Below are positions 1-36,243 of a stretch of DNA of 36,243 nucleotides, in pieces (the stretch's first letter is position 1; the number at the start of each line of letters is the position of its first letter). Under the pieces are notes generated by a model. It saw only the letters and a program-made list of their open reading frames with translations, did no database searches and had not been told where the DNA came from. Source of the stretch: Bacteroidales bacterium (lineage in GTDB: Bacteria; Bacteroidota; Bacteroidia; Bacteroidales; WCHB1-69); contig JAFZZT010000005.1 in the NCBI GenBank assembly GCA_017615595.1, positions 1-36,243 of the forward strand, read 5' to 3'. The position numbers and the translations under genes were made by a program.

Positions 1-275
1 AACCCCTGCAGACCTACGGCCTGCACCGAGCGCGCCATGCCCGCGCCATCCCCCTCAACTGCTAACTACAAACTTCTAACTCCTAACTCCTCTTACTCCT
101 TCTCCTCCAAAGAACGCGACACGGAAACGGGATTATCATATTTTGGTTCAAGGTATTACAGTAGTGATTTGAGCATCTGGTTGAGCGTGGACCCGATGAG
201 TGACAAATATGCAAGTTTGTCTCCCTATAATTATTGCGCGGACAACCCCGTGAAACTCACTGATCCAGATGGACG
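1..275 (+). repeat. Rhs head/core repeat, copy A (left-truncated by window edge)
   Basis: This stretch aligns without gaps to 1895-2168 (offset 1894) and, over its first 100 bases or so, to 3582-3680 (offset 3581). It contains the GCAGACCTACGGCCTGC segment, the CTAACT-rich stretch near 58-90 and the Rhs core coding part. Similarity to copy B stops near the DPDG/DPNG codons, where the variable effector tails begin. Confidence 0.8.
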
Positions 276-915
276 GTGGATTCCCGGGTTGGATGATGAT
301 AATAACATAATTGTAACGCAAGAGGAAGGTGACGACATAAACTCCTTTAAAAAGTTTATGGGGCCAGCATATAGCGATGAGGAAATCCAGAAAATGTTTG
401 GAGAAATGCAGGATGGAAAAATAAACCTTACAACATCTTACGGAGGTGTTTTTCAACTGATGACAGATGCCATTACAGAAGCAAAAAATGACCCCGATTT
501 CGAAATAACAGAAAATTACAATTGTTGGGGGGCCTCTATTGCTTTGATTAACAACAACAGTCTTCAAGGTGATGGACCAGAAGATATATTTGGGGTGGGT
601 TATTGTTTAAACAGTCTCGAGGCCTTTGACAATGCCCTGAGTAACAAATGTACACCAGCCACTCGAGAAACTTCATCTGTCGGGAAAACAGTTGTTAGAT
701 TTGGGACAAATGACTCTAATGGGCACGGTGCTGTTTATATGGGAGAAGACAGAAGTGGGAACGAATATGTCTTTACAAAAAATGGTTGGAATGTACGGCC
801 TACAATAATGCTTACATCGAAAATGCAATCAGAAAACGGCTATGGTCCTAATTGTGACAGATCTGGCACTCTGGGGAAGGGATATTATAACAAAAAAACA
901 AGAAGGAGAAACTGA
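1..915 (+). CDS. Truncated Rhs core with cysteine-peptidase-like C-terminal effector domain (5' end outside window)
   Basis: The frame is open to the left edge, so the beginning is missing; the first ATG inside the window is at 37 and residues below count from it. Residues about 21-79 are the end of an Rhs repeat-associated core: KERDTETGLSYFGSRYY, then SIWLSVDPMSDKY, then NPVKLTDPDG. This core normally sits just before the variable toxic tip of Rhs polymorphic toxins. The tail is AT-rich and different from that of the next Rhs unit. It carries NCWG (Cys163), GHGAVYMG (His230) and YVFTKNG (Asn249). That Cys/His/polar order recalls papain-like, NlpC/P60 or CHAP-type peptidases and amidases, but the exact family is not recognised. 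The next gene starts 3 bases after the stop and encodes an exported small protein, as expected for immunity. No long Rhs shell is visible, so this may be an orphan, possibly silent, toxin tip. Confidence 0.72.
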   Translation, partial: NPCRPTACTERAMPAPSPSTANYKLLTPNSSYSFSSKERDTETGLSYFGSRYYSSDLSIWLSVDPMSDKYASLSPYNYCADNPVKLTDPDGRWIPGLDDDNNIIVTQEEGDDINSFKKFMGPAYSDEEIQKMFGEMQDGKINLTTSYGGVFQLMTDAITEAKNDPDFEITENYNCWGASIALINNNSLQGDGPEDIFGVGYCLNSLEAFDNALSNKCTPATRETSSVGKTVVRFGTNDSNGHGAVYMGEDRSGNEYVFTKNGWNVRPTIMLTSKMQSENGYGPNCDRSGTLGKGYYNKKTRRRN

Positions 916-918
916 ATT

Positions 919-1335
919 ATGAGTTTTTTAATACTTATTTCAACGATATTCGCGGGGACAATACAAATCAATGCTGACACCGTAATGAAATATATCACAG
1001 AGAATGATACATTATATATCACCACAAAAGATATAGTGTCAATTGACACATTCAACAACAACAGCAGTTGGACATTTCATTTGACTGTTGAAACAACTAA
1101 CACATTAGATTCGATAACAGACAAAAAAGGAACAATGTATTTCTACCGAGAGAATAATTGGATAAGACTTAATCCGTATGAGATAACGTCCTGTTGTATT
1201 CCTTACGGACTTTATATTGATTCATATCAAGGGAACTTTATGTATAAGAAAGGCTTGATACATATAGGGCAGCACCTTCGGATTGTTTCGAAGAAAGAAT
1301 TTAAAAGATTTTTACGGAAATTAAGGCACAATTAA
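919..1335 (+). CDS. Small exported protein, candidate immunity protein to the upstream Rhs tip
   Basis: 138 residues with no family I recognise. The N-terminus (MSFLILISTIFAGTIQINA) reads as a short signal peptide or membrane anchor, so the mature protein would act in the cell envelope. The start is 3 bases after the stop of the Rhs tip, with an AAGGAGAAA-like Shine-Dalgarno stretch overlapping the end of that gene; this fixes the start and implies translational coupling. The mature part is predicted mostly beta with a basic C-terminus (KKEFKRFLRKLRHN). Position is the main argument for immunity: in Rhs/CDI-type systems the gene directly after the toxin tip neutralises it. An exported immunity protein would fit a toxin acting in the periplasm. 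Confidence 0.6.
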   Translation: MSFLILISTIFAGTIQINADTVMKYITENDTLYITTKDIVSIDTFNNNSSWTFHLTVETTNTLDSITDKKGTMYFYRENNWIRLNPYEITSCCIPYGLYIDSYQGNFMYKKGLIHIGQHLRIVSKKEFKRFLRKLRHN

Positions 1336-1370
1336 CACTCGACTAATCATCCTGATTAACAGTTCATACT

Positions 1371-1736
1371 ATGCGAAACACATTATATATCGTAATCTCC
1401 AACATGTTGTTGTTGTTGAATCTCGGTGCACAAAACGATAGCACGACACACTACACGAACAAGGAGTCCAACACCAATACACAAAGGGTTTTCTATAACA
1501 CCCTCAATTGTGAAAAGGTACCGGACAAGTGCTTATTTTATTTTTCATCAAAAACTCCAAACGAAAATCAGATTCATCACTTAAAAACAATTTCTCATAA
1601 TCTAATCAATTTTTATACGCCACTGCAGTTCAACGAGAATACTTATTTATACAATCATGACTTTTTTACACCTCCTTACAAAGATATTAGAATTGTTAAG
1701 ATAGTATTATTTGGAGATTCTGCGACAGATTACTAA
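1371..1736 (+). CDS. Small secreted protein of unknown function at the end of Rhs unit 1
   Basis: 121 residues, not recognised. The first 20 or so residues (MRNTLYIVISNMLLLLNLGA, then QND) look like a Sec signal peptide with a plausible cleavage after LGA. The mature part is rich in Asn, Thr and Tyr and contains two cysteines within the NCEKVPDKC stretch. It begins 35 bases after the candidate immunity gene and stops 2 bases before head repeat copy B, so it closes unit 1 exactly. It may be a second immunity factor, an accessory of the effector, or an immunity gene left by an earlier displaced toxin tip. AT-rich like the rest of the unit. Confidence 0.5.
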   Translation: MRNTLYIVISNMLLLLNLGAQNDSTTHYTNKESNTNTQRVFYNTLNCEKVPDKCLFYFSSKTPNENQIHHLKTISHNLINFYTPLQFNENTYLYNHDFFTPPYKDIRIVKIVLFGDSATDY

Positions 1737-1738
1737 TA

Positions 1739-2168
1739 TTTTCTTATTTTCGCCCTGCAATGCACACCCCAGCCCCGACATATCGCCCCTCCGTCCCGCC
1801 AAGGGAAATTCCGCGCAGAATCGCGGAGTGTGACGGGTATGGCTGCCCGCACACCTCCGGCGTGCGATATTGTTCGTGCGGCCCCAATGCTACACACCCC
1901 TGCAGACCTACGGCCTGCATCGGACACGCCATGCCCGCGCCATCCCCCTCAACTGCTAACTACAAACTTCTAACTTCTAACTCCTCTTACACCTTCTCCG
2001 CCAAAGAAAAGGACGTTGAAACTGGCCTAAGCTATTTTGGCGCACGCTATTACAGTTCCGATTTGAGCATCTGGCTGAGCGTGGACCCGATGAGTGACAA
2101 ATATGCATCGCTGAGCCCATATGTTTACTGCGCGGATAATCCAGTGAAGTTAGTGGATCCGAATGGGG
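1739..2168 (+). repeat. Rhs head/core repeat, copy B (complete)
   Basis: Two parts. 1739-1993 aligns without gaps to 3426-3680 (copy C, offset 1687); the first 88 positions (1739-1826) are identical and the whole 255 positions are roughly 90% identical. 1895-2168 aligns to copy A. The 5' part is GC-rich (38 of 60 bases in 1801-1860), against 20 of 60 in the effector tail at 2221-2280. A short hairpin, CCGCG-CAGAAT-CGCGG, lies at 1811-1826. The repeat starts 2 bases after the preceding gene's stop codon. Confidence 0.85.
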
Positions 2169-2740
2169 AAGATTATGAAACAGTTATTGATAAGGATAGT
2201 AAAACTATAACCATAAAGGCTGTTTATTATGCTGAAGATAAAGACAAAAAAGCTTTGCAAAAAGGTGTAGATGCCTGGAACAAACAGTCTGGCAAGTATT
2301 CTTTGACTATTGAAAATGGTGAGTTTGTAGGGACCTATACCATCAATTTTGAATTAACTATTGCTTCGGTAGACAGTAAAAACCAACCTGATGATGGGAT
2401 ATCTAATTCATTCGAAACATATACTGATGAGACTTCTTACAGTGGTGTAACCAATGATGGGCATACTATTAGAGTAAGGCAAGATGCTCCTGAACGAACG
2501 ATCATTCATGAGATCGGTCACACTTTGGGAAATGGAGAATTCGTCTCCGGAGTGATGGAATCAGGAGGCATGAGTGACATAATTCTTAAGGACAACGTTT
2601 CAGAAACCTTAAATCAATCTGGGTTCAAATGTCTTGGTGATTTCTGGAGTAATCAAATAGATAATCCACCCTCACATTCATGTGATAGGGATGGTTCACT
2701 ACGAGAAATCATTTATGGTACAATAAAAAGAACAAAATGA
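1760..2740 (+). CDS. Truncated Rhs core with zincin-like metallopeptidase effector domain
   Basis: 326 residues from the first ATG. Residues 1-75 are a Pro/Arg/Cys-rich stretch encoded by the head repeat that looks unlike normal protein, so the true start may be later, for example the ATG at 1931. Residues 77-136 are the Rhs core end (YTFSAKEKDVETGLSYFG, SIWLSVDPMSDKY, NPVKLVDPNG). The variable tail holds HEIGH at 250-254 in the context HEIGHTLGNGE, followed by SGVMESGG (Met266). This is the zinc-binding helix and Met-turn layout of metzincin-type proteases, with Glu260 where the third His or Asp ligand is usual. The stop overlaps the next start as ATGA, so the lipoprotein that follows is translationally coupled and is the likely immunity protein. 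No signal peptide and no long Rhs shell: an orphan toxin tip, activity unproven. Confidence 0.72.
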   Translation: MHTPAPTYRPSVPPREIPRRIAECDGYGCPHTSGVRYCSCGPNATHPCRPTACIGHAMPAPSPSTANYKLLTSNSSYTFSAKEKDVETGLSYFGARYYSSDLSIWLSVDPMSDKYASLSPYVYCADNPVKLVDPNGEDYETVIDKDSKTITIKAVYYAEDKDKKALQKGVDAWNKQSGKYSLTIENGEFVGTYTINFELTIASVDSKNQPDDGISNSFETYTDETSYSGVTNDGHTIRVRQDAPERTIIHEIGHTLGNGEFVSGVMESGGMSDIILKDNVSETLNQSGFKCLGDFWSNQIDNPPSHSCDRDGSLREIIYGTIKRTK

Positions 2741-3420
2741 AAATCAAAATCTTGATATACATTGCATTTCTCGCAGCCTTGTCTTCTTGTTACCGACCTT
2801 TAAAAATGAGCAGAAGATACTATCGGGCGCAGTCTGATCTGGAAGCGTGCAAAGAGTTGGCGAGAAAGGATTCCACCCTGTCCTCCGTCCATGTCATAGG
2901 GGTTGTACATATTGACACAATCTATGATTATGTTAACCGAGGTGTAAAACCAGAAATATCCGCAGAGGTGCCTCCTTACAAAAACACCTCTGATAGATAT
3001 TTCTGTAGCACAAAGGGGCCAGATGCACAAGGACGGTTTTCCAGAAAAGAATTCCGATACAGAATTTTTGACGACGATTCTTATGTCGTCACCATGGTTC
3101 CATATATCATTGAGGATGTTCTTCCCGCCATAAAGGATTCGTTGTTGAGAAACAAGATTAGTAACCTGATTGATGAGAATGTGGAGTTTCCCTGGCTGTT
3201 TCGTGTAAGCCGAACCATCTTCCTGCCGAAAGAAAGGAGATACTGTCTTGTTGGATGCTTCAAAACAAGTGTTTATTTATATGTTCAACTGCCAGTGTGG
3301 TTTTTCAACCTCAATTATTCCAAGCGAACCACCCTTTCTTCTTATTATTTTTTGGGCGAAGAAGAATATTACAATAAAACACTTAAAGTTTTGATTCCTC
3401 TTCCAGAAGGTGATTATTAA
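2737..3420 (+). CDS. Lipoprotein, candidate immunity protein to the zincin-type Rhs tip
   Basis: 227 residues. The N-terminus MKIKILIYIAFLAALSSC is a lipoprotein signal with the lipobox LSSC (lipidated Cys18), so the product should be anchored in the envelope. The rest (for example the ISAEVPPYKNTSDRYFC region and a hydrophobic-aromatic C-terminal third) matches no family I know. It overlaps the metallopeptidase-bearing gene by 4 bases (ATGA), a strong sign of co-translation. Its stop lies 5 bases before head repeat copy C, so it closes unit 2 just as the gene at 1371 closes unit 1. Envelope location agrees with protection against a peptidase acting on envelope proteins. The immunity role is inferred from position only. 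Confidence 0.62.
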   Translation: MKIKILIYIAFLAALSSCYRPLKMSRRYYRAQSDLEACKELARKDSTLSSVHVIGVVHIDTIYDYVNRGVKPEISAEVPPYKNTSDRYFCSTKGPDAQGRFSRKEFRYRIFDDDSYVVTMVPYIIEDVLPAIKDSLLRNKISNLIDENVEFPWLFRVSRTIFLPKERRYCLVGCFKTSVYLYVQLPVWFFNLNYSKRTTLSSYYFLGEEEYYNKTLKVLIPLPEGDY

Positions 3421-3425
3421 CATAT

Positions 3426-3680
3426 TTTTCTTATTTTCGCCCTGCAATGCACACCCCAGCCCCGACATATCGCCCCTCCGTCCCGCCAAGGGAAATTCCG
3501 CGCAGAATCGCGGGGTATGACGGGTGTGGCCGCCCGCACACCTCCGGCGTGCGATATCGTCTGTGCACCCCCTTTGCTACCAACCCCTGCAGACCTACGG
3601 CCTGCACTGAACACACCACGCCCCCGCCATCCCCATTAACTGCTAACTACAAACTTCTAACTCCCAATTCCTCTTACACC
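3426..3680 (+). repeat. Rhs head repeat, copy C (solitary, core lost)
   Basis: This aligns without gaps to 1739-1993 and then diverges abruptly just where the Rhs core (FSAKEKD in copy B) should begin; an in-frame TAA follows at 3684. The frame from 3447 to 3686 (79 codons) encodes the same Pro-rich stretch and ends there, so I treat it as a remnant and not a gene. The hairpin CCGCG-CAGAAT-CGCGG is kept at 3498-3513. The stretch from 3421 to 3740 holds this repeat, a short palindrome and no convincing gene. Confidence 0.8.
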
Positions 3681-3703
3681 ATATAATCTTGCTACAGACA
3701 TGG

Positions 3704-3719
3704 ATCCCCTAGCGGGGAT
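3704..3719 (-). terminator. Short palindrome after dprA, possible terminator
   Basis: ATCCCC-TAGC-GGGGAT is a perfect 6-bp stem with a 4-base loop, 21 bases past the dprA stop in dprA's direction. There is no T-run, so an intrinsic terminator is only a possibility. It also marks the right border of the Rhs island. Confidence 0.35.
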
Positions 3720-3740
3720 GGTGTTGGCCCAGGCCCTGGT

Positions 3741-4844
3741 TTAGCGAACTATCGCGTAGCACTTCCCGGGCTTCGCCTCTATCACCCCCTTCAACTCCAA
3801 CCCCAACAAAACACCCGCCAGCTTGGAGGGCGACAAGGTGGTGAGGCGCTCCGACAACTGGTCCACCGACATAAGCGACTCTTCCCGCAACAAAGACACC
3901 ACCTGCAACTCCTGGTCGTCCAAATCGGCAAACAACAGCATCTGCCGGGGCTCGGCCGTCTTCTCCCAATTCATCAGACTGATGATCTCCTGACCGGACG
4001 ACACCAGCGCGGCAACATTCTTGTGGACCAGGTTGTGACAACCATCGTGCATCCCATCGAAGATAGAGCCGGGCATGGCAAAGACATCCCGATTGTAGGA
4101 GTGGGCAATGTGGGCCGTGATGATGCTGCCCCCTTTGTAGCCCGTCTCCACCACCAACACCGCATCCGACATGCCCGCGATGATGCGGTTCCGCTTGGGG
4201 AAGTTATTGCGGTCAGGTATGGTGTGGTAACTATACTCCGTGATCAACGCGCCACCGCTCTCTACTATCCGTTGCGCCAACTCTTGGTTTTGAGCAGGAT
4301 AGATCGTGTGAAAACCACAACCCATCACCGCAATGGTGGGAATGTCATACTCCAAGGAGCGACTATGCACCTCTGTGTCAATGCCGTACGCCAGACCACT
4401 GATTGTCACTACGTCTGTCTCCTGCAATTCCCGGACTATCTTCCGCACACATTGACAGCCATATTCTGTCGCATCGCGCGTGCCGACCATGGCCAGAACA
4501 TGGGGGTGTTGGAAAAGAGACGCATTCCCCTGATAATAAAAGCCCAAGGGCGCATCCGCACAACTGTGGAGACGGTATGGATAAAACTCGTCCGTGTAAA
4601 AACAATACGAGATGCCCTGGGCCTCCATGATCGCCAGCTCCTTCTCCACCGTCCGTCTTATGTTGTCCGTAATGCGAGGCAACGACTTCTGCTGCGTCTT
4701 TTTGTTCACCCGATTTCTCCATTTGTCAGGCTCCTCGAAAAGCGACTTGGCCGAACCCGACAACCGGAGCATCTCCTTCAAAGCCCCAGGCTTGTAATCC
4801 TCAAGATACTGTAAAGCAATACGATAAAAAAGTTCTGGATACAT
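3741..4844 (-). CDS. dprA: DNA-processing protein DprA (Smf)
   Basis: 367 residues, normal for the family. DprA binds single-stranded DNA entering during natural transformation and loads RecA on it; it is also kept in many species not known to be competent. Residues about 100-290 form the Rossmann-like DNA-binding domain with MVGTRDATEYG (119-129), ISGLAYGIDTEVH (148-160), MGCGFHTIYP (174-183), NFPKRNRIIAG (214-224) and KGGSIITA (237-244). A C-terminal winged-helix-like stretch (LSERLTTLSPSKLAGVLLGLE region) follows, and the N-terminal 70 residues are a helical SAM-like part. It is a single gene, divergent from the DUF4837 lipoprotein gene, with a TATTTTTG element upstream at 4903-4910. It is the first normal chromosomal gene to the right of the Rhs island. 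Confidence 0.95.
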   Translation of the reverse strand: MYPELFYRIALQYLEDYKPGALKEMLRLSGSAKSLFEEPDKWRNRVNKKTQQKSLPRITDNIRRTVEKELAIMEAQGISYCFYTDEFYPYRLHSCADAPLGFYYQGNASLFQHPHVLAMVGTRDATEYGCQCVRKIVRELQETDVVTISGLAYGIDTEVHSRSLEYDIPTIAVMGCGFHTIYPAQNQELAQRIVESGGALITEYSYHTIPDRNNFPKRNRIIAGMSDAVLVVETGYKGGSIITAHIAHSYNRDVFAMPGSIFDGMHDGCHNLVHKNVAALVSSGQEIISLMNWEKTAEPRQMLLFADLDDQELQVVSLLREESLMSVDQLSERLTTLSPSKLAGVLLGLELKGVIEAKPGKCYAIVR

Positions 4845-4902
4845 ATATATTTTGTCTTTTTCCTATACTAAATGAATGTCTTTCTCGTTATATAAATTGC
4901 TG

Positions 4903-4910
4903 CAAAAATA
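4903..4910 (-). promoter_or_regulatory. TAnnTTTG-type -7 element for dprA
   Basis: Reads TATTTTTG on the minus strand, 58 bases before the dprA start, in a very AT-rich divergent intergenic region. I see no good -33 TTTG at the right spacing, so support is moderate. Confidence 0.4.
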
Positions 4911-4958
4911 GCAATAAAAAATAAATTCTAATAAATTGATAAATTTTTACAATAGATT

Positions 4959-5936
4959 ATGAAAAAACTCCTCTATTTTCTTTTAGTTTTGGCTATGGTG
5001 TCGGTTTCTTGCAAGCCCAAGGCAGGCAGAGGCATCCAGGTGGAGAACTTTTCCACGGGCAAGGCTGGCGAAATGATTTTGGCCATGGACAGTGCGCTTT
5101 GGTCAGCGGAAGCCCAGAAGGCGATATTGGACGTGTTGCAACAGCCCCAAAAGGGCTTAAACCAGCAGGAACCCATGTTTGACATCATCCGCTGCAGCAA
5201 CAAGGACTTCGCCGCCTCGTTCATGCGTCACCGCAACATTGTGCAGTTCGACTGCAGCCGCAATTATTCCAGCAACACCTTTGAAATCAAAAAAGATGCC
5301 TACACCTCGCCACAGATTCACGTTGTCATCAAGGGCAACGACCCGAACCAGTGTCTCCAGCTATTCTTGGATCATCAGGATGAGATCATCCAAGCTCTAT
5401 ACGACAACGACATAGCGAGACTGCAAAACGCCCAGCGCAAGCTCAACAATCCAGCGTTGGAGGAAAAGGTGCTGAACAAATTCGGCATCAAGCTGACCAT
5501 CCCCGACGGTTACACGGTGGGCCGGGAAGAGGAGGATTTCCTTTGGTTGCTTTATCGGACCCCGAAGAACGACCGTTTTGTGATGATTTACAAGACGCCG
5601 GCCTATGAGCTCACCCGCGATAGTCTGGTGGCGGCGCGCAACCGCATCACCAAGGCATACATCCAGGGGGCCGTGTTAGGCGCCTACCCCATCGTCTCGG
5701 AGATATCGGGCTATCCCATCACCAATCCCATCAAGATCCATTACCATGACGGCGTGGAGCAACGTGGCTTCTGGGAGTCTGTGAATGACAAGATGGGCGG
5801 ACCTTTCTACAGCTTCACCACCCTGTCGGCGGACGGCAGCTCCTGCATCACGGTGGATGGATTCGTCTATGCACCTCAGGAGACCAAGCGGGATTATCTC
5901 AGAGAAGTGGAAGCCATCGTCAAATCCATCAATTAG
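4959..5936 (+). CDS. DUF4837-type lipoprotein
   Basis: 325 residues. MKKLLYFLLVLAMVSVSC is a lipoprotein signal with the lipidated cysteine at 18. The body resembles the DUF4837 family, Bacteroidetes envelope lipoproteins of unknown function: conserved-looking parts are the central IPDGYTVGREEEDFLWLLYR and the C-terminal GFWESVNDKMGGPFYSF followed by DGFVYAPQETKRDYLREVEAI. It is probably located in the periplasm or on the outer membrane. The next gene, a DUF4340-like protein, starts 52 bases on behind its own -7 element. The family assignment is from memory of sequence style and was not searched; no enzymatic motif is visible. Confidence 0.75.
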   Translation: MKKLLYFLLVLAMVSVSCKPKAGRGIQVENFSTGKAGEMILAMDSALWSAEAQKAILDVLQQPQKGLNQQEPMFDIIRCSNKDFAASFMRHRNIVQFDCSRNYSSNTFEIKKDAYTSPQIHVVIKGNDPNQCLQLFLDHQDEIIQALYDNDIARLQNAQRKLNNPALEEKVLNKFGIKLTIPDGYTVGREEEDFLWLLYRTPKNDRFVMIYKTPAYELTRDSLVAARNRITKAYIQGAVLGAYPIVSEISGYPITNPIKIHYHDGVEQRGFWESVNDKMGGPFYSFTTLSADGSSCITVDGFVYAPQETKRDYLREVEAIVKSIN

Positions 5937-5962
5937 GCTGCGTTGTGATAGTCGGATTTTTG

Positions 5963-5970
5963 TACTTTTG
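5963..5970 (+). promoter_or_regulatory. TAnnTTTG-type -7 element before the DUF4340-like gene
   Basis: TACTTTTG matches TAnnTTTG exactly; a TTG at 5943-5945 lies 17 bases upstream as a weak -33. The ATG at 5989 gives a short leader of about 15 bases. Confidence 0.5.
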
Positions 5971-5988
5971 CAGCCTAATTTTAAAACG

Positions 5989-7065
5989 ATGAAAAAGAAC
6001 AGACTTCTCCTCATCCTGGCAGGGATTATCATAGCCGCCGGCCTTTGTCTTCTAATTGTCAAGGCTGCCACCCGCAACAACGGCGTGCCCAAGGCGGACA
6101 TGTTCGCCGTCAAGGACACCGCCAGCATCTCCAAGATCTTCATCGCCGACATGAACGGCGAGAGTTCCTTGTTGGTCCGCAAGGACGGTGTCTGGTATGT
6201 TGAGGATTCCATCAAAGCCCAACCGCAAAAGGTCAGCGACCTGCTCTCCACCATCGCCAATGTGCAACTGCAGCAGACGGTGGCCAAAACCGCACAGTCG
6301 AATATCAACAAGATGATGTCCGTCAACGCCATCAAGGTGGAGATCTATCAGAATGCGCCCAAATTCACACTCTTCAAGAAACCTTTCTTCGTCAAGGAAA
6401 GGCTAGTAAAGACCTACTACATGGGACCTGCCACGATGGACAACATGGCCAACTTCGCCATCTTGGAAGGCTATGACGAGCCCTGCATTGTCCACATCCC
6501 TGGTTTCCGCGGCTTCCTGACACCCTCCTACTCCTTCCGTCCGGAGGAGTGGTACAACTGCGACATCTTCAGCACCAAGATAACCCGTATTTTGTCACTC
6601 ACCGTGATAGATTACGAAAAACCCGAGGAGTCTTTCTCTGTCGAGAAGGTGGGCGCCCGCTTTTTCAACCTTTACGACAGCCAGCACCAGCAGATCATGC
6701 ACTACGACACCGTCAAGTTGCTGGACATGCTGGCCGAATACCGCGACCTGAATTATGAACGCCTGATGAATGACCTCCCGAAAGAGAAGAAGGACAGTAT
6801 CTTGCAAAACTGTCTCTTCAAGACCATTGTTTTGAAGGATGTGAACGGCGAGGAGACCCGCTTGGACATGTTCCGGAAATACACCCCGGAAGACATGTAC
6901 TTAGATGCTATTGTCGGGGCGGAGGTTCCGGAAAACTACCTTCCCTACAACCGCGACAAGTTCTACGCCATCCTGAACGGGAACACCAAGAATCTGCTGC
7001 AATGCCAATACTTCCATTTCAGCAGGCAGAACCAGCCGCTCTCCTATTATCTTCCCACCAGATAA
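5989..7065 (+). CDS. DUF4340-like membrane-anchored protein
   Basis: 358 residues from the ATG at 5989, chosen because it opens directly with a membrane anchor (MKKNRLLLILAGIIIAAGLC) and sits behind a -7 element; the frame is open further upstream into the DUF4837 gene but that part is a shadow. The N-terminal half reads SKIFIADMNGESSLLVRKDG followed by VWYVEDSIKAQPQKVSDLLS and a run into TIANVQ. This is the pattern of DUF4340 domains, which are often found with ABC-type or gliding-associated membrane proteins. The C-terminal half (EEWYNCDIFSTKITRI onward) is of the same beta-rich type. The likely place is the periplasmic face of the inner membrane. No catalytic motif is visible and the function is unknown. 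Confidence 0.65.
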   Translation: MKKNRLLLILAGIIIAAGLCLLIVKAATRNNGVPKADMFAVKDTASISKIFIADMNGESSLLVRKDGVWYVEDSIKAQPQKVSDLLSTIANVQLQQTVAKTAQSNINKMMSVNAIKVEIYQNAPKFTLFKKPFFVKERLVKTYYMGPATMDNMANFAILEGYDEPCIVHIPGFRGFLTPSYSFRPEEWYNCDIFSTKITRILSLTVIDYEKPEESFSVEKVGARFFNLYDSQHQQIMHYDTVKLLDMLAEYRDLNYERLMNDLPKEKKDSILQNCLFKTIVLKDVNGEETRLDMFRKYTPEDMYLDAIVGAEVPENYLPYNRDKFYAILNGNTKNLLQCQYFHFSRQNQPLSYYLPTR

Positions 7066-7072
7066 CTAGCGT

Positions 7073-8041
7073 ATGACCGCTGACGAGTCCTACATGCAAC
7101 GATGCCTTCAGCTGGCGGCTTTAGGATTGGGATCTGTACAGCCAAATCCGATGGTCGGGGCAGTCATTGTGCACGAAGGTGTCATCATCGGGGAAGGTTA
7201 TCACCATGCGTATGGGGAGGCCCATGCGGAGGTAAACGCCATCGCCTCCGTAAAGGATCGCACGCTGCTGCCACAATCCACCCTCTATGTCAGTCTGGAG
7301 CCTTGTTCCCACTGGGGCAAAACCCCGCCTTGCGCCGATGCCATCATCGCCTGCGGCATTCCCAAAGTGGTGATCGGGACGCAAGACTACCACAGCAAGG
7401 TCAACGGGGCCGGCATCCGCAAGCTACAGGAGGCGGGCGTGGAAGTGGTGATGCCCGTGTGCGAGGCCGCGTGCGTGGAGCTGAACAAACGTTTCTTCAC
7501 CTATCACCGGGAGCACCGCCCTTACATCATCCTCAAATGGGCGCAGACCGAAGATGGATTCATAGACATCGACCGCAGTGACGACAGCCAGCCGCACGAC
7601 TACTGGATCACCAACCCCGCCTTGAAGGTGATCACACACCAATGGCGCAGCGAGGAGGATGCCATCCTGGTGGGCTGGCGCACCATGGCCAACGACAAGC
7701 CCCAACTGACCACACGTCTGTTCCCGGGCAAGAGCCCGAAACGATACGTCATGCAGCGCGGCGAGGAGATCCTCTCCGAACTGCCCTACACCCCTCTGCC
7801 TTCTGATGTTCCGCAGGCACTGCAAATACTATACGAACAAAAAGTGCAATCTGTCATCGTAGAAGGCGGACGCAAGACCCTGAACCGCTTCTTGGAGGCA
7901 GGACTTTGGGACGAGGCCCGCATCTTGATCGGCAACTGTCGTTTCGGCCGGGGACTCAAGGCCCCCACCCTGACGCAGGCGCCCGACAAAGAGGTATCCA
8001 TTGACCATAATCACATCCTGTATGTTCGAAGACACCTATAA
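7073..8041 (+). CDS. ribD: Bifunctional riboflavin biosynthesis deaminase/reductase RibD
   Basis: 322 residues. RibD deaminates 2,5-diamino-6-ribosylamino-4(3H)-pyrimidinone 5'-phosphate and then reduces the ribosyl side chain, two consecutive steps to riboflavin in the cytoplasm. The N-terminal deaminase shows its zinc site: HAEVNAI (His51, catalytic Glu53) and EPCSHWGKTPPCADA (Cys78, Cys87). NPMVGAVIV at 25-33 is typical. The reductase domain starts around 148 (RPYIILKWAQTEDGFI) and includes ILVGWRTMANDKPQLTTR and VIVEGGRKTLNRFLEAGLWD. It starts 7 bases after the DUF4340-like gene and its 3' end overlaps the YigZ gene by 20 bases. No other riboflavin genes are nearby. Confidence 0.95.
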   Translation: MTADESYMQRCLQLAALGLGSVQPNPMVGAVIVHEGVIIGEGYHHAYGEAHAEVNAIASVKDRTLLPQSTLYVSLEPCSHWGKTPPCADAIIACGIPKVVIGTQDYHSKVNGAGIRKLQEAGVEVVMPVCEAACVELNKRFFTYHREHRPYIILKWAQTEDGFIDIDRSDDSQPHDYWITNPALKVITHQWRSEEDAILVGWRTMANDKPQLTTRLFPGKSPKRYVMQRGEEILSELPYTPLPSDVPQALQILYEQKVQSVIVEGGRKTLNRFLEAGLWDEARILIGNCRFGRGLKAPTLTQAPDKEVSIDHNHILYVRRHL

Positions 8042-8618
8042 GACCATAGCCAGCCCCTGCACCGGCAGTTACAGCGAAAAACGCAGCAAGTTTCTCGCTT
8101 ACGCCTTCCCTGTGGAGAACGAACAACAGGTGAAAGAGCGGCTGGTGGAGATACAGAAGAAACACAATGACGCACGCCACCACTGCTATGCCTACATCCT
8201 GGGCCCACGCAAAGATGCCTATCGGATGAACGACAACGGCGAGCCCTCCGGCACGGCCGGACGACCTATCCACGGACAGCTGCTCTCCAAGGACCTGACC
8301 AACACGCTGGTTATCGTAGTCCGTTATTTCGGCGGCATCAAACTGGGGGTCAGCGGGTTACAAAACGCCTACAAAATAGCCGCCAAAGAGGCTCTGGACG
8401 CGGCCACCATCATAGAGAAAACCATCGAGGAGACCTTTGAGGTGACCTTCGAATACCTGCAGATGAATGCCGTCATGCAGCTGATGAAAGACCCTGACGT
8501 GACCATCCTGGAACAGCGGAGCGACTTCAACTGCACCATCCGGTTCTCGGTAAGACAACGGGAGGTCGATCGCATCGTGACCGCCCTGAAAAAAGTGGGG
8601 ACGGTGCATTATCTTTAA
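8022..8618 (+). CDS. YigZ/IMPACT family protein
   Basis: 198 residues from the ATG at 8022, a better start than codons further upstream because homologues begin a few residues before the YKTIASP stretch. The IMPACT N-terminal domain is clear: GSYSEKRSKFLAYAFPV, then ARHHCYAYILG, then NDNGEPSGTAGRPI and VVRYFGGIKLGVSGLQNAYK. The C-terminal part fits the DUF1949-like second domain of YigZ. Bacterial members are small cytoplasmic proteins linked to translation or ribosome-associated functions without a settled role. It overlaps ribD by 20 bases, so the two are probably co-transcribed and coupled. Confidence 0.9.
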   Translation: MFEDTYKTIASPCTGSYSEKRSKFLAYAFPVENEQQVKERLVEIQKKHNDARHHCYAYILGPRKDAYRMNDNGEPSGTAGRPIHGQLLSKDLTNTLVIVVRYFGGIKLGVSGLQNAYKIAAKEALDAATIIEKTIEETFEVTFEYLQMNAVMQLMKDPDVTILEQRSDFNCTIRFSVRQREVDRIVTALKKVGTVHYL

Positions 8619-8624
8619 AAATTG

Positions 8625-8632
8625 TATTTTTG
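8625..8632 (+). promoter_or_regulatory. TAnnTTTG-type -7 element before the outer-membrane barrel gene
   Basis: TATTTTTG, 20 bases upstream of the ATG at 8652 and 7 bases past the YigZ stop. No clear -33 partner. Confidence 0.45.
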
Positions 8633-8651
8633 CATCCTTAAAACACTGCTG

Positions 8652-9446
8652 ATGAAAAAGACACTATACACCTGGTTGCTTCTCCTCTGCCTCTCGCCCT
8701 TGATGCTGCACGGCCAAAGCTATTACCGGACAGACTTCAAGAACAAAAATTATGTGGACACCGCCGCCACCATGATATGGGCAGGAGTCAACTTGAGCGG
8801 CCAGCTGCCTTTGGGGTTGCTGCACGACTGGTTCAATCCCAACCTCTCGGTGGGGGTGGATCTGACCTTCAAGACCAAGACAAACTGGACCTTTGACATC
8901 GCGGCGAACTACATGTTCGGCGGCAATTTACGGGACACCAGCTACGCCTTCTTGGGCAGTCTTTACCAAAACCACATCATCTATGACGGCAACGGCTATA
9001 CAGCCAACGGCATCAGCATGGAGGGTCGCGCGTGGTTCTTCGGAGCCGGTGTCGGCAAGGTGATCCCCGTCAACAGATGGAAAAACTCCGGCATCTGGCT
9101 CAGACTCAACATGGGCTACTTCGGACACATGATCCGCATCTATGACTTCGACAACCAGGTTCCGCAGTTTGACGGCGACTACAAAAAAGGCTACGACCAT
9201 CTGTCTGGCGGCTTTGCCATGAACCAGTTTATCGGATACCTGTTCATCCAGAAAAACAGAATCCTCAGCTTTTACGGAGGCATCGAGTTCTACGAGATCT
9301 GGACCAAGCCCTCCCGCAACTACATCTTCAACGAGGGTCCCACCGCCGGCATGAAAAGCAAGTTCAGCGGCCTGATCGGCCTGCGTGTCGGCTGGAACAT
9401 TCCTTTGTACGAAAAGAAATCCGTGACCACCTTCTATTACCGCTAA
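8652..9446 (+). CDS. Outer-membrane beta-barrel protein, function unknown
   Basis: 264 residues from the ATG at 8652 (a TTG 30 bases upstream in frame falls inside the promoter and is rejected). The N-terminus MKKTLYTWLLLLCLSPLMLHG is a signal peptide, followed by QSYYR. The rest alternates aromatic/hydrophobic and polar residues in strands such as NLSVGVDLTFKTKTNWTFDI and SKFSGLIGLRVGWNIPLYEK, and ends VTTFYYR with a terminal aromatic segment, as expected for an outer-membrane barrel of about 8-12 strands. No specific family is recognised. It sits 4 bases before waaA, so a shared transcript with LPS core synthesis is likely, which fits an outer-membrane role. Confidence 0.65.
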   Translation: MKKTLYTWLLLLCLSPLMLHGQSYYRTDFKNKNYVDTAATMIWAGVNLSGQLPLGLLHDWFNPNLSVGVDLTFKTKTNWTFDIAANYMFGGNLRDTSYAFLGSLYQNHIIYDGNGYTANGISMEGRAWFFGAGVGKVIPVNRWKNSGIWLRLNMGYFGHMIRIYDFDNQVPQFDGDYKKGYDHLSGGFAMNQFIGYLFIQKNRILSFYGGIEFYEIWTKPSRNYIFNEGPTAGMKSKFSGLIGLRVGWNIPLYEKKSVTTFYYR

Positions 9447-9450
9447 GTCC

Positions 9451-10689
9451 ATGCTCATGCTTCTGCTATATACCGTAGGCATCTTCTTCTACAGATGTGG
9501 TATTGCGATTGCGTCTCTCTTCAATCCAAAGGCTAAGAATTGGGAAAAAGGCAGGAGAAAGATCTTTGAGCAATTGGAACAGACCTTTGACGGATCGCAG
9601 CATCCCGTCTGGGTGCACTGTGCCTCGCTGGGCGAATATGAGCAGGGCAAACCTTTGATTGAAAAGATAAAACGGGAGCATCCGGAGACAAAAGTGCTGG
9701 TCACCTTTTTCTCCCCTTCGGGATATGAGGCTTCCCAAAACGACCCCCTCCCCGACTATATTTTCTATCTGCCCATAGACCTTCGAAAGAAAGCCAAACG
9801 TTTTATCAGCATCGTCCAGCCGCAACTGGCTGTCTTCGTGAAATATGAGTTCTGGTTCAACTACATCTACGAACTCAACAAGCAACAGATACCGTTCTAC
9901 TACATCTGTGCCATCTTCCGCTCCAATCAGTATTTTTTCAAGATGGTGGGACAATGGTTTGGCAAACAGCTGCACAAGGCCTCCTACTTCTTCGTCCAGA
10001 ACGAGGAGTCGAAACAGTTGCTGGCAAACATCGGCATCACCCAGGCGGAGGTGTGTGGGGACACGCGTTTCGACAGGGTTTATGAGATAGCCTGCCAGTC
10101 CGCGTCTGTTCCCGAGGTGGAGCAGTTCCAACAACAGTCGAAGCTTCTGGTGGCCGGCAGCACCTGGCAGCCTGACGAGCAGCTGCTCGCCGAGTTGCTC
10201 CCGCAGCTTCCCGACTTCAAACTCATCGTGGCGCCACACGAGATCAAGCGCAGCGAGGAGGTGGCCAAGACCTTCGCCTCCTTCCCAACCGCCTTGATCA
10301 CCTCCGCCACCCCTGGACAACTGGCCGACAGCCAGGTGTTGATTGTCAACACCATCGGACTGCTGAAAAAAGTGTACCGTTATGGCACCTTCGCCTATGT
10401 GGGCGGGGCCTTCAAGACCGGTCTCCACAACATTCTGGAAGCCGCCGTGTATGACACACCCGTTTTCTTCGGACCTCATTACCAACACTTTAACGAAGCC
10501 GTGATGCTGACTCAACAACAGGGGGCCTTCTCTGTCAACAATTCGGCACAATTGTTGCAAAAAATACAACATCTCATAGACCATCCTGAAGAATACCAAA
10601 AGACATGCAACATCTGTCATCAATACATACAAGCCAACCTGGGCTCCTGTGATAGAATTTATAGTATCATTCAAAAAAATATCGTATGA
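9451..10689 (+). CDS. waaA: 3-deoxy-D-manno-octulosonic acid (Kdo) transferase WaaA
   Basis: 412 residues, usual length. WaaA adds Kdo from CMP-Kdo to the lipid A precursor at the cytoplasmic face of the inner membrane. The N-terminus is hydrophobic (MLMLLLYTVGIFFYRCGIAI). Family signatures follow: VWVHCASLGEYEQGKPLIEK, LVTFFSPSGYEA, and FVKYEFWFNYIYEL. In the GT-B C-terminal half come VCGDTRFDRV, VAGSTWQPDE, VAPHEIKR and FAYVGGAFKTGLHNILEAA, where the Glu of NILEAA is the conserved sugar-nucleotide contact, then FFGPHYQHFNEA. The short spacing to the preceding barrel gene and the 4-base overlap with lemA place it in a compact operon. LPS biosynthesis confirms a Gram-negative host. Confidence 0.95.
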   Translation: MLMLLLYTVGIFFYRCGIAIASLFNPKAKNWEKGRRKIFEQLEQTFDGSQHPVWVHCASLGEYEQGKPLIEKIKREHPETKVLVTFFSPSGYEASQNDPLPDYIFYLPIDLRKKAKRFISIVQPQLAVFVKYEFWFNYIYELNKQQIPFYYICAIFRSNQYFFKMVGQWFGKQLHKASYFFVQNEESKQLLANIGITQAEVCGDTRFDRVYEIACQSASVPEVEQFQQQSKLLVAGSTWQPDEQLLAELLPQLPDFKLIVAPHEIKRSEEVAKTFASFPTALITSATPGQLADSQVLIVNTIGLLKKVYRYGTFAYVGGAFKTGLHNILEAAVYDTPVFFGPHYQHFNEAVMLTQQQGAFSVNNSAQLLQKIQHLIDHPEEYQKTCNICHQYIQANLGSCDRIYSIIQKNIV

Positions 10690-11285
10690 AAAAAGGAATT
10701 TCAATCTTATTAGTTGTCATCGTCATCGCGATTCTTATCATCGCTGCCGCTGTACGTCCTTACAACCAGATGGTTTCCAAAGAGGAAACTTGCAACCAAG
10801 CCTGGTCCAACGTGGAAAATGTTTATCAGCGTCGTATGGACTTGATTCCCAACCTGGTAGCCACCGTACAAGGAGCCGCCGACTTTGAAAAGAGCACCTT
10901 AGAGGCCGTCATCAACGCCCGTGCCAAGGCTACGGCCGTCAATGTGACTGCCGACAATCTTTCGGAAGAGAGCATCGCGCAATTCCAAGCCGCTCAGGAT
11001 CAGTTGAGTTCTGCCCTCAGCCGTCTGTTGGTTACGGTGGAAAAATATCCTGAGCTGACCGCCACGCAGGGATTCAGAGACCTGCAAGCGCAGTTGGAAG
11101 GTATTGAGAACCGTATCGCGGTGGAACGCAACAAATACAACGAGACGGTGCAGATCTTCAACGCTTACATCCGTCAGTTCCCGAACAACATCGTGGCCGG
11201 CATTTGCGGATTCAAGAGCAAGGGTTATTTCAAGGCCTCTCCGGGTGCTGAGAACTCACCTTCCGTTGAATTCAACTTCGACTAA
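10686..11285 (+). CDS. lemA: LemA family protein
   Basis: 199 residues, typical. One N-terminal membrane segment (ISILLVVIVIAILIIAAAV) followed by a helical bundle with the hallmark YNQMVSKEETCNQAWSNVEN, then YQRRMDLIPNLVATVQGAAD, and near the end RNKYNETVQIFNAYIRQFP and NNIVAGICGFKSKGYF. LemA proteins are small membrane-anchored proteins of unclear function. The gene is very often next to a TPM-domain gene, as here (next gene 12 bases on). Its start overlaps the waaA stop by 4 bases, so it is translationally coupled. Confidence 0.95.
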   Translation: MKKGISILLVVIVIAILIIAAAVRPYNQMVSKEETCNQAWSNVENVYQRRMDLIPNLVATVQGAADFEKSTLEAVINARAKATAVNVTADNLSEESIAQFQAAQDQLSSALSRLLVTVEKYPELTATQGFRDLQAQLEGIENRIAVERNKYNETVQIFNAYIRQFPNNIVAGICGFKSKGYFKASPGAENSPSVEFNFD

Positions 11286-11297
11286 CCATTTTTTCTG

Positions 11298-12101
11298 ATG
11301 CGCCGACTCTCGATCATCGGACTATTGCTATGCATATCCTCTCTGCTCTTCGCCAAGAACAGCAGAGAGGATGTTATTCCTGCAGTGCCTGACCCGCCGC
11401 GGCTGGTCAACGACTTTGCGGGAGTCCTCGGCGCGGCCGATGTGAATCGGCTTGAAGACCAGCTGGTGGCCTTCAACGACTCCACCTCCAATGTGTTTTG
11501 CATTGTAACCGTCAACGACTTGGGCGATTACACCGCCGCCGAGTTTGCCTACGAGATAGGAGAACGCTGGGGTGTCCGTTCAGACCAATACCGCAATGGA
11601 GTCGTGATCCTCATCAAACCCAGCACCAACCACGACGGGGAAGTCTATATCTCTGTCGGTTACGACCTGGAGCCCGTCATCCCTGACGCCTTTGCCAAGC
11701 GCGTCATCGACCTGAAGATGATCCCGGAGCTGTCGCAACAGCACTATGTGGCCGCCATTGACTCCGCGTTGGCCTATCTGCTGCCGCTGGCAGCGGGAGA
11801 GATCTCTGTCGAACGCTTGTCGGGAGATAAAATGTCCGTCCAGGAAGCCTTGTTCATCGCAGCCATCGTCATCTTTCTGATCATCTTTATCCTGGTGAAT
11901 TTTAATGATAAAAACAGCCAGAGCCATGGTTCAGACCATCACTCTGGCGGTTATGGTGGACCTTTCATCGGTCCCGTATGGGACAAGCACTCTGGTGGAA
12001 GCTTCGGCGGCGGCGACTTTGGCGGGGGCTTCAGCGGAGGCTTCGGCGGCTTTGGTGGAGGCGGGGGCTTCGGCGGCGGAGGTGCCGGAGGCCGTTTTTA
12101 A
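11298..12101 (+). CDS. TPM-domain membrane protein with glycine-rich tail (YgcG-like)
   Basis: 267 residues. Signal peptide (MRRLSIIGLLLCISSLLFA), then a TPM domain from about residue 34: LVNDFAGVLGAADVNRLEDQ, VFCIVTVNDLGDYTAAEFA, ERWGVRSDQYRNGVVILI and VYISVGYDLEPVIPDAFAKR. A membrane segment (ALFIAAIVIFLIIFILVNF) follows at about 196-214, and the end is a low-complexity Gly/Phe/Ser tail. TPM proteins with such tails are found next to LemA across bacteria; some TPM domains have phosphatase activity or assist photosystem repair, but the role here is unknown. The N-terminal domain should face the periplasm. It ends 6 bases from the convergent aminopeptidase gene with no terminator between. Confidence 0.9.
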   Translation: MRRLSIIGLLLCISSLLFAKNSREDVIPAVPDPPRLVNDFAGVLGAADVNRLEDQLVAFNDSTSNVFCIVTVNDLGDYTAAEFAYEIGERWGVRSDQYRNGVVILIKPSTNHDGEVYISVGYDLEPVIPDAFAKRVIDLKMIPELSQQHYVAAIDSALAYLLPLAAGEISVERLSGDKMSVQEALFIAAIVIFLIIFILVNFNDKNSQSHGSDHHSGGYGGPFIGPVWDKHSGGSFGGGDFGGGFSGGFGGFGGGGGFGGGGAGGRF

Positions 12102-12107
12102 CACCTC

Positions 12108-13505
12108 CTATTTCCCAATAATAGCAGCGAGTTCGTCCACGCCCTTCGGAAGGTGCGGACCTAATACTCTATGGCCGGTCTCGGTGATCAGCAGGTCGTC
12201 CTCGATGCGGATGCCGCCGAAGTCACGGTACTTCTCCACCACATCGTAGTTGATGAAGTCGGCGAACTTGTTCTCCTTCTTCCAGATGTCGATGAGGTGC
12301 GGGATGAAGTAGATGCCCGGTTCGATGGAGACCACAAAACCCGGTTTCAGCTCGCGGGCCATGCGCAATGACGCCCAGCCGAAGATGTTGCTCGGACGCA
12401 CGGTCTCATCGTAGCCCACATGGATCTGGCCGAGGCCTTCCATGTCGTGCACATCCAGACCGATCTGATGGCCTAAGCCATGCACCATGAACAGGGCGTG
12501 CGCGCCCAACTCCACAGCCTCTTTCACGTCGCCCTTCATGAGACCGAGATCCTTGAGGCCTTGTGCAATCACCTCGCAGGAAAGGCGATGCAACTCCTTG
12601 TTGTACATGCCCGGGTGCGCCGCATCGATGGCGTCCATATTGGCTTTCAAGACAATCTCATAGATCTCCTGCTGCTTCTGGGTGAACTTGCCGCCCACGG
12701 GTAGAGTGCGCGTGTAGTCGGAACAGTAGTTCATCAGTCCCTCGGCGCCGGCGTCCATCAGCAGCATGTTGCCTGCTTGCAGGATGCCGTTGTGGAGGTG
12801 GTTGTGCAGCGTTTCGCCATGCTGGGAGAGGATGACGGGGAAGGAGATGCCGTTGCCGTATGACAGGGCGATGCCTTCGGCCAGTCCGGCCAACTCGTGC
12901 TCCGAAGCACCGGGCACGCAGCGGCGCATCACGGCGGTGTGCATCTTGACGCCGATCTCGCAAGCCTTGTCCATCTCGTCAATCTCGCACTGCTCCTTGG
13001 TGGAACGCAGGGCCACGATGCCCTTGATAAGTTCCAAAGAGGCCGCCTCGCGAATCTCGTTGACGTTGATGCCGGTGAGGTTGGAGAGCCAGATCTGGTT
13101 GTCGCCGCGATACATCGGGGTGAAGTGTACCTCGCGGCCTTTGTCTTGTGCCTCGCGGATGTAGTCCTGCAACTTGCCGAGCGGCAGGGTCTTCTTCACT
13201 CCGACCTTCTCGGCCAAGGAGGCAATCGTTGGCTGATCGCCCATCCAGATGATGTCGTCAATGGTGAAGTCGTTGCCGAAGATGATGGACTCGTGCGCGT
13301 CAAAGTCGATGACGGCCGCAATGTCGGCGATGGAAAGACCGAAAAAATAGAGGAAGTCGCTATCCTGACGGAAATTGTAGGTGTTGTCGGGATAGTTCAT
13401 CGGGGCCTCGTGGTTGCCCAAGAATACGGCGATGCCGTGGCCCACGGATTGGGTCAGTTTTTCACGTCTGTTTTGATAAACGTTCGGTTGGAATAATGGA
13501 TTCAT
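12108..13505 (-). CDS. pepP: Xaa-Pro aminopeptidase, M24B family
   Basis: 465 residues from the ATG at 13505; the frame is open another 96 bases upstream but that part overlaps a palindromic repeat and has no family similarity. The enzyme removes an N-terminal residue before proline, using two metal ions. The N-terminal creatinase-like domain includes GHGIAVFLGNHEAPMN and QDSDFLYFFGL. In the pita-bread domain the five metal ligands can be read: Asp in LLMDAGAEG, Asp in YCSDYTRTLP, His in MVHGLGHQIGLDVHD, Glu in VVSIEPGIYF and Glu in GGIRIEDDLL. No signal peptide, so cytoplasmic. Monocistronic as far as visible. The gene name is given by family; closely related PepQ/PepP naming is not certain. 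Confidence 0.93.
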   Translation of the reverse strand: MNPLFQPNVYQNRREKLTQSVGHGIAVFLGNHEAPMNYPDNTYNFRQDSDFLYFFGLSIADIAAVIDFDAHESIIFGNDFTIDDIIWMGDQPTIASLAEKVGVKKTLPLGKLQDYIREAQDKGREVHFTPMYRGDNQIWLSNLTGINVNEIREAASLELIKGIVALRSTKEQCEIDEMDKACEIGVKMHTAVMRRCVPGASEHELAGLAEGIALSYGNGISFPVILSQHGETLHNHLHNGILQAGNMLLMDAGAEGLMNYCSDYTRTLPVGGKFTQKQQEIYEIVLKANMDAIDAAHPGMYNKELHRLSCEVIAQGLKDLGLMKGDVKEAVELGAHALFMVHGLGHQIGLDVHDMEGLGQIHVGYDETVRPSNIFGWASLRMARELKPGFVVSIEPGIYFIPHLIDIWKKENKFADFINYDVVEKYRDFGGIRIEDDLLITETGHRVLGPHLPKGVDELAAIIGK

Positions 13506-13560
13506 AGGGATAGTTGTTATTATAATTTGTTGTATTGTCGTTTTTTGTGGTATTCGCAGA

Positions 13561-13646
13561 GACGTCATACCATGGCGTCTCATCGCATAGACAGACGCCA
13601 TAATATGACGTCTGTACCGTAGGGCGTATCAAATCGCCCTACGGTA
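13561..13646. repeat. Double palindromic intergenic element
   Basis: Two adjacent inverted repeats. The first pairs 13561-13580 with 13593-13612 (18 of 20 positions complementary, arms GACGTCATA..ATGGCGTCT). The second pairs 13615-13626 with 13635-13646 (TACCGTAGGGCG / CGCCCTACGGTA, 12 of 12) around an 8-base loop. The second right arm covers the last codons and stop of the C10 protease gene. No T-run follows on either strand, so it resembles a dispersed REP/MITE-like palindrome more than an intrinsic terminator, though it could stabilise the protease mRNA end. Confidence 0.7.
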
Positions 13647-15438
13647 TTACGATTTTGGCGGTGTAATTCCCTGCCCGCACCAGATACAGCCCGGATGTGC
13701 CAATGGGAATACGGGTTTCGGTTTTGGGGTGTGCATTTTGATAGAGGATTTTTCCCAAGGCATCATACACGGAGATGGGGGCCATCTGTTCGTCTTGCAC
13801 CACAATCTGTTGGTCCTGGGCAAACACGTTAGGAATATATTCCTGCTGGTCTTCAACACCACCTGTTATAGTAAAGACAAAATCATTGTGATTCAAATGA
13901 TTACTCGTCTCATACACGGGATATTGCGCCAAGGTGTCACCATACATCAGCACGGCAGTGTATTGGGTGTTTTCTGAAAAGGGTAGATAGTAATGTTCAC
14001 TACCATCATATAGGGGGTCATCATGGTAATATTCGGTGCATTGAGGATCCAAGTGAATGTCCTTTTGGTAGCACAAACCTAGATAATTACCCTGTTCATC
14101 CCAAATGCCGACACCAATCTTCCCGTCAAAGGCGGAATCTCCCTTGTTGGTAATAGCGTAGTCAAAATGTTCATAATAAGTATAGCTAATAGCAACGGAG
14201 GCTTGCAGATCCTCAGCCATCTCCAGGTGGCTGTAGTCGGGCTCGATGCCAAAGAGGGCCTCTTGTCGGTCGGAGAAGCTGTAGCCGGCCACGTTCAACG
14301 CGGAAGTCGGGAAGTAGTTGTCGTAGGCGCCGCCCCAGCCCCAGTTGACATGGAAGAAGCCGTTGTTGTCATAGCCGTCGAGCACGAAGCAGTGCCCACC
14401 GTTAGCCTGTCCTGTGTTAGGGTCAATGCCGAAGCCGCCGTAGAGCACCGGGCGACCGTGGGAGATGTCCTCGCGCAGCATGTTGTCCCAGACGGTGTCG
14501 GCGATGCCCTCGCGCGCAATCCCGCGCAGGGAGGCCTTGTAGCCGAAGAAGGTGGGCAAGGCGTTTTCCGGGCAGTAGGTGTGGTCCACGTACATGGGGT
14601 CGGAGAACTCCAGGAGGGCCACAGGCGCGTCGCTGCCGCTGTCGCCGTAGAGGTTGTAGCTCATCTGGATGCTGATGCCCACATGCGACATCAGCAGGGC
14701 TACTGCATTGACTTGTGCGGAGGTGCTGTTCCAGTTCAACGCGTTGGGCATATTGTCCCAGTCGTAATAGGTGTTCTCGAAGTCGGCGCTCAGCGTGCCA
14801 TACGTCCAGTAGGGCTGCACACCCTCCCAGCTGTAGGAGTAGCTGCCGTAGCCGTGGCGGGGGTGGTTCCAATACTTCATCACTTGTGCCATGGCGGTGG
14901 CGGTGCAACCTGTAGTGGGGTGTCCGGTGTAGAGGGTGGAGTCCTCGGGACAGAGCTCGTTGTACCAGGGGCGCTGATTCCAGGTGGTGGTCAGCATGGG
15001 GGCCACCGTGTCGGCGTATTTGCTGGAGAGGGGATGGTTGTCTATCAGCGACTTCCAAGCCTGCTGGCTGACGGGTGAGGAGATATGGTTGGCCTGTGCC
15101 CAAGCAATCTGCCGGTCGTAGAAATCCAACCAGTAGTGCATGGCTGGCGGCATGTAGGTGGCGTTGAGCGCCCCCTGGAGACCGTAGCCCAAGACCGGCT
15201 TGGCGCAGTCGTCATCGGCAACGATGACAAAGCCGCCGCCGGAGCAGTTGAACAGATGGAGATGTGCGTAGGGCATCTGGTTGGTCACCTCTACAAGTTG
15301 CGCCGAGGCACGTACCTGCTGGCTCCAGAAGTGTTGCGCCGCAGCACGGGCCTTGGCAGAGTCCACGGGTGAGGCCACTGCCATAATGGCCAGACACCAA
15401 GCCAAGACACAGAGTGATATTTTCTTATAAGCGGACAT
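13639..15438 (-). CDS. C10 (streptopain-like) cysteine protease with T9SS sorting domain
   Basis: 599 residues. A signal peptide (KKISLCVLAWCLAIMAVASP) is followed by an inhibitory propeptide-like region (about 30-120, with FNCSGGGFVIVADDD). The C10 catalytic domain then spans about 145-395: TTGCTATAMAQVM gives the nucleophile Cys178, NGGHCFVLDGY gives His349 and FFHVNWGWGG the Trp loop (366-369). This is the layout of streptopain, interpain and related secreted proteases. A beta-rich middle and a C-terminal type A sorting domain follow (ISVYDALGKILYQ, then SGLYLVRAGNYTAKIVIP), so export through T9SS to the surface or medium is expected. A good promoter lies upstream at 15484-15513. The stretch 13840-14215 is clearly AT-richer than the catalytic part, hinting at a mosaic. 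Confidence 0.93.
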   Translation of the reverse strand: MSAYKKISLCVLAWCLAIMAVASPVDSAKARAAAQHFWSQQVRASAQLVEVTNQMPYAHLHLFNCSGGGFVIVADDDCAKPVLGYGLQGALNATYMPPAMHYWLDFYDRQIAWAQANHISSPVSQQAWKSLIDNHPLSSKYADTVAPMLTTTWNQRPWYNELCPEDSTLYTGHPTTGCTATAMAQVMKYWNHPRHGYGSYSYSWEGVQPYWTYGTLSADFENTYYDWDNMPNALNWNSTSAQVNAVALLMSHVGISIQMSYNLYGDSGSDAPVALLEFSDPMYVDHTYCPENALPTFFGYKASLRGIAREGIADTVWDNMLREDISHGRPVLYGGFGIDPNTGQANGGHCFVLDGYDNNGFFHVNWGWGGAYDNYFPTSALNVAGYSFSDRQEALFGIEPDYSHLEMAEDLQASVAISYTYYEHFDYAITNKGDSAFDGKIGVGIWDEQGNYLGLCYQKDIHLDPQCTEYYHDDPLYDGSEHYYLPFSENTQYTAVLMYGDTLAQYPVYETSNHLNHNDFVFTITGGVEDQQEYIPNVFAQDQQIVVQDEQMAPISVYDALGKILYQNAHPKTETRIPIGTSGLYLVRAGNYTAKIVIP

Positions 15439-15483
15439 ATTTTTTTTTTTAAGAACGATCTATAAAAAAATGAAAAGCGGCAG

Positions 15484-15513
15484 CAAAAATAATCATTTGT
15501 CGGATATGACAAA
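15484..15513 (-). promoter_or_regulatory. Bacteroidetes-type promoter for the C10 protease gene
   Basis: On the minus strand TTTG (15513-15510), then 18 bases, then TATTTTTG (15491-15484): both the -33 and the -7 element in near-ideal spacing. The start codon at 15438 is about 45 bases further. This is the clearest promoter in the window. Confidence 0.65.
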
Positions 15514-15614
15514 CCGATATTCCATAATTTCTGCCATAAAAGAATTCTCAACAGAAAGTCATTGCGACAAAAAACAGTGCTTTTTTCCACAAGAGTCTTA
15601 TATGGCCCTGTCTT

Positions 15615-16514
15615 TTAGTTTTGTTTTGGTGTCATATCGTAAATCACCACCTCGTTGAAAACGCCTTCCTTGGTGTAAACTTCAAACAAATAAGCCTTGC
15701 AGGTGACGGGCGTGTTTTCTGGCAAACTACAGGAGTTTTCCACTCGTTCCACAGTGGTAATATAAAACTCTTCTCCTCCTTGCAACAAAAAGACAGCGGT
15801 GGGTTCTGGCGGCATTTCTGTTTCATAATCTCGTATGACATAGTAATAAGCTATCTCCTTGTGCACTGCTTCATTCTTGATGAACTCCAAGTCCTGTTTT
15901 TGAAAATTGAAATCTCCTTTGCAACAAGAGAGGTAAAGGGCATTAAAGGAGTGAGAGGAGACGGAAATGGAGTCAATGTTGTGGTAACTCCGAAATTTGT
16001 TGAGAAATAACGCAGAGTGTCCGTCTGAAAATTGGAGAGTCGGGCAGTTGATGATCTTCATCCCTTTCTCAAAGAGAAAATCGTCATAAAATAAAAGAAT
16101 CTGCCTTATTCCTTTCTCAGACGAGACATTCATCACCATATAGTGCATTCTGCCGTCAGGGATATGGTAAAAATCCAAGGTAGAAAAACCCACTTGGGGC
16201 GGATAGGAAGTTTCATATGTGGGCATATCCAAGGAGAGGTCGGGGAAGAAAAAGGTGGTGTCGATACTGCTCAGATGTATCTTTGGGTGAAATTGAAGAT
16301 GGGCACCGCCGTTCCCCACGAAAAGCAACTCGTCGGCAATGCCATCACCATCAAAATCCCAATTCCCGGAATAGTCGTGTGTCTGACTCGCTTCGTGGTA
16401 AGAATAGTGTATATCTGTGTTTTTGTACAACTTGGAAAATGAATTCGTTGGCTGTGCGTTACAGCCCAATAGTCCAATACAGGTCAAGAGAAGGATTACA
16501 ATAGTATGTCTCAT
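15615..16514 (-). CDS. Lipoprotein with a DxDGDG calcium-loop-like motif
   Basis: 299 residues from the ATG at 16514 (the codon before it is TTG and is not needed). MRHTIVILLLTCIGLLGC is a lipoprotein signal with lipidated Cys18. Soon after comes NWDFDGDGIADELLFVGNGG, a DxDxDGxxD-type calcium loop as found in FG-GAP/VCBS and dockerin-like proteins, but only one copy is visible. The rest is beta-rich and unrecognised. The gene is AT-richer than its neighbours and stands alone between the C10 protease and a divergent PepSY-like gene, so it may be acquired. Function unknown; an envelope location is the only firm inference. Confidence 0.7.
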   Translation of the reverse strand: MRHTIVILLLTCIGLLGCNAQPTNSFSKLYKNTDIHYSYHEASQTHDYSGNWDFDGDGIADELLFVGNGGAHLQFHPKIHLSSIDTTFFFPDLSLDMPTYETSYPPQVGFSTLDFYHIPDGRMHYMVMNVSSEKGIRQILLFYDDFLFEKGMKIINCPTLQFSDGHSALFLNKFRSYHNIDSISVSSHSFNALYLSCCKGDFNFQKQDLEFIKNEAVHKEIAYYYVIRDYETEMPPEPTAVFLLQGGEEFYITTVERVENSCSLPENTPVTCKAYLFEVYTKEGVFNEVVIYDMTPKQN

Positions 16515-16730
16515 CAAGTAGTTTTTTATGGTGCGAAATTAATGAATTATCCTATGTGTTGAGCATCTTTTTGGTCGCCAAGTCATTTTTTATGTAATCA
16601 TCATTGTATTAGAAATTTATGTATCTTAGCTGGGTGATAGTCTGTTAGATGTTTTGTATGGATGTTGTGAAAGAGTACTGCCTTTGCGTCAAAGTTTTGA
16701 GGGTTAAGGTGCGGGTTTCCTTTTTTTTTG

Positions 16731-16738
16731 TATTTTTG
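16731..16738 (+). promoter_or_regulatory. TAnnTTTG-type -7 element for the PepSY-like protein gene
   Basis: TATTTTTG directly after a T-tract, 37 bases upstream of the ATG at 16776; no clear -33. The remaining intergenic space 16515-16730 shows nothing else I can name. Confidence 0.45.
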
Positions 16739-16775
16739 GCACCTATTTTTGTAAAATACGAAAAAACTGAAAAAT

Positions 16776-18353
16776 ATGAAACGTCTGTTATTGTTATTAG
16801 CTGTTATTCAAGTGTTTGCGCTTCTTTCCTCCGATGTTTTCGCCCAGAAGCTGAAACCTGCCGATGTGCCCGATGACGTGGTGCAAGCCTTGGATATGCA
16901 ATATTCATACGCTAAAGTGATGAGCTGGGTCAAAGATGGTAACCAATATATCGCCACCATCAAGGACGAGGGCTCCACGGGCAAGGTCTATATCTCATCT
17001 GATGGCGAGTGGTTGCGCACCACCTTCGCCGTGCCGCAGAACGAGCTGCCCTCCGCCATCACGGCATACGTGAAGGAGAACTATCCCGAGTTTGCCATCT
17101 CTGAGTCTTGTCTGGAAGAGAAAGACAACGAGAAAACGCACTACTACCTGGAGGTGAAGCCTGACGGTGTCGGCTTCAAGCCCTCCAAGCTGACCTTCAG
17201 CACCACGGGAACGAACGAGCTGCTCAGCCGTGTGGATCCGGAGGACTTCAAAGATCCGAAGGCCGTGGCAGAGAAGCCCGCCCCTGCTCCGAAGGACAAC
17301 AAGCAGACAGCTGCCAACACCAAGCCCGCCCCCAAGCCGGCCGCTGAGAAGCCCGCCCCTGCTCCGAAGCCTGCAGCCCAGAAACCGGCTCCAGAGCCCA
17401 AGCCCACTCCGGAACCCAAAGAGCCCAAGCCGGCCAAACCCGCCAAGGAGAAACCCGAACCCGTGGTGAAAGATGAGTACGGCAACATCGCCATCAAGGC
17501 TTCCGAAGTGCCCGCCGTGGTCACCAAAGCCTTTGCCAAGAAGGTGATGCACCCCGAAGAGCTCAACTGGTTCCTCATCGACAGCACCTATGTGGCCAAG
17601 TGTATGAACACCGGCAAGAAGACCGCCGTCTATCTCACCAAAGACGGTATCTGGGAGAAAACTCTGACCGTGCTGCCCGAAGAGGCGGTGACCGGCCCGA
17701 TGCTCAAGCATCTCAACGACTACTACAAAGGCTTCAAATTCAAATCCGCCGTCAAGGAGACCCGCGCCGACAAGGACGACAAGACCATGGTGGAGTTCTA
17801 TGAGAAAGCCAACTACAAAGCCAAGCTGGTCACGACCGTCATCTTTGACAAGACCGGCAAACTCATCCGCACCATCGATCCCGACTACGAGCTGGGCGGT
17901 GGCGGCAAGGCCTCTTCTGCCGATGACGCACTCGACAAATACTACGAGAAGATGAACATGAGCGTGAAAGAGGACGACAGCCAGAAGGTGCCCGAGGGCG
18001 TGGTCGCTGCCTTCAAGCTCAAATATCCCCGTGTCACCAATGTGGAGTGGCAGGAGGATGACAACCTCAACTATCAGGCTATCTATTACACCGCCAGAGG
18101 CAAAGAGATCTGCGTCTTCAACCCTTACGGCGAGATTGTGGAGACCTGGCTGATGGGAAAACCCGATGCGCTGTCAACCACCATCCAAGACTATCTGAAG
18201 AAAGAGCATAAAAACTGCAAGGTGGTAGAATACTACACCGTCAAGAAGATTGCCGACAAACAGAGTTTCTACAAGGTCATCATCCAAAACAAGAAGACGG
18301 GTGAGGAGGACGAGCTCTGGTTTGCCCTCAACGGCAAGCCTGTTGACATGTAG
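16776..18353 (+). CDS. Exported protein with three PepSY-like domains and a Pro/Ala/Lys-rich linker
   Basis: 525 residues. Signal peptide MKRLLLLLAVIQVFALLSSDVFA, cleaved before QKL. Three related segments follow. The first is at about 28-150 (VPDDVVQALDMQYSYAKVMS, then ITAYVKENYPEFAI). The second is at about 240-370 (VPAVVTKAFAKKVMHPEELN, then MLKHLNDYYKGFKF). The third is at about 400-525 (VPEGVVAAFKLKYPRVTNVE, then TTIQDYLKKEHKNCKVVEYY). Each is the VPxxVxxAF-type unit of putative beta-lactamase-inhibitor-like PepSY-like proteins, a Bacteroidetes periplasmic group of unknown role. Between the first two lies a stretch of about 70 residues dominated by PAPKPAAEKP-type repeats, probably an extended spacer. 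Followed by prmA 29 bases on. Confidence 0.75.
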   Translation: MKRLLLLLAVIQVFALLSSDVFAQKLKPADVPDDVVQALDMQYSYAKVMSWVKDGNQYIATIKDEGSTGKVYISSDGEWLRTTFAVPQNELPSAITAYVKENYPEFAISESCLEEKDNEKTHYYLEVKPDGVGFKPSKLTFSTTGTNELLSRVDPEDFKDPKAVAEKPAPAPKDNKQTAANTKPAPKPAAEKPAPAPKPAAQKPAPEPKPTPEPKEPKPAKPAKEKPEPVVKDEYGNIAIKASEVPAVVTKAFAKKVMHPEELNWFLIDSTYVAKCMNTGKKTAVYLTKDGIWEKTLTVLPEEAVTGPMLKHLNDYYKGFKFKSAVKETRADKDDKTMVEFYEKANYKAKLVTTVIFDKTGKLIRTIDPDYELGGGGKASSADDALDKYYEKMNMSVKEDDSQKVPEGVVAAFKLKYPRVTNVEWQEDDNLNYQAIYYTARGKEICVFNPYGEIVETWLMGKPDALSTTIQDYLKKEHKNCKVVEYYTVKKIADKQSFYKVIIQNKKTGEEDELWFALNGKPVDM

Positions 18354-18382
18354 GATGCCTACCCAAACCAAACCTTAACCCT

Positions 18383-19228
18383 ATGAAATACCTTGAAATA
18401 CGATTGACCATCACCCCTGCCGACCCTTGGAAGGAGATCTTCACCTCCATGATGGGCGACATCGGTTGCGACAGCTTTATGGATGGCGAGGACGAGGAGA
18501 CCTTGTTGTGCTATATCCCCGCCCACGACTATGACGAGACCGCCTTGAAAGAGGTGGTGGAGAACCACGGCTACCCAGAGGTTCAGGTGTCATACAGCGT
18601 GCAGGAGATGCCCGACATCAACTGGAATGCCGAGTGGGAGGCCCACTACCAGCCAGTGATGATTGCCGACCGCTGCTATATCCGGGCACCTTTCCATCCA
18701 GCCCGGCCCGATGCGGACTACGAAATCGTGATTGAGCCCAAGATGTCGTTCGGCACAGCGCACCACGCCACCACGGCCCAGATGATCCAATACGTGCTCG
18801 AGACAGACATGCAGGGCAAGAAGGTGTTGGACATGGGCTCCGGCACTGGCGTGCTGGCTATCCTCGCCAAGATGCGCGGCGCCACCGAGGTGACCGCCAT
18901 CGACAATGACGAGTGGGCCTACCGCAACGGCCTGGAGAATGTGGCCCACAACGATTGCGCGGATATCAGAGTGCTCTTGGGTGACGCCTCACTGCTCGGC
19001 AACGAAAGCTACGACATCATCTTGGCCAACATCAACCGCAACATCCTGCTGCAGGACATCCCGACCTACGTCCGCTGTCTGCAGCCTGGCGGCTTGCTCT
19101 TCATGAGCGGCTTCTACGAAGAACCCGACTTGGCCATCATCCGCCAGTGTTGCGAAGCGCATGAGTTGCGGTATGATTCCCACAAAGTTCAGGACCGCTG
19201 GGTGGCTGTTCAATTTTCAAAAATCTGA
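18383..19228 (+). CDS. prmA: Ribosomal protein L11 methyltransferase PrmA
   Basis: 281 residues. PrmA trimethylates ribosomal protein L11 using S-adenosylmethionine in the cytoplasm. The N-terminal substrate-binding domain (1-80) leads into NWNAEWEAHYQPV, then MSFGTAHHATTAQM (121-134), DMGSGTGVLAILA (150-162, the SAM-binding motif I), TAIDNDEWA (171-179) and DIILANINRN (211-220, the NxN-type catalytic-site segment). All are hallmarks of the family. The next gene starts only 2 bases after the stop, so prmA heads or sits inside a run of close-packed genes reaching to the S41 protease. Confidence 0.95.
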   Translation: MKYLEIRLTITPADPWKEIFTSMMGDIGCDSFMDGEDEETLLCYIPAHDYDETALKEVVENHGYPEVQVSYSVQEMPDINWNAEWEAHYQPVMIADRCYIRAPFHPARPDADYEIVIEPKMSFGTAHHATTAQMIQYVLETDMQGKKVLDMGSGTGVLAILAKMRGATEVTAIDNDEWAYRNGLENVAHNDCADIRVLLGDASLLGNESYDIILANINRNILLQDIPTYVRCLQPGGLLFMSGFYEEPDLAIIRQCCEAHELRYDSHKVQDRWVAVQFSKI

Positions 19229-19230
19229 TT

Positions 19231-22200
19231 ATGAAGAAAATCATCTTGATCATCCTGGTGCTGTGTACAACCTTTGGCGGTTATGCGCAGCGTTTCACCC
19301 GTTTCTCCAACGACCCCACCAAGACCGTGGAGGAGATGAAGGAGCTGCTCGCCACTGTGCCCAAAGACCGACAAAAAGAGGCCAAGGAGTTGTTGGACTA
19401 CTTCTCCGCGATGTGGGAACAGAACCTGATGTACGATGCCCAGCTCGCCTTCATCGAAGAGGCTAACCAGATGTTGAAGCACAAATTCCGTCCTTTTCCT
19501 CATTTTGAAGCATACATCCATACTTTCAAAGCCTTCGCATTGAGTGACTTTGCCGACGAGACAGAAACCTGGATCAAGATTTCAGAATACCACGCCACAC
19601 ACAGCGTAACCCAATATCAGAAGAAGATGAAACTCTATGAGGATCTCTTCACCCGCTATATGCTTAACACAGAAGATAATGTGTGGTGGCAGACCGACGC
19701 CATGCCCTCCAAGATGGGGTTTGACGAAGAGCCCTACTTTGATTTTGACGACATCATCCTCACCGGACACTCCAACCAAGACAGCTTGGATATCTTTGAT
19801 GTGGCGGGACGTTATTACCCTGCCCAGCTGAAATTCAAGGGAAAGGGAGGCGTGGTCTATTGGACCCGCGCTGGACTCAGTAATGATGTGAAAGCGGATT
19901 TGAAGGATTTTGTGGTCGATACCCGCTTTGCCCAACTCTCCGCTGACAACGTCACCTTCTACTACCCCGACCTTTTCTCCGCCCCTATCAAAGGGCATCT
20001 GGAAGAAAAGGCCGTGCTGGCCACCACGGAGGAGAAGGCCACCTATCCTCGTTTTACCAGCTATGACAAGACTATGTCCATCCCCTCCTTGTATCCCAAC
20101 GTGGACTACATCGGCGGTTTCGACTTGCGCGGCGCCTCCATCTACGGCACCTCCTCCGGCGACACGCTGGCCAACGTCACCATCCGCCGGGACGGGAAGG
20201 TCATCATCCGCGCCGCGTCACAGAGCTTCCTCATCAAGCCTACCAACCTGTTGGCTGAGGATGCCCACATCAGCATCTACATCGAAGAGGACTCTATCTA
20301 TCATCCTTCTGCCAACTTCAAATACGACAACGACAACCAGGAGCTGCTCATCTCGCGTCCCAAGCAGGGCGTGGGGCGCTCCCCCTTCTTCGACTCCTAC
20401 CATAAGCTGGATATCACCATCGAGTCTATCCACTGGAACACCAACGATGAGCGCATCGAATTCAAGCCTATCGTGGGCAACACCAGCCAGCAGACTGCCA
20501 TCTTCGAATCCCAAAACTATTACGATGAGAGTGTGATGCACGATATTGAAGGCTACAACAAGGAGAACCCTCTTTATACGCTTTGGCAGCTTTTCAACTC
20601 CGCCGGCTACGAGGATGTGACCATCGAGGATGTCATCCGCTGGTTCCGGAAGCCCCCGTTGGATGTCAAGGCACTGATCATTGACTTGGCCGCCCGCGGT
20701 TTCGTGGAGTATGATGTCATCAACAACCGCATCCACTACCGTAGCAAGATCGCCCAGTATCTCAACAACCAGATCAAGAAAAAAGACTACGACTATATCC
20801 GTTTGGAGTCCAAGACGCACTACGCCTCACTGGACCTCCTCACCAACGATCTCAAGATCACGGGTTGCGAATTCTTTGTGCTCAGCGACCCCCAGATTGT
20901 GAATGTCTATCCGATGGACGAGCTGGTCACCGTGAAGAAAAACCGCAACATGGTCTTCTCCGGACGCGTCATCGGGGGCCTCTTCGACTTTGTCACCCAC
21001 AACTGCCAGTTCGACTACGACCGTTTCTTGGTCGATATGGACATCATCGACACGTTGATCATGTATGTGGAAGACAAAGACGGCCCGATGGACATGTACG
21101 GCGACTACAAGCTGCAACGCGTCAAGAGTCAGATCGAGGAGCTGTCAGGCGTCTTGTATATCGATGTGCCCGGCAACAAGTCCGGCATGACCGACTACCC
21201 CGACTACCCCATCTTCGAGGCCAGAAAGGGTGGCAAGGTCTTCTATGACAAGCCCGAGATTCTGGGCGGTGTATATGACCGTAACCGTTTCTTCTACTCG
21301 GTCAACGAGTTCCGCATTGTCAACCTCGACAACTTCGTGGTGGACTCCATGAAGTTCACCGGCAAGCTGGTTTCCGGCGGCATCTTCCCCGACATCCACG
21401 AGCCGTTGCAGGTGCAGAAAGACTTCTCCTTGGGTATTCGCCACCAGACCACCGGGCTGCCCATGTACGGCACCAAAGGTGGCTATGCCGGCAGTATCAG
21501 CCTGACCCACGAAGGTCTGCGCGGCAAGGGCACCATCGACTATATCACCTCGCACACCATCTCCGACAGCCTGGTCTTCTATCTCGACTCCACCAACGGT
21601 GCTGCCAACAGCCATGTGGTGGAAGAACAGACGTCCGGCGTGGAATTCCCGCCCGCCGAAGTGGAAGACGGCTACCTGCACTGGGAACCCTATCAGGACC
21701 AGATGTTCATCCATACGCTGGAAAAACCGATGGCCGTATTCCGCGAGACCGAGCTGACGGGCAACTCCAAGATCACCCCGAACGGCATGTTCGGCACGGG
21801 TGTCGTTCTGTTCAACCGCGCCGACATCACCTCGCGCCTCTTCTCCTTTAAACACCACGAGTTGCTTGCCGACACCTCCGACCTCCAGATCTATGACCTG
21901 AACAAAAACAAAGACAATATCGCCTTCTCCACCCGTAACTACAAGTCTCATGTGGACTTCAAAACCCGAAAGGGTAACTTCAAAGCCAACGGCAAGGCCT
22001 CCGAGATCTACTTTGTGAAGAATGAGATGAAAGGTGTCGCCTCCGAGTTCGACTGGGATCCCATCGACTCCACCAAGCTGCGCTTCAAATGGGAAGACCC
22101 CTATAAAGATGTGGATATCGACAACACGGAGATCCGGGAACTGGTGGATATGCACAGCGAAGGCAACGAGCTCTATGCCTCCGACCCCTCCGTGGGGTAT

Positions 22201-23712
22201 CGTTTCAACGCGTTGAGTGCCGAGTTTGACTTCACGGAGAACGTCATCTACGCCCACGGCGTCCGTTACATCAACGTGGGAGACGCAGCCGTCACCCCCA
22301 AAGGCGGCGATGTCATCATCCGCGAAAAGGCCAACATGGACCGACTGCCCCAGTCGAGGCTCCTCGCCGGACGCGAGAACAAATACCACGAGTTCTACGA
22401 CTGCGACATCAAGATCCGCACCGCCACCCGTATGTATGGCAACGGCTACTACGACTATGTGGATGAGAACCAGCGGGTGCAACAGCTCTATTTCGACACC
22501 TTGTACTATGTCACCAAGGAGACCTTCGGCGAAGCCAAGATCCCGATATCCAAGTACTTCCAATTCAGCGATCAGTTTGCCTTTGATGGCCGCGCCGAGC
22601 TGCACAGCACCCAGCCCTTCCTCTCCTATTTTGGTGGTGTGGAGATCCGCACCGGCTGCGACACCCTCAAGCACGCCCGACTGAAGATCCTCCAACAGGT
22701 GGACCCCAACAATATCATGATCGAGGTGCATGACCGCTCCAAAGACATGGACGAACGCAAGGTAGTGGTGGCCATCGCCTCCTCCAACAAGACAGGCCGT
22801 ATCTATACCGCCTTCGGAACCGCCAAAGACGAATTCAACGATGCGGAATACATCAACGTGTTCGGCTACATCAAATACGACAAAGAGACCCGAGAGTTCA
22901 TCGCCGCCTCCATGGAGAAGCTGGAAGACCGTGAAGTGCCCGGCAACATCATCACCCTCAACACCGACAACTGCATCGCCACCGGTGTCGGCGAGATCGA
23001 CATGGGCGCCAAGCTGGGCCGTGTGGACTTCATCACCAACGGTACCATCGTCAACTACATGATGGCTGACTCCGCTGAGATGCACCTCACCACCTCCATC
23101 GACTTCTTCTTCAGCGATGAGTCGATGAAGCAGATGAACAAGATGCTGGAAAACTCCACCACTCTCGATTTTGTGGACATCTCCGAGGATGAAGCCTTTG
23201 ATTTATCTTTGAAGACCATGTTAGGTCGTGAGGAGCACCAACGCTTCACGCACAACCTGGCCTTAGGTACTGTCGGCAGACACCTGCCCACCGCCCTGCA
23301 GGTCAAGTTCCTCTTCTCGGACATCTTCTTCGAGTGGGACAAAGACCAGCACACCTTCAAATCGCAGCGCACCCTGCCTTTGATCATCTGCGGTTCCAAG
23401 CAGGTCTTCAAGATGGTGCCCGGCCGTATCGTCATCGAGAAAAAGGGCTCCCGTAACAAGCTCTATCTCTACTTTGAATTCGACGACCAATTCTATTATT
23501 TCCAATTTGACAACAACACCGTCTCGGCCTATTCGTCTGACAAGAACTTCAACGACGGCATCTCCAAGATCAAGCCAAAGAACCGGTCGTTGGCGCCGGA
23601 GAACGGACTGCCCTCTTTCACCTACAAGCTGGGCAACAGAGGTTGGAAGAATAAATTCGTGAAGAACTATTTCATGCCGGAAGAAGAAGAGGAGGTGGAG
23701 GATGACGAATAG
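19231..23712 (+). CDS. Giant exported beta-rich protein of unknown function
   Basis: 1493 residues, not recognised. Signal peptide MKKIILIILVLCTTFGGYA, cleaved before QRF. The first 150 residues are helical (a stretch on dying down from TVEEMKELLATVPKDRQKEA through FSAMWEQNLMYDAQLAFIEE). From about 200 the protein becomes a long series of beta-type segments, such as ADSAEMHLTTSIDFFFSDES and DVIIREKANMDRLPQSRLLA. A helical winged-helix-like insert lies near 440-500. The C-terminus is strongly acidic (EEEEEVEDDE). No transmembrane barrel end, sorting domain or catalytic motif is visible. The style loosely recalls OstA/LptA-like or AsmA-like envelope proteins, but that is only a guess. It starts 2 bases after prmA and overlaps the DAHP synthase gene by 11 bases, and its codon use matches those housekeeping neighbours, so it is probably a vertically inherited Bacteroidetes core protein. 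Confidence 0.75.
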   Translation: MKKIILIILVLCTTFGGYAQRFTRFSNDPTKTVEEMKELLATVPKDRQKEAKELLDYFSAMWEQNLMYDAQLAFIEEANQMLKHKFRPFPHFEAYIHTFKAFALSDFADETETWIKISEYHATHSVTQYQKKMKLYEDLFTRYMLNTEDNVWWQTDAMPSKMGFDEEPYFDFDDIILTGHSNQDSLDIFDVAGRYYPAQLKFKGKGGVVYWTRAGLSNDVKADLKDFVVDTRFAQLSADNVTFYYPDLFSAPIKGHLEEKAVLATTEEKATYPRFTSYDKTMSIPSLYPNVDYIGGFDLRGASIYGTSSGDTLANVTIRRDGKVIIRAASQSFLIKPTNLLAEDAHISIYIEEDSIYHPSANFKYDNDNQELLISRPKQGVGRSPFFDSYHKLDITIESIHWNTNDERIEFKPIVGNTSQQTAIFESQNYYDESVMHDIEGYNKENPLYTLWQLFNSAGYEDVTIEDVIRWFRKPPLDVKALIIDLAARGFVEYDVINNRIHYRSKIAQYLNNQIKKKDYDYIRLESKTHYASLDLLTNDLKITGCEFFVLSDPQIVNVYPMDELVTVKKNRNMVFSGRVIGGLFDFVTHNCQFDYDRFLVDMDIIDTLIMYVEDKDGPMDMYGDYKLQRVKSQIEELSGVLYIDVPGNKSGMTDYPDYPIFEARKGGKVFYDKPEILGGVYDRNRFFYSVNEFRIVNLDNFVVDSMKFTGKLVSGGIFPDIHEPLQVQKDFSLGIRHQTTGLPMYGTKGGYAGSISLTHEGLRGKGTIDYITSHTISDSLVFYLDSTNGAANSHVVEEQTSGVEFPPAEVEDGYLHWEPYQDQMFIHTLEKPMAVFRETELTGNSKITPNGMFGTGVVLFNRADITSRLFSFKHHELLADTSDLQIYDLNKNKDNIAFSTRNYKSHVDFKTRKGNFKANGKASEIYFVKNEMKGVASEFDWDPIDSTKLRFKWEDPYKDVDIDNTEIRELVDMHSEGNELYASDPSVGYRFNALSAEFDFTENVIYAHGVRYINVGDAAVTPKGGDVIIREKANMDRLPQSRLLAGRENKYHEFYDCDIKIRTATRMYGNGYYDYVDENQRVQQLYFDTLYYVTKETFGEAKIPISKYFQFSDQFAFDGRAELHSTQPFLSYFGGVEIRTGCDTLKHARLKILQQVDPNNIMIEVHDRSKDMDERKVVVAIASSNKTGRIYTAFGTAKDEFNDAEYINVFGYIKYDKETREFIAASMEKLEDREVPGNIITLNTDNCIATGVGEIDMGAKLGRVDFITNGTIVNYMMADSAEMHLTTSIDFFFSDESMKQMNKMLENSTTLDFVDISEDEAFDLSLKTMLGREEHQRFTHNLALGTVGRHLPTALQVKFLFSDIFFEWDKDQHTFKSQRTLPLIICGSKQVFKMVPGRIVIEKKGSRNKLYLYFEFDDQFYYFQFDNNTVSAYSSDKNFNDGISKIKPKNRSLAPENGLPSFTYKLGNRGWKNKFVKNYFMPEEEEEVEDDE

Positions 23713-24763
23713 TCCAGAGCGGAATCCGATATGGATTGCGGGGCCGTGTGCCGTGGAGAGCGAATCCCAAATACGGCAATCGGCGCAACTGCTGCACGAT
23801 GAATGTGAACGCAAGGGACTGCATCTCGACTACTTTCGGGCTGGCGTGTGGAAGCCGCGCAGTCATCCCGACAGCTTCGAAGGACTGGGCCAACAGGCAC
23901 TGCCCTGGCTCGCCGAGGTTCAGGCTCAGTATGGTGTTCCTGTCTGTGTGGAGGTGCTGACACCCGAGCATGTGCGTCTGTGTGAACAATATGGCATCAC
24001 CACCCTCTGGGTCGGGGCCCGCACGGGCGTCAACCCTGTGGAGGTGCAGAAGATCGCAGACACGGTTCGCCACAAACCCTTCACCGTGTTGGTCAAGAAC
24101 CCCCTGGTGGCCGACCTGAAACTCTGGACTGGCAATATCGAACGCTTCCTGCAGGCCGATGTCAAGGGCGTGATGGCCGTACACCGTGGCTTCGCCGACA
24201 ACAAGGAGAATGTGCTCCGCAACGCCCCCTGCTGGGAGATCCCCATTGCCCTCAAGGTCAAATATCCCGAGATGCCCATCCTGTGCGACCCCTCCCACCT
24301 CTGCGGTGATGTCCAATACATCCCCCAGACGGCTCAGATAGCCCTCTCCTACGGCTTTGACGGCCTGATGATGGAATGCCATCCCACCCCGGAGAAGGCG
24401 CTGAGCGATGCTGCCCAACAGCTGACTCCCGTCCAGTGGGCCGAGATGGTCAGTGGCTTGCAATGCCCCGTTAACCAACCCGACCGCGACCTGCTCCGCC
24501 AACGCGCCCTGCTGAAGAATGTGGACCACCAGCTCAGCCAGCTGCTCTGGCAACGGATGCAGATTGTGGATGAGATCGCCAGCATCAAGAAGGAAAAACA
24601 CCTGCCCGTGGTGCAGCCCCACCAGTGGCAGAAGGTGGTGGAGCGCTATCATCATCCCGAACATGACGAATGCTATAACCGCTTCCTAGACCAGTTCCTG
24701 CCCCTGTTACATCAACACTCTATATTGCGACAACAAGACGACAAACCTCACACTGAATCATAA
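23702..24763 (+). CDS. Bifunctional DAHP synthase / chorismate mutase (type II)
   Basis: 353 residues. The N-terminal 265 residues are a 3-deoxy-7-phosphoheptulonate synthase of the small, KDO8P-synthase-like class, which makes DAHP from PEP and erythrose 4-phosphate, the first shikimate pathway step. Key parts are WIAGPCAVES (11-20), FRAGVWKPRSHPDSFEGLG, WVGARTGVNP, VLVKNPL, ILCDPSHLCGD and GLMMECHPTPEKALSDAAQQ. The C-terminal 85 residues read as an all-helical AroQ-type chorismate mutase (DRDLLRQRALLKNVDHQLSQ, then LLWQRMQIVDEIASIKKEK). The fusion couples entry to the pathway with the Phe/Tyr branch and is known from Bacteroidetes. The start overlaps the giant protein gene by 11 bases. Confidence 0.9.
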   Translation: MTNSPERNPIWIAGPCAVESESQIRQSAQLLHDECERKGLHLDYFRAGVWKPRSHPDSFEGLGQQALPWLAEVQAQYGVPVCVEVLTPEHVRLCEQYGITTLWVGARTGVNPVEVQKIADTVRHKPFTVLVKNPLVADLKLWTGNIERFLQADVKGVMAVHRGFADNKENVLRNAPCWEIPIALKVKYPEMPILCDPSHLCGDVQYIPQTAQIALSYGFDGLMMECHPTPEKALSDAAQQLTPVQWAEMVSGLQCPVNQPDRDLLRQRALLKNVDHQLSQLLWQRMQIVDEIASIKKEKHLPVVQPHQWQKVVERYHHPEHDECYNRFLDQFLPLLHQHSILRQQDDKPHTES

Positions 24764-24768
24764 TCATC

Positions 24769-26358
24769 ATGAACACAGATAGATATAATCGCTGGATGCT
24801 CTTCTTCTACCTCCTGATCTCCTTCTTGTTGGGAATCACGGTGGCAGTACATATCCTCAACAACAAAAAAGCTGTCACCCGCAACTCCCACCTGCAGAAG
24901 CTCAACGAGGTGCTGAACTATATCGACAGGTACTATGTCGACTCTGTCAACATTGATTCTTTGTACGATGTATCCATCAACACCATTTTGCAAACCTTGG
25001 ATCCGCACTCCTCCTACTCATCGGCAGAGGACAACAAGATGCTGATGGAGTCGTTGGAGGGCTCCTTTGAGGGGGTAGGCATCCAGTTCAACATCATGAA
25101 CGACACGCTGATGGTCGTCTCCACCATCTCCGGCGGGCCGTCTGAGAAGGCAGGCATTCGCGCCGGCGACAGGATGGTCACGGTGGACGGGGAGTCCATC
25201 ATCGGCATCACCAGCGAGAAGGCCTACAAGAAGCTGCGCGGCAAGAAGGGCACCAAAGTCAAGGTGGGCATCCTGCGCCCCGGCTTTGACGAGATATACA
25301 CCTACGAGATCAAACGCGATGTGATCCCCATCTACACGGTGGACGCCTCTTTTATGATCGACAAACAGACGGGCTACATCAAGATCAATGAGTTCGGAAG
25401 CACCACGACAGAGGAGTTCCAGAAAGCCATCAAGAAGCTGAAAGGGCAGGGCATGAAAGCGATGATCCTCGACTTGCGGGGCAACGCGGGAGGCTTCTTG
25501 GAAGCTGCCATCGGCGTATGCGACGAGCTGTTGCCCAACAAGGAGAAGATCGTCTCCATTGAGGGTCTCAATGTGCGTCCCGAGGTGATGTATGCCAGCA
25601 AGCGAGGCAATTTTGAAGAGGGCAAAGTGGTGGTCCTGATCGACGACTACAGCGCCTCTGCCTCCGAGATTGTGGCTGGCGCCGTGCAAGACAACGACCG
25701 AGGCATCGTGGTGGGTCGCCGCTCCTTCGGCAAGGGACTGGTGCAAAGACAGTTCGAGCTGGACGACAACTCCACTATCCGGCTGACCACCGCGCGCTAC
25801 CACACTCCCAGCGGGCGTTGCATCCAGCGTGACTATAAAAACGGCACCGAGGCCTACTACGAAGAGATCATCAACCGGCTTGTCAATGGCGAGATGGAAA
25901 CGATAGACAGCATCAAGCTTGACTCCACGCAGATCTTCAAGACCGTAAGCGGGCGCACCGTCTATGGTGGCGGCGGCATCATGCCCGACCATTTCGTGCC
26001 GTTGCAGTATTCCGATACCAAGAGTGGCTTCTACGCTGTCTCCAACACCGCCGCTTTAGTGCAGTATTGCTTCCGCTACGCCACCGACCACAAGTCGGCG
26101 CTGCTCAAGCAGTATCCAGACGTAAACGCCTTCTGCAACAAGATGGTGGTGAGCGATGCGCAGGTGAAAGAGCTGTTGCAGTATTACCAGAAGCTGACCA
26201 AGAACGAGCCGCCGGTGCTCAATGCGGAGTCTAAAAAAGAGTTAAAAGTGTGGATGAAGGCCCTCATCGGGCGCAACCTCTTCGGCGACGAAGCCTATTA
26301 CAAAACCGTCAACACCACCGACCCCGTGGTGCTGAAAGCGCTGGAGGTGATGAAATAA
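24769..26358 (+). CDS. S41 family C-terminal processing peptidase (CtpA/Prc-like)
   Basis: 529 residues. An N-terminal membrane anchor (WMLFFYLLISFLLGITVAVHIL) puts the enzyme in the periplasm. LDPHSSYSS (78-86) is the typical start of the S41 fold. A PDZ domain covers about 98-180 (GVGIQFNI, SGGPSEKAGIRAGDRMVTVD). The protease core follows: GYIKINEFGS, MILDLRGNAGGFLEAAIGV, YSASASEIVAGAVQDNDRG with the catalytic Ser in 295-299, and GRRSFGKGLVQ with the general-base Lys322. Such proteases trim or degrade periplasmic proteins from the C-terminus. It is the last gene of the close-packed run from prmA, starting 5 bases after the DAHP synthase fusion. Confidence 0.95.
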   Translation: MNTDRYNRWMLFFYLLISFLLGITVAVHILNNKKAVTRNSHLQKLNEVLNYIDRYYVDSVNIDSLYDVSINTILQTLDPHSSYSSAEDNKMLMESLEGSFEGVGIQFNIMNDTLMVVSTISGGPSEKAGIRAGDRMVTVDGESIIGITSEKAYKKLRGKKGTKVKVGILRPGFDEIYTYEIKRDVIPIYTVDASFMIDKQTGYIKINEFGSTTTEEFQKAIKKLKGQGMKAMILDLRGNAGGFLEAAIGVCDELLPNKEKIVSIEGLNVRPEVMYASKRGNFEEGKVVVLIDDYSASASEIVAGAVQDNDRGIVVGRRSFGKGLVQRQFELDDNSTIRLTTARYHTPSGRCIQRDYKNGTEAYYEEIINRLVNGEMETIDSIKLDSTQIFKTVSGRTVYGGGGIMPDHFVPLQYSDTKSGFYAVSNTAALVQYCFRYATDHKSALLKQYPDVNAFCNKMVVSDAQVKELLQYYQKLTKNEPPVLNAESKKELKVWMKALIGRNLFGDEAYYKTVNTTDPVVLKALEVMK

Positions 26359-26552
26359 TAGGGACAAAAAAGGTTTTGCCCCTAGAGGGGAGTATAAAAA
26401 AGAAGAATAAACGAATACTTTTAGCATACGAGAAAGTGCGTATGTGATATTTTTAATTTTATACATCAGCCGTTTTCTAAAAAAAGCATTTTCCCTGCAA
26501 TAAAAACCAGCAGTATTCGTCTTAAAAACAATTATTCCCAACCCCAACAAAT

Positions 26553-28592
26553 ATGAAAATATTACAACTCGTTTTTGCCCTCCTCGCCACCCTTTTCACC
26601 CTCTCCACCGCCTCCGCCCAAGGCGAGTGGAAATGGGCGAACTATTGGAGTGGAACAGGAGGTGCCCCAGACAGTTTCTTCAACCAAGTCGTTAAAACTG
26701 CATTCGATGAAGATGGGAACATATATGTTTTTGGACAAATAGGGGGGCAGCCAACTTTAAATGGGATAACTATACAGTTTACCAATAATCCCCAAGCATT
26801 CAATTTAAATAAACGTGCCAGTTTTCTGGGTAAGTTCGACACCTTGGGAAATATGTTGTGGTATAAGATGGTGAAGAGTAGTGAATCCTGGGAGTGCTAT
26901 CCGTATTGGATGGAAGTGAAAGACAACAAAGTATACATTTCAGGGGATTTGTCTTTGGATTATGTGGAAAATCCTGCAAGTGTGAATAATGTTTGGCTAT
27001 ACTATTTTGATACGTTAATCACTGGAACACAAGTTCACGAAATACCTGTGGAACAGCGGATGCCGCCATACAAGACAGGCCGATACACCTATTTTGCCAC
27101 ATTCGATTTGAATGGAAATCTGCTTGACAATCATTTTGTGACAGCTTTGGACCGGGAAATTTCCATAAGTGGTGTGCGTGGAGAATTTGGGTTGTGCAGC
27201 CCTGGGATTGGATGGGCTCCATTTCATATTGACAGTGAGGGCAATATACACGTGTTAACTAGACTCCAATATGCTGGTTTTGAGAGCGACCCTTACACCA
27301 TAATAGTGGATGGGGATACAAACAAGACATATGATGTCTATTTGCCGGGGAACGCAGACCCATACGGAGCTTCTTTGGAGAATATTATGATGTATAAATT
27401 TTCACCTGACTGGGAGTTGTTGTATGCCAAGCCGATGGTGGTCCATACGGAGGGTATTGCCACTTCTTGGGAATTAGCTGGAGACAGTGTCAACCCTCAG
27501 TATAATTTACATATATACGGAATGTATGTTGATGATAATGATAACATGTATGTTTCAGGGAATATGGAATTAGCCCTTTTTGCAAACATAGGTGGCGACT
27601 TGCATCAATATCCGATTCACATCTACTGGGACAGCACGCATTATGCCAGTATACAAGATATTACATCCGCGAATCCTATGGGCTTTTTTGTTAAATATGA
27701 TACGAATGGAATAGTGCAATGGAGTAACCAAATTTATACTCGCGGAGAAAGTAGAAATTCGGCAATGGCATCTGTGGGTGGAATCTGTGTGTATGACGGG
27801 GATTTTTTCATTTTAGGACAAGGTGGATATAGTACAGAAGAAAATGGGCTTGTCTATTTTGATGATGAGAGTAATCCTTTGCAACGATACCAACAAAGCA
27901 CATTAAACCAGACCTTCATAGTTCGCTATGATGCGCAAACAGGGAATTATCTTGGTCATGGAGTTGTCCCAGCTTTGAATGCATTGGCAGGTGTGGCTCC
28001 TACTATAGTGAATAATAGGGTTTTTGCATACGCAAATATTTTGAGCAGCAGAAAAATATATCAATGGACCAAAGAAGGAATGTTTATTCAGACAATAGAT
28101 TTCAGCGTTTCAAATTCTGCTAAATATCCTGAAGTATTGGTAACTCATCAAGGAAATCTTTTATTTAGCCTCGGCACGATTGGTTCTGTTTTATTCCCCA
28201 ATGGTCTTACTGCCAATTGCCCTTCAGGACAATCTTCCGCGGTGTTTGCCCTTTATCACGACCCGAGTTTTGCCCAGCCTTTTGTCCCCGACGATTCGGT
28301 GGGCATCGAGGATTTCCTTGACAGGCGCGAAAGCGACATTTACATCTCTCCCAACCCCACGAGCGGTCCGACTTTTGTGCACGGTTATATGTATGGTTAC
28401 CAGAGCATAGAACTCTATGACCTCCAAGGCCGCAAACTTGCGGACCTGGTGGAGGCGTGGCATCCGTCTGCCGCCCAGACGATGCAGCCCATTCCCGCAT
28501 TCGACCTCACCCCGTACCCCGCCGGCACTTATCTCGTGAAAATCAACTTCAACCGAGGCGTGAGCGTGACGAGGAAGGTGGTGAAGAGGTGA
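26553..28592 (+). CDS. T9SS-sorted secreted protein, beta-propeller-like, compositionally mosaic
   Basis: 679 residues. A signal peptide (MKILQLVFALLATLFTLSTA, then SAQ) is followed by a body with repeated blade-like units, such as AFDEDGNIYVFGQIGG, FDTLGNMLWYKM, DSEGNIHVLTRL and KYDTNGIVQWSNQIYTRG. This resembles SBBP/Kelch-like beta-propeller adhesins. The C-terminal 90 residues are a type A T9SS sorting domain (DIYISPNPTSGPTFVHGYMY, SIELYDLQGRKLADL, PAGTYLVKINFNRGVS). Base composition changes inside the gene: 39 of 60 bases are G or C at 26581-26640, 23 of 60 at 27541-27600 and 41 of 60 at 28441-28500. So signal peptide and tail look native while the body looks imported. Surface or secreted location; ligand unknown. 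Confidence 0.82.
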   Translation: MKILQLVFALLATLFTLSTASAQGEWKWANYWSGTGGAPDSFFNQVVKTAFDEDGNIYVFGQIGGQPTLNGITIQFTNNPQAFNLNKRASFLGKFDTLGNMLWYKMVKSSESWECYPYWMEVKDNKVYISGDLSLDYVENPASVNNVWLYYFDTLITGTQVHEIPVEQRMPPYKTGRYTYFATFDLNGNLLDNHFVTALDREISISGVRGEFGLCSPGIGWAPFHIDSEGNIHVLTRLQYAGFESDPYTIIVDGDTNKTYDVYLPGNADPYGASLENIMMYKFSPDWELLYAKPMVVHTEGIATSWELAGDSVNPQYNLHIYGMYVDDNDNMYVSGNMELALFANIGGDLHQYPIHIYWDSTHYASIQDITSANPMGFFVKYDTNGIVQWSNQIYTRGESRNSAMASVGGICVYDGDFFILGQGGYSTEENGLVYFDDESNPLQRYQQSTLNQTFIVRYDAQTGNYLGHGVVPALNALAGVAPTIVNNRVFAYANILSSRKIYQWTKEGMFIQTIDFSVSNSAKYPEVLVTHQGNLLFSLGTIGSVLFPNGLTANCPSGQSSAVFALYHDPSFAQPFVPDDSVGIEDFLDRRESDIYISPNPTSGPTFVHGYMYGYQSIELYDLQGRKLADLVEAWHPSAAQTMQPIPAFDLTPYPAGTYLVKINFNRGVSVTRKVVKR

Positions 28593-28594
28593 TG
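28531..28594 (+). repeat. Left copy of T9SS-tail direct repeat flanking the AbiE module
   Basis: 64 bases covering the last codons of the T9SS cargo gene (YLVKINFNRGVSVTRKVVKR and stop). Aligns without gaps to 30121-30184 with 56 of 64 identical positions by my count (offset 1590). Confidence 0.8.
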
Positions 28595-28660
28595 GAATAT
28601 GCAACACAAAATTTCGTACAGAAAAATATATAAAATATGCCGTAGTGTTCCAAATTTTGC

Positions 28661-28668
28661 TATTTTTG
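28661..28668 (+). promoter_or_regulatory. TAnnTTTG-type -7 element immediately before the AbiEi gene
   Basis: TATTTTTG ends 4 bases before the ATG at 28673. If used, transcription would begin at or next to the start codon, giving a leaderless or nearly leaderless mRNA. No clear -33 element is visible. Confidence 0.4.
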
Positions 28669-28672
28669 CGGC

Positions 28673-29299
28673 ATGAATAATTTGAAAGTTTTACAAAATA
28701 TCCCTGTGAACAGCACCGTGATAGGAAACCTTTATCCTGATGTTGTTGGCAAATCACAGAAAATCAGATTGCTGGAAAAGACAGAGGAAATCATACGCCT
28801 CAAGCGCGGGCTTTACGTCGTTAACCCTCAGGTAAGCGATGTGCCGATTTCCACCGAATTGATAGCCAATCATTTGTATGGTCCATCCTATCTGTCAATG
28901 CTCTCTGCATTGCGGTATTACGGACTAATTCCCGAGGCTGTCCAGGAGACACAGTCCCTCACGGTCAAGCACAGCCGGACTTTCGAGAACTGTTTTGGAG
29001 TTTTTCGCTATTTCAACTGCCCTGTGGACTATTTCAGCATCGGACTGACCCAGCAGAAGACGGGTGAGGCATACTTTGTGGTGGCATCTCCCGAGAAGGC
29101 TCTTTGCGACTTGATTGTGCATACTTCTGGATTGAACTTCCGTTATCAGAAAGAGTGCTTGGCATTTCTTGAACAAGATCTTCGCCTTGATATGGATGCA
29201 TTCCATGAAATGAATCCTGAGATATTCCGCCAATGCGCTGCTGCTGGAAAAAAGATAAACGCATTAAATCTTATCGCAAAAATTATTGAAAATGAATGA
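28673..29299 (+). CDS. AbiEi-like antitoxin / transcriptional repressor
   Basis: 208 residues. AbiEi antitoxins have an N-terminal winged-helix DNA-binding part that represses the operon and a C-terminal part that counters the AbiEii toxin. Here NLYPDVVGKSQKIRLLEKTE and IIRLKRGLYVVNPQVSDVPI form the wHTH-like start, and STELIANHLYGPSYLSMLSA, LRYYGLIPEA, FRYFNCPVDYFSIGL and EKALCDLIVHTSGL are typical of the AbiEi-type domain. The reading frame overlaps the toxin gene by 8 bases. The pair is AT-rich compared with the surrounding GC-rich tails. Regulation by its own product is expected from the family. Confidence 0.87.
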   Translation: MNNLKVLQNIPVNSTVIGNLYPDVVGKSQKIRLLEKTEEIIRLKRGLYVVNPQVSDVPISTELIANHLYGPSYLSMLSALRYYGLIPEAVQETQSLTVKHSRTFENCFGVFRYFNCPVDYFSIGLTQQKTGEAYFVVASPEKALCDLIVHTSGLNFRYQKECLAFLEQDLRLDMDAFHEMNPEIFRQCAAAGKKINALNLIAKIIENE

Positions 29300-30116
29300 T
29301 ATATACCGAAGCATGCTGTCGACATACGACTTGACCACCGATCAGCAGCAACGAAACGCCAAATATGAAATCAACCAGCAAGTAGTGCTGGCAGGCTTGT
29401 ATAGAGGAGGTTTCTTCGACACGGCCGCATTTTATGGTGGTACCTGTCTGCGAATTTTCCATGGTTTGAACCGCTTCAGCGAAGATATGGATTTCTCCTT
29501 GAAAGCCCCTGACATCAATTTTCATTTCGAAAAGTATTTTCCTTACATAGAGGACGAATTTGCCTTACTTGGCCGTAAGGTGGAAATCAAGAAGAAGGAG
29601 AAACGCACATTCGGCAAGGTGGAATCTGCGTTCCTGAAAGACAACACCGAAGTGGTGGATATTTCATTTCAAACAGAAAAGAGCATCAAAATCAAAATAG
29701 AGGTGGATACTGATCCTCCAATGCATTTCCAAACGGAGGACAAGTTGTTGCTATTGCCTTTTTCATTTATGGTTCGATGTTTCACACTTCCCGATTTATT
29801 TGCGGGGAAGATGCATGCCTTGCTTTTCCGCAGCTGGAAACAGCGCGTAAAAGGTCGCGATTGGTATGACTTCGAGTGGTATGTGCGCCATGGTGTTCCC
29901 TTGGATTTTGCCCATTTACAGGAACGGACTCGTCAGTTCAACGGACTGGAAATGAGCAAGGATGATTTCATAGAACGATTAAAAGAACGACTGTCTTCCA
30001 CGAACATTGAACAGGTGAAACAAGATGTGGTTCCGTTTGTGAAGAATCGAGAGGAAACCTCCATTTGGTCGAACGACTATTTCGTACAGTTGGCGGAAAG
30101 GATAAGTTTTAAATAA
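29292..30116 (+). CDS. AbiEii/AbiGii-type nucleotidyltransferase toxin
   Basis: 274 residues from the ATG at 29292; a TTG two codons earlier is not needed. The nucleotidyltransferase signature is clear: YGGTCLRIFHGLNRFSEDMD (48-67), with GGT (49-51) and SEDMDF (63-68) carrying the acidic metal-binding pair, then EVVDISF and KIKIEVDTDPP. Further on, LFAGKMHALLFR and VKGRDWYDFEWYV are standard for the family. AbiEii toxins modify tRNA or other targets by nucleotide transfer and can abort phage infection in type IV toxin-antitoxin systems. The start lies inside the antitoxin gene, the usual arrangement. 20 of 60 bases are G or C in 29641-29700, against GC-rich neighbours, which suggests transfer. 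Confidence 0.92.
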   Translation: MNDIYRSMLSTYDLTTDQQQRNAKYEINQQVVLAGLYRGGFFDTAAFYGGTCLRIFHGLNRFSEDMDFSLKAPDINFHFEKYFPYIEDEFALLGRKVEIKKKEKRTFGKVESAFLKDNTEVVDISFQTEKSIKIKIEVDTDPPMHFQTEDKLLLLPFSFMVRCFTLPDLFAGKMHALLFRSWKQRVKGRDWYDFEWYVRHGVPLDFAHLQERTRQFNGLEMSKDDFIERLKERLSSTNIEQVKQDVVPFVKNREETSIWSNDYFVQLAERISFK

Positions 30117-30117
30117 A

Positions 30118-30184
30118 CCTACCTCGTGAAAATCAACTTCAACCGAGGCATGAGCGTGGTGAGAAAGGTGGTGAATAATTGATG
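30118..30184 (+). pseudogene. Remnant 3' end of a T9SS cargo gene (right copy of the flanking repeat)
   Basis: Directly after the AbiEii stop the sequence encodes TYLVKINFNRGMSVVRKVVN and a stop at 30180-30182. This is the end of a type A sorting domain with no gene attached. It matches 28531-28594 at 56 of 64 positions. Differences are spread and partly silent, so it is a related but not freshly copied tail. Confidence 0.75.
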
Positions 30185-30218
30185 TGGCGATTTCTACCTA
30201 TATTGTACACACTAGTCC

Positions 30219-31472
30219 CTACTGTTCTTTCCCGTTCAAGAAGTAGCGTTCAATCTTGTTGCTGCCGAAGGCGTAGTTCATGAAATAGACCGTATCCATC
30301 GGCTTGGTGATGAAGAAGTTGGCTCTCTTTCCTTTGGTGATGGAGCCCACCGTCTCGGGCTCGCCCAAGGCATACGCCGTGTTGATGGTGGTGGCGTTGA
30401 TGATCTCCTCAGGCAGCATCTTGTACATGATGGAGCCCATGGCGACCACCAGCTGCATGTTGCCGGAGGGGCACGAGCCCGGGTTGAAGTCGGAGGCTAA
30501 TGCCACGGGCAGACCAGCCTCCATCATCTTGCGGGCGGGAGCGCACACCATGCCGAGGAAGAAGGCCGCTCCCGGCAAGATGGTCGGCATCGTCTCGCTG
30601 CCCGACAACGCGGCAATCTCGGCATCACCAGTGTATTCCAAGTGGTCCACCGACAGGGCGTTGTACTTGACACCCACCTGGATGCCGCCGGAGTAGTCCA
30701 ACTCGTTGGCGTGGATCTTGGGGCGCAGTCCGTACTTGATGCCCTGCATCAGCATCCGCTCGGTCTGCTCCACCGTGAAGAAACCCTTGTCGCAAAAGAC
30801 ATCGATGAAGTCGGCCAGCTCCTCGGCGGCCACCATCGGGATCATCTCGTTGATGATGAGGTCCACATACGCGTCCGGGTCCTGTTTGTACTCGGCGGGC
30901 ACGGCATGGGCGCCCAGGAAGTTGGCCTTGATGAGCATCGGGGAGTTCTCCTTCAGACGGCGGATGACACGCAGCATCTTGAGCTCATCCTCCGTGGAGA
31001 GTCCGTAGCCGCTCTTGATCTCGACGGCGCCGGTGCCGTAGGAGGCCATCTCCTCCAGCCGTTGCCAGGCCTGGTCGTAGAGCTCCTCCTCAGAGCTTTC
31101 ATGCAGCCGCTTGGCAGAGTTCAGGATGCCGCCGCCACGCTTGGCGATCTCTTCGTAACTGAGCCCTTTGATCTTGTCGATGTACTCCACCTCGCGACTG
31201 CCGGCATAGACGATGTGCGTGTGGGAGTCGCAGAAAGAGGGGAAGACCATGCGCCCGGTGGCGTCAATCTCCTGCAACGGCTCTTTGATCTTCGCCAGCT
31301 TGGAACGGTCGAAGTCCTCCATCCGTCCGAAGTCCTGGATGGTGTCGCCCACGGTCAGCAGGTAAGCGTTCTCTATGATGGGCAGATGTTGCATCTCTTT
31401 GCCGGCGCGGAAAACGATCTTGCGGGGCTCCGCCTGTACCAGCTGTTTGATATTGGTCACTAAGATTGCCAT
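30219..31472 (-). CDS. hutI: Imidazolonepropionase HutI
   Basis: 417 residues, usual length. HutI hydrolyses 4-imidazolone-5-propionate to N-formimino-L-glutamate, the third step of histidine breakdown, in the cytoplasm. It is an amidohydrolase with one metal: FPSFCDSHTHIVYAGSRE holds the HxH ligands, then IKSGYGLSTEDELKMLRVIR, NFLGAHAVPAEYK, KIHANELDYSGG, SVDHLEYTGD and ALASDFNPGSCPS supply the remaining His and Asp positions expected for the family. The end is the usual KRANFFITK and KIERYFLNGKE. No hutH, hutU or formiminotransferase gene is adjacent; the next gene upstream is superoxide dismutase (36 bases away), so the rest of the pathway must lie elsewhere. Confidence 0.95.
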   Translation of the reverse strand: MAILVTNIKQLVQAEPRKIVFRAGKEMQHLPIIENAYLLTVGDTIQDFGRMEDFDRSKLAKIKEPLQEIDATGRMVFPSFCDSHTHIVYAGSREVEYIDKIKGLSYEEIAKRGGGILNSAKRLHESSEEELYDQAWQRLEEMASYGTGAVEIKSGYGLSTEDELKMLRVIRRLKENSPMLIKANFLGAHAVPAEYKQDPDAYVDLIINEMIPMVAAEELADFIDVFCDKGFFTVEQTERMLMQGIKYGLRPKIHANELDYSGGIQVGVKYNALSVDHLEYTGDAEIAALSGSETMPTILPGAAFFLGMVCAPARKMMEAGLPVALASDFNPGSCPSGNMQLVVAMGSIMYKMLPEEIINATTINTAYALGEPETVGSITKGKRANFFITKPMDTVYFMNYAFGSNKIERYFLNGKEQ

Positions 31473-31508
31473 AGTATTGTCGTTTTTTGATTTTTTAAGA
31501 TGAAAGGA

Positions 31509-32096
31509 CTATCGGCCGTAACGTTCGGCCACCACCTCCCAGTTGACGATGGCCCAGAGGGCTTTGAGATGGTCGGGGCGGCGGTTCTGATAGTCGAGAT
31601 AGTATGCGTGCTCCCACACGTCGAAGGTGAGCAACGGCGTCAAGCCTTTCTGTATCGGGTTGGCGGCGTTGGCCTCCTGGGTGATGATCAGGTTGCCCGC
31701 TTCATCGGTGGAGAGCCACACCCAGCCCGAGCCGAAGAGTCCCGTGCCCTTCTTGACGAACTCATCTTGGAAGACCTCGAAGCTGCCGAACTGCGCATTG
31801 ATGGCCTCGGCGAGGGCGCCCTCAGGACGGTTGCCCTCCTTCGGCGCCATGAACTGGCCGAAATAGAGGTTGTGGTTCAGGATCTGTCCCGCATTGTTCA
31901 GCATGCCACCCTCGGCGGTGCATACGATCTCCTCCAAGCCCTTCCCCTCAAAAGGGGTGCCCGCGATGGCGGCGTTGAGGTTGTTGACGTACCCTTGCAG
32001 GTGCTTGCCGTGGTGAAAACCGATGGTCTCGCGGCTGATGACGGGCTCCAGTGCCTCCGGAGCGTATGGTAAAATCATTAAATCAAAAGTTGCCAT
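31509..32096 (-). CDS. sodB: Iron-type (or cambialistic) superoxide dismutase
   Basis: 195 residues, standard. The four metal ligands can be read: His in GFHHGKHLQGYV, His in ILNHNLYF, Asp and His in FDVWEHAYYLDYQN. The Gln in NNAGQILNHN is at the position characteristic of iron enzymes (manganese enzymes carry their active-site Gln in a later segment). Bacteroidales enzymes of this type can be cambialistic, as in Porphyromonas. It removes superoxide in the cytoplasm, important for an anaerobe exposed to oxygen. A -7-like element lies at 32129-32136. hutI follows 36 bases downstream on the same strand and may be read through. Confidence 0.95.
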   Translation of the reverse strand: MATFDLMILPYAPEALEPVISRETIGFHHGKHLQGYVNNLNAAIAGTPFEGKGLEEIVCTAEGGMLNNAGQILNHNLYFGQFMAPKEGNRPEGALAEAINAQFGSFEVFQDEFVKKGTGLFGSGWVWLSTDEAGNLIITQEANAANPIQKGLTPLLTFDVWEHAYYLDYQNRRPDHLKALWAIVNWEVVAERYGR

Positions 32097-32128
32097 TGTT
32101 CTATATTTTTAAGATGAATAATAAAGTG

Positions 32129-32136
32129 CAAAGATA
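32129..32136 (-). promoter_or_regulatory. TAnnTTTG-type -7 element for sod
   Basis: TATCTTTG on the minus strand, 32 bases before the start codon at 32096; -33 not obvious. Confidence 0.45.
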
Positions 32137-32215
32137 GCAAATTTCGGCAATCGTGGAGTAAGATTTATCGTTGGGACGGGTCTTTGGCGAATAGTTGATT
32201 CTTCTTGGGGGTGAT

Positions 32216-32250
32216 AAAAAGAGACCGTCAACGGCAGGTCAACGGTCTCT
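32216..32250 (-). terminator. Intrinsic terminator of the usp-flavin reductase-nif3-zinc ribbon operon
   Basis: On minus, AGAGACCGT (32250-32242), a loop of 13 bases, ACGGTCTCT (32228-32220), then TTTTT (to 32216). A 9-bp perfect stem with a T-run, 37 bases after the zinc-ribbon gene stop, and just upstream of the sod promoter. Confidence 0.75.
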
Positions 32251-32287
32251 TTTATGTTGTTAAAAAAGATTAATCGAAGGGGTTGGA

Positions 32288-33229
32288 CTATTCGGTCGTC
32301 ACCACTTCAGCCTCATATTGGCTTTTCACCAATTTGTCGTCAATGAAGATACGACCGCAGGCTTCGCACACGATGATTTTTTTGTGCAGGGCAATGTCGA
32401 GTTGACGTTGCGGCGGGATCTTGCTGAAGCAACCACCGCAAGCATCACGGTCGATCTTGACGATAGCCAGACCGTTGTGGGCGTTCTTGCGGATACGTTC
32501 GAAAGCCGTGAGCAAACGCTCGTCCACTTTCTTTCTCAACTCTTCCGCTTTGGCGGTCAATTCCACCTCTTCCTTTTCCGTGTCGGCCACAATCACTTCC
32601 AACTCCGCTTTTTTCTGCTTTAAAATCTCTTCCAACTCTGCGAGACGCACTTGAGTCTCTGCAATCTTAGCCTCTTTCTCTGCGATCTCAGCTTCAAACT
32701 TGGCAATGTGCTTGTCTGCCACTTGAATCTCAAGATTTTGATAATCAATCTCTTTACTTAAAGACTCGTATTCGCGGTTATTACGGACATTGTTTTGCTG
32801 CTCCTCATAACGCTTGATGGAGGTGGTAGCCTCAGACTTCTTGGTATTCTCGCCTGCTATGTTAGTCTTGAGGTTTTTAATCTCTTCCTGCAGGTTGGCG
32901 ATACGGGTTCTCTTGCCTTCGCATTCATCTTCCTTGTCTCTGATCTCCTCGGGCAATTCACCTCTGATCATTCTGATATTGTCAATCTTGGAACAAATCT
33001 GTTGAAGATTATACAATGAAAGAAGTTTTTGTTCGATAGAAAGCTCTTCCGCGGTGTTTTGGGAAAGATCCATTTTCTTAACTTCAATGACACCTTCGGC
33101 GGTTTTTTCAATCTTCACTTCCTCTTTAGCTACTTTTTTAGCTGTTTTGGTTGTTTTGGCGGTTGTGGTTTTTTTAGGAGTAGCGGTCTTCTTTGTTTCC
33201 GTTTTCGTTGTTGTCTTTTTTGAAGGCAT
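32288..33229 (-). CDS. Coiled-coil protein with C4 zinc ribbon and Lys/Thr-rich N-terminal tail
   Basis: 313 residues. Residues 1-45 are a histone-tail-like Lys/Thr/Ala run (TKKTATPKKTTTAKTTKTAK). Residues about 65-240 form a long coiled coil (heptads in EAEIAEKEAKIAETQVRLAE and KQKKAELEVIVADTEKEEVE). The C-terminal 50 residues are a zinc ribbon with CGGC and CEAC pairs followed by GRIFIDDK. This is the C4-type zinc-ribbon (zf-RING_7, CT398-like) family, whose gene commonly sits next to a NIF3 gene, as here (28 bases apart). Proposed roles include nucleic-acid binding; function is unproven. The basic tail is unusual in length and would suit DNA or RNA binding. Confidence 0.88.
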   Translation of the reverse strand: MPSKKTTTKTETKKTATPKKTTTAKTTKTAKKVAKEEVKIEKTAEGVIEVKKMDLSQNTAEELSIEQKLLSLYNLQQICSKIDNIRMIRGELPEEIRDKEDECEGKRTRIANLQEEIKNLKTNIAGENTKKSEATTSIKRYEEQQNNVRNNREYESLSKEIDYQNLEIQVADKHIAKFEAEIAEKEAKIAETQVRLAELEEILKQKKAELEVIVADTEKEEVELTAKAEELRKKVDERLLTAFERIRKNAHNGLAIVKIDRDACGGCFSKIPPQRQLDIALHKKIIVCEACGRIFIDDKLVKSQYEAEVVTTE

Positions 33230-33257
33230 AGTATTGATAATTATTTGATTCTTAAAA

Positions 33258-34355
33258 CTATACGTAATAAATTTTCAATTTTTCAGTGTCTGCAATTGAA
33301 ACGGCAAAGGTAGAAAAATTTTCTTTTAATTCCTTATAAATTATTTCTTTTATAAAGTATTCGCTTTCGTAGTGACCGATGTCGATGATGGTCATACTTT
33401 CATGACTTCTGAAAAAGTCGTGATACTTGACATCGCCCGTCACATAGGCATCGGCGCCGACGACCATGGCAGCCTCGATAAAAGAGGCACCGCCGCCGCC
33501 ACAAAGGGCCACCTTGTGGATCATCCTGTCGGTGGGACCGGCATAGCGAATGTGTTCTATCTGCATTTTGTCTTGCAGATATTGCAAAAACTCGGGTAGC
33601 GTCATGGGTTGTGGCAGCAGACCCACCCGTCCAAGACCCTCGGCCCGGGAAGGATTTTCGAGATGCAGGATGTCAAAGGCCGGCTCTTCGTAGGGATGGT
33701 TCTGATAGATGGCGGACACCACCTTGCGCAACAGTGGGGCCGGGAAGATCATCTCCACGCGCTCTTCCGCCACATGTTCCTCTTGCGAGGCCTGACCGAT
33801 GTAAGGATGTGCCTCGGCTGTCGGGCGGAAGGTGCCGGTTCCGGACATGGAATAGGCGCAATGGTCGTAATTTCCCATCTTACCGCAGCCTACCTCCGCC
33901 AAGGCCTGGCGCATCCGGTCGGCATGGTCGGCGGGGACAAACACCACCACCTTGCGCAGGTGTCCGGCTTGAGGAACCAACACGGAGGTATCGGTCAATC
34001 CCAGCTTTTCGGCAAAGACATCGTTGCCACCGCCTTGAGCACAGTCTATGTTGGTATGCATCGAATAGAGCACCATCTTATGTTCCAGGGCTTTGCACAG
34101 AATCTCCCCCACTCTGTCGGTAGGCTGTATCTTGCAAATGCCTCGTTTAAGCATCAGCGGGTGGTGGGAGATAACCAGGTTGGCGCCTTTGGCAATGGCC
34201 TCTTCTATGACCTGCATTGACATCTCAAAGCAGACCAGCACGCCCGTCACCTCTTGGGAGACATCGCCGCACTGAACGCCGCAATTGTCGAAATCTTCTT
34301 GGAGCCAGAGCGGAAATCTGCGCTCCAAACAAGCCGTAACTTCTTTTATCTGCAT
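33258..34355 (-). CDS. NIF3 family (YqfO-type) dinuclear metal protein
   Basis: 365 residues from the ATG at 34355; the frame stays open upstream into the flavin reductase gene but that part is not homologous protein. Metal-binding segments: WLQEDFDNCGVQCGD, LVISHHPLMLKRGI, YSMHTNIDCAQGGGNDVFAE and, at the C-terminus, GADAYVTGDVKYHDF and IDIGHYESEYF. The length and the middle PII/CutA-like insert (RKVVVFVPADHADRMRQALA onward, with GTGTFRPTAEAHPYIG and NHPYEEPAFDI) match the longer YqfO subclass. Often annotated as GTP cyclohydrolase I type 2 on thin evidence; the true substrate is unsettled. It lies 8 bases after the flavin reductase gene and before the zinc-ribbon gene. Confidence 0.93.
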   Translation of the reverse strand: MQIKEVTACLERRFPLWLQEDFDNCGVQCGDVSQEVTGVLVCFEMSMQVIEEAIAKGANLVISHHPLMLKRGICKIQPTDRVGEILCKALEHKMVLYSMHTNIDCAQGGGNDVFAEKLGLTDTSVLVPQAGHLRKVVVFVPADHADRMRQALAEVGCGKMGNYDHCAYSMSGTGTFRPTAEAHPYIGQASQEEHVAEERVEMIFPAPLLRKVVSAIYQNHPYEEPAFDILHLENPSRAEGLGRVGLLPQPMTLPEFLQYLQDKMQIEHIRYAGPTDRMIHKVALCGGGGASFIEAAMVVGADAYVTGDVKYHDFFRSHESMTIIDIGHYESEYFIKEIIYKELKENFSTFAVSIADTEKLKIYYV

Positions 34356-34363
34356 CTTTTGCT

Positions 34364-34939
34364 TTATTTTTTCTCTACTGAGAATCCAAATTTTCCCATA
34401 ATCTTCCCCAGGTTGTAATAATGTCCGTGGGAATAGGTCACCAAGTTGGCGCGTTGCAACTCCAGGGCATCTGTTTTGCGGTTGAAGAGGGCGTCTTTGG
34501 CATGGACGGCCAGCACCTCCGCCACAAACATGTCGTGGGTGCCCAGTGGCACGATCTTTTGGACCTTGCACTCTATGTTGACAGGGGACTCGTCAATCAT
34601 CGGCGCAGAGACTTTCGTGCCACGAATGGGAGTCAGGCCCGTCTCGATGAACTTGTGGTAATCCTTTCCTGAGCGAACGCCGCACCAGTCGGCCACGGCA
34701 GCCAACTTCTGGCTGACCAGGTTGATGACGAACTCTCCCGTGCGCCGGATGATGTCATACGAATGGCGGGAAGGGCGGACAGAGATATAACAAAGTGGCG
34801 GATCGGAACAAAGGGTTCCGGTCCAAGCCACTGTTATGATATTGTATTCGTCCACCGTTTCGCCACAAGAGACCATCACCACCGGGGTGGGGTTCAGCAT
34901 GTTGCCGGCGCGCATCACACGCTTGGTATTCCGTGTCAT
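34364..34939 (-). CDS. Flavin reductase-like FMN-binding protein
   Basis: 191 residues. A split-barrel flavin-binding fold is suggested by NPTPVVMVSCGETVDEYNII, TVAWTGTLCSDPPLCYISVR, PSRHSYDIIRRTGEFVINLV, then DWCGVRSGKDYHKF and ESPVNIECKV, all in the order of the flavin reductase-like domain. Such proteins reduce flavins with NAD(P)H or bind FMN in other redox roles; the specific partner is unknown. The start shares one base with the stop of the universal stress protein gene (TAATG), so the two are translationally coupled. In an anaerobe this pairing may belong to redox or stress handling; that is inference. Confidence 0.88.
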   Translation of the reverse strand: MTRNTKRVMRAGNMLNPTPVVMVSCGETVDEYNIITVAWTGTLCSDPPLCYISVRPSRHSYDIIRRTGEFVINLVSQKLAAVADWCGVRSGKDYHKFIETGLTPIRGTKVSAPMIDESPVNIECKVQKIVPLGTHDMFVAEVLAVHAKDALFNRKTDALELQRANLVTYSHGHYYNLGKIMGKFGFSVEKK

Positions 34940-35778
34940 TAGCGGCTTACGGTGTAGGCGTTGACATTAGGGATGATGTACAACGGCATCGCGCAGGTAC
35001 TCAAGATCTGGCGCATGTTGCGGGAAGCGGTGAAGTCCGTTTCGTTCTCCTCACGCATAATGACGATCAGGTTGGCGTCAAAGTCCTGTGCGGATTTCAA
35101 AATCGTGTTACAAACATCGTTATGGTTGATGTTCTCGGTTTGGATGTCATAGCGGACGTTAGCCTCATCGCACATGTCGGCGGCGTGGCGCAGCTGCACA
35201 TTGATGATATGACGAACATCGGGGTTGTTCGGATAGTTGACACCGTAGAGCAATACCTGCGCTGCAAACATCTTGGCCAGTTGAACCGCGTATTTGATCT
35301 TCTGCAAAGTCTCGAAACTGGTGTCTATCGGCACAAAAATCTTATGTAAGTCTCTGTTTATCTGGATGTTCTCACGCATAATCAGAACAGGGACATCGGA
35401 AGAGTTGATCAGACGGTAAGCATTGTTGCCGATATAACCCTCTTCGAAACCAGATGTTCCGTGAGCGCCCATCACGATGATGGATTCCGGCAGGTTTTTG
35501 GCATACTGTGTGATGGCAACATGAACCTTTCCCTCCAGAATGATGCTGTTTATGGGTGTTAAGGGAGACTCTTTGCGGCAGAGGTCAACCCAGTTGTTCA
35601 ATTTGGCTTGGATATCACCGAGGTATTGGGCGTTCTCTTCAATGTTTTTCTCTGCGCCCGGGGTTTTCACCCATACCAGATGAAGGGTAGCTTCGGATTT
35701 GAGCGCCAGCGCCACTGCATGGCGCATAGCGGTCATGGAGCTGTTGGAAAAGTCAATACCGACAAGAATGTTTTTCAT
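34939..35778 (-). CDS. Tandem universal stress protein (two UspA domains)
   Basis: 279 residues, the size of a two-domain Usp. Domain 1 (1-145) begins MKNILVGIDFSNSSMTAMRH and has VMGAHGTSGFEEGYIGNNAY plus LINSSDVPVLIM, the G2xG9xGS/T-like nucleotide-binding loop in partly altered form. Domain 2 (about 150-279) begins KIFVPIDTSFETLQKIKYAV and is more divergent (LIVIMREENETDFTASRNMR), lacking the full glycine loop, so it may not bind ATP. Usp proteins are cytoplasmic and induced by growth arrest or stress. It is the first gene of a four-gene operon ending at the terminator near 32216. A TATTTTTG element stands at 35848-35855. Confidence 0.92.
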   Translation of the reverse strand: MKNILVGIDFSNSSMTAMRHAVALALKSEATLHLVWVKTPGAEKNIEENAQYLGDIQAKLNNWVDLCRKESPLTPINSIILEGKVHVAITQYAKNLPESIIVMGAHGTSGFEEGYIGNNAYRLINSSDVPVLIMRENIQINRDLHKIFVPIDTSFETLQKIKYAVQLAKMFAAQVLLYGVNYPNNPDVRHIINVQLRHAADMCDEANVRYDIQTENINHNDVCNTILKSAQDFDANLIVIMREENETDFTASRNMRQILSTCAMPLYIIPNVNAYTVSR

Positions 35779-35847
35779 AATGACTATTTTTAGATGTTAA
35801 TACTTTCTCGAAAAAGAACACTTTTTCACGATGGAAAAAAGAATGGA

Positions 35848-35855
35848 CAAAAATA
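35848..35855 (-). promoter_or_regulatory. TAnnTTTG-type -7 element for the usp operon
   Basis: TATTTTTG on minus, 69 bases before the usp start at 35778; no convincing -33. The spacer is very A/T-rich. Confidence 0.42.
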
Positions 35856-35886
35856 CAAATTTTCCAACAGAAAGAAAAAAATTCAG

Positions 35887-35916
35887 AAAAAAAAAGCCGG
35901 CATCGAAACCGGCTTT
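35887..35916 (-). terminator. Intrinsic terminator of the mreB-like gene
   Basis: On minus, AAAGCCGG (35916-35909), an 8-base loop, CCGGCTTT (35900-35893), extended by a run of T to 35887. An 8-bp perfect stem with T-tract 14 bases after the stop codon. Confidence 0.8.
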
Positions 35917-35930
35917 AAGTAGATGAATTA

Positions 35931-36243
35931 TTACTTCATTAGGAAAGGGAATTTGTCGAAATTCTTGAGGGCGATGGCCGTTCCTCTGGCGACAGCGAGC
36001 AGAGGATCTTCCGCCACATACACTTTCAAGCCTGTCTTGGCCGACAATCGTTTGTCGAGACCACGGAGGAGAGAACCGCCGCCAGCCATATAGATACCTG
36101 TCTTGTAGATATCGGAGGAGAGCTCGGGCGGAGTCTTTTCCAGTGCGCTGCTCACCGCCATCTCGATGGAAGAGATGGAGAGGTCGAGGGCTTGGGCGAT
36201 CTCGCGATAGTTGACGGTGACGGCTGTCGGCACGCCCTTGGCC
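35931..36243 (-). CDS. mreB: MreB-type rod-shape-determining actin homologue, C-terminal part (cut by window edge)
   Basis: The frame is open to the right edge; 103 codons plus stop are visible. PTAVTVNYREIAQALDLSIS, then SALEKTPPELSSDIYKTGIY, MAGGGSLLRGLDKRLSAKTG and VYVAEDPLLAVARGTAIALK match the C-terminal end of MreB, including the GGGSLLRGLD nucleotide-binding loop. MreB forms membrane-bound filaments that guide sidewall peptidoglycan synthesis, implying a rod-shaped or mre-containing cell. The gene ends with a clear terminator at 35887-35916, so it is the last gene of its unit. Confidence 0.92.
   Translation of the reverse strand, partial: AKGVPTAVTVNYREIAQALDLSISSIEMAVSSALEKTPPELSSDIYKTGIYMAGGGSLLRGLDKRLSAKTGLKVYVAEDPLLAVARGTAIALKNFDKFPFLMK

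Follow-up and report, generated by a model that had tools for sequence, protein, structure and literature searches.

Organization of the array in the window

The window, a stretch of 36,243 nucleotides from an uncultured gut bacterium of the Bacteroidales, starts at base 1 of contig G000:C50, and its left end is therefore an assembly break. At this contig start lie two units, each consisting of a head, an Rhs core, a tail and putative immunity genes, and these are followed by a lone head. The initial annotation had described such an arrangement, and it was recovered by sequence comparison. The distances from the last stop codon to the next head were re-measured as 2 bases for unit 1 and 5 bases for unit 2, the tails of the two units are unlike each other, and small ORFs with signal-like N-termini stand after each, all as first reported. 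Of the three head copies listed at that time, those beginning at 1739 and 3426 were retrieved, while the copy of unit 1 consists only of the 3' end of a head plus the core.

Unit 1, on the forward strand like the rest of the array, opens with a head truncated at the contig start, of which the 3' part is left (1..93, sequence match). The Rhs core of 61 codons (94..276), toxin tip 1 (277..915), a putative exported immunity protein (919..1335, an ORF assigned from the class statistics of following ORFs) and a second small ORF with a signal-like N-terminus by eye (1371..1736) come next. A head of 59% GC, identified as a repeat match, forms the spacer between the units (1739..1987). Unit 2 comprises the Rhs core (1988..2170), toxin tip 2 (2171..2740) and, by ORF position, a putative immunity gene whose product is lipoprotein-like by eye (2737..3420). 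The terminal lone head (3426..3680, repeat match) ends in the bases TACACC, and dprA lies outside the array in the chromosomal flank on the reverse strand (3741..4844; PF02481, E 1e-72). The Rhs core was confirmed in both window ORFs, each of which matched TIGR03696 with 63 bits (cut-off 32.5).

Comparison of the heads showed 231 of 255 identical bases between 1739-1993 and 3426-3680, and 222 of 271 between 2-272 and 1896-2166. The final TACACC of the lone head equals the first 6 bases of the unit 2 core, and the sequences diverge thereafter. Several other loci also have lone heads, with the match ending within 8 bp of the head/core boundary among the matches listed. Elsewhere in the same genome, the core occurs at two further places, close to the end of contig C53 and at the start of C4; both of these units are followed by the 5' part of the head, and a partial head without rhs is present on C31. 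A portion of the head of about 75 bp is a dispersed repeat across the genus. Heads are unlike between genomes, and many of those listed are low-complexity sequence. A search of the window's own genome (92% complete) for a full-length rhs with this core, or for an Rhs N-terminus, returned nothing beyond orphan frames.

Toxin tips and putative immunity genes

For tip 1, the Pfam search gave no match above the cut-off. A Cys...His...Asn pattern was seen by eye, which we take to suggest a papain/NlpC-like peptidase; the AlphaFold model was of low confidence (pLDDT 59.9) and too poor to be used for a structure search. Tip 2 is HEIGH zincin metallopeptidase-like, with a Peptidase_M57 match (E 0.0037) below the cut-off. 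Its HExxH motif is kept across 11 aligned family members, the middle residues excepted, and a relative of the putative immunity protein of unit 2 occupies the same position in an array of another genome (G017).

Across the genus, 186 tails were sorted into 59 families. The HExxH motif is present in 46 of the 186 tips, and each of 200 shuffles gave 5 or fewer. Among 10 tips scanned, 3 matched above the curated cut-off, and the domains detected include Toxin-JAB1 (E 1e-19) and Peptidase_M91 (8.7e-11). An ORF of at least 80 aa, with a putative immunity role, directly follows the tip in 181 of 194 units. An N-terminal hydrophobic stretch was detected in 156 of these 181 ORFs, as against 21 of 442 internal-Met controls. 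Separately, on the second of the viral contigs with cores, a prophage, Mu-like by eye, appears to be inserted within an Rhs tip.

Rhs cores and delivery proteins in the genus

The Rhs core was found in 36 of 40 genomes, with 1-24 matches per genome, mainly as orphans. Long Rhs frames of 2,519-3,112 aa exist in at least 8 genomes, one per genome. The array together with Rhs is, as far as genome comparison indicates, a genus-wide system. Array ends frequently coincide with contig ends, as would be expected if the arrays were assembly artefacts of collapsed repeats; multi-unit arrays internal to long contigs in several assemblies make that explanation hardly credible. At one locus compared between two species, the distal cassettes are retained and the proximal cassettes are unlike.

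Exchange of tips and its boundary

Five toxin tips were found attached to Rhs in one genome and without an Rhs link in another, with amino acid identities of 87-97%. One of these pairs joins a complete Rhs frame of 3,065 aa to an orphan (96% identity over 194 aa), and on the Rhs side of the other four the frames are partial or contig-cut. These five pairs support the earlier idea of a cassette store that recombines onto a full-length rhs gene.

The further suggestion that the head bounds the exchanged unit was not supported. The stretch shared by near-identical tips begins no more than 12 bp from the head/core junction in 25 of 29 pairs, and in pairs with at least 95% DNA identity the identity of the cores is mostly near background. 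Taken together, these comparisons place the exchange boundary within the 183-bp core and at its edges, not at the 5' border of the head, and point to homologous recombination. In three near-identical pairs, the shared stretch also includes the downstream head and runs into the next core. Junction-precise exchange of cassettes, which the starting points of the shared stretches had at first suggested, was rejected on the same core control. A DNA site in the first codons of the core was also rejected, as the synonymous conservation of seven codons showed no excess (0.22 vs 0.18, sd 0.17).

A recombinase platform in relatives

In all 13 testable genomes, a tyrosine recombinase is located divergent to the first cassette at a distance of 274-342 bp. 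The interval between them is conserved, with direct repeats, a promoter-like box, a leader start codon and a fixed TGGCGCA spacing, and in 12 of 13 the start codon and the core share a reading frame. The start of the cassette carries an inverted repeat at 17 of 19 leader sites, 0 of 134 spacer sites, 2 of 13 full-length Rhs sites and 2 of 19 Rhs-remnant sites. The recombinase group was detected in 15 of 40 genomes when fragments are counted, and 6 of the 13 testable genomes have a short frame of it. A search of the window's own genome gave no recombinase of this group. The idea of the head as an attC-like element was not supported: the folds of six spacers gave z from -2.31 to +0.35 with no consistent significance (1 of 200 shuffles scored better than the best of them), heads vary among genomes, and spacer sites have no inverted repeat.

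Since cores are present in 36 genomes and the recombinase group in 15, the arrays do not need the recombinase today. Homologous recombination alone might therefore make, swap and shrink arrays, the recombinase and leader being bystanders inherited next to the Rhs operon. Breakpoints within the core or at its edges at every site type agree with this; those within 30 bp of the junction amount to 11 of 13 pairs at platform sites, 33 of 53 at spacer sites and 4 of 4 at Rhs sites, so that the platform is not distinct and any action of the recombinase on cassettes can only be inferred. The unbroken linkage of recombinase and cassette at fixed spacing, and the near restriction of the inverted repeat to leader sites, speak against mere bystanders. 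Frequent local conversion should also not give a core identity of 80.6 within genomes vs 77.4 between them, a difference in which concerted evolution of cores is at best weak. This explanation deserves serious attention and is nevertheless rather doubtful.

The recombinase matches the phrog_1 integrase family and, among the ten matches listed, shares 31-34% identity with integrases of Porphyromonas phages; a relative of 74% identity lies in gap-free sequence at the end of a phage contig, beside a second integrase. It is conceivable, if unlikely, that the platforms are prophage remnants, in which temperate phages that insert at the start of the rhs core have left their integrase as the recombinase and their attachment arm as the leader. 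In seven intact host cases, however, the recombinase is followed by an LRADS gene and then by Rhs where the contig continues, not by phage genes. Phage-borne cassettes were not accepted either: the cassette piece on the phage scaffold has an N gap on each side and lies within a gene that runs unbroken in gap-free relatives, and thus looks like a scaffolding product. The phage capsid was not found in the 40 genomes by a search that had no positive control, and an exact search for the leader-site pattern in viral contigs returned nothing.

The leader site and the core site of Rhs are mutually inverted and enclose the recombinase, the LRADS gene and Rhs. Recombination between them could act as a phase switch that inverts the module and swaps the active tip. 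In G013 one chromosomal flank adjoins the array on the leader side, and in G018 it adjoins that on the Rhs side, which fits such a switch; this is a single case between distant species, and the Rhs site mostly has no inverted repeat, which leaves the switch quite improbable. Less probable again is the expression of orphan units on their own within the cell as toxin-antitoxin modules. Toxin-antitoxin-like expression of orphan units is reported from Salmonella Rhs elements (PMC7043789), and units at leader sites here have a promoter-like box and an in-frame start codon. The conserved leader is recognised at just 19 of 185 sites, however, and most following ORFs look exported, fitting periplasmic targets.

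Proposed explanation

The window probably holds the distal end of an orphan Rhs tip array that serves as a store for one large Rhs, with recombination in the core swapping tips and a platform present in about a third of relatives. Each unit would consist of the 183-bp core, a toxin domain, a putative exported immunity gene and then a spacer, the head. The store would supply one delivery protein, an Rhs that in relatives is about 3,050 aa long. Homologous recombination within the shared core may exchange the tip and immunity gene between Rhs-linked and orphan states, also between species, as the tip comparisons support. Unequal recombination at core and head repeats would make the array grow or shrink, with a lone head left over at the end. 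Roughly one relative in three has an array that starts at a dedicated platform, made up of a tyrosine recombinase of phage type, a divergent promoter-like box, a short leader with its own start codon, and an inverted repeat where the cassette begins. From this architecture, the likely role of the platform would be the insertion or exchange of cassettes and the expression of the first cassette and its immunity gene.

A bolder form of this explanation falls somewhat short of an even chance. The phage-derived recombinase may be that of a toxin integron, performing site-specific insertion and exchange of cassettes, and their expression, at the leader site next to the operon of a full-length Rhs. 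It would be an offensive counterpart of rAID, with the window array as an outlying store.

Comparison with known systems

Orphan tips are already known; the question addressed here is how bacteria keep, move and deploy them. Nearly the whole genus has tip stores, the same tips were caught both as orphans and linked to Rhs, and in roughly one genome in three a store begins at a recombinase platform. The new element is this recombinase-leader platform at the start of Rhs cassette arrays, a hint that an exchange system may be built in. Whether polymorphic toxins have a dedicated exchange machine becomes directly testable, and Rhs arrays may connect to the rAID of gut Bacteroidales.

The platform is reminiscent of an integron or of a rAID platform, here for toxins and beside a full-length Rhs. 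An integron consists of a divergent tyrosine recombinase, a promoter, an entry site and a cassette array. In relatives, the likeness, seen at the sequence level, lies in the recombinase divergent to the array, the promoter-like box and the entry site, and in the one locus pair with retained distal and changed proximal cassettes. In contrast, with the IntI model TIGR02249 (cut-off 265) the recombinase reaches 28 bits and is not of the IntI type, and six spacers have no consistent fold.

Rhs polymorphic toxins, in the parts of Zhang et al. 2012 consulted (PMC3482391), likewise have a variable tip with an immunity gene and cassette arrays recombining onto a full-length gene, with a median ratio of active toxins to cassettes of 1:3. 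What sets the present genomes apart is the number of core matches, up to 24 in one genome, their long spacers, and a platform that links a recombinase to a leader and a promoter-like box; those parts describe no platform. Vibrio cholerae T6SS arrays (PMC5361080) likewise show effector-immunity displacement with frequent homologous recombination; they retain old immunity genes, whereas whole toxin-immunity units are retained here. The rAID arrays of Bacteroidales, as presented in PMC12247911, belong to the same order and likewise place a predicted tyrosine recombinase by a row of short genes of immunity type, with conserved motifs in the intergenic regions. A tyrosine recombinase beside a gene array exists in relatives and was not found in the window's genome. 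In rAID, the genes downstream of the recombinase are orphan immunity genes, toxin-free and co-oriented, whereas the cassettes studied here carry toxin tips with putative immunity genes, divergent to the recombinase and with a full-length Rhs nearby.

Distribution of cores and cassettes

The Rhs core profile (A1) matched 36 of 40 genomes of the genus, with 1-24 matches in each. Among the matches listed, at least 8 genomes have a single long Rhs frame, of 2,519-3,112 aa; the other core-bearing frames mostly measure about 90-400 aa, and a few reach about 500-1,169 aa. From 297 related stretches the best 80, representing 71 loci, were kept, and most of the named relatives among these are MAGs of uncultured Bacteroidales, obtained from ruminant gut and horse faeces. 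In the chosen loci, 291 core hits were reduced to 198 distinct units, scores below 80 being dropped. These can be divided into 157 clean orphans (by a rule that let at least one Rhs-linked unit, L056, pass as clean), 18 units with upstream Rhs sequence and 10 full-length-like units; another 13 were cut by an edge and set aside. One locus filed under a Clostridia MAG (L085, JAFXZE010000001.1) holds Bacteroidales-type cassettes, one tip being identical to that of L091, which indicates either misbinning or transfer.

A recombinase platform at the first cassette

A tyrosine recombinase of 374-375 aa (PF00589, E 3e-23) was searched for in all 40 genomes independently of the core. A divergent core was found 274-342 bp from the recombinase start in 13 of the 13 genomes with the start present and upstream room, a count that leaves out G026, cut by a contig end, and G037, with only a recombinase fragment. 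Seven genomes have an intact recombinase frame (G005, G010, G018, G021, G024, G026 and G035) and six a short one (G009, G019, G022, G027, G029 and G039, where it is close to a contig end); in G013 a contig end falls within the frame. Sixteen less similar recombinase loci (at most 46%, some partial) have no upstream divergent core in the fetched DNA. Among 393 genomes of the order, four belonging to other genera carry a relative at E 1e-70 or better, and the 1.5 kb fetched for these contained no core.

Aligned with each other, the 13 regions display TGGCGCA-type repeats, spaced by 11 and 66-68 bp in the 9 regions with all three copies (the middle copy being GGCGCG in two), and a promoter-like box, TAtCTTTGC. 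They also have a leader ATG, whose reading frame agrees with that of the core in 12 of 13, G039 carrying one additional base. An inverted repeat, approximately TTTGCGGAG / CTCCGCCAAAG, spans the leader/core junction. At a score of 7 or more, a threshold set post hoc and reached by 3% of shuffles, it is present at 17 of 19 leader sites (some leaders coming from a single genome), 0 of 134 spacer sites, 2 of 19 Rhs-remnant sites and 2 of 13 full-length sites.

The gene of an LRADS protein is next after the recombinase in all 7 intact cases, and Rhs then follows in all 4 cases where the contig continues; in G024 the Rhs frame is spread across two of the stretches fetched. In G026 the LRADS protein matches a T9SS sorting tail at slightly under the cut-off. 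At L175:2580-3653, a LytTR-type regulator gene (E 3.7e-10) lies between a decayed recombinase and the Rhs operon, and genes that look like it recur at other Rhs loci.

Exchange of tips and position of breakpoints

Five pairs have the same tip linked to Rhs in one genome and not in another (amino acid identity, ungapped): full-length G027 and a red-deer MAG orphan (96%), the contig-cut Rhs frame of G005 and the leader-site cassette of G024 (97%), L139 and G018 (95%), L141 and L139 (96%), and L083 and L088 (87%). Among 29 near-identical tip pairs, one with just 4 bases of upstream room, the common stretch begins no more than 12 bp from the head/core junction in 25; starts at -22, -35, -39 and -144 make up the rest. 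In a control of 16 high-identity pairs, the pooled core was 80-90% identical, window by window, against a background of 67-79%, with 98% in the tip, and in about 5 pairs identity stays high along part of the core. The junction-near start therefore represents mainly the edge of the conserved core.

Fitted breakpoints of 16 tip-linked pairs fall past core base 150 in 12, at 91-150 in 1, at 31-90 in 3 and within the first 30 bases in none. For pairs alike upstream with different tips, the breakpoint is 30 bp or less from the junction in 11 of 13 leader, 33 of 53 spacer and 4 of 4 Rhs cases. The pairs compared have members in common and are not independent. At all kinds of site the core is thus uncoupled from the flank on either side, which is what would be expected if it served as the homology arm. 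In three pairs the common stretch crosses the spacer and reaches the next core on both sides, so that whole units move too.

The same locus across species

In G009 and G027 the chromosomal flanks and the distal cassette on each side agree at 94-96% identity; the proximal cassettes differ, and the recombinase blocks are 90% alike. G005 and G024, with a 98% flank, carry one and two cassettes with different tips. The platforms of the leader-site relatives G005, G010 and G013 are 90-100% alike as far as the junction, and the core drops to background there or within about 35 bp past it. At a further locus G018 has 8 core units, G017 has 3, G011 has 2 and G013 has 1; no core was seen in 32 more genomes over the stretches fetched, several of which are short. 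One chromosomal flank (L191 and L051) adjoins the array on the leader side in G013 and the array on the Rhs side in G018, which looks as though the module had flipped.

Toxin tips and following ORFs

Grouping the 186 tails of at least 60 aa gave 59 families, of which 24 are singletons. Six of 10 tips scanned against Pfam gave a hit at 0.01, and three of these passed the curated cut-off, two as Toxin-JAB1 and one as Peptidase_M91. HExxH is present in 46 of the 186 tails; in 200 shuffles the mean count was 1.3 and the highest 5. An N-terminal hydrophobic stretch was seen in 156 of 181 post-tip ORFs versus 21 of 442 internal-Met controls. The full-length Rhs of G026 comprises SpvB, TcdB-mid, RHS repeats, core and a JAB tip. 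At L205:2826-3916, genes immunity-like by eye occur without toxin or core, where the same locus in G013 has a cassette.

The array in the window and its genome

The repeated head, Rhs core and differing tails proposed in the initial annotation were all recovered. Bases 1739-1993 and 3426-3680 are identical at 231 of 255 positions, and the head/core stretches 2-272 and 1896-2166 at 222 of 271. The Rhs-associated core is present in both long ORFs; of the dissimilar tails, one has a Cys-His-Asn pattern (by eye) and the other an HEIGH motif and a Peptidase_M57 match below the cut-off. The lone head ends in TACACC, the first six bases of the unit 2 core, and diverges thereafter.

AT-rich TAACT-type repeats directly before the core (1949-1987, 3636-3674) recur across the genome, making up most of 34 matches in a search of it; other genomes have different simple repeats in this place. 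A GC-rich head part of about 75 bp (1844-1919, 3531-3606) is scattered through many genomes of the genus, both within rhs loci and elsewhere, and a 190-bp head query matched 33 of 40. The transformation/recombination gene dprA (3741-4844) directly adjoins the array, possibly by chance.

The genome comprises 53 contigs at 92% completeness, and the left end of the window is base 1 of contig C50. C4, at its start, and C53, close to its end, also hold the window-type core, and in both an immunity-like ORF and the 5' portion of a head come after it. C31 has a partial head without rhs, and the core of a 1,708-aa Rhs on C33 differs from that of the window. No recombinase of the platform group was found in this genome (sole match 25%, at C50:106832), nor was an Rhs N-terminus, in a search without a positive control. 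The best reading of the window's array is that of an outlying store, with its left-hand neighbour absent from the assembly.

Origin of the recombinase and comparison with known systems

The platform recombinase is a phage-type integrase (phrog_1 match), 31-34% identical to Porphyromonas phage integrases among the ten matches listed. A 74% relative lies in gap-free sequence at the end of phage contig IMGVR_UViG_2061766007_004288, from a dataset we take to be cow rumen. This scaffold also has a leader site and two cassettes between two N gaps. Phage-borne cassettes are not claimed, because gap-free relatives run continuous where this piece sits. L241 and L242 (IMGVR_UViG_3300028833_005994) seem to hold a prophage, Mu-like by eye, within the toxin tip of an Rhs gene, with a leader-type unit after it.

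In the literature covered by title or start of abstract, most subscription papers lying outside this scope, no recombinase-linked Rhs toxin-cassette array was found. Rhs cassette arrays and tip exchange are already known (PMC3482391), and recombinase-linked immunity arrays have been described as rAID (PMC12247911).
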